Positions 1 through 64,000 of a stretch of DNA of 64,000 bases are shown here, one piece after another. The stretch covers positions 62,001 to 126,000 of the forward strand of contig NZ_CP139487.1 in the NCBI RefSeq assembly GCF_034259205.1, read 5' to 3'. The notes beneath the pieces are model-generated. The model was not told the origin of the DNA. It searched no databases and saw only the letters and a program-made list of their open reading frames with translations. The DNA is from Peredibacter starrii (lineage in GTDB: Bacteria > Bdellovibrionota > Bacteriovoracia > Bacteriovoracales > Bacteriovoracaceae). How positions within the stretch are numbered: the first letter of the stretch is position 1; each line of letters opens with the position of its first letter. Position numbers and translations under genes: made by a program.

Positions 1-576
1 ACCTGAACCTGTCATCACGATGTTCATATCAGTGCCGCAGCTAGAATCTTCTTCATAGTTAAGATCTGCGATCACTTCATCATTTTTATTAATTCCAATT
101 GAGATAGCAGCAAGGCTGTCCTTGATTGGATTTTCTTTTAGAAGACCGGCCTTCATCAGTTTTTTCACTGCCATCTCAAGGGCGATGTAAGCACCTGAAA
201 TAGAAGTCGTGCGCGTTCCACCATCGGCCACGATCACATCACAGTCGATCATGATTGAGCGCTCACCTAGCTTCTGCATGTCCACAATTGAACGAAGAGA
301 GCGACCAATCAAACGTTGAATTTCCTGAGTTCTACCTGAGGCTCCTTTTCTTTCTCTCTCAGAGCGAGTATGAGTAGAAGAAGGCAACATCGCGTACTCT
401 GCAGTTACCCAACCCTGGCCCTTTCCTTTAAGGAACGGAGGAACTGATTCTTGTACGTTGGCGGTAATGTGAACTTTGGTATTACCAAATTCGGCCATCA
501 CTGAACCAGCAGCATAAGGATTAATTCCAGGAGTAAATTTAATTGGGCGCGGAGTATCTCTTTTGATTAGTGACAT
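1..576 (-). CDS. rph: Ribonuclease PH, C-terminus cut by window edge
   Basis: This gene encodes the phosphate-dependent 3'-to-5' exoribonuclease that trims the 3' ends of tRNA precursors. Reading leftward from the ATG at 576, the protein opens [17 protein letters not shown] and continues with a canonical RNase PH core, including the [20 protein letters not shown] segment, the [12 protein letters not shown] basic loop and the [15 protein letters not shown] active-site strand. About 192 codons are present and the ORF is still open at base 1, so the last fifth or so of the family's usual length of about 240 residues lies outside. A GAGG ribosome-binding site (584-581 on the minus strand) precedes the start. 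The start codon is only 11 bases from that of the divergent birA. Confidence 0.95.
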
Positions 577-587
577 GGGGACCTCAG

Positions 588-1262
588 ATGATGATTAGAC
601 ATATACATGTAGATGAGTGTGATTCTACACAAGATATTCTCAAAGAACAATTGAGCACCCAGACACACTTCGCTCAGTTTTTGGTAAGTTGTGAGAATCA
701 AGTCATGGGACGTGGAAGAGGTTCTAACGTTTGGAAGGCCATGCCCGGCACCGTGTGTTTTTCGACTAATCTCGCTGCTCATCCGACGTTGAGTTTCACA
801 GCACTTGAACTATCAGTTTTAGTCGCCAGATTCTTTGAGGCCCGTGGCAGAAAACTTCTTCTGAAGTGGCCCAATGATCTTTGGGATGAATCAAGAAGAA
901 AGTGTGTGGGTATTCTTGTTCAAGGGACTCAGAACGCACTTCTCGCTGGAATCGGTTTAAATCTTTTCTCTGATGATGAAAATTTCGGTGGGATTTTTGA
1001 AGAGGCCTTTGCTCTTGATAAGAAGCATGCGGCCCGAGAAATTTTCGATTTTATTAATTCACATCGCTACACCAACAAAGAAGATCTCATTCGGGATTGG
1101 GAAGCACGTTGCGGCCATATGAATGAAATGGTGACTGTCACTGAAGGCAGTGAAGTTCATCGTGGTTCGTTTGTTGGTATTGGTGAGTACGGTGAATGTC
1201 TTCTTAAAGACGGAGATAAGAGCTACCGTCTTTACAACGGTAGCCTACGACTTATTCGTTAA
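588..1262 (+). CDS. birA: Biotin--protein ligase (BirA, catalytic-only form)
   Basis: This enzyme activates biotin with ATP and attaches it to the lysine of biotin carrier domains; the carrier at 26008-26496 is a likely substrate. The protein has the BPL signatures: DSTQ near the N-terminus, the GRGRGSNVW biotinyl-AMP loop, the KWPNDLW motif and a following CVGILVQ strand. It has no N-terminal winged-helix domain, so it is a monofunctional ligase and not a biotin-operon repressor. An open frame reaches back to a GTG at 570, but the ATG at 588 has a GGGGA ribosome site six bases upstream and the protein begins [14 protein letters not shown], so I choose 588 (591 is an alternative). The 3' end overlaps the convergent response regulator by 11 bases. 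Confidence 0.93.
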
Positions 1263-2562
1263 TAATTTTATTCGAAATTTTTGAAAGTTCCTGGCGGATT
1301 AGATTTTCAGCAAGATCAGGAATGACTTCCCATGCCACTTTCTCAGTGTTCTTCTTGAACATCTCATCCATATATTCTTTCACGTATTCTTTAACATACT
1401 TCTTAACCAGATCTTCCATCTCTTGCTTCATTTGAGACATATCTACTTGAGGAGCAGCAGCTGGAGTTGCGAAAGATTCAGACTTAAAGAGATCGTTTGA
1501 ATTTACCCAATCAATTGATTCTTTCTCATCAAGCGGCTTGAAAAGAGATTCATCAAAATCATTCCGGCTTGGTTGAAACGTATTTTTTGCTTCTTCAATT
1601 TTTTGGGAAACTTCACGCTTAAGATCTTCAAACTCGTCTGCTTGCCAAAGGTTCTCTTCAACTTCATCACGAATTTGCGCTTCAATGCTCTTAACATCTG
1701 ATTCGTCAGGAACGTAGTTCCCTTCCAGTTCCATTTCAAATGGCTTGTTATTCAAAGTCTCAAGCGAAATAAGCTTAGATGCTGGCTTCGCCTCTGGAGC
1801 CGGAGTTGCAATCGGCTCAGGTTTAGCAAAGTCATTCATGTCTGGGTAGTCAAGATCCTCAGATTGAGGGAACTTGGCAGAATAGTCTGGTGCTGGTTCC
1901 GCTTTCTTCTCACGATGAGCATCCAAAGACTTCACTTCACCAATGATTGGTGGAAGATCGATGGTCTTCTCATGAGATTCTGTATCATTGATTACATTGG
2001 GAACACTCATGCCCCAATCTGACATTTCTTTGGCCAGCGGGTTTTGCATTTCCGGAAGTGTCGCTTCCATTTGAGGTGCTTCAACCGGAAGCTTCTGTTC
2101 AGTTGAATGGCTTACTGTCCACTGGTCTTCTGGGCTTTCTTCGATTACTGGTTTTGTTTCAACCTTGGCCTCCGGATACGGAAGCTCTTCATTGGCAAAC
2201 GTCTCGATAAGTTGCTTACAAATAGCGATGAACTTATTTGAGTCGAATGGCTTCACGATTTTGTCAGAGGCGCCACACTTTTCCATGGCAGCATCATCAA
2301 CAGTATCGAAAGTACCAAGAAGCAATAGAACTTTTGTTGAAGGAAGAAGAGATTTAATTTTTGTCGTTAGTTCGTAGCCAGTGAATTTTTCAGAGAGATT
2401 GAAATCTAGAAAAACGAGTTTAGGCTGAACGATGGAAAGCTGGTGAAATAATTCATCCTCATTTCCACAATCTGTAATGTCATAAGGTTGGTTGGCCAAC
2501 GTGATCTTAATTACTTTTTGAATAGTAAGACTGTCGTCCGCCAAGAGTACTTTATGGTTCAT
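1252..2562 (-). CDS. Response regulator, receiver domain plus long acidic/Pro-rich tail (RomR-like)
   Basis: Residues 1-120 form a CheY-like receiver with acidic pocket D9/D10, predicted phospho-acceptor D53, T84 and K104, so phosphorylation by an upstream histidine kinase is expected. No DNA-binding or enzymatic output follows. Instead there are about 230 residues rich in Pro, Glu, Ala and Ser, a short coiled region around KKYVKEYVKEYMDEM, and a conserved-looking C-terminal helix around VAWEVIPDLAENLI. This layout of receiver, low-complexity linker and acidic C-terminal segment matches the polarity regulator RomR, which in Myxococcus and Bdellovibrio localises to cell poles. RomR identity is an inference from architecture only. 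A GGAGAGA ribosome site precedes the ATG. The gene stands alone, converging on birA. Confidence 0.7.
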   Translation of the reverse strand: MNHKVLLADDSLTIQKVIKITLANQPYDITDCGNEDELFHQLSIVQPKLVFLDFNLSEKFTGYELTTKIKSLLPSTKVLLLLGTFDTVDDAAMEKCGASDKIVKPFDSNKFIAICKQLIETFANEELPYPEAKVETKPVIEESPEDQWTVSHSTEQKLPVEAPQMEATLPEMQNPLAKEMSDWGMSVPNVINDTESHEKTIDLPPIIGEVKSLDAHREKKAEPAPDYSAKFPQSEDLDYPDMNDFAKPEPIATPAPEAKPASKLISLETLNNKPFEMELEGNYVPDESDVKSIEAQIRDEVEENLWQADEFEDLKREVSQKIEEAKNTFQPSRNDFDESLFKPLDEKESIDWVNSNDLFKSESFATPAAAPQVDMSQMKQEMEDLVKKYVKEYVKEYMDEMFKKNTEKVAWEVIPDLAENLIRQELSKISNKIINE

Positions 2563-2635
2563 CCCTGAATCTCTCCTCTATTGGTACCATAAAAATTATA
2601 GATGGTGAGATTCCAATCTGGGAACGAAAAAAAGC

Positions 2636-3373
2636 CTAAAATTCGAGAATCATTGCGGTTTGATTGTCAGTGTTCCCTCTAGAGTTGGATAGTTTTAGTA
2701 AACTATTCACTCTCTCATTTGCATCACTGGCGCTCTTGTTGAGGTGATAAAGAAGTTCTTCTTCAGAAAGCTGAGCATACACTCCGTCAGTCAGTAGGAC
2801 CACTTTGTCCCCTTCAGCGAGGCGAATTTCCTTCATCTGATGTCCCAGTTCGGGATACATGCCGATGGCATTCATCGGAGTTGTTCTGAAACGAAGATCA
2901 AACTGATCCTGAGAGAGATATTGAAAAGTGTCCTCTACGATGATCTTTGAAAGCTTCCCCTTACGAAAGTGGTAAGCGCAACAGTTCCCGATTCCCACCA
3001 GAACCAAAAGACTTTCGGCCTTCACCGCCACAATCGCACTGGCACCAGCACGTTGGTTAACTGGTTTATCCAGGTTGCTCTTCAAAAGGTTTTGATGAGC
3101 ATTCATGAGAGAATTTAAAATCGCGTTTCCTTCCAGAAGATTACGTGGATTGTAATACAACGGCATGGTGGCATTCGGATCATCAGAGATCTGAGTATAA
3201 AACGATTTGATTTCTTGTTTTAGTTTGTCCACAGCACGGTCGCCAATTCCCGATCCACCAAATCCATCCATCACGACATATAGATCGTTTTCGAAATCAA
3301 AATCGTAAGCGTCCTCATTAACTTGAAGATATGGACCTTGATGAGTTTGGGCGGCGTAAGCTTTAAGACGCAT
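2636..3373 (-). CDS. PP2C-family protein serine/threonine phosphatase
   Basis: This is a predicted Mn/Mg-dependent Ser/Thr phosphatase of the PP2C (Stp1/PrpC) type, 245 residues. Metal-binding motifs are visible: NEDAYDF at residues 19-25, MDGFGGSGIGD at 35-45, LLTDGVYAQLS, and the closing NTDNQTAMI with the last acidic ligand. The reading frame extends upstream to 3478, but that extension overlaps the FHA gene. The chosen ATG follows the FHA stop by one base (TAATATG), which suggests translational coupling. It is the last gene of the FHA cassette; FHA domains bind phosphothreonine, so this enzyme plausibly resets that signal. No Ser/Thr kinase gene is present in the window. Confidence 0.88.
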   Translation of the reverse strand: MRLKAYAAQTHQGPYLQVNEDAYDFDFENDLYVVMDGFGGSGIGDRAVDKLKQEIKSFYTQISDDPNATMPLYYNPRNLLEGNAILNSLMNAHQNLLKSNLDKPVNQRAGASAIVAVKAESLLVLVGIGNCCAYHFRKGKLSKIIVEDTFQYLSQDQFDLRFRTTPMNAIGMYPELGHQMKEIRLAEGDKVVLLTDGVYAQLSEEELLYHLNKSASDANERVNSLLKLSNSRGNTDNQTAMILEF

Positions 3374-3374
3374 A

Positions 3375-5594
3375 TTACTCCAGATAGTTCCGTAATTTCT
3401 CACTCGCTTTCTTATAGTACTCACTGTCTGTCGGAGAAATCTGCTGAACTTCCTGGAACTTCTCTTTGGCGTCACCAAATAGACTCAGGGATTCGGCAAT
3501 AATCGCTTCTCGATAGATTTTCTTAGAGCGAGCATCAAGCTGACTGCGAATATCATCCACTTCATTCAGGGCCTCTGAATTTGTAGGTTCTACTTTTAAA
3601 ATTTCTAAGAAGGCCTCATAGGCACTCTTTAAATCCTGTCCTTCCTTGAATGAACGGGCCTTACCAAGAAGTGGTCCAAGCTCTGATGCCAATTGGTTTT
3701 TGGCATCACTTAACATGTCACTGCCTTCCTTGATCAGATCTTCATCCACACCTTTGATACGGAGAAACTCTTCCAATTTAAGAATGGCGCGGTACCATTC
3801 TTTTTTAAGATAGAAGGTCTTCCCTGGCGCCAGTGAATCCACCATTTTTTTACGAGCGGCCTCTTTCGCTGCTAATTCCAGGGCCTTTCTTTCTTGCTCT
3901 TTCTGCCAAGACTCGAGTTCTAATTTCAATTGCTGAACTTCAATGTTCTCAGGATCTTTTTCCGTAATCTGCGAGAAATAACTTTCGGCCACAGTCACGT
4001 TTTTATCTTTCACTGCCTCACGAGCTTTCACCAAAAGTTCCTCGATGAGCTTTTTGGTCTTAATTCGTTCTTCTTCAGCTCGACGTTGGGCCTCGATTTC
4101 TTCCAGTCGCTTCAAACCAACCTTTGTTTGTTCAAAATAAGACTGAATCTTTTTATATTCGGGATCAATTTCAATCACGGTCTGGAATTCACGAAGGGCC
4201 TCAAAGTACTTACTTTGCTCAAAGAAAGTCACCCCCAACTCGTAGGCCACGTTTCTACGAGTCTCCAGGTCCTTCGAAAGAACCTTTTTAGGCTTGGCAT
4301 TGGGATCAACCTTGGCCTCTTTCGCCTTAGGTTTTTTCTGTTGAGTATTCTCTTCCGGAGTTTCATCAAGCCATAAGAGCAATCCAAGAAACGCGACCAC
4401 ACCAATAATGGCGCGGAATCTGAGTTTTGGATCCTTCATGATTCGCTTAATGATGCTCTTCTCAACCGGAGCGCCTTCACTAAAATTTAGATCGGCGTCT
4501 TCAGCAGATACGACTTCTTCAATCTCTTCTTCGGTCTCGATGAACTGGCCGGTTTCAACTGGCATCAAACGATCAGACTCGGTATCTAAAAGATCAGAGC
4601 GGACTTCCAGAGAAAAGCTTGTGCCACCGATAACGAATTCGTCTCCGGTCGCCACATGGGCCTTATTGATTCTTTCACCATTAAGGATCGTTCCGTTAGA
4701 AGAGTTTAAATCTTCCAAGGTCACATCATTGCCGTTCTTTCTAACCACGGCGTGAACAGAAGAAACCTCAGGGTCATTTAAAACAATCTGACATTTCTTA
4801 TTATCGCGACCAATGAAAATTTCATCTTGATCGAGTTGAAAGCGGTCATAAGGAGCGTGCTCTCCGAAGAGAACGAGCTGATAGTTTACGAAGGCCTTAA
4901 AGACTCTTGTGGTTTCATGCTCTTCATTAACTACGGGTTCCATTCCAAAGGAATCTTCCCCTTCAACCGGAGCAAAATCAGAGGATTCAACCGGGGCATT
5001 GAAGTCTTCCGTTGAACCATTGTCGTCACTAAAATTAAGTCCGTCAGAACTCTCCTGACTTACTTCTTCAGTAGATTCATCCGGTGATTCAACACTCTCG
5101 GCCGATTCATCAAATGAACCAATGCCTGTACCTAGGTCCTCTTCCGGAAGCGAAGTCAGTCCTTCCTCTTCCACGGGTTCAGGTTTCGGTGCTGGCCTTG
5201 ATTGAGGCATGATCATGGTATGAGTCTGCTCTTGAACCGGAGGTGCATAATTCACCATCGTTTCCGGAGGAGGACCTGATCCACGAAGAGTTGTAAGTTC
5301 AGCTACGATGATCGAGTACATTCCGCACTTCACTTCATCGCCATTATTGATGACATTTTTTGTGACCAATGATCCATTCAGAATCACGGCCCCTAATTGC
5401 GTGAGTTTTTCACAGACCCAGTTCTGGCCTTCGTTCTTTAAAACAAAATGGTGCCTCGAGATCAGAGGATCATCAATTTGCACGTGACAGTCTTCGGACC
5501 GCCCGACGTAAATTTCGTACATCTCAGATGAATCTGAAGTATCTACCGATACTTCACTGAGCGGTACGTTGTTTTTTAAGACAATAAGTTTCAC
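3375..5594 (-). CDS. Twin-FHA membrane protein with TPR region
   Basis: This 739-residue protein has an FHA domain at about 28-97 (GRSED, then SRHHF), an acidic linker at 100-230, a second FHA domain at about 258-330 (IGRDNKKCQI, then LEDLNSSNGTILNG), a single membrane helix at about 394-410 and a TPR-like helical C-terminal part from about 440. The second domain has the full phosphothreonine-binding set, while the first lacks the canonical SxNG loop. The topology puts both FHA domains in the cytoplasm and the TPR part outside the membrane. The start is a GTG whose AAGG ribosome site lies almost against it, and it overlaps the upstream FHA gene by 41 bases, so the exact start is less certain than the frame. 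Specific function is unknown; a scaffold role in phospho-signalling is inferred. Confidence 0.8.
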   Translation of the reverse strand: MKLIVLKNNVPLSEVSVDTSDSSEMYEIYVGRSEDCHVQIDDPLISRHHFVLKNEGQNWVCEKLTQLGAVILNGSLVTKNVINNGDEVKCGMYSIIVAELTTLRGSGPPPETMVNYAPPVQEQTHTMIMPQSRPAPKPEPVEEEGLTSLPEEDLGTGIGSFDESAESVESPDESTEEVSQESSDGLNFSDDNGSTEDFNAPVESSDFAPVEGEDSFGMEPVVNEEHETTRVFKAFVNYQLVLFGEHAPYDRFQLDQDEIFIGRDNKKCQIVLNDPEVSSVHAVVRKNGNDVTLEDLNSSNGTILNGERINKAHVATGDEFVIGGTSFSLEVRSDLLDTESDRLMPVETGQFIETEEEIEEVVSAEDADLNFSEGAPVEKSIIKRIMKDPKLRFRAIIGVVAFLGLLLWLDETPEENTQQKKPKAKEAKVDPNAKPKKVLSKDLETRRNVAYELGVTFFEQSKYFEALREFQTVIEIDPEYKKIQSYFEQTKVGLKRLEEIEAQRRAEEERIKTKKLIEELLVKAREAVKDKNVTVAESYFSQITEKDPENIEVQQLKLELESWQKEQERKALELAAKEAARKKMVDSLAPGKTFYLKKEWYRAILKLEEFLRIKGVDEDLIKEGSDMLSDAKNQLASELGPLLGKARSFKEGQDLKSAYEAFLEILKVEPTNSEALNEVDDIRSQLDARSKKIYREAIIAESLSLFGDAKEKFQEVQQISPTDSEYYKKASEKLRNYLE

Positions 5595-6501
5595 CCTTAA
5601 CCAGTCCTAGTATTTCCTCAATATCATTAATCTTCTCTACGGCATTTTTATGTCTTGGATCATCAGGCACAGTATATAAAAGTCTGATAATCGAACAGTA
5701 CGATACAATGGCCCCCTGATATTTCAGGGATTCCTGATCTCGCTGAGCTTTCGCTGTAAACCCTTCAATCTCGCGGTCGAGTTCTTCCTTCGTCTTACGA
5801 AGATAGTATTCGGCCTGAGAATCCCCAGGAGCAATGATCAGGGCCAGGTTAAATTCGTGAATGGCGCGGAAGTAATTCTTCTCACGAAGTTCACGAAGAC
5901 CTCGCTGATAAATGGCGTTCATCTTCTCTTTAACTTGCTTATCTTCCTTGACCCTTTTTTGATCAAGGTGGCGTTGATATTCGTTATCAACATTCACGTA
6001 ATTACTTTTCCCAGGATTTCTTTGTGTCGTCGGTTTATCAGATTCATCAAAAAGAAAAATCATGGCAAAAACCGAGGCCAGAATCATGACCGGAACCATG
6101 GTTTTTTTCTTGGCGTCTTCAGCGGTCTCTTTGATTACCTTGTTCTTACTGGCAACCTCGACCTTGGCAAACTTAAATACCGTCTGACCAATGATTAATT
6201 TGTCAGATTCATTGATCTGCTGCTGAGTAATTTTATGCTCATTGATCATCACTCCGTTCTGAGAACCCAAGTCAGTCACGACCCAATTCTCTCCAACCTT
6301 AGTGATCTCCGCGTGCTCACGGCTCGCTTTAGTATCGTTGAGTTTAATGTCGACTCTATCACCACGACCAATGACGACACGATTCCCGAGAAGAACATAC
6401 GACTCTCCCTTGTTGCCTCCAGTGAGGCAAACCAAGCGGTAGTAAACACCCGCTTCTTTAGGAGACTCAAAATGTTTTAGGACCAGGACGTTCTTGGCCA
6501 T
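5554..6501 (-). CDS. FHA-domain membrane protein with TPR-like C-terminus
   Basis: This 315-residue relative of the next gene has one FHA domain at about 42-113 (IGRGDRVDIKL, REHAEI, LGSQNGVMIN), a membrane helix at about 135-151, and a helical TPR-like part from about 190 (FRAIHEFNLALIIAPGD). The FHA domain should face the cytoplasm and the TPR part the periplasm. Its ATG overlaps the stop of the preceding FHA sensor (TAATG), and its 3' end overlaps the following twin-FHA gene by 41 bases, so the three FHA genes appear to be translated together. No enzymatic domain is visible. It probably arose by duplication within the cassette; its partner phosphoproteins are unknown. Confidence 0.8.
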   Translation of the reverse strand: MAKNVLVLKHFESPKEAGVYYRLVCLTGGNKGESYVLLGNRVVIGRGDRVDIKLNDTKASREHAEITKVGENWVVTDLGSQNGVMINEHKITQQQINESDKLIIGQTVFKFAKVEVASKNKVIKETAEDAKKKTMVPVMILASVFAMIFLFDESDKPTTQRNPGKSNYVNVDNEYQRHLDQKRVKEDKQVKEKMNAIYQRGLRELREKNYFRAIHEFNLALIIAPGDSQAEYYLRKTKEELDREIEGFTAKAQRDQESLKYQGAIVSYCSIIRLLYTVPDDPRHKNAVEKINDIEEILGLVKGETYCLKKQRTAQ

Positions 6502-8075
6502 TAATCATTTCTCACAAACGTAATATAAAAACCTTTCGCAAACTTATCCTTACCAATCAGGGCCGTGACATTGATGTACATGTCCTTACCGCCGATCTCA
6601 TAAGACTCTTTCTGATTACAACCTTCGTTGTTCGCCGACTGATCACATAGATCAATCACCGTCGCTGCAAAACCCTGATCTCTTGCCGTGTCCAGAATAC
6701 TCTGACCGGCAGAAGCGTTTTCACGAATACCAATCAGGTCTTCCGCTTCAGGGTTGATATGCTGAATGACCTTCTCAGAGTTCAAGATCATTACCGGACC
6801 TTGGGCCCCCGCCATAAATTCTTTAAGGGACCTAAGATAAGGTCCATCTTCTTCCATGGACTGGGTCTCACCCGAGTCCGTGTTCTGAAGTTCCTTAATT
6901 CGCATGAGGATACTATTGATCGAGTTTCTCAGCGGATGGATCTCTCTGAATAATGCTTTTGATTCCAGTTCTTTTTGGCGACCACGAAGAACTCGTTCAA
7001 TCTGCAGTCTCATTTCATCCAAAGGACGAATGGTCATGTAATAAAGCATTCCGAAGAAGAAGATCGCCACCATCGCCGAGGTGATGAGAGACTCTAAGTA
7101 AGCTTTTGAGTTATTCGAAGCTTCTCTTGCAAGAGACGTTGGTGAGAAACGAATGGTAATGATCGCCACCACCACATCTCGACCAAGATTTCGATCATGG
7201 GCCTTAATAGCACGAGCAATACCAATGGTATTACTACCCAGATCCTGAATGACTTCGCGGTCCTGGTTTTTCTCGTTACTATAAAAATTCTTCGCTTCTA
7301 CTGAGAAAGGATCATTTACAAAGGTATTGAGCTCGGAAACCGGACGATAGACACGGCCTTCAAGGTCAAAAAGTCTGTAACTTTGAACACCCTCGGCGTC
7401 CGCCCCTTCCAAGAATCCGGTATAAACCTGATCCAGGTTTTTATCACGGATATAAACGTTATTGAGTCGATCCACTTCGGCGGCATACTGTTTACCACGA
7501 AGAGCGATCTCTTTAATCAGAAGAATCTTACTATCACGAAGTACCGGAAGAATCGTTAGCGAGATATTAATCGCAATGAAAACGAACAACAAAATACCAA
7601 CCAGTGCCGCCCACTCGTACTGCTCGTTAAAGCTGTAGATTACTGGCATCACTTTGTATTTGAAGAACCAAATCGGCTTGGCGATTAAGCTCTGAGGCAT
7701 TGGTTCAATTTGATTCAGATCATCGTAGGCATCATCATCAGATTCACCGGCCTTAAGCACTTTCTTCTTAATGATGATTTTCTTCTCGAGAACATAAACC
7801 ACTTGCAGGATCAGATTTGGAAGGGCGATCTTGTCACCGTCTTTAATGGTTATCCTTTTAATAATCTTACCATTAACGAGGGTACCGTTTGAGCTTCCCA
7901 TGTCTTCCGCGAAGGCCGTTTCACCATTTACTGTGATACGTAGGTGCTTCTTCGAAATACCTTCAACACTAACGACATGATCACTTTCGGCCGAACGACC
8001 GATTGTGTTTTCGCCATCATTTAAAATGTATTCTTTACCACGGAGTTTTCCTCCTACCACAACCAGCTTAAACAT
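6501..8075 (-). CDS. FHA-domain transmembrane sensor with PAS domain and no catalytic output
   Basis: Domains in order across 524 residues are: an FHA domain at about 25-95 (IGRSAESDH, SKKHLRI, MGSSNGTLVNG), a membrane helix at 155-178, an extracytoplasmic region at 180-328 resembling a sensor domain, a second membrane helix at 329-348, a HAMP-like linker at about 350-400 (TIRPLDEMRLQIERVL) and a PAS-like domain at about 415-520. The architecture is that of a membrane sensor, but it ends after the PAS domain with no HisKA/HATPase, GGDEF or kinase domain, so its output is probably protein-protein binding through the FHA or PAS domain. The ATG overlaps the upstream DUF192 stop by 8 bases. What it senses is not evident. 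Confidence 0.8.
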   Translation of the reverse strand: MFKLVVVGGKLRGKEYILNDGENTIGRSAESDHVVSVEGISKKHLRITVNGETAFAEDMGSSNGTLVNGKIIKRITIKDGDKIALPNLILQVVYVLEKKIIIKKKVLKAGESDDDAYDDLNQIEPMPQSLIAKPIWFFKYKVMPVIYSFNEQYEWAALVGILLFVFIAINISLTILPVLRDSKILLIKEIALRGKQYAAEVDRLNNVYIRDKNLDQVYTGFLEGADAEGVQSYRLFDLEGRVYRPVSELNTFVNDPFSVEAKNFYSNEKNQDREVIQDLGSNTIGIARAIKAHDRNLGRDVVVAIITIRFSPTSLAREASNNSKAYLESLITSAMVAIFFFGMLYYMTIRPLDEMRLQIERVLRGRQKELESKALFREIHPLRNSINSILMRIKELQNTDSGETQSMEEDGPYLRSLKEFMAGAQGPVMILNSEKVIQHINPEAEDLIGIRENASAGQSILDTARDQGFAATVIDLCDQSANNEGCNQKESYEIGGKDMYINVTALIGKDKFAKGFYITFVRND

Positions 8076-8412
8076 CTTTCACCTCCAGAATGTCTCCCTC
8101 TTTGAGGTCGAGTGGCAGTTTGCCGGCCGGAAGTTCAAGCACTTTGTGCGAGTAAAAATAGATCCAGGTCATTCTCCATGGTTTTAAATCACGGATGATT
8201 TTCACAATTTTATTTCCCTTACCAATAAACACGATATCCAATGAATAGCGCATAAAGAACGTGTGAATCGAATTGCACGGATCAATCAGAAGTCCGTCCG
8301 CCCCTTTCAGTTCTTTCTTAAACATAAGTCCAATCAAACGACTGGAAAAATCATCGGCCACCAAAATATTGGGGGACAAAGTTTTGTTGTTATAGTTGAT
8401 CTGCACCTTCAT
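8068..8412 (-). CDS. DUF192 (UPF0127) family protein
   Basis: The 114-residue protein matches the DUF192 fold: SRLIGLMFKKEL near residue 25, then the conserved IHTFFMRYSLDIVFI block, KPWRM and the LELPAGKL strand. Most family members are small, often secreted, and of unknown biochemical function. No signal peptide is visible here, so this copy appears cytoplasmic. It starts inside the stop of the TadC-like gene (ATGA overlap) and overlaps the FHA sensor by 8 bases, placing it firmly in the cassette. Confidence 0.88.
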   Translation of the reverse strand: MKVQINYNNKTLSPNILVADDFSSRLIGLMFKKELKGADGLLIDPCNSIHTFFMRYSLDIVFIGKGNKIVKIIRDLKPWRMTWIYFYSHKVLELPAGKLPLDLKEGDILEVKDV

Positions 8413-9806
8413 AGTTTCCCCGCCATCATCTTCAGGGCCATCGGTGCAAAAATCGCGACCAGCACTGCTGGAAGAATAAAGAAAATCATCGGAATAAGAA
8501 TCTTAGTGGCGGCAGTAGCACCCAGCTGTTCCGCGCGAGAAGAACGCTTCACGCGAAGTTCGGCCGAAAGCTGCTTTAAGAGAGGACCAATTGAAGCACC
8601 CACAGAGTCCGCCGCAATAAGCGTGGCACAGAATGAGTTGATTTCAATAATGTTCACACGCCAGGCGAGTTGTCTTAGACCTTCCGCACGGCTTGAACCG
8701 ATCTTTGTTTCTTTAATCAGAGTTTCAAACTCTTCCACCAATGGACTATTTGGGGCCTTCTCAATCACTCGTTGAATAGCGGCCATGAAATCCAGACCAG
8801 CTTCCACAGATAGTGCCAGCATATCCACAATAAAAGGCATCGCCCTTAATGTTTCATCCCCACGTTTTTTAATTAATCCACTTAACCACAAATCAGGATA
8901 GAAATAACCCACGATGGCCATGGCAGGTGTGATTGATAGCGGCCATGTTTCAGACATGATCCAGCGAATGGCGAGAAACGCAAATGGTCCACCCAGAATC
9001 ATAAAGAACTTCAGAGCAACAAACTCTTCCGGCGTCATGTCTTTCACAAGACCAGCATTGGCGAGCTTCTGTCGCCACTTGGTTCGAATGGTTTGTTTGT
9101 TCTTCGCCCCTTGAACCATCGGAACAAAATATCTTTTATAGAAAGGCTTCGTGATCTTGATGAAGAAGATTTCGTTTTTAACCTTTCCGCTGTTCTCGGC
9201 GTCTTCAAGAGCTTCTTGAGTTTTAAACTTGTCTTGATCTTCCATGAAAACACGAACAATCAAGAAGATCGCGATGAAGACTAGAACAAGTGGAGCGAAG
9301 AACAAGAGATAATTCTCTTCTTTTGCTTTACCTTCAATATGTTTTCTAAAGAAGGCAATTTCAGTTCCCTGAGTTAAGAACAACTGACACTGACCTTTAG
9401 CGTTCTTCTCCATTCCCAGAGCAGAAAGTCCCTCTCGATCAAGGAAGATTCGGTCTTTTAACCAGTTACTCTTATCAGCACGAATTGAAATGGAAGAGTT
9501 AGGAATGAAAACTCGTTCACCAGTAAATGTCACTGCATCAAGATAAAGAGTACACTCTCGTTTTGAATCAACAGTGGTCGCAATGACTCTTAGTTTTCCT
9601 AAATCTCCACCGGGAGTTTTGTAGAAAAAAATATTTCCGTTGAGTTCAGTTGATAGCGTGATGTTCTTAGTGGCGAATGGTTTATTTAACGAAGCAATAC
9701 AACTCGCTGAAATTTGCGAGTACTCATTTGGGCAATTAGCTTGCGACCAAGCATTTAAGCTCAGCAACAAGAACACTAATAAAGAAATAACGGTAGAAAT
9801 CCGCAT
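8409..9806 (-). CDS. tadC: TadC-like type II/Tad secretion inner-membrane protein with extra periplasmic domain
   Basis: The C-terminal half (about 317-445) is a T2SSF/TadC domain (AMPFIVDMLALSVEAGLDF, then LRQLAWRVN and AADSVGASIGPLLK), bounded by membrane helices at about 263-305 and 433-460. Such proteins form the inner-membrane platform of Tad or type IV pilus-like machines. Unusually, residues 1-22 look like a signal peptide and are followed by about 140 residues of extracytoplasmic sequence with several cysteines and an added membrane helix at 167-186, which makes the protein 465 residues instead of the usual 300 or so. It is the first gene of the cassette, and no tadA, tadB or pilin gene lies next to it here. 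The homology is clear; the role of the extension is unknown. Confidence 0.82.
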   Translation of the reverse strand: MRISTVISLLVFLLLSLNAWSQANCPNEYSQISASCIASLNKPFATKNITLSTELNGNIFFYKTPGGDLGKLRVIATTVDSKRECTLYLDAVTFTGERVFIPNSSISIRADKSNWLKDRIFLDREGLSALGMEKNAKGQCQLFLTQGTEIAFFRKHIEGKAKEENYLLFFAPLVLVFIAIFLIVRVFMEDQDKFKTQEALEDAENSGKVKNEIFFIKITKPFYKRYFVPMVQGAKNKQTIRTKWRQKLANAGLVKDMTPEEFVALKFFMILGGPFAFLAIRWIMSETWPLSITPAMAIVGYFYPDLWLSGLIKKRGDETLRAMPFIVDMLALSVEAGLDFMAAIQRVIEKAPNSPLVEEFETLIKETKIGSSRAEGLRQLAWRVNIIEINSFCATLIAADSVGASIGPLLKQLSAELRVKRSSRAEQLGATAATKILIPMIFFILPAVLVAIFAPMALKMMAGKL

Positions 9807-9875
9807 ACTTTAAGAGTAACAACAAAACCCTAACTGTTGATAATTTCTAGAATTGGGAAAATTTGTCCTGCTATA

Positions 9876-10961
9876 TCAGACTTTCGTTGTCTGAGATGCC
9901 TGATACTGAGCCAGGAGCTTTTTCGCCTCAGGTGAGTTGAACTCATCCGCAATTTTTGGAATATAGATCGGCTGATAATTAGCAAGGTTCTCTTTCTTAC
10001 AACGTTCAACCCGCCCAAGTTTCTCAAGCATTGATTCTTTGGTGAGGTTACGTTTCTTAACTGCCTCACGAATCGCTTTAAGCGCCTTGTCCGCGTCTTC
10101 CATGAATCGGTAAAGAAGCATGTCAGTGCCGGCCTTCATCGCCATCACGGCCGCTTCTTCGATACTAAATCGATCAGCTATTGCTTTCATTTCCATGTCA
10201 TCAGTAATCACGATTTTGGTGAACTTGGTTTCCTGACGAAGGAAATCGTAAGCGCGAGGACTAAGGCTGGTTGGAAGCTTATCATCGATAGCGTCCACCA
10301 TAAGGTGGGCCATCATCATAAATTCTACACGTGACTTAGAGGCCTTAATGAAAGGAATCATTTCACGCGACTTGAGTTCCGCCAGAGTGGTTTTAACTAA
10401 TGGCAGTTCAAAATGGGAGTCCTGAGTTGTTCCGCCGTGACCTGGGAAGTGTTTAGCACATGAAAGAAGACCACTGGTCTGAAGTCCACGAATGGCAGCA
10501 CTAATATATTTTTCTACGGTCTCAGCATCCGTGCCGTAAGCTCGGTCACCGATCGCCTTATTGTCCGGATTCGTAAGAATGTCACAAACCGGAGAGAAAC
10601 TAAGATTGATTCCACAAGCAGCAAGTTCTTTGGCGATTACCTGATGGGCCTCGAAAACAAGCTTCGGAGAATCAAGCTTTGCCAGATCCAGCATCGCTGG
10701 AAGTTGGGTGAAGTGCTTTTTGAAGCGAACGACTCTTCCACCTTCCTGATCTACAGAGATAAAAAGTGGATATTCATCACGAAGCTTTTGAATATTATTC
10801 ACCAGCTCCGCCAGCTGGGCAGGATCTTCAAAGTTATGAGAGAAAAGAATGATACCGCCCAATTTTTCGTTCTTAATGAACTCAACTTCTTCTGGAAGAA
10901 GACTTGTTCCTTTAATGCCCGAAATAATCAGCTGGCCGTAAGTATCCAAATTAAACCTCAC
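9876..10961 (-). CDS. nagZ: Beta-N-acetylhexosaminidase, GH3 family
   Basis: NagZ removes N-acetylglucosamine from GlcNAc-anhydroMurNAc peptides during peptidoglycan recycling in the cytoplasm. The 361-residue protein has the GH3 landmarks: VDQEGGRVVR near residue 70, the KHFPGHGGTTQDSH loop at 170-183 that carries the acid/base Asp-His pair, and VITDDMEM with the nucleophile Asp at 254/255. There is no signal peptide. Translation starts at GTG, overlapping the lipoprotein stop by four bases (GTGA), so the gene is the last of the mreB-PilZ-lipoprotein-nagZ operon. A predator that digests prey wall could also use it on prey-derived fragments (inference). Confidence 0.93.
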   Translation of the reverse strand: MRFNLDTYGQLIISGIKGTSLLPEEVEFIKNEKLGGIILFSHNFEDPAQLAELVNNIQKLRDEYPLFISVDQEGGRVVRFKKHFTQLPAMLDLAKLDSPKLVFEAHQVIAKELAACGINLSFSPVCDILTNPDNKAIGDRAYGTDAETVEKYISAAIRGLQTSGLLSCAKHFPGHGGTTQDSHFELPLVKTTLAELKSREMIPFIKASKSRVEFMMMAHLMVDAIDDKLPTSLSPRAYDFLRQETKFTKIVITDDMEMKAIADRFSIEEAAVMAMKAGTDMLLYRFMEDADKALKAIREAVKKRNLTKESMLEKLGRVERCKKENLANYQPIYIPKIADEFNSPEAKKLLAQYQASQTTKV

Positions 10962-11725
10962 ATCTCTTCAGCGGAATTGGTGTCATCACCTGGAACTGCC
11001 ATGGTTATACCTTGGGCGATCCAGGCCATCTTCACCAGATCCAGGGACTTCGTAAATTGATACAGAATGATCTGTCCCTCTACTTCAACAATATATCGGA
11101 AGTTATTTTTTATTTCTCCATCAAATTTTAAGGTTGCAGGTGCAAATAGGTTTTTCCCCACATGACTGAGTTGATCCTGCAGGTATGGATAGTTGTCCCA
11201 GATCACAAAAAACTCGAGTTTCTTCTTTTTTGTATCGTAAGCATTCTGGAGAAGCGAATTTCGATAAAGACACTCTGGTATTTGGTTATAAAAACAAAAG
11301 AACTTCCCCTTCGGAAAAGGAATTTCCTGAGTTCCTCGCCAGCGACTCTCCGGACTGTCTAAAGTCACTCGCATAGATTTGGTCTTGGGATTGATCCTCA
11401 TCGACGAAGAATACTTCTTCCCTTCCAGCCAGACCGAAAATTCAGAGGCCTCTGGTCTTAGGGTAATCAAGCGGGACTTATTAGAACGAATGGAACCGAG
11501 CTTAGAAACCGTGATGCTTTTTTCGAGGGTCTTGTTATCACTTCCAGAACTTAACAAAACGTTTCGGCTCACCAGTCTCTGCTTAACCATTTTAAATTCG
11601 CGGGCGATACGATACGTACCCGCCACATCGGTATAAGAATAAGTGGTTTTTCCTTCTGTTTGAGAAGGACTGATTCCTCGTGAGGAACAACCCGCAGCTA
11701 GTAGCAGAACTAATAAAATTTTCAC
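10958..11725 (-). CDS. Hypothetical lipoprotein
   Basis: I do not recognise this family. The 255-residue protein has a short signal sequence ending in a probable lipobox (LLLAAGC, lipidated Cys at 13), followed by a mature part predicted to be rich in beta strands with scattered basic residues and few hydrophobic stretches. It should be anchored at the periplasmic side of the envelope. The start is GTG, overlapping the PilZ gene stop by four bases (GTGA), and its own stop overlaps nagZ in the same way. Its position between a c-di-GMP-binding-type protein downstream of MreB and a peptidoglycan-recycling enzyme suggests a wall-related role, but that is only guilt by association. Confidence 0.72.
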   Translation of the reverse strand: MKILLVLLLAAGCSSRGISPSQTEGKTTYSYTDVAGTYRIAREFKMVKQRLVSRNVLLSSGSDNKTLEKSITVSKLGSIRSNKSRLITLRPEASEFSVWLEGKKYSSSMRINPKTKSMRVTLDSPESRWRGTQEIPFPKGKFFCFYNQIPECLYRNSLLQNAYDTKKKKLEFFVIWDNYPYLQDQLSHVGKNLFAPATLKFDGEIKNNFRYIVEVEGQIILYQFTKSLDLVKMAWIAQGITMAVPGDDTNSAEEM

Positions 11726-12539
11726 TTTATGAAATTCTCGAAATCTTTATTGAAATCATTCTCTCTTAGGAGACGATTAATTTTCTTTCCGATTTGATCA
11801 TCAATAAGAGTGGGAAGATTGTTGAAATGAAGTCCCACTTTGTACTTCTTAATGTTTTTGTCGTTAGAAATATAGTCCACGACATAAACAACTTTCACTT
11901 CAGGAATCTGAATCACTTCATCCGTAAATCTGATGTCCACATTTTCAAAGATCATGTCTTTTTCAAAATGCTTACTCTCTAGCTCACCAACATGAATGGC
12001 CATACCAGTAGTAGATAGATCCTGGACTCTGATCTTTAATTTTTCGCCTGGTGAAGTATTTTCTTTTTCATCACCAACAATTTGCAGGAAGTTTTTGAAA
12101 AGACCGGTCTGACTAGAGCGGGATTTCATGTCCACCACTTTACCGCCCACATAGGCCTCACCCAAATTGAAATCAACGTAGACCTCATAAATCGGGAAAG
12201 TCAGAAGACGATAACTCGAACGACGCTCAGACTTATAAAGAATGTTCTTCACCTGAAGCACGTTATAACCGCTGATACTCACCTGAAAGATGGTCTCAGA
12301 AAAGAAATTCATTCCACGTAGTTCAAAACTACACAGAACAGTTTCTCCGGCCTTAAAAATTGTGTCTTTGGAATCTAGAACGATTTCTTCGCGATCTTTA
12401 TCGAACTTAAGAACTTGGTAGGTGTGCTTTTCTTTTTTACCTTTCAACCAAACAATGACAGTTCCTCTCGAAGAGCCTAGCAGGGAGAGCCTGCTAAGCT
12501 TTTCGGTAGGATCTTGTTTGCTAAAAAAGGTTTGAGACA

Positions 12540-12540
<1 letters not shown>
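11722..12540 (-). CDS. PilZ-domain protein (probable c-di-GMP receptor)
   Basis: The 272-residue protein has an N-terminal YcgR-like beta domain (about 20-100) followed by a PilZ domain with both halves of the c-di-GMP motif: RRSSYR (RxxxR, R107 and R111) and DLSTTG (DxSxxG, residues 174-179). About 60 residues separate the two motifs, roughly twice the usual gap in YcgR-type proteins, which indicates an insertion. The start codon overlaps the mreB stop by one base (TAATG), so the two are probably translationally coupled. This suggests that c-di-GMP level modulates cell shape, elongation or envelope work in this organism; that coupling is inferred. Cytoplasmic, with no membrane segment. Confidence 0.85.
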
Positions 12541-13598
<1,058 letters not shown>

Positions 13599-13679
13599 TC
13601 ACTTTCAAACTCAACAACAGCTCAAGACCTGCATCCAGCAAGAAACTTAATAACCACGAGCGAGAGGCAGTATCAGTAA

Positions 13680-13708
13680 AATTTATCATTTAGCCCTGTT
13701 CTGGACAA
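13680..13708 (-). promoter_or_regulatory. mreB: Candidate sigma-70-type promoter for mreB
   Basis: On the minus strand TTGTCC (13708-13703) and TAAATT (13685-13680) are separated by 17 bases, about 100 bases upstream of the mreB start. It is a fair but imperfect match to the housekeeping consensus, seen by eye only. The rest of 13578-13811 shows no other clear structure. Confidence 0.35.
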
Positions 13709-13811
13709 GAATATAAACAGGGATTCTTTTTCCTGAGTAAAAGCATCGGCTATGTAAGGCTTTTCACCCGACCCATCAAAACGGTAGAATGGTCGTTTTA
13801 AAGGACTGATC

Positions 13812-14378
13812 ATGAGCGATGAAAAGAATAAGTTCCCTTCCAGTTTTGTGTCTTCTCAATTCGTAAAATACATCGATGCGAAGGAGATCAAAGGTATTGT
13901 TGAGACCCTGGGTAATACCCTTTCTCAGAAGTATCAGGGTCAGGATCTAGTTCTGATCGGAGTACTTAAGGGCAGTATGGTTTTCATGGCCGATTTGATC
14001 AGAGAGATCAAAGGGGTCAAGGTTTACGTGGATTTTGTGAAGCTCCAAGCAGTGGGCCGCAGCAAAGAAAACCATGGCACGATCACCATCAGCAAAGATA
14101 TCACCACAAATCTGATGGACCGCAACGTAGTTATCGTGGAGGAGATCGTAGATACCGGCCGTGCGTTAAGTTTCCTCAAAAAGCGCATTATGCTGAGCTC
14201 ACCCCGTTCACTTGAAGTAATCACACTTTTCGATAAGCCTTATAAGCGCACTGTGAACATCCAGCCGGACCTGACTGGGAAGAAAATCGAAGATCAGTTT
14301 ATCGTGGGCTACGGACTTGATCTGGAAGATTACGGACGAAATTTCGAGCAGCTTTATTATCTAAAATATCCAAACTAA
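13812..14378 (+). CDS. hpt: Hypoxanthine phosphoribosyltransferase
   Basis: This enzyme would salvage hypoxanthine or guanine with PRPP to give IMP or GMP. The 188-residue sequence has GVLKGSMVFMADLIR, the type I PRTase signature VVIVEEIVDTGRAL (106-119) and VGYGLDLEDYGRN, which fixes the family. The signature is atypical: the usual E-D pair is E110-E111, and the Thr that normally closes the phosphate loop (DTGxT) is A118, while the catalytic Asp (D114) remains. The SSYG flexible-loop motif is also replaced by QAVG. Activity or specificity may therefore differ. An AAGGA ribosome site lies seven bases before the ATG; the gene is a single transcription unit ending at the terminator at 14391. 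Confidence 0.88.
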   Translation: MSDEKNKFPSSFVSSQFVKYIDAKEIKGIVETLGNTLSQKYQGQDLVLIGVLKGSMVFMADLIREIKGVKVYVDFVKLQAVGRSKENHGTITISKDITTNLMDRNVVIVEEIVDTGRALSFLKKRIMLSSPRSLEVITLFDKPYKRTVNIQPDLTGKKIEDQFIVGYGLDLEDYGRNFEQLYYLKYPN

Positions 14379-14390
14379 GACATAAAAAAA

Positions 14391-14412
14391 CCCCGGGAAA
14401 CCGGGGTTTTTT
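14391..14412. terminator. Bidirectional rho-independent terminator, hpt / LpoA-like gene
   Basis: A six-base-pair CCCCGG stem with a GAAA loop is flanked by seven A before and six T after, so it can stop transcription on both strands between two converging genes. Confidence 0.9.
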
Positions 14413-14421
14413 GTTTCTGAT

Positions 14422-16365
14422 TTATTGAAGTTTTTCTGATCCAAAGAGCTTCACAATCTCGCCTCTTGTGATGGTCATCGCATTCATGCGTTTAACCCAG
14501 ATGCCGTCTTTGAATTCCCACTCTGTCGTTAGACCTTTGAGTTTTCCATGAGACTTTAATTTTGCGTCGAAGTCATCGCGGCTTGAAACCTCGCCTGTCG
14601 CAGTCAGAGTGTCAGCACCGAGTTTCATGGCATCAAGAGAAATGATCTCGATTAGGCCCGCAGGTTTTCCATAGATTTCCTGGAACTTCGTTAACATTTC
14701 CTGGTTGATGTCTTGCGGATCATCACCCACGAAGTAAAGTGTTCCAAGGTTCTTCTGTTCCTTCACCATCGACTTAGATACCCAGCTTGGCCCACCAATG
14801 ACCTTGATGCGATTAGCATCATAGTAGCCAAGAGTTGGGATGAGTTGAGTTGCTTCATGAGGATAAGTCGCCAGGAAGACCCAGTCAAAATCCAGCACCG
14901 GCGGAAGCGTTTGAACACGACGGATAGACGACTTCTCGAGCGAATAAACGTCATCCATAATTTTTAGTTCTTCTGAACGCTCACGAGGATACTTTAGACC
15001 CAAATATAATTGAGCGGTATCACGGTAATCGTGAGTATTTTTCGGGAAGCTCGCCACACTCGTAACACTTAGGTTTTTCTGAGTGGCCTTTCTCCAGATC
15101 TCATCAACGTAGGCCTTACCACCTTCGTTGTCCGGGAAGATGACCCCGATACGAGTTCCGAATTTATTGATCATGTCTTCAGAAAGAAGTGTTTCAACTT
15201 GAGACTCAATTGAACCTTGTACTTCAATTAGGTGGTGGTTTTTCTCTTCTTTTGGAAGGTTGATCTGAGAAAGAGAAATATAAAGGACGCCATACTTACG
15301 GGCCTCTAAATATTCCGCTTTGGCAGACTCAGGGAATAGACCACCGATAATGAAAGAAACTTTTTTCTCACGAATAAGTTCCAGCACTGCCTGCGCACCT
15401 TGGGCCGGAGAATCAACTGAATCCTTGGTGTGGATCTTAACGTTCTCATTCATGCCAAGAACTTTTAGACCCGTATCAATACCACTTAAGGCCTTCTCAC
15501 CAAACTGCGCCTTCTCCCCTGTTAAAGGAAGAACCAGACCGATATCGGAGATGCTGATGCGAGAAGAATTGGCAAAACGAAGTTCAAAATCTTTTACGAA
15601 AGTCTGAACTTCAGCATTGTCACCAAACTCAGAGCTAAGCCAGGCCGTCACATCTTGAGCACCTGATTTATCGCCACCAAGGTAGCGCTCGTCTGCTTCA
15701 ATCATAGCAAGCTGGGCAACTGCCAGATTCTTGCTGTCGTTGAATTCTTCCAGCATTTCAATCTTCTGACCTTGGCTCATTTTATTAAATGAGGCCTTCA
15801 TTGGTTCATAAAGATTATTGCTTTGGATTTCACCAAAAGTTTTAACGTCACTCATGAGAGTCAGTGATGAAGAAACGATTAGTGGATGATTTTCAACCTT
15901 GTTTCCGTAAGCAAGAGCAAGCTGAGCATACTTCTTCTTTTCCGCATCAGTCAGGACCTTACGATCGATCTTATTCAGACGATCATTGAGCTCATTGAAC
16001 TGATTAAGTTTGAAGTGGCCGCTCGCCATATTAAGTTGGACTTGGCTGTAAAGCTGAGTGTCTCTAGGAGCGTACTTTTCAGAAACTTCGAAATTTAAAA
16101 GGGCCTTATCAACTTCTCCCATATTGAAGAGAGTCACACCTTTCAAATTATACTTAAGCGCCTTCTCTACTGGAGAAAGACCATTATCGTGAAGTTCAGA
16201 AAGTTTTGAGATCGCTAGCTTAGGTTGATTGGCCTTGATGAGATCCCGAGCTTCATTAAGTTTCTGCTTCGAGATGGCCGAGATCTGCGATTCATCAATA
16301 GTTTTAGTTTTTTTAATTTGCGTACAGGCCGCAAGAGTGAGGAGGAGCATCAGAATGATACGCAC
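14422..16365 (-). CDS. LpoA/YraM-like lipoprotein (PBP activator family)
   Basis: The 647-residue protein starts with a lipoprotein signal (lipobox TLAAC, Cys at 14), then a TPR-like helical region (about 30-250) and a type 6 periplasmic-binding-protein fold (about 275-640, beginning ISDIGLVLPLTGEKAQFGEK). This two-part plan is that of LpoA (YraM/LppC), the outer-membrane activator of class A penicillin-binding proteins, although the binding-protein half also resembles branched-chain amino-acid receptors. Translation starts at GTG with AAAGGA six bases upstream; a start at the inner ATG (16350) would lack a ribosome site. It is a single gene between terminators at 14391 and 16433. Function as a PBP activator is inferred from architecture. 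Confidence 0.78.
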   Translation of the reverse strand: MRIILMLLLTLAACTQIKKTKTIDESQISAISKQKLNEARDLIKANQPKLAISKLSELHDNGLSPVEKALKYNLKGVTLFNMGEVDKALLNFEVSEKYAPRDTQLYSQVQLNMASGHFKLNQFNELNDRLNKIDRKVLTDAEKKKYAQLALAYGNKVENHPLIVSSSLTLMSDVKTFGEIQSNNLYEPMKASFNKMSQGQKIEMLEEFNDSKNLAVAQLAMIEADERYLGGDKSGAQDVTAWLSSEFGDNAEVQTFVKDFELRFANSSRISISDIGLVLPLTGEKAQFGEKALSGIDTGLKVLGMNENVKIHTKDSVDSPAQGAQAVLELIREKKVSFIIGGLFPESAKAEYLEARKYGVLYISLSQINLPKEEKNHHLIEVQGSIESQVETLLSEDMINKFGTRIGVIFPDNEGGKAYVDEIWRKATQKNLSVTSVASFPKNTHDYRDTAQLYLGLKYPRERSEELKIMDDVYSLEKSSIRRVQTLPPVLDFDWVFLATYPHEATQLIPTLGYYDANRIKVIGGPSWVSKSMVKEQKNLGTLYFVGDDPQDINQEMLTKFQEIYGKPAGLIEIISLDAMKLGADTLTATGEVSSRDDFDAKLKSHGKLKGLTTEWEFKDGIWVKRMNAMTITRGEIVKLFGSEKLQ

Positions 16366-16432
16366 TAATATTCCTTTGAAGAAGTCGTGTGAAGATTTTA
16401 ACCCCAGATCGGAATATTGTCACAGAAAACAC

Positions 16433-16454
16433 AAAGGGGCCCGAAGGCCCCTTT
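16433..16454 (-). terminator. Rho-independent terminator after dnaJ
   Basis: A nine-base-pair stem (AAAGGGGCC/GGCCCCTTT) with a tetraloop that reads TTCG on the minus strand lies just past the dnaJ stop. The T-tract on the minus side is imperfect (TTTGTGTTTT). Confidence 0.8.
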
Positions 16455-16466
16455 TGCTTGGAAGAT

Positions 16467-17615
16467 TTATTGGAAGAGTTCGCGCACTCGATCAAAGAAT
16501 CCCTTCGACATAGGATTCGAAGAGTTTTGCTCTAGCTCAGAGAGTCGGGCAAAAAGTTCCCGCTGCTCTTTAGTGAGCTTGGTTGGAGTTTCAACATGGA
16601 TGGTAATGATCTGATCACCAAAACCATAGCCGCCTAGTTTAGTAATACCTTTGTTACGAAGCTTCATCTTCTGGCCCGCTTGAGTGCCTTCAGGAATCTT
16701 CATTGATACACGTCCACCAAGAGTCGGAACTTCGATCTCAGTTCCCATTGCCGCTTGTGAGAAGCTAATTGGAACTTCGCAAATAACGTCATACTCATCA
16801 CGCTTAAAGAACTCATGCTCCTGAATGTGAATAAGCACAAACAAGTCACCAGCTGGACCGCCGTTAAGACCAGAATCACCCTGGCCTGAAAGCTTCAGAC
16901 GTTGACCTTCATCGATCCCCGCTGGAACTTTAACGCTTAGTTTTTCTTTCTTCTTATTTTTGCCGCGACCGTGACAAGTTTCACAAACTTCTTTGATCAT
17001 CTGGCCAGTACCATGACACTTAGGACATGGCTGAGCGATGGTAAAGAAACCTTGCTGACGTCTTACTTCTCCGTGCCCTTGACACATATCACATGTCACA
17101 GGACCTGAGCCTTTCTTAGCACCAGAACCGTGACAAGTTTCACATGCCACTGAACGCATGATTTGAATTTCTTTTTCAACCCCAAATGCCGCTTCTTCGA
17201 ATGTCACAGTGATTTCAGTTTGAAGATCATCACCCGCTTGAGCGCGAGAACGACGAGCTCCACCTCTACTACCACGACCACGCTGACCACCCAGGATATC
17301 ACCGAAGATATCTCCGAAGATGTCACCAAGGTCACCGAAGTCACCTGAGAAACCTCCGCCCTGGAATCCGCCGCCGCCCATGCCACCTTGTTCAGCTGCA
17401 TGTCCCATGCGATCGTACATAGAGCGTTTTTGATCATCCATCAGGATGTCGGCCGCATGTGAAGCTTCTTTGAATTTCGCTTCAGCTTCAGCGTTTCCGG
17501 GATTTTTATCCGGATGGTATTGCATCGCCAGTTTGCGATACGCTTTTTTGATTTCATCTTTCGAAGCGCCCTTCGCTACTCCAAGCACTTCGTAATAATC
17601 ACGTTTACCACTCAT
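16467..17615 (-). CDS. dnaJ: Chaperone DnaJ (Hsp40)
   Basis: This co-chaperone stimulates the ATPase of DnaK and delivers clients. In order the protein has an N-terminal J domain with the YHPDKNPG motif, a Gly/Phe-rich region, the zinc domain with four CxxCxGxG repeats ([32 protein letters not shown]) and the client-binding C-terminal domains. An open frame reaches back to 17639, but the ATG at 17615 gives the normal [12 protein letters not shown] start and has a GGATGG ribosome site, giving 382 residues. It follows dnaK after a hairpin at 17643. Confidence 0.97.
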
Positions 17616-17642
17616 ATCTATTTGCCATCCATCATGCAAGAA

Positions 17643-17664
17643 GGCCCCTTATTGCTAAGGGGCC
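17643..17664 (-). terminator. Intercistronic hairpin between dnaK and dnaJ (partial terminator)
   Basis: An eight-base-pair GGCCCCTT/AAGGGGCC stem with a six-base loop lies between dnaK and dnaJ. The minus-strand tail is only TTCTT, so it may lower dnaJ expression relative to dnaK, or protect the dnaK transcript, without fully terminating. Confidence 0.55.
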
Positions 17665-17688
17665 GTCTTTGAAAAGCTTATTCAGCCA

Positions 17689-19614
17689 TTAAACTTCTTT
17701 GTAATCCGCATCTACCACGTCGTCGCCATCATCCTTCTTCTTCGATTGCGACTCGTTCGATCCTTGTGCCCCACCGGCATTTTGACCGGCACCGGTATCG
17801 GCACCAGGTTGTCCTTGATACATGAACTGGGCAAGGCTGTGAGCGACGTTTTGTAGTCTTTCAGTCGCTGCTTTAATTTCGTCCAAAGACTCTGAAGTGA
17901 GTTTTGTTTTTGCTTCACTGATTGCTCCTTCAATCTCAGCTTTTTTATCAGCTGGTACTTTATCTCCAGCGTCCTTGATACCTTTCTCAGACGCGAAAAC
18001 GAGACTGTCGAGGTTGTTTCTAGCGTCAACAACTTCACGACGTTTTTTATCTGCATCACGGTTCTTCTCAGCATCCTGAACCATACGCTTAATTTCTTCC
18101 TCAGAAAGACCTGAGTTAGAAGTAATCACGATGTTAGTCGCTTTACCTGTCGCTTTATCAAGAGCAGACACGTGAACGATACCGTTAGCATCAATATCAA
18201 AAGTCACTTCAATTTGAGGAACACCACGTGGAGCTGGTGCAATACCTGCAAGATCAAAACGACCTAGAGTTTTGTTATCAGCTGAGAACTCACGTTCACC
18301 TTGTTGTACGTGAATTGATACAGCTGGTTGGTTATCAACCGCAGTTGAGAACGTTTGAGATTTCTTCGTAGGGATCGTTGTGTTCTTCTCGATGATTTTT
18401 GTGAATACGCCACCAAGAGTTTCGATACCTAGAGAAAGCGGAGTTACGTCTAGTAGAAGAACGTCTTTAACGTCACCACCAAGAACACCACCTTGAATTG
18501 CAGCACCAGCAGCAACCACTTCATCCGGGTTTACACCTTTAGAAGGCTCTTTTCCGAAGATCTCTTTTACTTTCGCTTGAACGATCGGCATACGAGTCGC
18601 ACCACCAACAAGGATCACCTCTTGGATCTCATTTAGAGAAAGACCAGAGTCTTTGATCGCTGTTTTACAAGGAGCAACTAGCTTATCGATAAGGTCGCCA
18701 ATTAGAGACTCAAACTTCGCTCTTGAAAGGTTTAGGTTCAAGTGTTTAGGACCTGTCGCATCCATAGTGATGAATGGAAGGTTGATATCAGTTTGAGTAA
18801 CTGAAGAAAGCTCGTGTTTAGCTTTCTCTGCAGCTTCTTTAAGACGCTGAAGGGCCATTTTATCGTTCTTAAGATCGATCGAAGTTTCTTTCTTAAACTC
18901 TTCTGCTAACCAGTTAATGATACGGTAGTCGAAGTCTTCACCACCAAGGAACGTGTCCCCGTTAGTTGATTTAACTTCAAATACACCGTCAGAAGTGATT
19001 TCAAGAATCGAAACGTCGAATGTACCACCACCAAGGTCGAATACAGCGATGTTCTTATCTTTCTTAGAATCTAGACCGTAAGCAAGAGCAGCTGCAGTTG
19101 GCTCGTTGATGATACGTTTAACGTCTAGACCAGCGATACGACCAGCATCTTTCGTTGCTTGTCTTTGAGCATCGTTAAAGTAAGCAGGAACTGTAATTAC
19201 AGCCTCAGTTACTGGTTGACCAAGATAGTCTTCAGCGGCTTTTTTCATCTTCTCAAGAACCTTCGCAGAGATCTCTTGAGGAGAATATTCTTTACCGTCA
19301 ACTTTTACCCAAGCGTCGCCATTCTTGTTAGCGAACATATCGAAAGGGGCCACTTTGTGAAAGTGAGTTACTTCAGCGTCAGTAAACTTACGACCGATAA
19401 GACGCTTAATACCGAATAGAGTTTTAGTTGGGTTCGTTACGGCCTGGCGTTTTGCAACCTGACCAACAAGAACTTCACCATTGTTAGCGAAACCAATGAT
19501 TGAAGGAGTTGTATTGTGTCCTTCAGCATTTGGAATAATTTTGTATGTACCGTTTTCCATAACGGCCACACACGAGTTTGTTGTACCTAAGTCAATTCCG
19601 ATAATTTTTCCCAT
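17689..19614 (-). CDS. dnaK: Molecular chaperone DnaK (Hsp70)
   Basis: The protein has 641 residues, the normal family length. The ATPase domain has [11 protein letters not shown] at the N-terminus, the [11 protein letters not shown] phosphate loop and VGGATRMP; the substrate domain includes [12 protein letters not shown] and the helical lid; the tail ends acidic around [14 protein letters not shown]. It folds proteins together with GrpE (upstream, 28-base gap) and DnaJ (downstream). Regulation is expected from the sigma-32-like promoter ahead of grpE. Confidence 0.98.
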
Positions 19615-19642
19615 ATAATTCTCCTTATTTTTTACTTTTTAA

Positions 19643-20170
19643 TTACTGTTTATCGCTTGAAACAACCACTTTCGCCGGACGTACTAGACGACCATTGAGT
19701 GAATAACCTTTCTGAAATTCTTTAATCACTTCATTCGGTTTTTTGCCTTCAGCGTATTCCTGCGCCAGGGCCTCGTGGAAGTTAGGATCAAAGTCTTTGC
19801 CCACTGATTCCACTGGAGTCAGACCATGTTTCGAAAGCGTTTCAATGAACTGCTTTCTCACCATATCCAGACCAGTCACCATGTTCTTGATTTTCTGATC
19901 TTCATCCGGACGAAGCATATCAATCATACGGTCGAAGTTATCGATGACCTGAATGAGGTCAGACATCACTCGCTCGTTACCATACTTAAGAAGGTTTTCT
20001 TTTTCGCGCTCCATGCGCTTACGATAATTTTCCATTTCGGCCGCTACGTAGTAGTACTTGGCCTTGAAATCAATTTCTTCTTTTTTAGGTTCTACAGTAG
20101 CTTCAGCAGTTGTTGCTTCAGCGGCCGTTTCCGTTTTGTTTTCTTCTTTGTTGTTTTCATTAGGTTCCAT
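19643..20170 (-). CDS. grpE: Nucleotide exchange factor GrpE
   Basis: GrpE releases ADP from DnaK. The 175-residue protein has a charged, Glu/Thr/Ala-rich N-terminal tail, a long coiled-coil (KAKYYYVAAEMENYRKRMER onward) and a C-terminal beta domain with the NPNFHEAL-type core and KGYSLNGRLVRPAKV. A GTG at 20182 is in frame, but the ATG at 20170 is preceded by GAGAG and is preferred. It is the first gene of the grpE-dnaK-dnaJ operon; no hrcA gene is attached. Confidence 0.95.
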   Translation of the reverse strand: MEPNENNKEENKTETAAEATTAEATVEPKKEEIDFKAKYYYVAAEMENYRKRMEREKENLLKYGNERVMSDLIQVIDNFDRMIDMLRPDEDQKIKNMVTGLDMVRKQFIETLSKHGLTPVESVGKDFDPNFHEALAQEYAEGKKPNEVIKEFQKGYSLNGRLVRPAKVVVSSDKQ

Positions 20171-20204
20171 GCACACTCTCACAGTTCAATGTTTGTTAAT
20201 CCCA

Positions 20205-20232
20205 AGATGGGTTCGAATGGATGAGTGTCAAT
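20205..20232 (-). promoter_or_regulatory. grpE: Candidate sigma-32-type heat-shock promoter for grpE-dnaK-dnaJ
   Basis: On the minus strand ATTGACA (20232-20226) and ACCCATCT (20212-20205) are 13 bases apart, close to the RpoH consensus CTTGAAA-N13/14-CCCCATNT, and the -10 ends 35 bases before the grpE ATG. No CIRCE inverted repeat (HrcA operator) is present in the same region. Confidence 0.55.
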
Positions 20233-20289
20233 GTTAGGACAGAAAAAAAAAGTGATTTTATTGCACTAAATCATGAGCAACAATATTAG

Positions 20290-21393
20290 CTACTTACGTT
20301 GCGCTTCCCAGCGAAAGAGATCATCCATCAAGGAATCCAACATCAAAAAGCCCAAAGAGGTTAATTTCACTCTCTCATTTTGCGCTTCTGCATAGCCCTG
20401 CTGGGTCCAGCTTTTCATGAGGCATTCACTCCCTTTTGGCGGAATCCAACCTTCGGAAGTGCGAAGAGAGAGATAAGTTTGCTCGAGTGAAAGTTCTTTA
20501 TCAGATAAATGCTCTACTTCTACTTCGGCCTCAGAGACCTTCCATTTGTAACGAAGGGCCTCGTTTTTATTTAATTGAAAATAACCCGTTCCAGTTGGAC
20601 CCAATGCTGCCACAGATTCAGCTCGCCAATATTTCTGATTATGGCGGGCCTCAAAACCTGGTAGAGCAAAGTTAGAAACTTCGTAGTGATGAAAGCCATG
20701 CTTCTTTAAATAATCACTCACAAAAAGGTATTCATCACGGATGAATTCATCATCCGGCATGTCCTGAATATGAGGGTACTTTGAGCGAGCATTCAGAATA
20801 TAAAGACTAATGTGTTTCGGAGAATATTTTAAAAGAAGATCGAGCTCTTTTTTAATGTCTCGTTTCTTCTCACGTGAGAACGGAATCCCCAGAAGAAAAT
20901 CTAAGGAATAGTTCCAGTTTTCTTTCTGCAATACCTCGAGAAAATGCAGACTATCATCCAGTGAATGCACGCGGTCCATGATCTTTAAAAAATCAGGATC
21001 AAGTGTTTGAGTACCGATCGAAATACGGTTAAGACCAATTTTCTTCCAGGCATCCAGCATCGTTGGGGACCAGGTTCCTGGATCAATCTCCATGGTGAAC
21101 TCAGCGTCCTTAGAGACTCCGATTGGTTCTAAGATCTTTTGAAAGAAAGAAGCACCTTTTTCACCCCAGAGAGATGGCGTTCCACCACCGAGATAAACAG
21201 TATCTAATACGCCCCATTCAAAGTTATGTGCTTTCATCAAATCTTCGTGACGTTTGACTGAAGCAGATAAAAACTGATGAAAATCCTCAAACTGATTCTG
21301 AGATGAATCAAGCTTACGCTTATAAAAATCGCAGTAATTGCACAGGTGCTTACAAAACGGAACGTGCAAATAAAGACTGGACACCTGAGTCAT
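20290..21393 (-). CDS. hemW: HemW-like radical SAM protein (heme chaperone)
   Basis: The 367-residue protein carries the radical SAM cluster motif with Cys at 14, 18 and 21 (PFCKHLCNYCDFY), the YLGGGTPSLW loop and EIDPGTW, and the RISIGTQTLDPDFLK segment of the HemN/HemW superfamily. The CxxxCxxC with a following F and the absence of the extra N-terminal helix favour HemW, a heme-binding chaperone, over the true coproporphyrinogen dehydrogenase HemN. The ATG at 21393 is preceded by AAGGAC. It ends about 120 bases before grpE and is transcribed separately from the divergent M16 peptidase. Confidence 0.88.
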   Translation of the reverse strand: MTQVSSLYLHVPFCKHLCNYCDFYKRKLDSSQNQFEDFHQFLSASVKRHEDLMKAHNFEWGVLDTVYLGGGTPSLWGEKGASFFQKILEPIGVSKDAEFTMEIDPGTWSPTMLDAWKKIGLNRISIGTQTLDPDFLKIMDRVHSLDDSLHFLEVLQKENWNYSLDFLLGIPFSREKKRDIKKELDLLLKYSPKHISLYILNARSKYPHIQDMPDDEFIRDEYLFVSDYLKKHGFHHYEVSNFALPGFEARHNQKYWRAESVAALGPTGTGYFQLNKNEALRYKWKVSEAEVEVEHLSDKELSLEQTYLSLRTSEGWIPPKGSECLMKSWTQQGYAEAQNERVKLTSLGFLMLDSLMDDLFRWEAQRK

Positions 21394-21485
21394 TGAGTAG
21401 AAAGTCCTTCTAAAAATTTATCTCTGAAGGGATAATAGAACAGCTGTCACGGGATGGCCTGTGCAAATTATTGAGTAAGGAAGCT

Positions 21486-24047
21486 ATGAAAATTGATCAA
21501 GTTCAGTTGGACAACGAATTAAATACACTATTCATCCACTCTCCCGGTTGTAGTGCAGGGACAGTGCAGATGTGGTTTCGCGCGGGAAGCGCGCTTGAGA
21601 AGCATGATAACCAAGGTATCGCTCACTTCCTAGAACACATGTTCTTTAAAGGAACTCCAAAACGTCCGGGCCCGCAACTGGCCCACGATATCGAATCTTA
21701 TGGTGGTGAAGTAAATGCTTTCACATCATTCGATTACACTTGTTACTACATCAACACTCCAAGCCTGTTCATGGACAAGTCAGTAGATATCCTGCTTGAT
21801 ATGGTGGCCAATCCACTATTTGGTCAGGAAGACATTCCTTCTGAAAGACAAGTAGTGTTCGAAGAGTATCGTCGTGCCATGGATAATCCTTCTCAGTACA
21901 ATTTCATCCAGCTTCAGAAGGCTTCATTTGAAAATGGTTACGCTCACCCGATCCTGGGTCGCGAAGATACCATCCTAAACTTCTCGCAAGAACAGGTGAA
22001 ATCTTTCCGTGAGCAGTTCTATAACTTAGAGAACGCTCTATTGGTTGTGGCGGGTGATTTAAAAGATCGCGCTGAACTTGAAAAGAAGATCCGTTCATTC
22101 CGTCTGCCTCATGGTCAGAAGTCTGAATTCGGTCCATTCACGATTAAAGAAAAAGAATCGGTAAACGTTCATGATAAAGACATTCGTCAGGCGACTCTGA
22201 CTCTTTGTCTTCAATCTCCTAACTATAATCATGAGAAGGCAGCGGCAGAAGATCTGGCGATCAACTGTCTCGCCCATGGTGAAACATCTCGCTTCTACCA
22301 GGCCCTCGTTGCGAAGACTTCTCTTTGTAACGGTATTGCTGGATCAACGATGTACTTTGCCAACGGTGGCGTGCACATGATTAAGATGAGCTTCCCGGTT
22401 GAGAACCTATCTAAGGTCTCAAAACTTTTCATGAGCACTCTTAATGATGTTCTCGTGAATGGCTTCACACCGGAAGAAATCACAAAGATTAAAAATCAAT
22501 ACATCTCTTCAAAGATCTATGAGCGTGAGTCGATTGAGTCTTATGCGTTCAGCTTAGGTCACGGCTTTGCCCAATCTGGAAATATCTTCTGTGAAGATGA
22601 GTTCATTGAAAAAATCCGTGCCGCTTCGACTGATGAAGTTTGGAGTGGAATCGAGAAAGTTGTTCGTCAAACCTCTCACTTTACTCTGCAAGTTCCGAAG
22701 GGAACGAAGATGGAGCCACTTGAGAAAGAACTTAAGAAGTGGCAGGGCGAACTTAAAAAGGCCGCAACTAAAACCAAATCTAAGTTCAGTAAAATTAAAC
22801 AACTTACTTCTACTCATGACAGTGCAGTTAAAGTGGTTGAGCTCAAGCCGGGTATCAAACTGATTTATCGTCAGAACAAGCTTACTCCAACGTTTGTGAT
22901 GCATGCATATATGAAAGGTGGTCAATCGGTTGAGACCGCTAAGAATGCTGGTATTCATCATCTGAGTAGCCGTCTCCTGACTTATGGCTACAAGGGCATG
23001 GGTTACGAGAAACTTAAAAACGAACTTGAATCTCTTTCTTCTTCACTAAATGGTTTCTCGGGCAAGAATGCTTACGGAATGACTCTTCATGGTCAGACCA
23101 AAGACTTTGAAAGACTTTCTCACCACTTCTTCGGTACTCTCTTAACACCAGAAATCCCTAAGAAGTTTTTTGATCACGAGAAGAAAGTGATTCTTCGCGC
23201 GCTTGATAACCAGAAAGAAGATGCCATGAAGCAAGCTTTCAAGGCCTTCTATAAAATGGTCTTCAATCAGCACGCTTACTCACTTGATCTCGCTGGTACT
23301 CCGGAAACTATCAAGACTTTTAGTCCAATGGGTCTTCAAAAAGTACACGCGGGTCTACTTAAGAACTCTGAACTTATCTTCACTTATTGTGGTGACTTAG
23401 ATTTCTCGGTGGTTCATCACCACTTTATGGAAGCGACAAAGAATCTTAAACCGCGCACTCCAGGTAAAAAGACACTTAAAAAGGCCAAAGGTCTCGTTGG
23501 TAAAACGGCGAACCTTGAATTCAAACGTGAGCAAACTCAAATTGTGATTGGTGCACCTGCTTATCCAATTGGTAACAAAGAAGATCTATACTTAAAGATG
23601 ATCACGGCTCACCTTTCTGGTCAGAGTTCTGAGCTATTCGTTGATGTACGTGACCGTAAGGGACTTTGTTATTCAGTTTCACCAATTCACGTTTCGGCAC
23701 TTGAAGCTGGCTGTTGGGGAATTTATATTGGCTCAGGCCACGATAAAACTGAGGCGGCGATCGAGGCGATCCTAGGTATTCTTAACAACCTTCGCGATCA
23801 TGGAATTAAGCGTGAAGAATTTGAACGTATTAAAACCATGATCGATGGTCAAAACCTTCTTGGTATTCAAACTAATGAAGACTATGCCCAGTTCTACTCA
23901 ATTCCTGTTCTTCACGGTCTAGGTCTTGATTTCCCTCACAAGAACAATGATCAAATCCGTAGTGCTAAATACGAAGACTTCCAGGCGTTCCTGAAGAAGT
24001 TCTTCTCGAAGAAATGGAATATTGTTCAGGCCGGACGTAACGACTAA
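21486..24047 (+). CDS. M16-family zinc metallopeptidase, double-domain
   Basis: The N-terminal half has the inverted zinc motif HFLEH (H47, E50, H51 from the chosen start), with the third ligand Glu expected about 75 residues later in VVFEEYRRAMD, and the LEHMFFKGT context typical of pitrilysin-like enzymes. The C-terminal half repeats the fold (starting near VVELKPGIKLIYRQN) but lacks the zinc motif, as usual for an inactive partner domain; total length 853. There is no signal peptide, so it is probably cytoplasmic. A TTG at 21471 is in frame, but the ATG at 21486 follows AAGGA and is chosen. The 3' end overlaps the next convergent gene by four bases. Confidence 0.9.
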   Translation: MKIDQVQLDNELNTLFIHSPGCSAGTVQMWFRAGSALEKHDNQGIAHFLEHMFFKGTPKRPGPQLAHDIESYGGEVNAFTSFDYTCYYINTPSLFMDKSVDILLDMVANPLFGQEDIPSERQVVFEEYRRAMDNPSQYNFIQLQKASFENGYAHPILGREDTILNFSQEQVKSFREQFYNLENALLVVAGDLKDRAELEKKIRSFRLPHGQKSEFGPFTIKEKESVNVHDKDIRQATLTLCLQSPNYNHEKAAAEDLAINCLAHGETSRFYQALVAKTSLCNGIAGSTMYFANGGVHMIKMSFPVENLSKVSKLFMSTLNDVLVNGFTPEEITKIKNQYISSKIYERESIESYAFSLGHGFAQSGNIFCEDEFIEKIRAASTDEVWSGIEKVVRQTSHFTLQVPKGTKMEPLEKELKKWQGELKKAATKTKSKFSKIKQLTSTHDSAVKVVELKPGIKLIYRQNKLTPTFVMHAYMKGGQSVETAKNAGIHHLSSRLLTYGYKGMGYEKLKNELESLSSSLNGFSGKNAYGMTLHGQTKDFERLSHHFFGTLLTPEIPKKFFDHEKKVILRALDNQKEDAMKQAFKAFYKMVFNQHAYSLDLAGTPETIKTFSPMGLQKVHAGLLKNSELIFTYCGDLDFSVVHHHFMEATKNLKPRTPGKKTLKKAKGLVGKTANLEFKREQTQIVIGAPAYPIGNKEDLYLKMITAHLSGQSSELFVDVRDRKGLCYSVSPIHVSALEAGCWGIYIGSGHDKTEAAIEAILGILNNLRDHGIKREEFERIKTMIDGQNLLGIQTNEDYAQFYSIPVLHGLGLDFPHKNNDQIRSAKYEDFQAFLKKFFSKKWNIVQAGRND

Positions 24048-24646
24048 GAAACTTTCTGGGTAAGTGGAGGTAAAACTCCGCTTACCATCATTTCCTTCTC
24101 ACTTAACTTTTCACTTCTTAAAAGCTTTTGAAAAATAAGATTGTTGTCAGTACCATGACGATCTTTGGTTGCAAGAATTGTCATTAATGTTGTGAGTGAC
24201 TCAAAACAAGTGGCAACCATTGCGTAAAAACTTGGGATATCCAAAAAGTTTGGGGACACATTGTTTAAATGTGAATAGGCCGTCTTTCCAATTTGAGCGT
24301 AGTACTGAGTATCGACCAGCTTTTTATTCACTGATTCTGAAAAGTATCCACAAACTAAGAGCGACATGTCTCCCACTTCTTTGTAGATACGTTTTTGTTC
24401 TTCACGACCTACTTGAGTCGCTTCCAGAAGTTTCATGCCCAAGATTTTCTCACGCACTTTTCCTTCATTGGTTTCAAAGAAGTTTTGCGAGAGCGCGAAT
24501 TTATCCAGGACATCAGAAGAATAAAAGATAACTGATTCAGGGACAGGACAAAGTGACTTTTTGTTCAACTCTGTGAGACCCTCGAAAAAGAATCCCTTAA
24601 GATTGGTTGATAGAATAATCTTTTTTGCATTAGCGTCTTGATGCAT
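24044..24646 (-). CDS. Hypothetical protein, mostly helical
   Basis: I do not recognise this family. It is a 200-residue soluble protein, predicted largely helical in its second half (SFYAMVATCFESLTTLMTILATK), with no signal peptide or membrane helix. A GGGGGA ribosome site precedes the ATG. It is a single gene, convergent with the M16 peptidase (four-base overlap) and divergent from the next membrane protein. Its codon usage looks like its neighbours, so it is probably a real native gene. Confidence 0.65.
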   Translation of the reverse strand: MHQDANAKKIILSTNLKGFFFEGLTELNKKSLCPVPESVIFYSSDVLDKFALSQNFFETNEGKVREKILGMKLLEATQVGREEQKRIYKEVGDMSLLVCGYFSESVNKKLVDTQYYAQIGKTAYSHLNNVSPNFLDIPSFYAMVATCFESLTTLMTILATKDRHGTDNNLIFQKLLRSEKLSEKEMMVSGVLPPLTQKVS

Positions 24647-24746
24647 CAGATTCCCCCGTACTCCATTTTAGCATACCCCACAAACCCGACTCAAATGTCC
24701 CCGGAATATTTTGCCTCGAGCACTTAAACCGTGGAATAATGAGGGG

Positions 24747-25475
24747 ATGAAACGTTTGAAGTTAGTCTTCGCCATTGTGATTTTGTTATTCGCCCTACCT
24801 ATTTGGCGTTTCATCGATTTTGCGGTGATCTTCTCACCTTTTGAATTCATCTCCAGCGTCGCCCTCTTCATCTGGTTTGGGCTGTTTGTCGCTATACCAG
24901 TGAAACTTGTGCGTCCGCAAATTAAGACTATCTATATTGTGCTGGGAATCTTTCTCTTTGGTGCACTTAGCTTTTGGGTGAATCCCCTCTCGAATCAGGC
25001 GACCCTAGATCCGAAATTAAATCACTGCGGACGGCTGACTTATACGAGTACCTTCTATCCAGTGAGAAATATCCTTACTGAGGCTCACCTGGATGATCTC
25101 GAAGTTCGCAATCAAATGTGTTGGGTGAGAAAGATGGTCTCACGTGTGCCCCAGAAGTTTGATTCCGCCGATGAGCTTGCGGCCTACAATAATTTACTAA
25201 CGGATAAGCTCATGAAGCCGGAATATAAATTCCGCGCGACTCTTCCGATGATTGCCATGCTACATCTGCAAATCAACATGAGTAGCCACATGGAATTGGG
25301 ACCTAAGTATCTCTATGACCAGGTTCACTTCTGGCTTAATCACTACACGGTGGAAATCAGTCAAAGGCAATACTCTGCCTTGAGCTGGCCTTTTTCTAAG
25401 TACATTCAATTTGAATATGGTTTGATTGAAAGAAATTGGGAAGGCCTGGTCGATGCCATTCAAATCTCGGAGTAG
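24747..25475 (+). CDS. Hypothetical membrane protein
   Basis: I do not recognise this family. The 242-residue protein has three hydrophobic segments in the first 90 residues (FAIVILLFALPIW, FISSVALFIWFGLFVAIPV and TIYIVLGIFLFGALSFWV), followed by a soluble, probably extracytoplasmic part of about 150 residues. An upstream TTG at 24711 is in frame, but the ATG at 24747 preceded by GAGG gives the natural hydrophobic N-terminus. The stop lies five bases before the next gene, so the two are likely co-transcribed. Confidence 0.65.
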   Translation: MKRLKLVFAIVILLFALPIWRFIDFAVIFSPFEFISSVALFIWFGLFVAIPVKLVRPQIKTIYIVLGIFLFGALSFWVNPLSNQATLDPKLNHCGRLTYTSTFYPVRNILTEAHLDDLEVRNQMCWVRKMVSRVPQKFDSADELAAYNNLLTDKLMKPEYKFRATLPMIAMLHLQINMSSHMELGPKYLYDQVHFWLNHYTVEISQRQYSALSWPFSKYIQFEYGLIERNWEGLVDAIQISE

Positions 25476-25480
25476 GTCAT

Positions 25481-25981
25481 ATGAATATTCTTATCGCTCT
25501 TCTTCTCTCTTGTTCGATCTTCGCCAAAGACCCTGCTATGGTCTGGGGAAAAATTGTAAAAGTTGATAAGACGGTCAAGAACGTAAGCTATAAGTACTTT
25601 GTGACCTATGAAGTTAACGGTAAATTTCACGCTTATCCACTCGAGACTAAAAATAAAAACATCGCTGAACAAATTGCTAAAAATGAGAATCAACTCATTC
25701 GCATCAAAGGCGATATCAAAACGGTCAAAGTCGCCATTGATGGCCCGGCCCAGGACATTCCCGTTTTTATTCCTGAAAGCCTTTCACCGCTCACGCTGTC
25801 TGAATTAGCAGTGGAATTTAAGCCGGATTTAGAAAAGAAACCGGCCGATGTAAATCCTCCGAAAGAGGCCTATAACGGCGGCGGAATTAGAGTGAATGAT
25901 ACCCTTGCTAATACTCTGATCATTACTGGTGGAGCACTCATGGTTGGCTCCGCTCTGATTAAATCACTCAACAAGAAATAA
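25481..25981 (+). CDS. Hypothetical secreted protein with C-terminal hydrophobic segment
   Basis: I do not recognise this family. The 166-residue protein has an N-terminal signal peptide (MNILIALLLSCSIFA, cleavage near AKD), a beta-rich region around 25-80, a proline-rich stretch (KKPADVNPPKEAYN) and a hydrophobic segment near the end (LIITGGALMVGSALI). It could sit in the periplasm or be tail-anchored. GGAG/AGG lies upstream of the ATG. It forms a two-gene unit with the membrane protein before it and ends at the terminator at 25983. Confidence 0.62.
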   Translation: MNILIALLLSCSIFAKDPAMVWGKIVKVDKTVKNVSYKYFVTYEVNGKFHAYPLETKNKNIAEQIAKNENQLIRIKGDIKTVKVAIDGPAQDIPVFIPESLSPLTLSELAVEFKPDLEKKPADVNPPKEAYNGGGIRVNDTLANTLIITGGALMVGSALIKSLNKK

Positions 25982-25982
25982 A

Positions 25983-26002
25983 AAAGGGCCCGAAGGCCCT
26001 TT
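25983..26002. terminator. Bidirectional rho-independent terminator
   Basis: An eight-base-pair AAAGGGCC/GGCCCTTT stem with CGAA loop sits between a plus-strand gene ending at 25981 and the minus-strand biotin carrier ending at 26008. A and T tracts flank it. Confidence 0.85.
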
Positions 26003-26007
26003 CATTT

Positions 26008-26496
26008 TTAGTTTGTTCCGTCGTCAATCTCAACCATCAAGAAGCCGGCCTCAAGTGCCTGACCCTCTTTCACGTTGATGGCCTTAATTGTACCATCCGC
26101 GCCTGATTTGATTTCGTTTTCCATCTTCATCGCTTCAAGTATAAGCACAGTTTCACCTTTAGTGACCTTGTCCCCTTCTTTCTTCATAAGCTTCACGACC
26201 TTACCAGGCATTTGCGTGATAAGAGCACCAGCGCCGCCTTTGTTAAGACCCGAAGGCTTGAAGCCGCGAAAAACCTTATAAACTTCAGAGTTTGAAACCA
26301 GAACTTCATTCACACCCAGGGCAGCGAGTTTCTTCCACGCGACACCATCAAATGAATAAAAGTTTTTACCAGCAAGATTCTTGATCAGAAGTTTTGTCTT
26401 CGCGCCATCAACTGTGAACTCCATTACTTTTCCAGGATGGATTTCAACATCCAGAGCGAACTCTTTCATATCTTGGTTCATGAAATAGTATCTCAT
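26008..26496 (-). CDS. Biotin carboxyl carrier subunit of acyl-CoA carboxylase
   Basis: The C-terminal 75 residues are a biotinyl domain with EAMKMEN and the biotin-accepting lysine K124, preceded by the QMPGKVVKLMKKEGDKV strand typical of these domains. Residues 1-80 resemble the connecting beta domain found in propionyl- or methylcrotonyl-CoA carboxylase carrier regions. The start overlaps the biotin carboxylase stop by one base (TAATG). It carries CO2 between the two enzymes upstream and must be biotinylated by the BirA encoded at 588. Confidence 0.92.
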   Translation of the reverse strand: MRYYFMNQDMKEFALDVEIHPGKVMEFTVDGAKTKLLIKNLAGKNFYSFDGVAWKKLAALGVNEVLVSNSEVYKVFRGFKPSGLNKGGAGALITQMPGKVVKLMKKEGDKVTKGETVLILEAMKMENEIKSGADGTIKAINVKEGQALEAGFLMVEIDDGTN

Positions 26497-27929
26497 TAGT
26501 TACCTCCAGCTTGGTTAAGCTCAATGGCAGCAACTTTTAACATGAAGGCCTTGATATCTTCTTTCGCAGCTACTTTCTCTTGCGGCTTAACAGTACCAAT
26601 ATAGTTCGTTGAGTAGTGACCTTTCACGAAGTTCTCTTCGTTCAGGATCACACGGTGAAGAGCGATATTGGTCTTAATACCATCAATGATCAAACCATCA
26701 AGTGCCGACTTCACTTTACGAAGTGCCACCTCACGGTTGAAACCTTTGGCGATGAGTTTACCGATCATTGGATCGAAGTCCGGAGTGATCGTAAATTTTG
26801 GATAAATACAGTGATCGAAACGAATACCTTGCGGGAAAGTCGTCTCGAAGCCCACGATTTTACCCGGAGCTGGAAGCATCGAAATTGGATCTTCCGCACA
26901 GATACGAAGTTCAATGGCATGGCCCTGAATCTTGATATCGTCCTGAGTTTTAAAATCTAGTGGTTCACCGAAAGCGGCCTTGATCATGTTTGCCACAAGA
27001 TCCACACCTGTGATTTCTTCAGTGATCGGGTGCTCTACCTGAATACGTGTGTTCATCTCAAGGAAGTAGAACTTCTTATCTTCACCCATAATGAATTCAA
27101 CTGTACCAGCTGAATCGTAGTTCACAGCTTTGGCACATTTAACCGCAGTCTCACAGATTGATTTACGAAGGGCCTCATCTGTTCCAATGAATGGAGATGG
27201 AGCTTCCTCGATGATCTTCTGGTGACGACGCTGAACTGAACACTCACGTTCAAACACGTGGAACACATTGCCTTTTTTATCAGCAAGGATCTGCACTTCA
27301 ATGTGGTGAGGATTCAAAATGTATTTCTCAACCAGAAGTCCGGCGTAACCGAAACCTGAAAGAGCTTCACGTTGAACTGCTGCGAAGTTTGCTTTGATTT
27401 CTTCTTCTGAGTAACAAGGGCGCATACCCTTACCACCACCACCAGCAACTGCTTTAAGAAGGATCGGGTAACCCATATCGTTCGCAAGCTTGATGGCCTC
27501 TTCTACTGAAGGCACTTCACCAGTTGAACCGGGAACCACAGGAACACCTGCTTCCTTTGCCACTTGTTTAGAAATGTCCTTAGCACCCATTTTGTAAACC
27601 GCAGTCGGGTTTGGACCAATGAAAGTCACGCCCTTCTTCGCAAGTGCTTCTGAAAACTCACGGTTCTCAGACAGGAATCCGTAACCCGGGTGAACACCAT
27701 CGATTTTATAATCATCGATGAGCTTCATGATCTTCGGAATATCTAGATATGTTTCTTTGTTGTTATTACCAGCAAGATGTACCCATTCCTGGCAGAACTC
27801 AAGATGAGGTGGTTCAGTTTCATTGTCGGTCCAAACGCCGACAGAAACCAGACCAAGCTCATTCAAAGCTTTCGCCACACGAATAGCAATCTCACCACGG
27901 TTAATGATTAAGACGCGTTTACCTTTCAT
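26496..27929 (-). CDS. Biotin carboxylase subunit of acyl-CoA carboxylase
   Basis: This ATP-grasp enzyme of 477 residues carboxylates carrier-bound biotin. Visible motifs are NRGEIAIRV at the N-terminus, GYGFLSEN, the glycine-rich ATP loop [21 protein letters not shown] and the active-site block [12 protein letters not shown]. It is the PccA/AccC type without a fused carrier domain. Its ATG overlaps the carboxyltransferase stop by four bases (ATGA). The operon order is carboxyltransferase, biotin carboxylase, carrier. Confidence 0.95.
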
Positions 27930-29458
27930 AGTGGAATGTTCCCGTGTTTACGCTCAGGACGGTTAACTTTTTTGTGCTCCAGAGCTTTAAGGTATTGATA
28001 AAGACGCTGACGAGTGATTTCCGGATTGATGATTTCATCCAGGTAACCAAGCTCGGCCGCGCGATAAGGGTTGGCAAAGTTGTTCTCGTAGTTTTCTACG
28101 TGCTTCGCTTTGTTCGCCATATCGTTACGGAAAATAATGTTCACTGCACCATCTGCACCCATAACTGCGATCTCTGCAGTTGGGTAAGAAAGATTGATGT
28201 CAGCGCGGATGTGTTTCGACGCCATAACGTCATAAGCACCACCGTAGGCCTTACGAGTAATAAGCGTGATAAGAGGAACCGTCGCTTCAGAGTAAGCGTA
28301 AAGAAGTTTAGCTCCATGACGGATGATCCCGCCGTACTCTTGAACTGTACCAGGTAGGAAGCCCGGAACGTCTACCAGAGTTATGATTGGAATATTGAAA
28401 GCATCACAGAAGCGCACGAAACGAGCGGCCTTCACAGATGAGTCGATGTCCAAACAACCAGCCAGGAAGTTAGGTTGGTTTGCTACGATACCAACTTTGA
28501 TTCCACCGATTGAAGCAAAACCAGTAAGAATGTTTTTCGCGAAGTCAGCGTGAACTTCCAGAAAGTGCTGATCATCGATCACTTCAAGAATAAGCTCGTG
28601 CATATCGTACGGCTTCTTCGAGTTATCAGGGATGAAATTCTTAAGTTTGTTGTTCGTACGAGTAACTGAGTCTGTTGTCAGTTTCGCTGTATGCTTAATT
28701 TGATTACATGCAGGGATGAACGCCATAAGTTCTCTTACGCGCTCAAAACAATCATCTTCGTCGTCACAACGGAAGTGTGCGACACCAGATTTTTCATTGT
28801 GAGTATGAGCACCACCAAGAGCGTCTTTTGTTACTTCTTCGTGAGTCACAGTTTTAATAACATCCGGACCAGTCACGAACATGTATGACGTTTTATCTAC
28901 CATGAAGATGAAGTCAGTCATGGCCGGAGAATAAACCGCACCACCAGCACATGGCCCCATGATCAAAGAGATCTGAGGAATCACACCTGAGGCCTGAACG
29001 TTACGGTAGAAAATCTCAGCGTAACCAGCAAGAGCGTCAACGCCTTCCTGAATACGAGCTCCACCAGAATCGTTAATACCGATCATCGGGATTTTGTTCG
29101 CCAGAGCGAAGTCCATCACCTTACAGATTTTTTGCGCGTGGGCCGCACCAAGAGCACCACCCCAACAAGTAAAGTCTTGAGAGAAAAGGGCAACTTGCTG
29201 GCCATTGATTTTCGCAATACCAGTTACCACACCGTCACCCAGGTACTTTTGTTTCTCCATACCAAAGTTATGACTACGGTGAACCACAAATTTATCGAAT
29301 TCAATAAATGAATCTGGATCTACCAGTTTACTGATTCGTTCACGGGCAGTGTATTTGCCCTGTTCATGTTGCTTGTTGATTCTTTCAGTACCGCCACCTA
29401 GTTCGGCTTCACGGCTGAAAGTAGCGAGTTGCTCGCGTCTTTGTTCGTTGGTCAGCAT
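27926..29458 (-). CDS. Carboxyltransferase subunit of acyl-CoA carboxylase (PccB-type)
   Basis: The 510-residue protein is a fused two-lobe crotonase-type carboxyltransferase: [15 protein letters not shown] near the N-terminus, the [14 protein letters not shown] oxyanion region, [13 protein letters not shown], and in the second lobe [14 protein letters not shown] and [13 protein letters not shown]. This is the propionyl-CoA/acetyl-CoA carboxylase beta layout. The substrate (propionyl-CoA versus others) cannot be fixed by eye. A strong AGGAGG ribosome site precedes the ATG at 29458; it is the first gene of the operon. Confidence 0.93.
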
Positions 29459-29532
29459 TCGACCCTCCTGAAATGTATCGGAAAGTTATACCTTGCTTAG
29501 ACCAGAGGGTAAAGTTTTGACACTCTAAGTAA

Positions 29533-29553
29533 AAGGCCCCAGAAAGGGGCCTT
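29533..29553 (-). terminator. Rho-independent terminator of the TIGR02147-secreted protein operon
   Basis: An eight-base-pair AAGGCCCC/GGGGCCTT stem with a five-base loop lies 26 bases beyond the stop at 29579 on the minus strand and is followed there by TTTTAC. Confidence 0.8.
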
Positions 29554-29578
29554 GAGATTAAAAATTTTGAATTTTAGA

Positions 29579-30391
29579 CTAACGGCAACCGCGACCAGAG
29601 CTGAGGTTGTAACCAATTTGGTTAAGAGAGTGGTAAACCTCTTGAATTTTCTGCTTCTTAGAGAATTCATCCATGTCAGATGTGTTAAATCTCTCAAGAT
29701 CTTCATTGATGTCTTTAAGATCCAAAATTTCGCACGAGTAAGCCGAGCTATAAACTAATTGTGTCAGTTCTGTATAAGCTGCGCCTGAAACCACTTCCGC
29801 AGCTACCAGGTAAGCGCTTGATGGGCCAAGTGGGAAAATTTGTTCGCGACGAAGCACCAGGCTGCTATTCACCACAAAAAGCATATCTCTTACCATCTCG
29901 AGCATGTTTTGCTCGAATGCTAGTGTACGAGAATAACGACAGCCAAAACGACGGGCCTGACAGCTATAAAAACGATAATCAATTTTTTCTGCGGTAGCAA
30001 AGATCAGATCATAAAAGCTTTCAAGTGCGATCGCTGTAGCTTTTGTGCCTTTCACATCTTTTGCCACTTCTTCTTTTAACATCACACCCAGGTCATGAGC
30101 GTGTGTGATAAGTCTAAGCGTAATTGGATTCAGATCCCCGTAACGTTGAGTTGAGTTGGACTTAAGTCCAGCGATCAATGAATTAACCGCACCTGTGAAA
30201 TCCCCATTCATACTGGCATTTGAAGCATCAAAACGAGCGCGCTCTAATAAACGTAAAGTGCGGTCGCAATAAGCGCGGAATTCGGCGTCCGCATCCACTT
30301 CAGTTCCATTTTGAGCAACGTGAGCAGAAGCAGTATTAAAATTTATCAGAGAGCTTAAACCTAGGAGAAGAGCAAACGTCCAATTTTTCAT
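29579..30391 (-). CDS. Secreted helical protein of unknown function
   Basis: I do not recognise a named family. The 270-residue protein starts with a signal peptide (MKNWTFALLLGLSSLINF, cleavage near ASA) and is otherwise predicted all-helical, with paired cysteines around YSCQARRFGC and two more near the C-terminus. Helix pattern and order resemble the neighbour at 30405 and the paralogues at 34235 and 35603, so I suspect one divergent family. The ATG is preceded by AAGGA; an in-frame extension to 30430 overlaps the upstream gene and is rejected. It is the last gene of the minus operon. Confidence 0.68.
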   Translation of the reverse strand: MKNWTFALLLGLSSLINFNTASAHVAQNGTEVDADAEFRAYCDRTLRLLERARFDASNASMNGDFTGAVNSLIAGLKSNSTQRYGDLNPITLRLITHAHDLGVMLKEEVAKDVKGTKATAIALESFYDLIFATAEKIDYRFYSCQARRFGCRYSRTLAFEQNMLEMVRDMLFVVNSSLVLRREQIFPLGPSSAYLVAAEVVSGAAYTELTQLVYSSAYSCEILDLKDINEDLERFNTSDMDEFSKKQKIQEVYHSLNQIGYNLSSGRGCR

Positions 30392-30404
30392 ACAGAAATC
30401 CTTA

Positions 30405-31259
30405 TTAGTAAGCGCAAGAGCGCGATTCAATTTGTTTTGTTATAGAACGAACTTCCAAAACGAAGCGGTTAAGCTTAATGGCGTCTTCTTTCGTTGAAGT
30501 TCTGCCGTCCAGATAAGTCTGAACATTGCGAGAAAGACGAACTAATAGTTTTGACTGACACTCAAGCGCGTTCGAGAAAAGAGTTTCTTTAAGGTCATTT
30601 GCTACTTCAGCACTTAGGTACGAAAGCGCCTGCATATATTGAGTTACCGGGATCGCCGTAAAGTAGGTGCTGCGATCTGATTTCAGACGAACAAATCTCT
30701 GCTCTAGACCAGTTAGTTGAGAAACTGCGATATCAACCAAGAGTTCTTCCAGCTCACGAACGCCCATTGGACGGCCCTGAGTTGAATAAGGAATATAGTG
30801 ATCACGGTCTACACGGAAGGCCACGTCCTCAATATGAAGTGTGTACCAATCCATAAACGAAAGAAGACCTTGCATATGATTGTGCTGAATCAAAGCACCG
30901 TCTGGAAGTTTCCCGCCGTTGATAACTGAAGGAATCTCGAGCAACTGAGCAAGACGAATCCCTCTTGTGATCGCGCGGTAAGTAAGTGAATTGTCCTGGG
31001 CCTGTGGAGCCTGTTCAGAACTCGCCGCCGCTGCAATAAGACCATTATAGAAAACACGAAGAGCACCGATTTTATCGTTATTATAATTAAGACGCTCAAG
31101 AGCTTCGGCACGAGTCTCTCTCACCATGATCGAAGCATCATCACACCAGTTAATCAGTGCGAAGTTCATACCACCACCGATTCCGCTTCCGCCTTCACCG
31201 GCCTGAACTGTTAGTGAAGCGAGCACCATCATTCCAGTAATCAGTTTCTTAAAATTCAT
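30405..31259 (-). CDS. Secreted helical protein of unknown function
   Basis: I do not recognise a named family. The 284-residue protein has a signal peptide (MNFKKLITGMMVLASLTVQA) followed by a Gly-rich stretch (GEGGSGIGGG) and a helical body with few cysteines (NWCDD early, ALECQS and SRSCAY late). The gene lies 11 bases after the TIGR02147 regulator and 13 bases before the next secreted protein, so all three form one operon. It resembles the product of 29579 in length, helix layout and C-terminal cysteine, which suggests an old duplication. Confidence 0.68.
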   Translation of the reverse strand: MNFKKLITGMMVLASLTVQAGEGGSGIGGGMNFALINWCDDASIMVRETRAEALERLNYNNDKIGALRVFYNGLIAAAASSEQAPQAQDNSLTYRAITRGIRLAQLLEIPSVINGGKLPDGALIQHNHMQGLLSFMDWYTLHIEDVAFRVDRDHYIPYSTQGRPMGVRELEELLVDIAVSQLTGLEQRFVRLKSDRSTYFTAIPVTQYMQALSYLSAEVANDLKETLFSNALECQSKLLVRLSRNVQTYLDGRTSTKEDAIKLNRFVLEVRSITKQIESRSCAY

Positions 31260-31270
31260 AATATCCTCTG

Positions 31271-32200
31271 CTATTCAGTTATTTGTAAAAGTTGTGAGCC
31301 GATCTGCACCACCAAATCATTGGCGTGCTGAGTATTACCGGCATACTTTTCAAGAATTTTTTTAGTAAACTCCTTCATCTCAGCTCGAAGGTTTTCGAAT
31401 TGTGAATTAGGAATACTGAGTGTAATCAACTGGGCAGCACGTTTCTCGTAAGACAGCTGTTCCATCGCCTCCGCGGCCTTAAGAGCAAATTGCTTATGAA
31501 GATTCGCTGAGCTCTTGAAGTTGGCGGCATTGTCTTCAAATAGAACCACCGGCTCAGACTGAACCAGTTTGCCTGATTCATTGCGAGTCACCAGACCCAG
31601 GGCCATCAGGTCATTCAAACCTTCAACCACTTTCTCTTTCGTGATTTTCTTATCGAGTTTTGAGATGATCCACTCCGGTTCCTCACGGAAGCCTTTCAGG
31701 GTAACCAACTCGCGTAGCACCACCAGGTGCCACTCATTTAAATAACGGTATTGGTGTTCAAGCACTTGAACCAGTTTTGCTTTCTTCCCACGAGCTCCCA
31801 CTTTCATGCGCTCAAAGAAATACAGCTTTTCTTTTTCAGTCTCGGCCTGGTTAAACATCACCATGTTTTCAAAATAGATCGCTTCTTCGGCAGAAAGATC
31901 CATGGCAGTCGAGAAACCAAGAATTGATTTAGAAGTTAGATTACGTTTGTTCTTAACAATTAGACCTAAGTAACCACGAGAGTTCTTTCCGAAACCGGCA
32001 GCATAAATGAAAGCGTTCTCTGAATAGTTTGAGTTCTTCGACTTCTTAAAAAGATACATGTCTCTTAAGAAGACGCGATAATTCATATATTCAAAGATCA
32101 CCGGTCTTTCAGTGATGACCTTGGTTTCAATCGTTTCTGTTTCTTGCGAAACAGACGCGCTGATAACTTCTTCAGTAGTTTTGGTGTCATTTCCCAACAT
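31271..32200 (-). CDS. TIGR02147-family protein (putative regulator) 1
   Basis: The 309-residue protein has the TIGR02147 landmarks: FEYMNYRVFLRDMYLFKK, AAGFGKNSRGYLGLIVKNKR, YFENMVMFNQ and the LNEWHLVVLREL block. The family is found mainly in Bdellovibrio relatives and Fibrobacter; its N-terminal part resembles a helix-turn-helix and a regulatory role is proposed but not established here. It is close to full-length similar to the protein at 37017, with an extra N-terminal tail of about 35 residues. The frame opens at 32293, but the ATG at 32200 follows AAGGA and is preferred. It leads an operon with two secreted proteins, behind the conserved element at 32236-32304. Confidence 0.82.
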   Translation of the reverse strand: MLGNDTKTTEEVISASVSQETETIETKVITERPVIFEYMNYRVFLRDMYLFKKSKNSNYSENAFIYAAGFGKNSRGYLGLIVKNKRNLTSKSILGFSTAMDLSAEEAIYFENMVMFNQAETEKEKLYFFERMKVGARGKKAKLVQVLEHQYRYLNEWHLVVLRELVTLKGFREEPEWIISKLDKKITKEKVVEGLNDLMALGLVTRNESGKLVQSEPVVLFEDNAANFKSSANLHKQFALKAAEAMEQLSYEKRAAQLITLSIPNSQFENLRAEMKEFTKKILEKYAGNTQHANDLVVQIGSQLLQITE

Positions 32201-32235
32201 GGGGCTGTCCTTGTTTAGTGCCCCAGATATATCTC

Positions 32236-32304
32236 GGGTGCTGACAACTTGGACACCAATTGTAATTTTTACACAAGACTTTCCGATGACCACCAGTCAG
32301 CAGG
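32236..32304 (-). promoter_or_regulatory. Conserved upstream element, copy A (TGCTGAC-N50-GTCAGCA)
   Basis: Read on the minus strand it aligns without gaps to copy B at 33412-33480: an exact 12-base block CCTGCTGACTGG, then CATC, AAAG, TTACAA and GTCAGCA-N-CC at identical offsets, with about 41 of 69 positions the same. TGCTGAC and GTCAGCA are inverted half-sites with centres 57 bases apart. It ends about 40 bases before the TIGR02147 start, and its distal block also overlaps the -35 region of the divergent protease gene. Confidence 0.7.
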
Positions 32305-32313
32305 TCAGAAGGC

Positions 32314-32319
32314 TATAAT
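32314..32319 (+). promoter_or_regulatory. Candidate -10 box (TATAAT) of the zincin gene
   Basis: A perfect TATAAT ends nine bases before the ATG at 32329. No good -35 and no ribosome site are visible, so transcription starting about seven bases downstream would give a nearly leaderless message. Confidence 0.4.
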
Positions 32320-32328
32320 GTCGGCCAA

Positions 32329-33411
32329 ATGAAGTGGTTATTGTTCACACTACTATATATATGTGCGACTTCCTGGGCGTTTGCCGAAGCGGCGAATGTT
32401 CGTTGGTCACGTCTGGGTTTTGTTTTCGAAGCAAAGGATGAGCTTTATCGTAATCAGCAGCAGGATCTCCTGCTCGCAAGTACTGATATCGCCGAACAAC
32501 TCTCCGATATTCAATTATCAAAACTTCCCTCTGAAGCGCGGGATAAAATCAAGCATAAAACCATCACTTTGATCTTTGAAAAGAACGCCTCGACCGATGC
32601 CGTTTTCTATCCTCCGGGAACGAAGGCCGGCAGAGGAAATGATGAGTGGATAATTACTCTTAATCCGGCCCTTATTTCGACTCCAGATTATCTTAAAATT
32701 ATCTCTCACGAGTACTTCCACGCCGTTCATTATTCCATTAATCCGAATGAAGTAAGTTGGGTGCGCGAAGGTCTGGCACAATTGTTTGAGTACCGTCTCT
32801 ATAATGGATTTAATTTTGCACACACTCACGCGGGCCTTACTAAGAATGAATTTCCCCTCGAAGCGGAGTTTGATATCAATGATTATCGTCCGGAGAAATA
32901 TGGTAATACCCTCCTCTACTTTTATTATCTAACTAGCCACTGTGATAAAGACGATACGCTTTTCTGGACTCTCGTAAATAGTGGCGGTTCAGGACGGGAT
33001 GGAATTAATCGCGCTCTTCAACTAGAAAATTCCAGCATACCTTTATGCCGAGATTTCTCTTCATCGGCAGAAGGTTTTTCACTCGCAAAAATGGCCAATA
33101 GCTATAGTGGCTTTGAGCAGTCCTCATTGACCTTTATTATGCCTTCTTCTCATCGCCTCCAAATCGATGCCCAGAAGGAGCTTTCCCTCCTCGCTAACCC
33201 AGATAAGTTCTGGTCTTCGATCCAGAGCTATCAACCTCAACGCCTCTCTTTAAAGACCGCTCAGGAACTGATTAAAACGGCTCCTGCTTCGTTTAAATGG
33301 TGGGGACTTGAAAAGAACTACCCTAATCGAATTAAGGCCCTAAAACCCCAAGATCTCATGACCCTGTCCCCTGCCTGGGACGTGGGTGTTCTTGCGACTG
33401 ACAGTCTCTAG
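32329..33411 (+). CDS. Secreted zincin-like metallopeptidase
   Basis: The 360-residue protein has a signal peptide (cleavage near residue 19, WAFAEA) and a zinc motif HEYFH at 127-131, with a probable third ligand Glu at 147 in VREGLAQLF. The HExxH...E spacing and the EGLA context are those of gluzincin/DUF4157-like proteases. The part after about 210 shows no known domain. It is likely exported and could act on prey or on the cell's own envelope. The ATG is not preceded by a ribosome site; the frame, signal peptide and motif nonetheless support the gene. It lies between the two elements with TGCTGAC half-sites. Confidence 0.8.
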   Translation: MKWLLFTLLYICATSWAFAEAANVRWSRLGFVFEAKDELYRNQQQDLLLASTDIAEQLSDIQLSKLPSEARDKIKHKTITLIFEKNASTDAVFYPPGTKAGRGNDEWIITLNPALISTPDYLKIISHEYFHAVHYSINPNEVSWVREGLAQLFEYRLYNGFNFAHTHAGLTKNEFPLEAEFDINDYRPEKYGNTLLYFYYLTSHCDKDDTLFWTLVNSGGSGRDGINRALQLENSSIPLCRDFSSSAEGFSLAKMANSYSGFEQSSLTFIMPSSHRLQIDAQKELSLLANPDKFWSSIQSYQPQRLSLKTAQELIKTAPASFKWWGLEKNYPNRIKALKPQDLMTLSPAWDVGVLATDSL

Positions 33412-33480
33412 CCTGCTGACTGGCAGACATCACAAAGCGCTATGAATTTTTTACAAACGACCGGTTCCAGGTCAGCAACC
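33412..33480 (+). promoter_or_regulatory. Conserved upstream element, copy B (TGCTGAC-N50-GTCAGCA)
   Basis: The same gap-free pattern as copy A occurs directly after the protease stop: CCTGCTGACTGG at 33412-33423, TTACAA at 33451-33456 and GTCAGCA at 33471-33477. The half-site centres are again 57 bases apart. The ATG of the next secreted protein (33521) lies 44 bases after the last half-site, versus 39 in copy A. Confidence 0.7.
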
Positions 33481-33520
33481 ATGTTACTCATTAGGAAATC
33501 AAAAGCCCTAAGGAGATCAT

Positions 33521-34213
33521 ATGAAATACATGTTGTTGATGTTTGCTTTACTTTGCTCTGGCCTAGTACACGCGGCCCTTGAAGTTGGTTCTTACGATGG
33601 TGTGGATAACGCTAGAAATGATTATGAACTTCACGTTCGTGAACTTCCAGAAAGACGTGGAAGCTTCATCGGTCTTCTTATTAATGGCAAACAATCAAAA
33701 GTTCGCGCTTATCTAATTGATGCATTCTCTTCTAGTAAGTACGGTCTTCTTTCATTACGTCTTACTGGTAACTATAATATTGGTGTAAGCAACACACTTC
33801 CATCAATCAGCTTAACAGCAACTTCAGATACACTGGTACTAACTCCAAACGGTGAAAACGATATGGGGTTCAGCACTTCAATTACATTCAAAACAAAGAG
33901 CAAAAAGCCTCTTCGTTGGTCACCACTTATTGCGGGTAACTACTCAAGCAAACAAATCGTGGTTTCAAACCTGGATGCAGAAAACGAAGCAACCATGACA
34001 AGTAAGGCGCAAGGTCTGGTTGGTGATTACGTTCTTCGCGAAACTCGCCAGGACATGTATGTGGTTCTTTCAACTCAGCTGACTTCAACTGGTGTGAAGC
34101 TTGATAAAAACGCAACTTTGTTCGCGGTATTTATGAAAGGCGGTCGCTTCGGTGGTGATCAACTCGTTATCGTAAACAGCGCTACTGGTGCAGCAGCTCG
34201 AGCTGGTAACTAA
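33521..34213 (+). CDS. Secreted beta-rich protein of unknown function
   Basis: I do not recognise the family. The 230-residue protein has a signal peptide (MKYMLLMFALLCSGLVHA) and a mature part predicted to be mainly beta strand, with a duplicated feel: GSYDGVDNARNDYELHVRE early and GDYVLRETRQDMYVVLS late both lead into strands ending in an exposed hydrophobic run. It has no cysteines after the signal. A strong AAGGAG ribosome site precedes the ATG. It heads the plus operon with the tandem paralogues 34235 and 35603 and carries element B upstream. Confidence 0.7.
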   Translation: MKYMLLMFALLCSGLVHAALEVGSYDGVDNARNDYELHVRELPERRGSFIGLLINGKQSKVRAYLIDAFSSSKYGLLSLRLTGNYNIGVSNTLPSISLTATSDTLVLTPNGENDMGFSTSITFKTKSKKPLRWSPLIAGNYSSKQIVVSNLDAENEATMTSKAQGLVGDYVLRETRQDMYVVLSTQLTSTGVKLDKNATLFAVFMKGGRFGGDQLVIVNSATGAAARAGN

Positions 34214-34234
34214 GAAGGACGCAGGAGAAACTTT

Positions 34235-35593
34235 ATGAAAACGACATCTATGATGACATTCATCCTGCTTGCCACTCTTACAGGTAAAGCATTTGCTCAA
34301 AAAAACTCAAGCCTTCCAGATATTCCAGCTCCACGTGAGTTAACGGAAGTAGGAAGTGAGTTCGCAGAAGGTACTATCACTCGTCTTTCAGATGGAGAAG
34401 CTTCGGTCTTCGTTCCATGGGCGCAAAACGCTCAATCGGTTCTGACTAAGGCCCTTCGTGATATTCAAACTATGACGGTACAACAGCAAGTTCGTCACCT
34501 GACTGCCATTATGAAGTCAGTGGTAACGAACTCTGGTTCGAAGAACTATCAGATGTTCATGCGGTTCGTACTTAACCGTACTCTTCTTTTAGTTCAGGAA
34601 ACAGTTAGCCAGTCAGACTGGAATGAGCCAGGAACAGCAGAGAGCGTTCTCGATCTTCAAGTAACTGGAATCAACCTCGCGCTTAAATTCTATGAATCAG
34701 ATTTGAGTTATCAGAGTCGCGCTAACCGCGGCAATGATGCTGTAAACCAGTCATACGCGATCTTCGGGGCCACTTTTGGTAAAGAAATGATCAGATCAAT
34801 CCAGAACATCACGGATGCCTCTGCTCAGTACCGTGTTCTGTATAAGACACTTGAAATGGTTAACTGGGACTTCTCACGTGATGCGATCGCGATTGAGTTC
34901 GCTGACGCCATCGTTGAGATTTACAACACGCTCAACACTCTTAATGAACAACCGACCAATAATGATTCTGAGAGCGTACTTGCTATCAGACGTTTAAATG
35001 TACTGGTTAATAGTGTGGCATCTGTTGAGAGAACAATTCTTCTTAGCAATGAAACAACTCGTAGAACGCTTCAGGAGCGTGAGCGTCTAGAGCGCATGCA
35101 GGCCACACAAAGACAAATGGAATTGGATGTTGCTCGCGGCATTTCAGTTATGTCGAATGACAAATTTTATGTAGTTCTTGGAAACAATGAACTTGAAAGA
35201 CATAGAGATTGTTTGTCTAAACAAACGACTAACACAGACCACATTCTGGTTATGCAAGGGAATAGAACTCCTCAAAAGTACTATAACAGTTCAAGCTACT
35301 GGTCTGCAGACACTGCTTGTCGCATGATTATCAATGGTAATTCACAGGTGGAAACATCTAAGAGCTTCAACTTTTATGGTGAAATTGAAAAGCAAGGTTA
35401 TAGCTTTCAGGCACCTTCAGTATCTTCACTCATGTACCAGTGCTACAACTTTTTACAAGAGAAAAGAATTACTCAAACGGATATCTTTTCGGTTGGAACG
35501 AACAATTCAGTTCCAAGAATTCATACGAATTCAAGTTCATACTGGAGAGGCCCGGCCAATATCTGTATGGCAATTCTGGACAAGGTTCTTTAA
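34235..35593 (+). CDS. Secreted two-part protein, paralogue 1 (helical N-domain, NSSSYW-repeat C-domain)
   Basis: I do not recognise the family. After a signal peptide (about 1-21) comes a helical domain (about 25-260), a charged coiled-coil-like linker (about 265-300) and a C-terminal part with two imperfect repeats, each containing NSSSYW followed by a Cys (positions about 305-365 and 383-448). The helical domain is about two-thirds identical by eye to that of the next gene, including QNAQSVL, KNYQMFMRF and NWDFSRD, while the C-terminal parts are unrelated. AGGAG lies before the ATG, 21 bases after the previous gene. Confidence 0.75.
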   Translation: MKTTSMMTFILLATLTGKAFAQKNSSLPDIPAPRELTEVGSEFAEGTITRLSDGEASVFVPWAQNAQSVLTKALRDIQTMTVQQQVRHLTAIMKSVVTNSGSKNYQMFMRFVLNRTLLLVQETVSQSDWNEPGTAESVLDLQVTGINLALKFYESDLSYQSRANRGNDAVNQSYAIFGATFGKEMIRSIQNITDASAQYRVLYKTLEMVNWDFSRDAIAIEFADAIVEIYNTLNTLNEQPTNNDSESVLAIRRLNVLVNSVASVERTILLSNETTRRTLQERERLERMQATQRQMELDVARGISVMSNDKFYVVLGNNELERHRDCLSKQTTNTDHILVMQGNRTPQKYYNSSSYWSADTACRMIINGNSQVETSKSFNFYGEIEKQGYSFQAPSVSSLMYQCYNFLQEKRITQTDIFSVGTNNSVPRIHTNSSSYWRGPANICMAILDKVL

Positions 35594-35602
35594 GGCATAA
35601 TT

Positions 35603-36982
35603 ATGAAACTTTTAATTCTATCGACAGTACTATTTATCGGAAACGCTATGGCCAAGGACCTTCCTCCGGTCCAGGCACCTCGTGAGTTAACAGAAACGAG
35701 CAGTGAATTCGCGGAAGGCACAATCACTCGCCTTTCAGCGGCCGATGTGGATATTTTCATCCCTTATGCACAGAATGCTCAATCGGTTTTGAACAAAGCG
35801 CTCGAAGACATTCGTTCGATGACTGTTCAGCAACAGGTGAAACACCTGACGGCCGTAATTAAGGCCGTGGTTAGGAATTCTGGTCAGAAAAACTATCAGA
35901 CCTTCATGCGCTTCTCACTTAACCGTACGCTCTTTCTAGTTCAAGAACTGGTTAAAGAAACTGACTGGGCAACTTCTGGTACAGTTGAGAATGTTCTGAA
36001 TATTCAAGTGAAAGGAATTGAGCTCGCTCTTCGTTTTTATGAATCGGATCTGGCGTATCAGCGTCGAGCTAACCAAGGTAAAGAAACAGTGGCCCTGAAT
36101 CATGCCGCCTTTGCCAATGACTTCGGCCGAACCATGCTTACTGCTACCCAAAACGTACTAGATGCTTCAGCTCAGTATCGTTTGCTTTATAAAATTCTCG
36201 AGATGATCAACTGGGATTTCTCTCGTGATCAATATGCTATCGAGTTGTCTGACACGATTGTTGAGATTTATACCACCCTTTATTCAATGGACGAAAACCC
36301 AACTGCCAACGACGCTGACAGTGTTCAAAACATTCGCCGTTTAAATACTTTGATTGCCTCTGTTGAGAAGACTTCTGGTGTCCTGAATGAGATCGCCCGC
36401 AAAAATGGCGAAGAGTTATCGGAACGTCAGCGTGAACTTGAGCGTGAAGCTATTCGCCAGCGTTTACCTTTAAAGCAGGGTCAAGCAATTTTCAACGTTA
36501 CAAACCAGAACAGCCCACTCTTAGGCGTGATTCATGAAATCAGAAAAGATACAGTCGTCCTTAAGTATTCAGACAATACCTATGGAACTGTTGCTATCAC
36601 TCAGCTTGGTTATACTACTGGCTGTGTAAAAGATATTTGTGTTGGGGATAAATTGTTCAATATGCCCGCAAACAACCAGGACCACAACTCCATGAAGGTT
36701 GTGGGCATTACTGCCGATGACAAATTTGTACTTCAGTATCTGGATGGAGAATACACGAATGAAATCTACAGTGGCTGGACTGCCCAAGTATTGTCCAAAA
36801 CCACTGGTTGTTCAGGACAACTGTGCGTGAACGATACTGTCTTTAATATGAAAAATAAGTTTCAAGCTAAAATTGTTGGGATCCAACCAGATGGAAATTA
36901 TATTCTTCAATATTTAGATGGCGAGTATACAGGTGAACGCGGCGGCGGCTGGACTGCCGAATATCTAACTAAAATTAAATAA
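35603..36982 (+). CDS. Secreted two-part protein, paralogue 2 (helical N-domain, DGEYT-repeat C-domain)
   Basis: I do not recognise the family. A signal peptide (about 1-17) is followed by the same helical domain as paralogue 1 (about 22-260) and a different C-terminal part (290-459) built of three repeats of about 55 residues, with the pattern VGD/VND-FNM, VLQYLDGEYT and GWTAQ, and Cys pairs (TTGCVKDICV, TTGCSGQLCV). The repeats look like small beta barrels (SH3- or Tudor-like), possibly ligand-binding. It lies ten bases after paralogue 1 and ends at the terminator at 36986. Confidence 0.75.
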   Translation: MKLLILSTVLFIGNAMAKDLPPVQAPRELTETSSEFAEGTITRLSAADVDIFIPYAQNAQSVLNKALEDIRSMTVQQQVKHLTAVIKAVVRNSGQKNYQTFMRFSLNRTLFLVQELVKETDWATSGTVENVLNIQVKGIELALRFYESDLAYQRRANQGKETVALNHAAFANDFGRTMLTATQNVLDASAQYRLLYKILEMINWDFSRDQYAIELSDTIVEIYTTLYSMDENPTANDADSVQNIRRLNTLIASVEKTSGVLNEIARKNGEELSERQRELEREAIRQRLPLKQGQAIFNVTNQNSPLLGVIHEIRKDTVVLKYSDNTYGTVAITQLGYTTGCVKDICVGDKLFNMPANNQDHNSMKVVGITADDKFVLQYLDGEYTNEIYSGWTAQVLSKTTGCSGQLCVNDTVFNMKNKFQAKIVGIQPDGNYILQYLDGEYTGERGGGWTAEYLTKIK

Positions 36983-36985
36983 GCA

Positions 36986-37011
36986 AAAGGCCCCAATTAA
37001 TCGGGGCCTTT
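36986..37011. terminator. Bidirectional rho-independent terminator
   Basis: A nine-base-pair AAAGGCCCC/GGGGCCTTT stem, followed on the plus strand by TCTTTTTT and preceded by A-rich sequence, separates the plus operon from the convergent TIGR02147 gene. Confidence 0.88.
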
Positions 37012-37016
37012 CTTTT

Positions 37017-37853
37017 TTAGTAAGTAACCTGAATGAGCTGCATTCCCATCTGCACCACTTCTTCATTAGTGGGTCCCACCGAGTACTTCTGCAGGATCTG
37101 CTGCGCAAAGAATCTCATTTCGTGCCTTAGATCTTCAAACCGATTCTTAGGAATACTTAGAGTAATCAATTGGGCACACCTCTTGTCCTGAGGAAGATTT
37201 TCCATCGCATCCACTGCCTTAAGTGCAAAGTGCTTTTGCAGGGCCATCGAATTTCTGAGCGTTGGAGACGTGACCTCTAACAAAATGGGCCCATCCGCGT
37301 TGACCAATTTTCCCTCTTCATTTCGAATCACAAAACCCAAACCAATAAGATCCTTGATTCCCTCATCGATTTTTTCTCGAGTAATCGTTCCCCCGAGTCG
37401 GTTCATGATCCATTCCGGATTCTCTTCAAAATCTTTAAGTTCAATCAGTTCTCTTAAAACTGAAAGATGCCATTCATTCAAATAGCGAGACTGATGTTCC
37501 ATCACCTGAAACACTTTAACGTCATTACCTTTCACATCTTTTTTCATCTCTTCAAAAAAACGGTTCTTTTCAATATCATTATCGGCCTGATTGAAGTGAA
37601 CCATATTTTCAAAATACTTGGTTTCTTCCGGACTGAGATCCATTGCTTTCGCAAACCCATCAATGGATTTCTGGGTCAGATTTCTTTTGTTTTTCACCAC
37701 TAGTCCAAGATACCCGCGCGAGTTTTTTCCAAAGCCTGCCGCGAATACAAAAGCATTTTCCGAAAAACTTGGATTGCGAGACTTTTTGTAAAGATACATG
37801 TCTTTCAGAAAGCGACGGTAGTCTACGTATTGAAAAATATCTGGCTTATCCAT
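37017..37853 (-). CDS. TIGR02147-family protein (putative regulator) 2
   Basis: The 278-residue protein aligns almost end to end with the one at 31271 (FQYVDYRRFLKDMYLYKK, AAGFGKNSRGYLGLVVKNKR, LNEWHLSVLREL), without the N-terminal tail. It is a single gene, closing the accessory locus on the right and sharing a terminator with the paralogue operon. AAGGAAGAGG lies before the ATG, and CTAATAATTAG, a perfect inverted repeat at 37871-37881, lies 18 bases upstream as a possible operator. Element A/B is not present in front of this copy. Confidence 0.82.
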   Translation of the reverse strand: MDKPDIFQYVDYRRFLKDMYLYKKSRNPSFSENAFVFAAGFGKNSRGYLGLVVKNKRNLTQKSIDGFAKAMDLSPEETKYFENMVHFNQADNDIEKNRFFEEMKKDVKGNDVKVFQVMEHQSRYLNEWHLSVLRELIELKDFEENPEWIMNRLGGTITREKIDEGIKDLIGLGFVIRNEEGKLVNADGPILLEVTSPTLRNSMALQKHFALKAVDAMENLPQDKRCAQLITLSIPKNRFEDLRHEMRFFAQQILQKYSVGPTNEEVVQMGMQLIQVTY

Positions 37854-37950
37854 ACCTCTTCCTTGTTGGTCTAATAATTAGCGTAAACGTAGAGTTGAGG
37901 GGTAACCAGAGTGCCGGAATTTTGAGGGAACACTTTTTTGAGCAAAAAAA

Positions 37951-37971
37951 AGGGCCCTGTGAGAGGGCCCT
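37951..37971 (-). terminator. Rho-independent terminator of the sigma-54 activator gene
   Basis: A seven-base-pair AGGGCCC/GGGCCCT stem with a seven-base loop is followed on the minus strand by eight T, twelve bases past the stop at 37983. Confidence 0.88.
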
Positions 37972-37982
37972 ATTAGGATTTT

Positions 37983-39581
37983 CTATTCGCCCGCTGCTCT
38001 TTTCTGAGCTCGCTTATCAAGGCCGTACTTCTCGACCTTCATAATCAGACCCGCGCGAGAAATACCAAGTTCCTTCGCAAGTTTTGACTTGTTGAAGGCA
38101 CAACGTTTTAGACCTTCACGGATCATCAGAATCTCTAGTTCTTCCAGAGCATCTTTCAGTGAACCGTTTGTGTTCACACCTTTAAGGAAGCTACCACCAG
38201 AGTGAGATGGAGCGTGACCATGAGACTCTCCGCTTTCCAGAATTCTTGAAGAAAGCATATCCGGCGTGATGTTTTTATCTTCACCCGCGATTACAACCAG
38301 ACGCTCAACTTCGTTTTGAAGTTCACGTACGTTACCTGGCCATGTGTGATCCAGCATCTTCTCAAGACACTTCTTCGAGAAGGTCTTAAGTGGAAGACCT
38401 GCTTCCTCACAACGCTTCTGAAGGAAGAAATCCATCAGGACCGGAATATCTTCCTGACGCTCACGAAGAGGTGGAAGGGCCACGTTGATCACGTTAATTC
38501 TGTAATAAAGATCTTCTCTGAACTCACCTTTAGCGATCATCTCTTTAAGGTTTTTGTTCGTTGCCGCCACTACGCGTACATTTACTTTCTTCGGCTGAGT
38601 TGCACCCACCGGCATGAACGTACCTTCTTGAAGGATACGAAGAAGTTTTACCTGCATTGATGGAGACGTGTCCCCGATTTCATCCAGAAACAGTGTTCCG
38701 CCGTTAGCAACTTCGAATACACCTTTCTTGTCCTTGATCGCGCCTGTAAACGCACCTTTCACGTGACCGAACAGTTCTGAGTCTAGAAGGTTATCGTTAA
38801 ACGCTGAACAGTTTACTGCCATGAAAACAGCATCTTTTCTTGGTGAATTATAGTGGATCGCCTTCGCCACCATTTCTTTACCGGTACCGTTCTCACCTTG
38901 AATCATAATTGTAGATTCAGAGTTCGATACTTTTGAAAGAAGGTGATAAACCTGTTGCATCTTTTTCGATTTACCAATCAGGTTATGATAACGGTATTTG
39001 TTACCGATCTCAGAGTTAAGGTCCATGATGCGAGCCTCACGCTTCGAAATTTCGTGGTGGAAAGTGCCCACTTCATCCGCAACGATCGCCACAAGTTCTT
39101 TCATCTCGTCGTAGAAGCGACCCGCGAATTTTTTAATTTTAGAAACCGCAACTTTAGCGTCTTCCTGGCCAATGCCACACTCGACAACTTTTTTAACAAC
39201 ATTCTCAACCTCTTCAGTTGTTGAAGTATCTTTGAAATATGGATAAGCGATCACCACTCCACAGAACTCATCGTCTACTACCACTTTATGTGAGTAACCA
39301 TATGTTCCCGGGAAGAAAGCATCGAACTCATAACTCATCTCTGAAGACGAGTTGAAAAATTCGAATACTTTTTCAACATCTGCTTCCAGCCAGTCATGAC
39401 CGAATGAATGAGACATTTGTAGTTTTAAGAAAGGTGATTTGAATGAATAACCCGGCTCTTGCACGAACTGCACGCGGCCTTGAGTATCAACATACAACAC
39501 GTCCAGCCCGTACCAATTACCAACAATCTTCTCGAGGCTTTTCGTAGTATGTAGATCCTTAATCGCTTTCCAATCAATCAT
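37983..39581 (-). CDS. Sigma-54-dependent transcriptional activator
   Basis: The 532-residue protein has an N-terminal sensory region of about 195 residues without a receiver domain, then an AAA+ domain with Walker A GENGTGKE (229-236), the sigma-54-contacting GAFTGA loop (276-281) and Walker [12 protein letters not shown] (293-303), an arginine-rich sensor region and a Fis-type helix-turn-helix at the end ([20 protein letters not shown]). The N-terminal part could be a PocR-, GAF- or PAS-like ligand domain; I cannot say which. AGGAG lies before the ATG at 39581; an in-frame extension to 39608 is rejected. It is a single gene whose targets are not visible here. Confidence 0.93.
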
Positions 39582-39696
39582 AGACTTTCTCCTGTATGAG
39601 ATGCCCATTCCATGAACACCTTTAAATTTGATCGTCTAACTTATCGGCACTTTGTCGGATTTCTTGACAGGAGAATTGTTCGATTGCGGATTTTAT

Positions 39697-40263
39697 TTAC
39701 AGCTTGCGGGTAGAAATCTGGATGAATTCGTCAAAAGTTTGGAAAAACATGGTCTTATTCCACTCCTGAGGGCCCACGTACTTACGGAGGGTGGTCATGT
39801 CTGACGAAAACACATAGGTTTCAGGCACACGAGTGGTCCCGAAAACGTCACGGTGAACGTTCTTATTATCCAGGAGCCAAGTGATATTAGCTTTAGGGAT
39901 GGCGATGGTCTTTAAGTGCTTCTCGACCTTCACTTTGTCATCATTCACGGCCACGAGCAGGAACTTAACCTCTGGTTGGCCTTCAAATCGCTTTAAAAAG
40001 CTTAACAGGTCAGGGAGCTCAGCTTCACATGGGCCGCACCAAGTGCCCCAATAATGGACAACCAGGAGGCTCGTGCGATCTTCGAATACTTTCTGAACGT
40101 CGAAGGGCCGGCCATCGAGAGTTTCAAATGTAGCTTGTGGGAGTTTCGCCAGAATCGCGCCCTGCTTATGCTCCAATTGGCCCTCAAGGGTCTTCTTTTG
40201 ATAGACCGAGTACCCAACAGCAGCAGCAATAACGAGAAGAATGACGATGATACGATTTAGCAT
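39697..40263 (-). CDS. TlpA/ResA-type membrane-anchored thioredoxin
   Basis: The 188-residue protein has an N-terminal membrane anchor (IIVILLVIAAAVGYSVY) and a thioredoxin fold with the redox motif WCGPC (Cys 76 and 79) and a cis-proline region near RVPETYVF. This is the TlpA/ResA/CcmG plan for periplasmic disulfide reduction, often linked to cytochrome c maturation. Its start is only about 17 bases past the rplQ terminator hairpin on the same strand, leaving little room for its own promoter, so read-through may matter. Confidence 0.9.
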   Translation of the reverse strand: MLNRIIVILLVIAAAVGYSVYQKKTLEGQLEHKQGAILAKLPQATFETLDGRPFDVQKVFEDRTSLLVVHYWGTWCGPCEAELPDLLSFLKRFEGQPEVKFLLVAVNDDKVKVEKHLKTIAIPKANITWLLDNKNVHRDVFGTTRVPETYVFSSDMTTLRKYVGPQEWNKTMFFQTFDEFIQISTRKL

Positions 40264-40280
40264 GGCTTACAGACTCAAAA

Positions 40281-40306
40281 AAAAAGCCCTCTTTCGAGGG
40301 CTTTTT
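40281..40306 (-). terminator. Rho-independent terminator of the ribosomal/rpoA block
   Basis: A stem of AAAAAGCCCTC/GAGGGCTTTTT with a four-base loop lies just past the rplQ stop, with a long T tract on the minus strand. Confidence 0.9.
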
Positions 40307-40311
40307 TAAAA

Positions 40312-40668
40312 TTACTCAACGAAAGCGATGTAAGCTTCTTTAGCACCGTCACCAAGACGACCTTCAGCAAGCTTAAGGATACGAGTATATCCACCTGGGC
40401 GTTGCTTGAATTTTGGAGCAACGTTTGTGAATAGAGCAGCTACTGCTTCTTTGTTGTTAAGTTTTGTGAAAGCTAGACGACGGTTAGCAACCGTATCGTT
40501 CTTAGCGATAGTCACAAGCTTTTCAACGAAAGGCTTGATAGCTTTAGCTTTTGTTTCTGTAGTACGGATTTTACCGTGGATGATTAGTTCCATAGCAAGA
40601 CCCTGAACAAGAGCTTTTCTGTGCTGAGGCTTAACGCCTAGTTTGTATTTGTGGTTACCGTGTCTCAT
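40312..40668 (-). CDS. rplQ: 50S ribosomal protein L17
   Basis: 118 residues with the family opening MRHGNHKYKLGVKPQHR and the GGYTRILKLAEGRLGDGA motif. It lies near the peptide exit tunnel. It is the last gene of the alpha segment, 26 bases after rpoA, and ends at the terminator at 40281. Confidence 0.97.
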   Translation of the reverse strand: MRHGNHKYKLGVKPQHRKALVQGLAMELIIHGKIRTTETKAKAIKPFVEKLVTIAKNDTVANRRLAFTKLNNKEAVAALFTNVAPKFKQRPGGYTRILKLAEGRLGDGAKEAYIAFVE

Positions 40669-40694
40669 ATAATTCCCCTAAATTAGAACGCTTC

Positions 40695-41711
40695 TTAGTC
40701 AGCGTGCTGAACTTGTTTCATGATATTGTCGACTTTCATGCCAAGGCCAAGTCCCATCGATGAAAGAATCTCTTTAATTTCGTTAAGAGATTTACGACCG
40801 AAGTTCTTAGTACGTAGCATTTCGCCTTCTGTTTTAGAAACGAGCTCGTAGATATATTTAATGTTAGCGTTATGTAAACAGTTAGCTGAACGAACAGATA
40901 GCTCAAGCTCAGAAACTGGCTTAAGAAGTGCTTCGTTAGCAACGCCACCAGTAGAAGCTGCAGCCGTAGGCTTAACTTCAGCAGGTGCATCTTTATCTTC
41001 AAAGTTAAGGAAAACAGAAAGTTGGTCACGAAGGATTTTTGCTGAAATAGCTACAGCATCAACCGGATCGATACCAGCATTTGTCCAAACTTCAAGAGTT
41101 AGCTTATCGTAGTCAGTTCTCTTACCAACACGTGAGTTTGTCACAGTGTAGTTCACACGGTGAACTGGTGAGAAAAGAGTATCGATATAGATCCAACCAA
41201 CAGGTAGATCAAAAGCTTCTTTGTTATCTAGAGCAGTAACATAACCTTTACCACGAGCAACTTTTAGCTCCATACGGATTGATCCGCCTGAAGAAACGTT
41301 AGCGATAACGTGTTCTGGGTTAAGAACTTTTACGTTTGCATTTTCTTGGATATCAGAAGCTTTAACAGCGCCTTCATTGTTCTTCTCAAGAACAAGAGTC
41401 ACTTCTTCTTTATCGATGATCTTGAAACGGATCTCTTTTAGGTTAAGAATGATCTCAGAAACTTCTTCTTTGATGTTATTGATTGTGCCGAACTCATGGT
41501 CAACACCGTCAACTTTAACAGCAACAATACCAGCACCTTGTAGTGATGATAGAAGAACTCTGCGAAGAGAGTTACCAAGAGTAAGACCGTAGCCGCGCTC
41601 AAGTGGCTTAGCTGTGAACTTACCGTAGTTAGACTTAAGACCTTCTGTATCTACTTCTAAAGCAGCCGGACGAATCATACCGGCCCAGTTTTTACTCATA
41701 AAAGAATTCAT
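40695..41711 (-). CDS. rpoA: RNA polymerase alpha subunit
   Basis: 338 residues: the N-terminal assembly domain ([20 protein letters not shown], then [10 protein letters not shown]) and the C-terminal UP-element and activator-contact domain ([16 protein letters not shown], then [14 protein letters not shown]). Alpha nucleates polymerase assembly. AGGAG precedes the ATG at 41711, so I keep this start over the Met at residue 5. It follows rpsK directly; rpsD, usually between them, is absent. Confidence 0.98.
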
Positions 41712-41760
41712 TAATACTCCTAATTAGCAGTGGAACAGAAACGCAACAATAAGCTTTCGC

Positions 41761-42192
41761 TTATACTCTTCTTCTCTTCGGAGCGCGACAGCCGTTGTGA
41801 GGCATTGGGCTCATGTCAGCTACAGAAGTGATTCTGAGGCCGGCAGCAAGAAGAGCGCGGATTGCGTTTTCACGACCAGCGCCTGGACCTTTAACTTTAA
41901 CGTCTACAGAGTTAAGGCCATGTTCAGCAGCTTTCTTAGCAGCTTCTTGAGAAGCTACTTGAGCAGCGAATGGAGTTGATTTTTTTGAACCGCGGAAGCC
42001 AAGGCCACCAGCAGAAGCCCAAACAACAGCGTTACCATCAGCATCGCTGATTGTTACGATTGTGTTGTTGAACGAAGCGTGGATGTGACATACGCCGTGA
42101 TTTAAGTTCTTACGAACTTTCTTCTTGCCGCCTTTATTTGCAGCAGCAGAAGTATTCATACCAGAAGCTTTTTGAGCATTAGTTTGAGCCAT
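41761..42192 (-). CDS. rpsK: 30S ribosomal protein S11
   Basis: 143 residues. The conserved core begins at [17 protein letters not shown] and ends with the Arg-rich [13 protein letters not shown] tail that contacts 16S RNA. The N-terminal tail of about 25 residues is Ala/Asn/Lys-rich and slightly longer than typical. It follows rpsM with a 16-base gap. Confidence 0.97.
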
Positions 42193-42208
42193 ATATTCCT
42201 ACCTTAAA

Positions 42209-42589
42209 TTATTTCATTGCCTTGATTGATTTCTTACCCGCGATCGCTACAGCAGGACCCTTACGTGTACGAGCGTTTGTGTGTGTACGCTGACCACGAA
42301 CCGGAAGACCCTTACGGTGACGGATACCACGGTAACAACCAAGATCCTTAAGGCGCTTGATGTTTAGAGCGATTTCACGACGAAGGTCACCTTCTACAGT
42401 GTACTCATCAAGAGCAGTACGAATTGCTTGTACTTCTTCTTCGTTAATATCATTTGAGCTCTTATCGCCGTGAATTCCAACTTTCGCTAGAACATCAGCT
42501 GCAACTTTAGGGCCTACGCCGTAAATTGCTCTTAGAGCTACGCTCATTTTTTTATTTCTTGGTAAGTCTACACCTAATAAACGTGCCAT
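42209..42589 (-). CDS. rpsM: 30S ribosomal protein S13
   Basis: 126 residues with [19 protein letters not shown], the helix-two-turn-helix [16 protein letters not shown], and the [20 protein letters not shown] block of the head protein that contacts 50S L5 and the P-site tRNA. It heads the alpha segment, after rpmJ. Confidence 0.97.
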
Positions 42590-42598
42590 ATCTTTCCC

Positions 42599-42715
42599 TT
42601 ATCCTTGTTTCTGCTTATGCTTTGGATTTACTTTGCAAATTACGCGAAGAACGCCTTCACGCTTTACAACTTTACAGTCTTTACAGATTGGTTTTACCGA
42701 TGAACGTACTTTCAT
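42599..42715 (-). CDS. rpmJ: 50S ribosomal protein L36, zinc-binding form
   Basis: A 38-residue protein read on the minus strand, opening [20 protein letters not shown]. It has the full zinc set Cys11, Cys14, Cys27 and His33, so it is the C-plus (zinc-ribbon) form. It sits in its expected place between infA and rpsM, three bases past the infA end. Confidence 0.97.
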
Positions 42716-42718
42716 AAT

Positions 42719-42943
42719 TTAACCCTTGCTTCTAAAAATGATTCGACCTTTATCAAGGTCATATTTACTAATCTCAATCACAACCTTATCTCCAGGTAGG
42801 ATCTTGATAAAATTCATTCTCATCTTCCCGCTGATGTGGGCTAAAACCACATGCCCATTCGGGAGTTTTACTCTAAAACGCGTATTGGGTAAAAGTTCGA
42901 GAACTTCCCCTTCCACTTCAATTGTGTCAGTTGACTCAGCCAT
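42719..42943 (-). CDS. infA: Translation initiation factor IF-1
   Basis: 74 residues forming a single S1/OB fold ([19 protein letters not shown], then [17 protein letters not shown] and the RIIFR end). It blocks the ribosomal A site during initiation. It lies between adk and rpmJ; the methionine aminopeptidase gene often found at this junction is absent. Confidence 0.96.
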
Positions 42944-43015
42944 GCCCTTCCTAAATAGAAAGTGATCTTATATATAAAAAAAAACTAGAAGACAATATTA
43001 TTTAATAACGGAACG

Positions 43016-43651
43016 TCACACTTTTGACGAAATCATATTATAGATTTCTTCAACCGATCCTTCCGCATCAACCTTCATCAAACGTCCAAGATCTTGATAG
43101 TACTTGATAACGGGATTGATTGTGTCTTGGAACACCGTTAGGCGATTCTTGATCACATCTTCCTTATCATCGGCTCTCTGTTGGAGATCCGTACCACCGC
43201 ACTGGTCGCATACGCCCATTACCTTAGGCTTTTTTGAGATGAGGTTATATATAGCACCGCAGTTCTTACATGTCCTGCGATTTGTTAGTCTTTCGACTAA
43301 CTTAGTCATATTAATTTCGAAGTACACCGCTAATGACGGAGCACCCTTCAATACTTCAGCATCCAGGGTCTGAGCTTGCGCCAAATTTCTTGGATAGCCA
43401 TCAAAGATATACTGAGAAGCCGTCAGGTTAATGTTGGCCTGAAGGAGTCTGATAACGAGTTCGTCTGAAACCAGCTTACCCTCGTCCATTACTTTCTTCA
43501 CTTCAAGACCAAGCGGAGACATCTTGCTGATTTCAGAGCGAAGTAAGTCACCAGTAGAAATGTGTTTAAAATTTCTATCAGCTACTAACTTGTTGGCCTG
43601 TGTTCCTTTTCCAGAACCCGGAGCCCCTATGAAAATCAGGTGAGACTTCAT
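43016..43651 (-). CDS. adk: Adenylate kinase, zinc-LID type
   Basis: 211 residues with the P-loop GAPGSGKGT (9-17), STGDLLR, FDGYPRNLAQA and a LID domain bearing four cysteines (128, 131, 148, 151), so the LID should bind zinc as in Gram-positive enzymes. It balances AMP, ADP and ATP. The ATG overlaps the secY stop by one base (TAATG). Confidence 0.97.
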   Translation of the reverse strand: MKSHLIFIGAPGSGKGTQANKLVADRNFKHISTGDLLRSEISKMSPLGLEVKKVMDEGKLVSDELVIRLLQANINLTASQYIFDGYPRNLAQAQTLDAEVLKGAPSLAVYFEINMTKLVERLTNRRTCKNCGAIYNLISKKPKVMGVCDQCGGTDLQQRADDKEDVIKNRLTVFQDTINPVIKYYQDLGRLMKVDAEGSVEEIYNMISSKV

Positions 43652-44970
43652 TAGAACCTTTTCACGCCTGAGTACTTACCTTTAACTTTGTAAGCCGTGT
43701 CCAGACGCTGAGAAATCATGAAACCTTCAGCCTGGGCCATCGTATCGATAGCTACACCCACAAGAATTAGAAGAGAAGTTCCACCGAAGTAGAACGGTAC
43801 TTTTGCGTAGTTAAATAGGATAGAAGGCATTAGACAGATAGCTGCTACATAAATAGCACCTACAAGAGTCAAGCGGCTTACTACCTGGTTAAGGAAATCA
43901 GCAGTCTGATCACCTGGACGGATACCTGGAATGAATCCACCGTTCTTCTTTAAAGACTCAGAAACGTCTTCAGTCTTGAACTGAATTGTTGAGTAGAAGT
44001 ACGCGAAGAAAACGATCAAGCCGATGAATACGCAGTTGTAAAGCATGCGACCTGGATAGAACAACTGCTCAATGTTCGTGAAGTAAGCCTTAATAGGGCT
44101 TTCTTGTGGGACAAATTGAGAGATAGTTGTCGGGAACCCTAGAAGTGCACTCGCGAAAATCGGAGGCATTACTCCAGAGATATTTACTTTAATTGGAAGG
44201 TGAGAAGACTGACCACCGAACACACGGTTATTAACAACACGCTTAGCGTACTGAACCGGAACTTTGCGGAAAGCTCTCTCTACGAAAATGATGAACCAGA
44301 AAGAAACCAACATAATCGCTAGAACGATTAGAAGGTTTACGATGCTCATTTCACCGTTTTGTAGAAGGTTGAATGTATCTCTGATACCTGTTGGGATACC
44401 AGCAGCGATACCTGCGAAAATGATAAGAGAAATACCATTACCGATACCTCTTTCTGTGATCTGCTCGCCCAGCCACATTACAAACATTGTACCGGCAGTT
44501 AGACTGATAACAGTTAAGAGACGGAAACTCATGCCTGGATCAATCACCACTGGAAGACCATTTGGCGATTTGATGTTCTCAAGACCAACCGCTAGACCAT
44601 AACCCTGGAAGAAACACAGAAGTACAGTTGCATAACGAGTGTATTGAGAGATTTTCTTATGACCATCCGGCTCTTTTTGAAGTTCGCCAAGGGCCGGGAT
44701 CGAATAAGATAGAAGAGAGAAAATAATCGAAGACGTGATGTAAGGCATGATTCCAAGAGCGAGTACTGAGAAACGCTCAAGAGCTCCACCTGAGAAGGTG
44801 TTGAACACGCTAAAGAGAGAACCTTTCATTCCATCAAAAAATGATGAAAGAGCGGCCCCATCAACTCCCGGTGTAGGGACTTGAGTGGCCACTCGATATA
44901 TTCCAAGCATTAAAATGGTAAAGAAAACTCGTTTTTTTAGCTCTTCGAGCTTAGAAACATTCGATGACAT
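43651..44970 (-). CDS. secY: Protein translocase channel SecY
   Basis: 439 residues with ten hydrophobic helices, the plug/entry features PTPGVDGAAL, the cytoplasmic loop FVERAFRKVPVQYAKR and the late motif GGFIPGIRPG. It forms the Sec channel in the inner membrane with SecE and SecG. It follows rplO and is coupled to adk. Confidence 0.98.
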   Translation of the reverse strand: MSSNVSKLEELKKRVFFTILMLGIYRVATQVPTPGVDGAALSSFFDGMKGSLFSVFNTFSGGALERFSVLALGIMPYITSSIIFSLLSYSIPALGELQKEPDGHKKISQYTRYATVLLCFFQGYGLAVGLENIKSPNGLPVVIDPGMSFRLLTVISLTAGTMFVMWLGEQITERGIGNGISLIIFAGIAAGIPTGIRDTFNLLQNGEMSIVNLLIVLAIMLVSFWFIIFVERAFRKVPVQYAKRVVNNRVFGGQSSHLPIKVNISGVMPPIFASALLGFPTTISQFVPQESPIKAYFTNIEQLFYPGRMLYNCVFIGLIVFFAYFYSTIQFKTEDVSESLKKNGGFIPGIRPGDQTADFLNQVVSRLTLVGAIYVAAICLMPSILFNYAKVPFYFGGTSLLILVGVAIDTMAQAEGFMISQRLDTAYKVKGKYSGVKRF

Positions 44971-44988
44971 CCTTGTATCCTTCTTTAA

Positions 44989-45444
44989 TTAAGCATTCTC
45001 GACTTTGCCGCCAGCTTTTTTGATTAATTCTAAAGCTTTAGCAGAGTACTTTTCAATGCCTTTAAAGGTAAGAGCCTTATTAAAATCGCCTTTTGCCAAG
45101 ATTTTGATCGGCATAGACTTATTAATACCAGCTAGGAAACCTTTTTCGATAAGAGTTTCGCGTGAAACTACTTCTGAATCAAACTTAGCAGCTAGCTTCT
45201 CAAGGTTAACAACAGCGTATTCAACTTTGAATGCCGCGTTAGAGAAACCAACTTTTGGTAGACGTCTGTAAAGAGGCATCTGACCACCCTCGAAACCGAT
45301 GCGGATACCGCCACCAGAACGAGCTTTTTGACCCTTGTGACCTTTACCAGCTTGAGTACCTTGACCAGAACCCTGACCACGGCCGATACGCTTGATATTC
45401 TTGTGGGCGCCTTTTGGGCTTTTTAGTGTTTTAAGAGTTAACAT
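44989..45444 (-). CDS. rplO: 50S ribosomal protein L15
   Basis: 151 residues with the glycine/basic-rich extension GRGQGSGQGTQAGKGHKGQ and the GFEGGQMPLYRRLPK motif. It is an early-to-middle 50S assembly protein. It follows rpmD after 12 bases. Confidence 0.97.
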   Translation of the reverse strand: MLTLKTLKSPKGAHKNIKRIGRGQGSGQGTQAGKGHKGQKARSGGGIRIGFEGGQMPLYRRLPKVGFSNAAFKVEYAVVNLEKLAAKFDSEVVSRETLIEKGFLAGINKSMPIKILAKGDFNKALTFKGIEKYSAKALELIKKAGGKVENA

Positions 45445-45456
45445 TTTAAACCTCTA

Positions 45457-45639
45457 TTATTTTACGATCTCGAGCCACTGGATCATAGCTTTGATCATTC
45501 CACGAACAGCTGGAGTATTCTCAAGCGTTTTCGTGTGATTGATTCTTCTAAGACCTAGGCCGCGGACTGTAGCTTTTTGCTTATCAGTACAAGCGATTGT
45601 GCTTCTGATTAGTTTAACTGTAATTTGCTTGTTGCTCAT
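45457..45639 (-). CDS. rpmD: 50S ribosomal protein L30
   Basis: 60 residues, opening MSNKQITVKLIRSTIACTDK and containing VRGLGLRRINHTKTLENTPA, the single domain of this small protein. It follows rpsE after eight bases. Confidence 0.96.
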   Translation of the reverse strand: MSNKQITVKLIRSTIACTDKQKATVRGLGLRRINHTKTLENTPAVRGMIKAMIQWLEIVK

Positions 45640-45647
45640 ATATCACC

Positions 45648-46268
45648 TTAAGCTTTTGGAGCTTTAGCCTTCATACGAAGACCTTTAGTGTTTACACCGC
45701 GAACAGTTGCCACTTCATCAAGTGAACGAAGGTTCTTAAGTGCTTTGAAAGTTGCTTTTACGATGTTGTGTGGGTTTGATCCACGAACAGACTTAGTAAG
45801 TACGTTCTTAACACCAGCAAGCTCAAGGATTGAACGACATGCACCAGCAGCTTTAATACCAGTACCTTCGCCAGCAGGTTTAAGAAGAACTTCACCAGCG
45901 CCGAATAGACCTAGTACTTCGTGAGGGATTGTTCCGTTCTCGATAGATACTTTGATCATACGCTTAGAAGCTTTCATTCCAGCCTTGCGGATAGCATCAG
46001 GAACTTCTTTTGCTTTACCAAGACCGTAACCAACTTTACCGTTCTTATCACCTACAACAATTAGTGCTGCAAATGAGAAACGACGACCACCCTTAACTAC
46101 TTTAGCTACGCGGTTAACAGCAACAACTCTTTCTTCTAGATCTGGATTTAGACCTTCAGTTTGAGGTTTCTTTTCTGCGCGAGGGGCACGAGCTGGACGC
46201 TTGCCACCTTTCTTATCAGATTTCGCTTCTGTTTCGTTTTCTACTTCGTTGTTATTTTCTTCGCTCAT
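45648..46268 (-). CDS. rpsE: 30S ribosomal protein S5
   Basis: 206 residues, with a charged N-terminal tail of about 40 residues (Glu/Lys-rich) longer than in E. coli, then [20 protein letters not shown] and [17 protein letters not shown], the decoding-site fidelity protein. The tail is unusual but it reads as part of the frame. Confidence 0.97.
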
Positions 46269-46280
46269 ACTTTCCCCTAA

Positions 46281-46655
46281 TTAAATTTGGATGCCGTTTT
46301 CACGGATTGAGTCAGCAAGTGCTTTAATAACACCTGTGTACTGTTTACCGCTTCTGTCGAATACGGCTTTAGAAAGGTTATTCTTCTTGAGCGTAGCTGC
46401 AACTGCTGCACCAACTTTCTTAGCGCCTTCAGCATTTGCGTGATCAGCAACTTTTGCTTTTCCGTATGTTTGTACAGAGAAGATTGTAGCTGACTTAACA
46501 TCGTCAATAGCTTGAACACGAAGGTGCTTGTTAGTTTTAGTTACACACAAGCGAGGAGCTTCGGCAGAACCTACCACTTTCTTTCTGATAGAAAGCTTGC
46601 GGCGGTATTCTTTTGCCTTAGTTTCATTTTTAATTTTTGCGGTATTTTTTCTCAT
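46281..46655 (-). CDS. rplR: 50S ribosomal protein L18
   Basis: 124 residues with the basic N-terminus (YRRKLSIRKKVVGSAEAPRL) and C-terminal VFDRSGKQYTGVIKALAD, the 5S RNA-binding protein. It lies between rplF and rpsE. Confidence 0.97.
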   Translation of the reverse strand: MRKNTAKIKNETKAKEYRRKLSIRKKVVGSAEAPRLCVTKTNKHLRVQAIDDVKSATIFSVQTYGKAKVADHANAEGAKKVGAAVAATLKKNNLSKAVFDRSGKQYTGVIKALADSIRENGIQI

Positions 46656-46665
46656 AACTCACCTA

Positions 46666-47205
46666 TTATTTTTTAGCACCTGTTTTACCGGCCTTACGGA
46701 TGATTGTCTCATCTGTGTACTTCAAGCCCTTCCCCTTATATGGTTCAGGCTCTCTGAAAGAGCGGACTTGAGCGGCAACGAAACCAACAAGTTCTTTATC
46801 GCAACCGTGGAATTCAATCACGTTCTTATTAACTTTAGCTTCAACACCTTTTGGGAGTTTGTAGTCAATAGAGTGAGAGTAACCAAGGTTAAGAGTTAGA
46901 GTGCTACCAGAAACAGCAGCCTTGTAACCTACACCGTTAAACTCAAGAGATTTTACGAAACCAGTTGTTACACCAGTTACCATGTTACCAAGGAGCGTTC
47001 TAGACATACCCCAAACAGCTTTAGCAGATGTAGTCTGGTTAGCTGGAAGTACGTTGATTGCTTTATCAGCTTTTTCAATTTTCACATCTTTGTGAAAAGT
47101 ATAAGAAAGCTGACCCTTAGGGCCTTTTACGTCAACGGTAAGACCGTTAACTTTAACTTCTACTTTATCAGGAATGCCTACCGGCTTTTTTCCAATACGT
47201 GACAT
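46666..47205 (-). CDS. rplF: 50S ribosomal protein L6
   Basis: 179 residues with MSRIGKKPVGIPDKVEV, two repeated L6 folds, and the REPEPYKGKGLKY motif near the end. It supports the factor-binding region near the sarcin-ricin loop. Confidence 0.97.
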   Translation of the reverse strand: MSRIGKKPVGIPDKVEVKVNGLTVDVKGPKGQLSYTFHKDVKIEKADKAINVLPANQTTSAKAVWGMSRTLLGNMVTGVTTGFVKSLEFNGVGYKAAVSGSTLTLNLGYSHSIDYKLPKGVEAKVNKNVIEFHGCDKELVGFVAAQVRSFREPEPYKGKGLKYTDETIIRKAGKTGAKK

Positions 47206-47217
47206 AAGTTGCTCCGA

Positions 47218-47601
47218 TTACCAAACGTTACAGATGATTTCGCCACCTAGTTTCAGAGAGGCTGCTTTGCGAGAAGAAATAATTCCCGCAGAAGTGGAAA
47301 CAATTGAAACACCAAGTCCTGATAGAACTCGAGGCATTTCAGTATAGCCTTTATAAACTCTTAATCCCGGTGATGAGATTCTTTTAAGACCAACGATAGC
47401 ACCTTCTTTAAGACCGATTTTGATCACGATTTCAGAAGGAGACTTAGCAGCGATCTTGAAAGACTTAATATAGCCTTCTTCTTTTAGAACGCGGCAAATG
47501 TTCGCTTTAATTTTGCTAGCAGGAAGCTCAAGCTTATCAAGGCCGGCTTTGTTAGCATTGCGAATTCTTGTTAACATATCTGCGATAGGATCTGTCATCA
47601 T
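47218..47601 (-). CDS. rpsH: 30S ribosomal protein S8
   Basis: 127 residues beginning MMTDPIADMLTRIRNA, with the C-terminal motif SAGIISSRKAASLKLGG. In E. coli it also represses the spc operon. Two Met codons lie at the start; either could be used. A GGGGA ribosome site lies upstream. Confidence 0.97.
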   Translation of the reverse strand: MMTDPIADMLTRIRNANKAGLDKLELPASKIKANICRVLKEEGYIKSFKIAAKSPSEIVIKIGLKEGAIVGLKRISSPGLRVYKGYTEMPRVLSGLGVSIVSTSAGIISSRKAASLKLGGEIICNVW

Positions 47602-47618
47602 AAATTATTTCCCCTTCC

Positions 47619-47924
47619 TTACCAGCTAGCTTTAGTCACACCAGGGATGAGACCATTGTTTGCTAGTTCACGGAATTTATTTCGGCTAAGTTTAAAATCA
47701 CGGAAAAATGCACGAGGTCTTCCAGTTAGTTCGCAACGGTTACGTACGCGATTTGGATTTCCATTACGTGGAATCTTCTGAAGTTTTGCACGAGCTGCAT
47801 CTCTTTCTTCATCAGAAAGTTTTGCATCTACTGCTTTTGCTCTAAGAGCAGCAGCCTTCGGGCCAAATCTCTTAGCTAGTTTTTCTCTTTTCTTATTTTT
47901 TACTACTGCGCTTAAACGTGCCAT
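47619..47924 (-). CDS. rpsN: 30S ribosomal protein S14, zinc-free form
   Basis: 101 residues with the long N-terminal helices and the [17 protein letters not shown] block. It lacks the CxxC pairs of the short zinc form, so it is the long C-minus type, while L36 here is the zinc form. It assists 30S head assembly. Confidence 0.97.
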
Positions 47925-47933
47925 AGTTCCCTC

Positions 47934-48476
47934 TTACTTCTCTCTGAAAGGCATGCCGAAAAGCTTAAGCATTTCGCGGCCTTCTTCGTTATTAGTAGCT
48001 GTCGTAACAAAGCTAATCCCCATACCACGGATCTTATCGATCTTGTCGTAGTCGATTTCTGGGAAAATGATTTGCTCTTTTAGCCCCATAGTATAGTTAC
48101 CTTTACCATCGAAGCCCTTCGGAGAAAGACCACGAAAGTCTTTTACGCGAGGGAGAGAAAGGTTGATCAAACGATCAAGGAACTCGTACATTTGCTCACC
48201 ACGAAGAGTAACGAATGCACCAAGAGCTTGGTCTTGACGAAGTTTGAATGAAGCAATTGATTTCTTAGCGCGAGCTACAACTGGTTTTTGACCAGTGATC
48301 GCTGCTAGGTCTGCAACAATGCTATCTACCATTTTGCCGTTTGAAACTGCATCACGAGTAACACAGTTAACGATGATTTTTTCTAGTTTTGGAATCTGAT
48401 GAACGTTCCCGTATTTGAACTTTTCATTCAGCTTCTTTTTAATCTCTGATTCATACAGAGCTTTTAAACGTGCCAT
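47934..48476 (-). CDS. rplE: 50S ribosomal protein L5
   Basis: 180 residues with [37 protein letters not shown] and the closing KLFGMPF. It binds 5S RNA and forms an inter-subunit bridge with S13. Confidence 0.97.
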
Positions 48477-48491
48477 ATGTTTCCCTCAGAA

Positions 48492-48803
48492 TTACTTGAT
48501 TTCGGATTTGCTTTTGGCAGCAACTCTTACGTTTTTGCCAGCAACTTTTTTAACAGCTACTCTTGTTGGTTTTCCAGATTTTGGATCCAATAGAGCAACG
48601 TTACTGATATGGATGGCTTTTTCCATATCCACAATTCCGCCTTGTTGATTCTGTTGATTAGGCTTGATTGCTTTTTTAACTACGTTTACACCTTCAACGA
48701 CAACACGATTTGTCTTGAAGTTGATTGACTTGATCTTGCCCTGTTTGCCTTTATCTTTTCCGGCAAGGACTTGAACAGTGTCGTTCACTTTCAGCTTTTG
48801 CAT
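48492..48803 (-). CDS. rplX: 50S ribosomal protein L24
   Basis: 103 residues with the KOW motif VLAGKDKGKQGKIKSIN and IVDMEKAIHISNVAL. It initiates 50S assembly. Preceded by rplN with a 20-base gap. Confidence 0.97.
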   Translation of the reverse strand: MQKLKVNDTVQVLAGKDKGKQGKIKSINFKTNRVVVEGVNVVKKAIKPNQQNQQGGIVDMEKAIHISNVALLDPKSGKPTRVAVKKVAGKNVRVAAKSKSEIK

Positions 48804-48823
48804 TTTTTCTCCTTACACGCTGA

Positions 48824-49192
48824 TTAGAGCACTTCGTGAGCGAGTGAACAGATCTTTGCAAAGTTCTTGTTTCTTAACTCTCTCGCTACAGGCCCGAAAA
48901 TACGTGTACCTACTGGTTCATTATTTGCTGCAATAATAACCACGCTGTTTGTATCAAAATTAATATAAGAACCATCTTCGCGTCTTACTGGGTAAACAGT
49001 ACGAACGATTACGGCTTTTTTAACATCACCTTTCTTAACTTTACCGCCAGAAATTGCTTGCTGAACGGCTACGACGATAACGTCGCCAACTTGAGCGCTC
49101 ATATGCTTAGAACCGCCCAGTACTTTAATACACTGAACTGTTTTCGCGCCAGAGTTATCGGCCACGTCTAGGATCGATTGTTGCTGAATCAT
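48824..49192 (-). CDS. rplN: 50S ribosomal protein L14
   Basis: 122 residues opening [20 protein letters not shown], with the [18 protein letters not shown] signature. It forms inter-subunit bridges with 16S RNA. Confidence 0.98.
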
Positions 49193-49202
49193 ATTTACTC
49201 CA

Positions 49203-49448
49203 CTACTTCGTGATCGAAACTAGTTCCCATCTCTTCAATTTAGAGTATGGCTTAGATTCGATGATTGTGACTGTTTGACCTACAGAAGCTTGCTCTTTTT
49301 CATCGTGAGCGTGGTACTTCTTAGATGTAGTCACGAACTTGTTGTACTTAGGGTGCATAGTTTTTCTTTCAACTTTAACAACGATTGTTTTCGATGTTTT
49401 GTCGCTTACAACTTCACCAATAAGTGTTCTTTTAAATGTTGTGCTCAT
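49203..49448 (-). CDS. rpsQ: 30S ribosomal protein S17
   Basis: 81 residues, an OB fold with [18 protein letters not shown] and [18 protein letters not shown]. It contacts 16S RNA during early 30S assembly. Confidence 0.97.
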
Positions 49449-49460
49449 TGTTCACCCGTC

Positions 49461-49649
49461 TTATTTTTTAGCGTTTTTGAAAGTTAAGAGACGGGCAATG
49501 TCTTTCTTAAGTTGTTTCACAACGTGTGGCTTATCAGAGCCAGTTGTAAACTTTGTGAACTTATTATTGAAAAGTTCTGACTTAAGAGTTGAAACCTTCT
49601 CGTTCAATTCTTTCGCGCTAAGTTTTGAAATTTCGCTGCTTTTTAACAT
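49461..49649 (-). CDS. rpmC: 50S ribosomal protein L29
   Basis: 62 residues, two helices ([19 protein letters not shown], then [14 protein letters not shown]), located near the exit tunnel where trigger factor docks. Order rplP-rpmC-rpsQ is standard. Confidence 0.96.
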
Positions 49650-49670
49650 AACTACCTCTACTAATCCAGT

Positions 49671-50117
49671 TTATTCCGCAGCATTAGTAGGGGCGTCAGC
49701 CGATACTAAGTCCGCTTTAGATACGATTTTCGTTCTAACTGGAAGTTTATACTTTGCTAGTCTAAGTGCTGCATCAGCAGTTGCTTTATCTACGCCACCG
49801 ATTTCGAAAAGAATACGGCCCGGCTTAACTACAGCAACCCACTCCTCTGGCGACCCTTTACCTTTACCCATACGTACTTCCGCTGGTTTTTTAGATAGGG
49901 ACTTATCAGGGAAGATTTTGATCCACATCTGACCGCCACGTTTTGTTTCACGAGAAATCGCGATACGAGCAGCTTCGATCTGACGGTTAGTAATGAATCC
50001 ACAAGTTGTAGCTTGAAGACCGAATTCACCGAAAGTGATTGTATTCCCTGAGTTTGCAGCGCCGGTCATACGACCTTTCTGCATCTTTCTATGTTTTACT
50101 CTTTTAGGACTTAACAT
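49671..50117 (-). CDS. rplP: 50S ribosomal protein L16
   Basis: 148 residues with [35 protein letters not shown] and [19 protein letters not shown]. The C-terminal tail is about ten residues longer than usual (ending APTNAAE). It lies near the peptidyl transferase centre. Confidence 0.97.
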
Positions 50118-50138
50118 AATGTTACCTCTAAATAATTA

Positions 50139-50765
50139 CTATTTGTAAATTTCGCCCTTATAAACCCAAACTTTAACGCCGATGATACCGAACGTTGTTT
50201 TAGCCTGAGCAGTGTTGTAGTCGATGTCAGCACGTAGAGTGTGAAGAGGAACCTTCTTCTCTGCGTAACCTTCAGTACGAGCGATTTCCGCTCCACCTAG
50301 ACGACCAGCACACTTAATCTTGATACCTTTCACGCCTGAGCGGAAAGCTGAAGTCATTACTTTCTTCATAGCGCGACGGAAGGCTACACGCTTCTCAAGT
50401 TGTTGAGCGATGTTTTCAGCAATTAGTTTAGCTTCTGAATCCGGACGTTTTACTTCTGCAATGTTGAAAAACAAAGGGCAGTTTGTAATTTTTTTAAGGT
50501 CATTACGGATTTTTTCGATCCCTGTACCTTTTTTACCGATCGCAACACCTGGTTTAGCAGAGTAAACAGTTACTTTTACCTGGTCAGCTGTACGAGTGAT
50601 TTCAGTTTTAGCGATAGCAGCTTGTGAAAGCTCAGTATCGATATAGTTACGGATAGCTAGATCTTGTTGAAAGATATCCGCGTAGTTGTTTTTAACATAC
50701 CAGTTAGAGTGCCACGTTTTGATGTAGCCAAGTCTGAAACCGGTTGGATTAACCTTTTGTCCCAT
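50139..50765 (-). CDS. rpsC: 30S ribosomal protein S3
   Basis: 208 residues with MGQKVNPTGFRLGYIKTWHS, a KH domain (KPGVAIGKKGTGIEKIRND) and GAEIARTEGYAEKKVPLHTL. It sits at the mRNA entry of the 30S head. Confidence 0.98.
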   Translation of the reverse strand: MGQKVNPTGFRLGYIKTWHSNWYVKNNYADIFQQDLAIRNYIDTELSQAAIAKTEITRTADQVKVTVYSAKPGVAIGKKGTGIEKIRNDLKKITNCPLFFNIAEVKRPDSEAKLIAENIAQQLEKRVAFRRAMKKVMTSAFRSGVKGIKIKCAGRLGGAEIARTEGYAEKKVPLHTLRADIDYNTAQAKTTFGIIGVKVWVYKGEIYK

Positions 50766-50780
50766 TTAGTCTTCCCCTGA

Positions 50781-51113
50781 TTAAGCTTCTTTAAGAGCTA
50801 GAGTGATGTAACTTGATTTCTTGCTAATGCGATAAGCACGGCCTTGAGCACGTGGCATAATACGCTTAAGAGCAGGACCTTCATCAACTTTAACTGTCTC
50901 AATGATCAGATTATCTAAGTCATATTTCTTAGATTCTGCAGCGATAGCAAGACCGCTGTTGATAAGTTTAGTAACGACGATAGCAGTCTCTTTCTTTTCG
51001 CAGAAACGAAGGATCTTAAGAGCTTCCTCAACCTTCTTCTTGCGGATCAAGTCAACAACCTGTCTAACCTTACGAGCAGATGTTCCGACATTATTGTTTT
51101 TTACTGTAATCAT
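50781..51113 (-). CDS. rplV: 50S ribosomal protein L22
   Basis: 110 residues with SARKVRQVVDLIRKKKVEEA and the hairpin region ending in MPRAQGRAYRISKKSSYITL. Its long loop lines the exit tunnel. Confidence 0.97.
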   Translation of the reverse strand: MITVKNNNVGTSARKVRQVVDLIRKKKVEEALKILRFCEKKETAIVVTKLINSGLAIAAESKKYDLDNLIIETVKVDEGPALKRIMPRAQGRAYRISKKSSYITLALKEA

Positions 51114-51123
51114 AATTTACCTC

Positions 51124-51411
51124 TTACTTGTCGCCGCCGGCTTTCTTATCGCCAGCGCCGTGACCGTTGAAAGTACGAGTAAGAGCGAATTCGCCAAACT
51201 TGTGCCCAACCATGTTGTCAGTCACATATACTGGGATAAACTTTTTGCCGTTGTGAACAGCGAAAGTTAAACCAATGAAATCTGGTGTAATCGTTGAACG
51301 ACGTGACCAGGTCTTAATGACTGTATTACCCTTAGTATTTTTCTTGGCCTCAGCTGCTTTTTTGTAGAGGTAATTATCTACAAACGGACCTTTTTTAATT
51401 GAACGTGCCAT
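51124..51411 (-). CDS. rpsS: 30S ribosomal protein S19
   Basis: 95 residues with [34 protein letters not shown] and the [15 protein letters not shown] core. It works with S13 in the 30S head. Confidence 0.97.
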
Positions 51412-51423
51412 TATTTACCCCTA

Positions 51424-52248
51424 TTACTTTCTTCTCTTAACGATGAACTTGTTTGTACGCTTGTTCTTTCTCGTCTTAAAGCCACGAGTTGGAAGACCCC
51501 AAGGAGATACTGGGTGACGACCACCCGATGTACGACCTTCACCACCACCATGCGGGTGATCTACTGGGTTCATTACCACACCACGTACTGTAGGACGGAT
51601 ACCACGGTGACGGTTTGTACCGGCTTTACCAGTGTTCGCAAGTTCGTGCTCAATCTTACCAACTTGGCCGATTGTAGCTCTGCAGTTAGCAGGAACTTTA
51701 CGTAGCTCACCAGATGGAAGACGAAGAAGAGCGAAATCGCCTTCTTTGGCCATAAGTTGAGCGTATGCACCAGCTGAACGAGCCATCTGACCACCACGTT
51801 TAGGGTTAAGTTCAACGTTGTGAATAAGAGTACCCACTGGGATATCTTTAAGTAGTTTTGCGTTACCTGCTTTAATATCAGCGTTCTCAGAAGAGATGAT
51901 AACGTCGCCAACTTTTAGACCTACTGGAGCGATGATGTATGCTTTAACACCATCAGCGTAGACTACAAGAGCGATGTTACAAGTTCTGTTCGGATCGTGC
52001 TCGATCGTCTTAACAGTAGCTGGGATATCAAGCTTAGAACGTTTGAAATCAATCACACGGTACTTTTGCTTAACACCGCCGCCGTGGTGACGAACAGTGA
52101 TTACACCAGAAGAGTTACGACCGGCGTTCTTTTTAAGTGGAGCTAATAGAGATTTCTCTGGAGCTACACCTTTAGTAATATCTCCTGTCACAACCACTTT
52201 CTCGCGTTGAGAAGGGGTGATAGGACGGAATTTTTTTAAAGTTGCCAT
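51424..52248 (-). CDS. rplB: 50S ribosomal protein L2
   Basis: 274 residues with [19 protein letters not shown], the [19 protein letters not shown] region and the conserved [19 protein letters not shown] loop near the peptidyl transferase centre. Confidence 0.98.
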
Positions 52249-52265
52249 ACTTTTAGCCTTTTACC

Positions 52266-52556
52266 TTAAATGCCTTTGAAGAATTCAATCTTCTGGCCGT
52301 CTTGGAGTTGAACATAAGCTTTTTTAGAAGCTGATGACTTTTTATAACCACGACCAGCACGCTTTGTCTTACCAGGAAGAACAGAAGTGCGGACGCTAAC
52401 AACCTTTACATCAAAGAACTTCTCAACAGCGCTCTTGATTTGGTTTTTGTTAGCTTTCGTGTTCACTACGAATGCGTAGCGATTGAAAGATTCAGTCTCT
52501 TTCGACGTTTTTTCAGTTAATAGTGGTTTAATTAATACGTTTTCTAAACCTAACAT
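52266..52556 (-). CDS. rplW: 50S ribosomal protein L23
   Basis: 96 residues with VLIKPLLTEKTSKETE, YAFVVNTKANKNQIKSAVE and FDVKVVSVRTSV, the exit-tunnel docking site for SRP and trigger factor. One base separates it from rplD. Confidence 0.97.
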   Translation of the reverse strand: MLGLENVLIKPLLTEKTSKETESFNRYAFVVNTKANKNQIKSAVEKFFDVKVVSVRTSVLPGKTKRAGRGYKKSSASKKAYVQLQDGQKIEFFKGI

Positions 52557-52557
52557 C

Positions 52558-53178
52558 TTACACCAGCCTTCCGATTAATTTTTCGAAAGCAGCTTTCTCA
52601 ATCACTAGGTTTTCGAATTTAACAGCTTCGTAAACGCTGAAACCGTCAACCGGAGCGTATTTTGCTTTCTCAAGGTTACTTACTGCGCGAGATACTTGTT
52701 CATTAACTTCAGCTGTAATTACTAGAGCTGGAAGAAGGTTTCTTGAAGAAAGAGCCTTGAACATATCTTTCGTCTTACCAGTAGATTCAAATTTTTCTAC
52801 GATATGAAGTTTTCCAGCCTGGTGTTTATCAGCAAGAACAGAAGAGATCGCTACAAGCATCATCTTCTTGTTTACTTTTTGCTCATAAGAACGAGGTTGT
52901 GGACCGAATACAGTACCGCCTCCAGGCATTAGAGGTGAACGAGTAGAACCCTGACGAGCGTTACCAGTACCTTTTTGCTTAAATGGCTTTTTACCGCCGC
53001 CTGAAACTAGAGCTTTAGTTTTAGTAGCAGCTGTACCTTGACGGCGACCAGCTAGAGTTGCTTTCACAACTTGGTGAACTACTGTTCCGTTGATTGCTTC
53101 AACAGAGAAATCAACGTTAGCTTTAAGTGAGCCAGACTTTTCGAATTTTGTATTTAATACGTTTAATTCAGTTGTCAT
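52558..53178 (-). CDS. rplD: 50S ribosomal protein L4
   Basis: 206 residues with TKALVSGGGKKPFKQKGTG and ARQGSTRSPLMPGGGTVFGP, the extended loop lining the tunnel. In E. coli L4 represses the S10 operon; whether that applies here is unknown. Confidence 0.97.
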   Translation of the reverse strand: MTTELNVLNTKFEKSGSLKANVDFSVEAINGTVVHQVVKATLAGRRQGTAATKTKALVSGGGKKPFKQKGTGNARQGSTRSPLMPGGGTVFGPQPRSYEQKVNKKMMLVAISSVLADKHQAGKLHIVEKFESTGKTKDMFKALSSRNLLPALVITAEVNEQVSRAVSNLEKAKYAPVDGFSVYEAVKFENLVIEKAAFEKLIGRLV

Positions 53179-53192
53179 AATTTATTTCCCCC

Positions 53193-53843
53193 TTACTTCT
53201 TCACGGCTTTCGCAACACGTACGAAACCATTCTTAGAACCAGGGATAGATCCTTTAAGGAGCATATAACCAGCCTCAAGGTTTACTTCAACTACCTGAAC
53301 GTTCTGAACAGTAGAAGTTTCAACACCTAGGTGACCTGGCATTTTCTTGTTAGCGAATACGCGTGCAGGAGTTGCACGACATCCGATTGAACCTGGACGA
53401 CGGTGGAAGTGTGAACCGTGAGCTGCTGGACCCCCTTGGAAGTTCCAACGCTTCATAACACCGGCAGTACCTTTACCTTTAGATGGACCAGTAACGTCTA
53501 CATATGTAGCAACTGGGAAAGCATCTAGAGAAGCTTCTTTTCCAAGAGCGTCTGCTGCAACTTCAGAAACTGAAATTTCAGAGAACTCAGAGAAGTTCTT
53601 TTCGATGTTTGCTTTCTTGAGGTGGCCTTTAACTGGAGAAGTGATAAGAGATTCACGCTTTTCGTTGTAAGCAACTTGATAAGCAGTGTAACCGTCTTTT
53701 TCTACAGTCTTGACTTGAGAAATAACGTTCGGAATTAGTTTAACTACAGTGACAGGAACGTGGTTACCGTTCTGATCAAAGATTCTGGTCATGCCAGCTT
53801 TAATTCCGTAAAAAGCAGGCAGACTAACTTTAGCGTCTGACAT
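53193..53843 (-). CDS. rplC: 50S ribosomal protein L3
   Basis: 216 residues with GIKAGMTRIFDQNGNHVPVT and WNFQGGPAAHGSHFHRRPGS, the loop near the peptidyl transferase centre. GGAGG lies before the ATG. An 89-base leader separates it from rpsJ, unusually long for this junction. Confidence 0.97.
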   Translation of the reverse strand: MSDAKVSLPAFYGIKAGMTRIFDQNGNHVPVTVVKLIPNVISQVKTVEKDGYTAYQVAYNEKRESLITSPVKGHLKKANIEKNFSEFSEISVSEVAADALGKEASLDAFPVATYVDVTGPSKGKGTAGVMKRWNFQGGPAAHGSHFHRRPGSIGCRATPARVFANKKMPGHLGVETSTVQNVQVVEVNLEAGYMLLKGSIPGSKNGFVRVAKAVKK

Positions 53844-53932
53844 TCGCCCTCCACAGCATCACCCTCTCTCAGGGATGCATTCATGGTTAATAATATGAAC
53901 TATCTACAAATAAAAAGCGTTTGAGCTTTATA

Positions 53933-54241
53933 CTAGTACTTGATTTCTACGTCAACACCAGCTGAAAGATCGAGCTTCATAAGGCTATCAACAGTCTGTT
54001 GAGTCGGCTCAACGATGTCGATTAGGCGCTTATGAGTACGCATTTCGAACTGCTCACGTGATTTTTTATCGATGTGAGGTGAACGAAGTACTGTATAGCG
54101 GTTGATTTCAGTAGGAAGAGGGATCGGTCCAGCGACACGTGCCCCAGTATTTTTAGCTGTTTGAACAATCTCTTGTACCGAAGCATCAAGAATATTGTAG
54201 TCATAAGCACGAAGCTTAATTCTCAGTTTATTAGTCTTCAT
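53933..54241 (-). CDS. rpsJ: 30S ribosomal protein S10 / NusE
   Basis: 102 residues with [37 protein letters not shown] and the [14 protein letters not shown] region. It is a 30S head protein that also works with NusB in antitermination. GGAG lies before the ATG. It heads the S10 segment, just past the tuf terminator. Confidence 0.98.
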
Positions 54242-54278
54242 TAGATCTCCAAAAAAATTTTTGAGTCAAAATAGAAAA

Positions 54279-54305
54279 AGAATGGGCCTTTGTAAAGCCC
54301 ATTCT
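54279..54305 (-). terminator. Rho-independent terminator after tuf
   Basis: A nine-base-pair AGAATGGGC/GCCCATTCT stem with internal pairing in the loop is followed on the minus strand by TTTTTCTATTTTG, between tuf and rpsJ. Confidence 0.85.
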
Positions 54306-54322
54306 GTTATTTTTTTGACATA

Positions 54323-55513
54323 TTAAGCAAGAATATCAGAAACAGTACCGGCACCGATCGTACGACCACCCTCACGGATAGCGAAACGAAGACCCTTCTC
54401 CATAGCTACTGGAGCGATTAGCTCTACAGCGAAAGAAGTGTTATCGCCTGGCATAATCATCTCAACGCCATCGTTAAGAGTGATTGAACCAGTTACGTCT
54501 GTAGTTCTGAAGTAGAACTGAGGACGGTAACCTTTGAAGATTGGAGTGTGACGTCCACCTTCTTCTTTTGTAAGGATATAAACTTCGCAACGGAATTTAG
54601 CGTGAGGCTTAACCGTTCCTGGCTTAATCATACACTGACCACGTTCAACGTCTTCACGCTTCGTACCACGAAGAAGAAGACCAACGTTATCACCAGCACG
54701 ACCTTCATCAAGAAGTTTACGGAACATTTCAACACCAGTGATCGTAGATTTTTGAGCTTCTTTGATACCGATGATTTCGATCTCTTCGCCCACTTTCACG
54801 ATACCACGCTCTACACGGCCAGTTACTACTGTACCACGACCAGAGATTGAGAACACGTCCTCAACTGGCATAAGGAATGGCTTATCGATATCACGAGCTG
54901 GAGTCGGGATATATGAATCAACTTGATTCATAAGTTCGATGATTGCGTTTTTACCGATCGCTTCGTCACGGTCTTCAACAGCAGCAAGAGCAGAACCCTT
55001 AACTACAGGAATATCGTCACCAGGGAATTGGTACTTAGAAAGAAGCTCTCTGATCTCCATCTCTACTAGATCAAGAAGCTCTTTATCGTCTACTTGGTCA
55101 ACTTTGTTCATGAATACTACGATCGCAGGTACACCTACTTGACGAGCAAGAAGGATGTGCTCACGAGTCTGAGGCATAGGGCCGTCAGCTGCAGAACAAA
55201 CTAGAATAGCGCCGTCCATTTGAGCAGCACCAGTAATCATGTTTTTAACGTAGTCAGCGTGACCCGGACAATCTACGTGAGCGTAGTGACGGTTAGCTGT
55301 TGTATATTCAACGTGTGCAGTATTGATTGTAATACCACGAGCTTTTTCTTCAGGAGCTGAATCGATGTCAGCGTATGATTTAGCTGTACCACCGTAAACT
55401 TTTGCCATCGTCATTGTGATAGCAGCAGTTAGTGTTGTTTTACCGTGATCTACGTGACCGATAGTACCGATGTTTACGTGCGGCTTACTACGATCAAACT
55501 TTTCCTTAGCCAT
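54323..55513 (-). CDS. tuf: Elongation factor Tu
   Basis: 396 residues with the GTPase motifs [18 protein letters not shown] and NKVD, and domains 2 and 3 including the [11 protein letters not shown] and [21 protein letters not shown] stretches. It delivers aminoacyl-tRNA to the ribosome. It lies 11 bases after fusA; only one tuf copy is seen here. Confidence 0.98.
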
Positions 55514-55524
55514 GGGGCTCTCCC

Positions 55525-57609
55525 TTAAATGTAAATCCCGCGCTTCTGCAGGATTTCTTTTGCTTGGTTATGAGTTAGTGGTTCATATAATTTAAAAGTT
55601 AAAGTAAAGCTAGCACGTCCTTGGGTCTTAGAACGAAGCTGCGTACTGTAACCGAACATTTCTGATAGTGGCACTTCCGCCTTAAGCACATCTTTGTTGC
55701 TCTTAGGCTCAATACCCAGAATGCGTCCGCGCTTGGCGTTCACATCGGCGATAACATCACCGGCGTAATCGTTAGGCGTAGTAACCTCAAGGGCCATAAT
55801 TGGCTCCATGAGAACCAGACCGGCCTTTTGACAGGCCTCCTTAAATGCCATTGAAGCTGCGATAGTATATGCCACATCTGAACTTTCCGCCTCATTAAAT
55901 TCGACGGATTCTACAGTGGCCTTAATACCGATTAATGGGTAACCGGCCATCGCCCCACCAGGAGCAGAGTCCAAAATACCGCGTTTAACCGCTTCATATA
56001 TTTCTTCTGGAATAGATTTGTCTTTCTTCTTGAAATCCACTTTAAGCTCAAGGCTGCCCTCAAGAGGCTCCACATGGATAGTGGCCTGGCCAAACTGGTT
56101 TTTACCCGCAAGTTCGCGGCTAAAGGTATTAGAAGCCGTGGCCGTCCCGCTGATTGATTCGCGGTAAGACACCTGCGGGCTACCCTTGTTCACGCCGACC
56201 TTAAATTCCCGCTCAAGACGGTCAGTAATGATGTCGAGGTGAAGCTCGCCCATACCGAAGATCAGAAGCTGACCAGTTTCCTTGTTATTACGGTAGTTGA
56301 AAGAAGGGTCTTCCACTTTTAGGTAATCCAGGGTCTTTTGAAGCTTCTCTTCATCGGCCGTAGTCTTAGGTTCGATGGCGATAGAAATTACCGTCTCCGG
56401 AAACTCCATCAAATCGAAAATGATCGGCTTATGTTCAGCACACAGAGTTTGACCAGTGGTCGTGAACTTCAGGCCCGAAACGGCAACGATATCGCCGGCC
56501 GAAGCGGTTTCCATTTCAGTTCTCTTGTTCGCGTGCATTTGAAGAATTTTATTAATACGTTCTTTCTTCTTCTCAAGTGGATTGTACACCTGAGTACCGG
56601 CAGTCAACTCTCCAGAATAGATTCTGATGTAAGTGATCTGGCCCACGAATGGATCCGAAGAAATTTTGAATGCTAGAGCTGAGAAGAGTTCTTTCTCATC
56701 CGGCTTACGAGTAACGATTTTCTCGTAGTCCTTAGCATCGTGACCACTCACTTCACCTTTATCTAAAGGAGAAGGAAGGTATTTAACGACAGCGTCTAGA
56801 AGAGGCTGCACGCCTTTATTTTTAAATGCACTTCCACAAAGCACCGGAATGAATCCGTGTTTAATTGTGGCAGTACGAATAGCTGTTTCCATTGCTTCCG
56901 CTGAGATTTCAGCGCCACCAAGGTAGTCCTCAGCAAGCTTGTCATCATAATCAGCAAGTGCTTCCAGAAGTTCATCGCGATAAAGTTTTGCTTCATCGAG
57001 TTCAGAACCTTCAAGATCTGAAAGTACAAATTTTTCACCCAGGTCCGAACCGGCCCAAGTGTATTTTTTTAAAGTCAAAAGATCGATCATGCCCGTGAAA
57101 GTGTCTTCAACACCAACAGGCATTTGAATCGCAGCGGCCTTCTTACCAAGCTTCTCGCGTATTTCAGCGATACAGTTTAGGAAGTCAGCACCAACACGGT
57201 CCATTTTGTTTACGAAGGCAATTCGAGGGACATGATATTTATCTGCCTGGCCCCAAACTGTTTCTGATTGCGGCTCTACACCACTCACAGCATCGAATAC
57301 ACCAACAGCACCATCAAGCACACGAAGTGAACGCTCTACTTCAATCGTAAAGTCCACGTGGCCGGGAGTATCGATGATATTGATGACGGCATTGTTCCAC
57401 ATACAAGTCGTGGCGGCGGCAGTGATCGTGATACCACGTTCTTGCTCTTGCACCATCCAGTCCATCGTCGCAGTTCCTTCGTGAACTTCTCCGATCTTGT
57501 AGTTTTTGCCAGTATAGAAGAGGATTCTTTCAGTCGTTGTTGTCTTACCTGCATCGATGTGGGCCATGATGCCGATGTTACGTACTTTATGAATCTCTGT
57601 TGATTTCAT
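55525..57609 (-). CDS. fusA: Elongation factor G
   Basis: 694 residues, five domains. The GTPase part has [25 protein letters not shown] and [12 protein letters not shown]; the C-terminal part has the [10 protein letters not shown] loop and the [17 protein letters not shown] end. It translocates tRNA and mRNA. The start is preceded by GAGAGA, and a terminator-like hairpin stands about 27 bases upstream of the ATG. Confidence 0.98.
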
Positions 57610-57635
57610 TAGAAGCTATCTCTCGTAGAAAAAAA

Positions 57636-57661
57636 AAGGGCCGCCTTGGTAGACGGCCCTT
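57636..57661 (-). terminator. Rho-independent terminator between rpsG and fusA
   Basis: An eight-base-pair AAGGGCCG/CGGCCCTT stem with a ten-base loop is followed on the minus strand by nine T, just upstream of fusA. It is strong-looking although it lies inside the str gene cluster. Confidence 0.82.
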
Positions 57662-57680
57662 CTTAAAATTTCGAATTAGA

Positions 57681-58163
<483 letters not shown>

Positions 58164-58538
58164 TTATTTCTTAGGTTTTTTAGCACCGTAGAGTGAACGA
58201 CGCTTACGGCGTTTTTCAACACCAGATGCATCTAGAGCTCCACGAACTGTATGGTAACGAACACCTGGAAGATCTTTAACACGACCACCGCGCACAAGTA
58301 CGATACTGTGCTCTTGTAGGTTGTGACCTTCACCACCGATGTACGAAATTACTTCGTAACCAGAAGTAAGCTTAACTTTACACACTTTACGTAGAGCAGA
58401 GTTTGGCTTCTTAGGAGTTGTTGTATAAACACGAGTACAAACACCACGACGCTGTGGACATCCAACAAGCGCAGGAGATTTTGTCTTCGATTTTTGTAAA
58501 TCGCGACCTTTTCTCACTAATTGGTTAATAGTAGGCAT
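58164..58538 (-). CDS. rpsL: 30S ribosomal protein S12
   Basis: 124 residues. The streptomycin-contact loops are the sensitive wild-type form: [12 protein letters not shown] with the Lys near 43, and [13 protein letters not shown] with Lys and the Asp that is methylthiolated in E. coli. It maintains decoding accuracy. Confidence 0.98.
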
Positions 58539-58565
58539 ACTAAAATTCCTTACATTGTTTTAGAG

Positions 58566-58601
58566 ATTAGCCAGTGTATTTAACAGAACGCACTGGCTAA
58601 T
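58566..58601 (-). other. Intercistronic inverted repeat between rpoC and rpsL
   Basis: A perfect 11-base-pair stem (ATTAGCCAGTG/CACTGGCTAAT) with a 14-base loop lies between the rpoC stop and the rpsL start. There is no T tract, so RNA processing or a leader structure is more likely than termination. Confidence 0.6.
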
Positions 58602-58619
58602 ACAAGTTTAATTTAAACC

Positions 58620-62738
<4,119 letters not shown>

Positions 62739-62760
62739 TGAGCTAATCCTGTTCTAAAAA

Positions 62761-64000
62761 TTAAAGTAATGGCTCTGCAGTCGGTTCTTCTAATTTCACA
62801 TCAAGCGCAAGTGCTTGAAGCTCGCGAATTAGAACGTTAAACGACTCTGGTAAGCCTGGTTCAAGAACCTGCTCGCCTTTAACAATAGACTCATACATGC
62901 GCGTTCTACCTACAACGTCATCCGACTTAACAGTCAGGAACTCTTGTAGAGTATAAGCAGCACCGTATGCTTCAAGTGCCCACACTTCCATTTCCCCTAG
63001 ACGCTGACCACCGAACTGAGCTTTACCACCAAGCGGCTGCTGAGTAACAAGTGAGTAAGGACCAGTAGAACGAGCGTGAATTTTCTCATCAACAAGGTGG
63101 TGAAGTTTCAACATGTACATTGAACCAACCGTTACTTCCTCAGAGAAAGCTTCGCCTGTGATACCGTCGAATAGAGTCGTCTTACCTGAACGATCAAGCT
63201 CAGCTAGGTCGAACATTTCTTCGATATCTTTTTCAGTAGCACCATCGAATGTAGGAGATGCGAAACGAACACCAGACTGAAGTTTTTCAGCAAGCTCTTT
63301 AACTTGAGCGTCTGAAGCTTTCTTCAACCAAGCATCTGTTTCAGGAGTCTTATAGATCTTAGAGATTAGATCTTTAATTCTATGAAGCTCCATTTGCTCT
63401 TCCATCATGTAACGAATCTTGTCACCAAGACCGCGACCTGCCCAACCAAGGTGAAGCTCGAAGAGCTGACCGATGTTCATACGTGAAGGAACCCCTAGTG
63501 GGTTCAATACGATTTCAACCGGAGTACCGTCGGCCATATAAGGCATGTCTTCTACTGGAAGAACGCGTGAGATAACACCTTTGTTACCGTGACGACCCGC
63601 CATTTTATCACCCGGCTGAAGCTTACGCTTAATCGCGATGTAAACAACGACTTTCTTGATAACGCCAGGAGGAAGCTCATCACCTTTGTGAAGTTTTGCA
63701 ATCTCTTCATTCGCTTTAGCACGTACACGGTTAATACGGTTACGGATGTCAGCGAAGTACTCAGAAAGCTTCTCTTCAAGATCAGCTTTAAGAGGTAGGT
63801 ATCCGATAAGCTCGAAAGGAATAGAGTAAAGAACTTCGTCTGTAATCTTAGTACCTTTCTTAAGTAGTTCAGATGAACCATCTTCAGAAACGAGTTTATC
63901 TTCAGTTACTGCACCACCAAGCATGTCAGCGATTTTCTTAATTGCTGAACGCTGGATGGCCTTGATTTCAATGTTCTCATCACGACGGATAAGAGCAGTT
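62761..64000 (-). CDS. rpoB: RNA polymerase beta subunit, N-terminus outside window
   Basis: About 413 residues of the C-terminal part of beta, still open at base 64000, so the true start lies outside and the first Met at 63924 is internal. Visible blocks are [51 protein letters not shown] and the closing helices. The rifampicin region is not included. It leads into rpoC. Confidence 0.98.

Follow-up and report, generated by a model that had tools for sequence, protein, structure and literature searches.

Gene content of the locus

The stretch of DNA analysed (the window, 64,000 nucleotides) belongs to a single-contig genome of 4.15 Mb (G000), and all eight open reading frames noted in 29579-37853 were confirmed (Table 1). 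They fill the interval 29458-37983, which is bounded by a pccB-like gene on one side and by a sigma54-activator gene on the other. The R1-S2-S1 series and R2 lie on the minus strand, and Z and the B-H1-H2 series on the plus strand. Six exported proteins (S1, S2, Z, B, H1 and H2) together with the regulator R1 make up a single unit. Two gene starts were corrected in the course of the analysis. S1 begins at the ATG at 30391 and not at the TTG at 30430, the beginning MKNWTF being kept in a related locus (L062), and R1 most likely begins at 32200, judging from the sequence, because a longer frame of 340 aa would cross the conserved dyad at 32239-32302.

Table 1. Genes and sequence features of the locus (window coordinates)
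Feature	Position	Strand	Description
S1	29579..30391	-	exported all-helical protein, S/H superfamily, 270 aa; orthologues in L062, L063, L064, L067
S2	30405..31259	-	exported all-helical protein, adjoins the regulator; Gly motif GGSGIGGG at mature N-terminus
R1	31271..32200	-	TIGR02147/DUF4423 regulator; gene 1 of R1-S2-S1; start corrected to ATG at 32200
64-bp dyad, copy 1	32239..32302	.	TGCTGAC-N50-GTCAGCA with TGTAATTTTTACA core, between divergent R1 and Z; proposed operator
Z	32329..33411	+	exported zincin; HEYFH at residue 127, REGLA motif downstream
64-bp dyad, copy 2	33414..33477	.	upstream of B-H1-H2
B	33521..34213	+	exported beta protein; N-terminal half calycin/avidin-like barrel in the model
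H1	34235..35593	+	constant helical N-domain and C-terminal tip; tip type also in L062, L063, L065, L066
H2	35603..36982	+	constant helical N-domain, long helix 237-287, three Tudor/SH3-like modules
Terminator-like hairpin	36985..37012	both strands	between H2 and R2
R2	37017..37853	-	TIGR02147 paralogue of R1 (59% identity); upstream dyad absent; lineage-limited, probably not core

The original prediction, which was made from the window alone, gave signal peptides to all six non-regulators and a known domain only to the zincin. Both statements agree with the present results: a simple, crude rule for predicting signal peptides, the only one used, finds a Sec signal in 6/6, and S1, S2, B, H1 and H2 fall below every Pfam cut-off. 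It had also spoken of an export system, which goes too far, since the proteins are exported but a transporter gene is absent from the locus. PDB sequence searches with H, B and R1 returned no relatives, and S2 has no second copy elsewhere in the genome at E 10.

Z contains HExxH and has weak zincin matches, and in all 19 of the 19 Z proteins of the clusters HExxH is followed downstream by EG.A. HExxH with a conserved acidic motif downstream is what defines zincin metalloproteases in general, and on this sequence evidence Z is predicted to be one. Its HExxH region aligns with the MXAN_6640 metalloproteases (NF045524; E 1.5e-8). Membership of that family was rejected, the score being 34.7 bits against a cut-off of 140. 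For B, the structure model (pLDDT 90, pTM 0.84) was compared with the 8-stranded up-and-down barrel of the calycin/avidin class; it resembles several such barrels over residues ~15-133, with middling VIA Z scores of 7-10, and a Foldseek search with it gave no match below E 0.001. Because the barrel likeness is at middling scores, this fold class is only a likely one for the first half of the modelled protein.

The S and H proteins

The S profile (34 sequences) and the profile of the H N-domain (57 sequences) were compared by hhalign with signal peptides removed and with reversed profiles and unrelated families included as controls. The alignment of the two is collinear, extends over ~190 columns and has a probability of 97% (E about 1e-10), whereas the controls (R, Z, B and the reversed profiles) give 0.5% or less. 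Because the S and H profiles align and the controls do not, S1, S2, H1 and H2 are assigned, on profile evidence, to one remote all-helical family. The single divergent family that had been proposed for these four proteins is therefore upheld for S1, S2 and the N-terminal ~215 residues of H1 and H2, but the C-terminal cysteines said to be common to them are confined to S1 and S2, where one is found. No fold name is offered for the H N-domain: the best match, a designed helical-repeat protein (Z 11.3), is under the meaningful level for helical bundles.

The two-part build foreseen for H1 and H2 is seen in the model of H2 (pLDDT 90), in which a helical bundle (46-227) is followed by a helix of 51 residues (237-287) and then by three beta modules of the Tudor/SH3-like type. 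At the DNA level H1 and H2 are 68% identical, over the first part only. The same modularity is found throughout the H proteins (~260-700 aa), which consist of the constant ~215-residue N-terminal domain and one of at least 23 C-terminal types. With decorated H proteins defined as those having an end of 60 residues or more, the ends fall into 23 families among 49 decorated proteins in 21 genomes, and tip-less H proteins stand beside decorated ones in three loci (L128, L130 and L136).

The bases and the tips have distinct patterns of relationship. The C-termini of H pairs from the same genome are unrelated in 44/49 pairs, and the median identity of the bases is 62% within a genome versus 24% between genomes. 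In one pair (L129) the bases are 92% identical and the tips unrelated. Conversely, one tip type recurs on distant bases that are only 20-30% identical to each other, as with a HEAT-repeat tip (G106 and G096) and an SH3-like tip (G000, G039, G099 and G108). Between G000 and its sister species G006, the base of H1 is 73% identical and its tip 26%, the base of H2 61% and its tip 37%, and R, S, Z and B are 45-70% identical. As judged from these comparisons, the tips of the H proteins are swapped and diverge fast. Concerted evolution was considered and is not claimed, because the nearest N-domain is in the same genome for only 23/53 H proteins.

Most tips have no Pfam family; those recognised are FGE-sulfatase (3), HEAT_2 (2), Laminin_G_3 and a beta-propeller (WD40). 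The HEAT, WD40 and SH3-like folds are generic binding folds, while some FGE-sulfatase relatives are enzymes, which counts against reading the tips as purely binding modules. The tip of H2 has a sole match elsewhere in the genome, at E 0.06. Its SH3-like module also occurs without an H base in other proteins (L076, L077, L030, L032, L033 and L046), and such proteins of relatives are exported where the N-terminus was read.

Recurrence of the cluster, its regulator and the dyad

The cluster was surveyed in 98 and then in 369 genomes of the phylum, and ~40 loci were read with home-made profiles. A scan of 84,980 species with one motif gave ten loci, each on a contig that matches in length one from the phylum survey. 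H domains were found in 29/369 genomes and 19/182 genera. The cluster order is seen again in many genera, from several families of the phylum, and its place on the chromosome varies. The order R-S-B-H with a divergent Z is found in seven loci (L072, L073, L074, L075, L119, L128 and L132), and a contig-edge fragment of it in L122. Four others (L134, L136, L137 and L140) have the same order, with an exported protein of 250-310 residues beyond the reach of the B profile in the B position; two B-position proteins from this set were taken into the B alignment. L062, L063, L064 and L067 lack R2 but otherwise have the window's S-S-R / Z-B-H layout. The original prediction, for which gene neighbourhoods in related genomes had been proposed as a check, is borne out in this respect: co-occurrence is conserved. 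The pairwise distances of R, S, Z, B and H are correlated (Mantel r 0.89-0.96, p 0.001, 15-20 loci), which indicates that the genes travel together, though it may also reflect plain vertical descent. The gene set, previously undescribed, is kept together across the phylum.

Two variants were observed in passing. In L135 (8242-10188) B and H are fused into one protein of 648 residues, which supports a physical link between them, and in L141 (5071-7500) and L142 (11396-13816) an exported protein of ~800 residues comes after S-B-H and is possibly another member of the set.

A gap of 108-129 bp separates pccB from the sigma54-activator gene in five congeners, which represents the empty state of the site; one of the five (G022) has the cluster at another place. 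In other congeners this interval, an insertion hotspot (congeners L177-L198), is occupied by one or two different genes, and the description of the locus as accessory was thus correct. Because the H domain is present in only 29 of the genomes surveyed, the cluster is not needed for predation in general.

R1 and R2 score 174.6 and 183.2 bits across the full TIGR02147 model (curated cut-off 50) and are true members of the family, as had been proposed. The exact dyad TGCTGAC-N50-GTCAGCA has two copies in the genome, one in each promoter region of the locus. With the half-sites allowed to be 0-60 bases apart, it is found nowhere else in the genome, and the reversed pattern gives 0. The half-site CAGTCAGCA alone is not significant within the window (2 found versus 0.5 expected); only the full dyad is. 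The dyad is kept in five other genomes: both copies are present in L062 and L063 with spacing 50 and at most one mismatch, the spacings in L064 and L067 are 49 (exact) and 51 (one mismatch), and that in L122, from another genus, is 49. In the R-Z copies the half-sites enclose a TGTAA-type core. A scan for sigma-70 promoters gave nothing above chance. The co-regulation of the two operons that had been suggested is in keeping with this operator-like dyad common to both, and from its position R1 would be the protein that binds it. R2, in contrast, has no dyad and was seen only in this genome among the clusters compared, which argues against a design bracketed by two regulators. Hairpins resembling terminators are found in the H2-R2 gap and immediately upstream of R2; R2 is therefore probably its own unit, and it probably lies outside the cluster core.

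The pairing of R1 with S2 has a wider parallel. Among the TIGR02147 regulators examined in this genome and its relatives, 29/41 adjoin an exported protein that has a Gly-rich motif at its mature N-terminus or close to it (strict pattern), and HExx[YHFR] occurs in the neighbours of 18/41. S2 and most regulator-adjacent S proteins of other clusters have a G[ST]x[IV]GGG-like motif. The motifs seen beside regulators in L050-L061 and L148-L174 include GNGG, GGVDVGN, CGGGTTTGNP and GTNVGGG, often with HExx[YH]. Whereas the other TIGR02147 genes of this genome have a single exported partner, several with HExx[YH], R1 has the S-B-H-Z set, and the locus looks like an expanded form of the regulator-exported partner pairing. 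In the literature searched, neither a description of a general TIGR02147 regulator-partner pair nor a mention of TIGR02147 was found; the DUF4423 protein Bd3700 of Bdellovibrio bacteriovorus is listed as upregulated in a study that is silent on the present locus (PMC12546842).

Interpretation and relation to known systems

We give about even chances to the reading that this is a regulated accessory cluster encoding an exported multi-protein assembly, with a common base and interchangeable ligand-binding tips, under the control of R1. The helical domain common to S and H would be the assembly domain and B a beta-barrel partner in the assembly, while Z, as a secreted zincin, would probably mature or release parts. 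The H subunits would carry interchangeable C-terminal modules on the common base, so that each genome would have a collection of ligand-binding tips of its own; these would most likely be displayed on the cell surface or in the part of the envelope that faces the prey. R1 would control both operons through the shared 64-bp dyad. Such an exchanged-end design would suit gripping many different partners, for example prey cells.

An envelope matrix or a periplasmic housekeeping complex, such as a surface coat, whose tips act on the bacterium's own wall with no role in predation, is considered unlikely. Sec signals in every component, the lack of a known outer-membrane anchor in any of them, and the likeness of B, in fold only, to calycin-type proteins of the periplasm or outer membrane such as NlpE and Omp19 would suit it; however, patchy presence and rapidly changing tips are both unusual for housekeeping functions. 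It is rather unlikely that the N-domain of H serves for trafficking, with the C-terminal modules acting as toxins or effector domains that are delivered into prey or competitors. The tandem H arrays and the fast divergence of the C-termini are of the kind expected, and a constant N-terminus with an exchanged C-terminus is the polymorphic-toxin layout (PMC3482391), but Pfam recognises no nuclease, deaminase, protease or pore-forming tip and leaves most tips without a family, the recognised ones are mostly repeat or binding folds, the tandem H genes adjoin one another directly, without a gene of immunity size in the gaps, and tip-less H proteins exist. That the state of S2, its exported Gly-motif partner, is what R1 responds to, with the rest as output, is distinctly improbable: Gly-rich neighbours stand beside most TIGR02147 regulators, and the regulator-adjacent S keeps its motif despite great divergence elsewhere, but a route by which an exported protein could signal to a regulator in the cytoplasm is only supposed, and the motif could be a sorting signal.

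Returning to the reading of an assembly with exchangeable tips, a bolder version of it is put forward tentatively, at somewhat less than even chances: a categorically new exported assembly specific to the Bdellovibrionota, in which a helical domain builds a scaffold (S and the tip-less H proteins) and the same domain mounts exchangeable recognition modules, with a dedicated regulator. The gene set is defined, so it can be deleted and its tips tested singly, and for H, S and B, which have no Pfam family, the analysis gives a first family definition and genomic context.

Two known systems invite comparison. Polymorphic toxin systems (PMC3482391) share with H a constant N-terminal region and variable C-terminal domains, but a toxin domain and an immunity gene are not recognised at the H loci. 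The second likeness is to the mosaic adhesive trimer (MAT) fibres of B. bacteriovorus, which, like H, are exported, number several per genome, and have a constant N-terminal part with C-terminal tips exchanged among paralogues. MAT proteins form long trimeric fibres of beta-helical build, many of them with Peptidase_S74 at the end, and one MAT tip binds a prey glycan in that related predator (PMC10769870). H proteins differ in their length, in their helical N-domain and in being clustered with R, S, B and Z. A search for Peptidase_S74 in 45 H proteins at E 0.01 gave no matches, and membership of H in the MAT fibre superfamily was rejected, there being no S74 end and the H2 model consisting of a bundle, a long helix and three SH3-like modules and not of a beta-helical fibre. 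Peptidase_S74 is present in 19 proteins of G000 at other sites, as expected of a MAT-bearing predator; many of the matches belong to tandem groups and to frames 1,000-1,500 aa long, a large MAT-like repertoire. The likeness between H and MAT is one of shared principle only, analogous and not homologous. The MAT fibres are one answer to the old question of how predatory bacteria can recognise prey of very different kinds. The present cluster has a MAT-like signature, a constant base with exchanged and fast-changing tips, built from unrelated parts and with its own regulator and proposed operator; if the proposed new assembly is real, it would solve, for a second time and by unrelated means, the problem of tip diversification that the MAT fibres solve.
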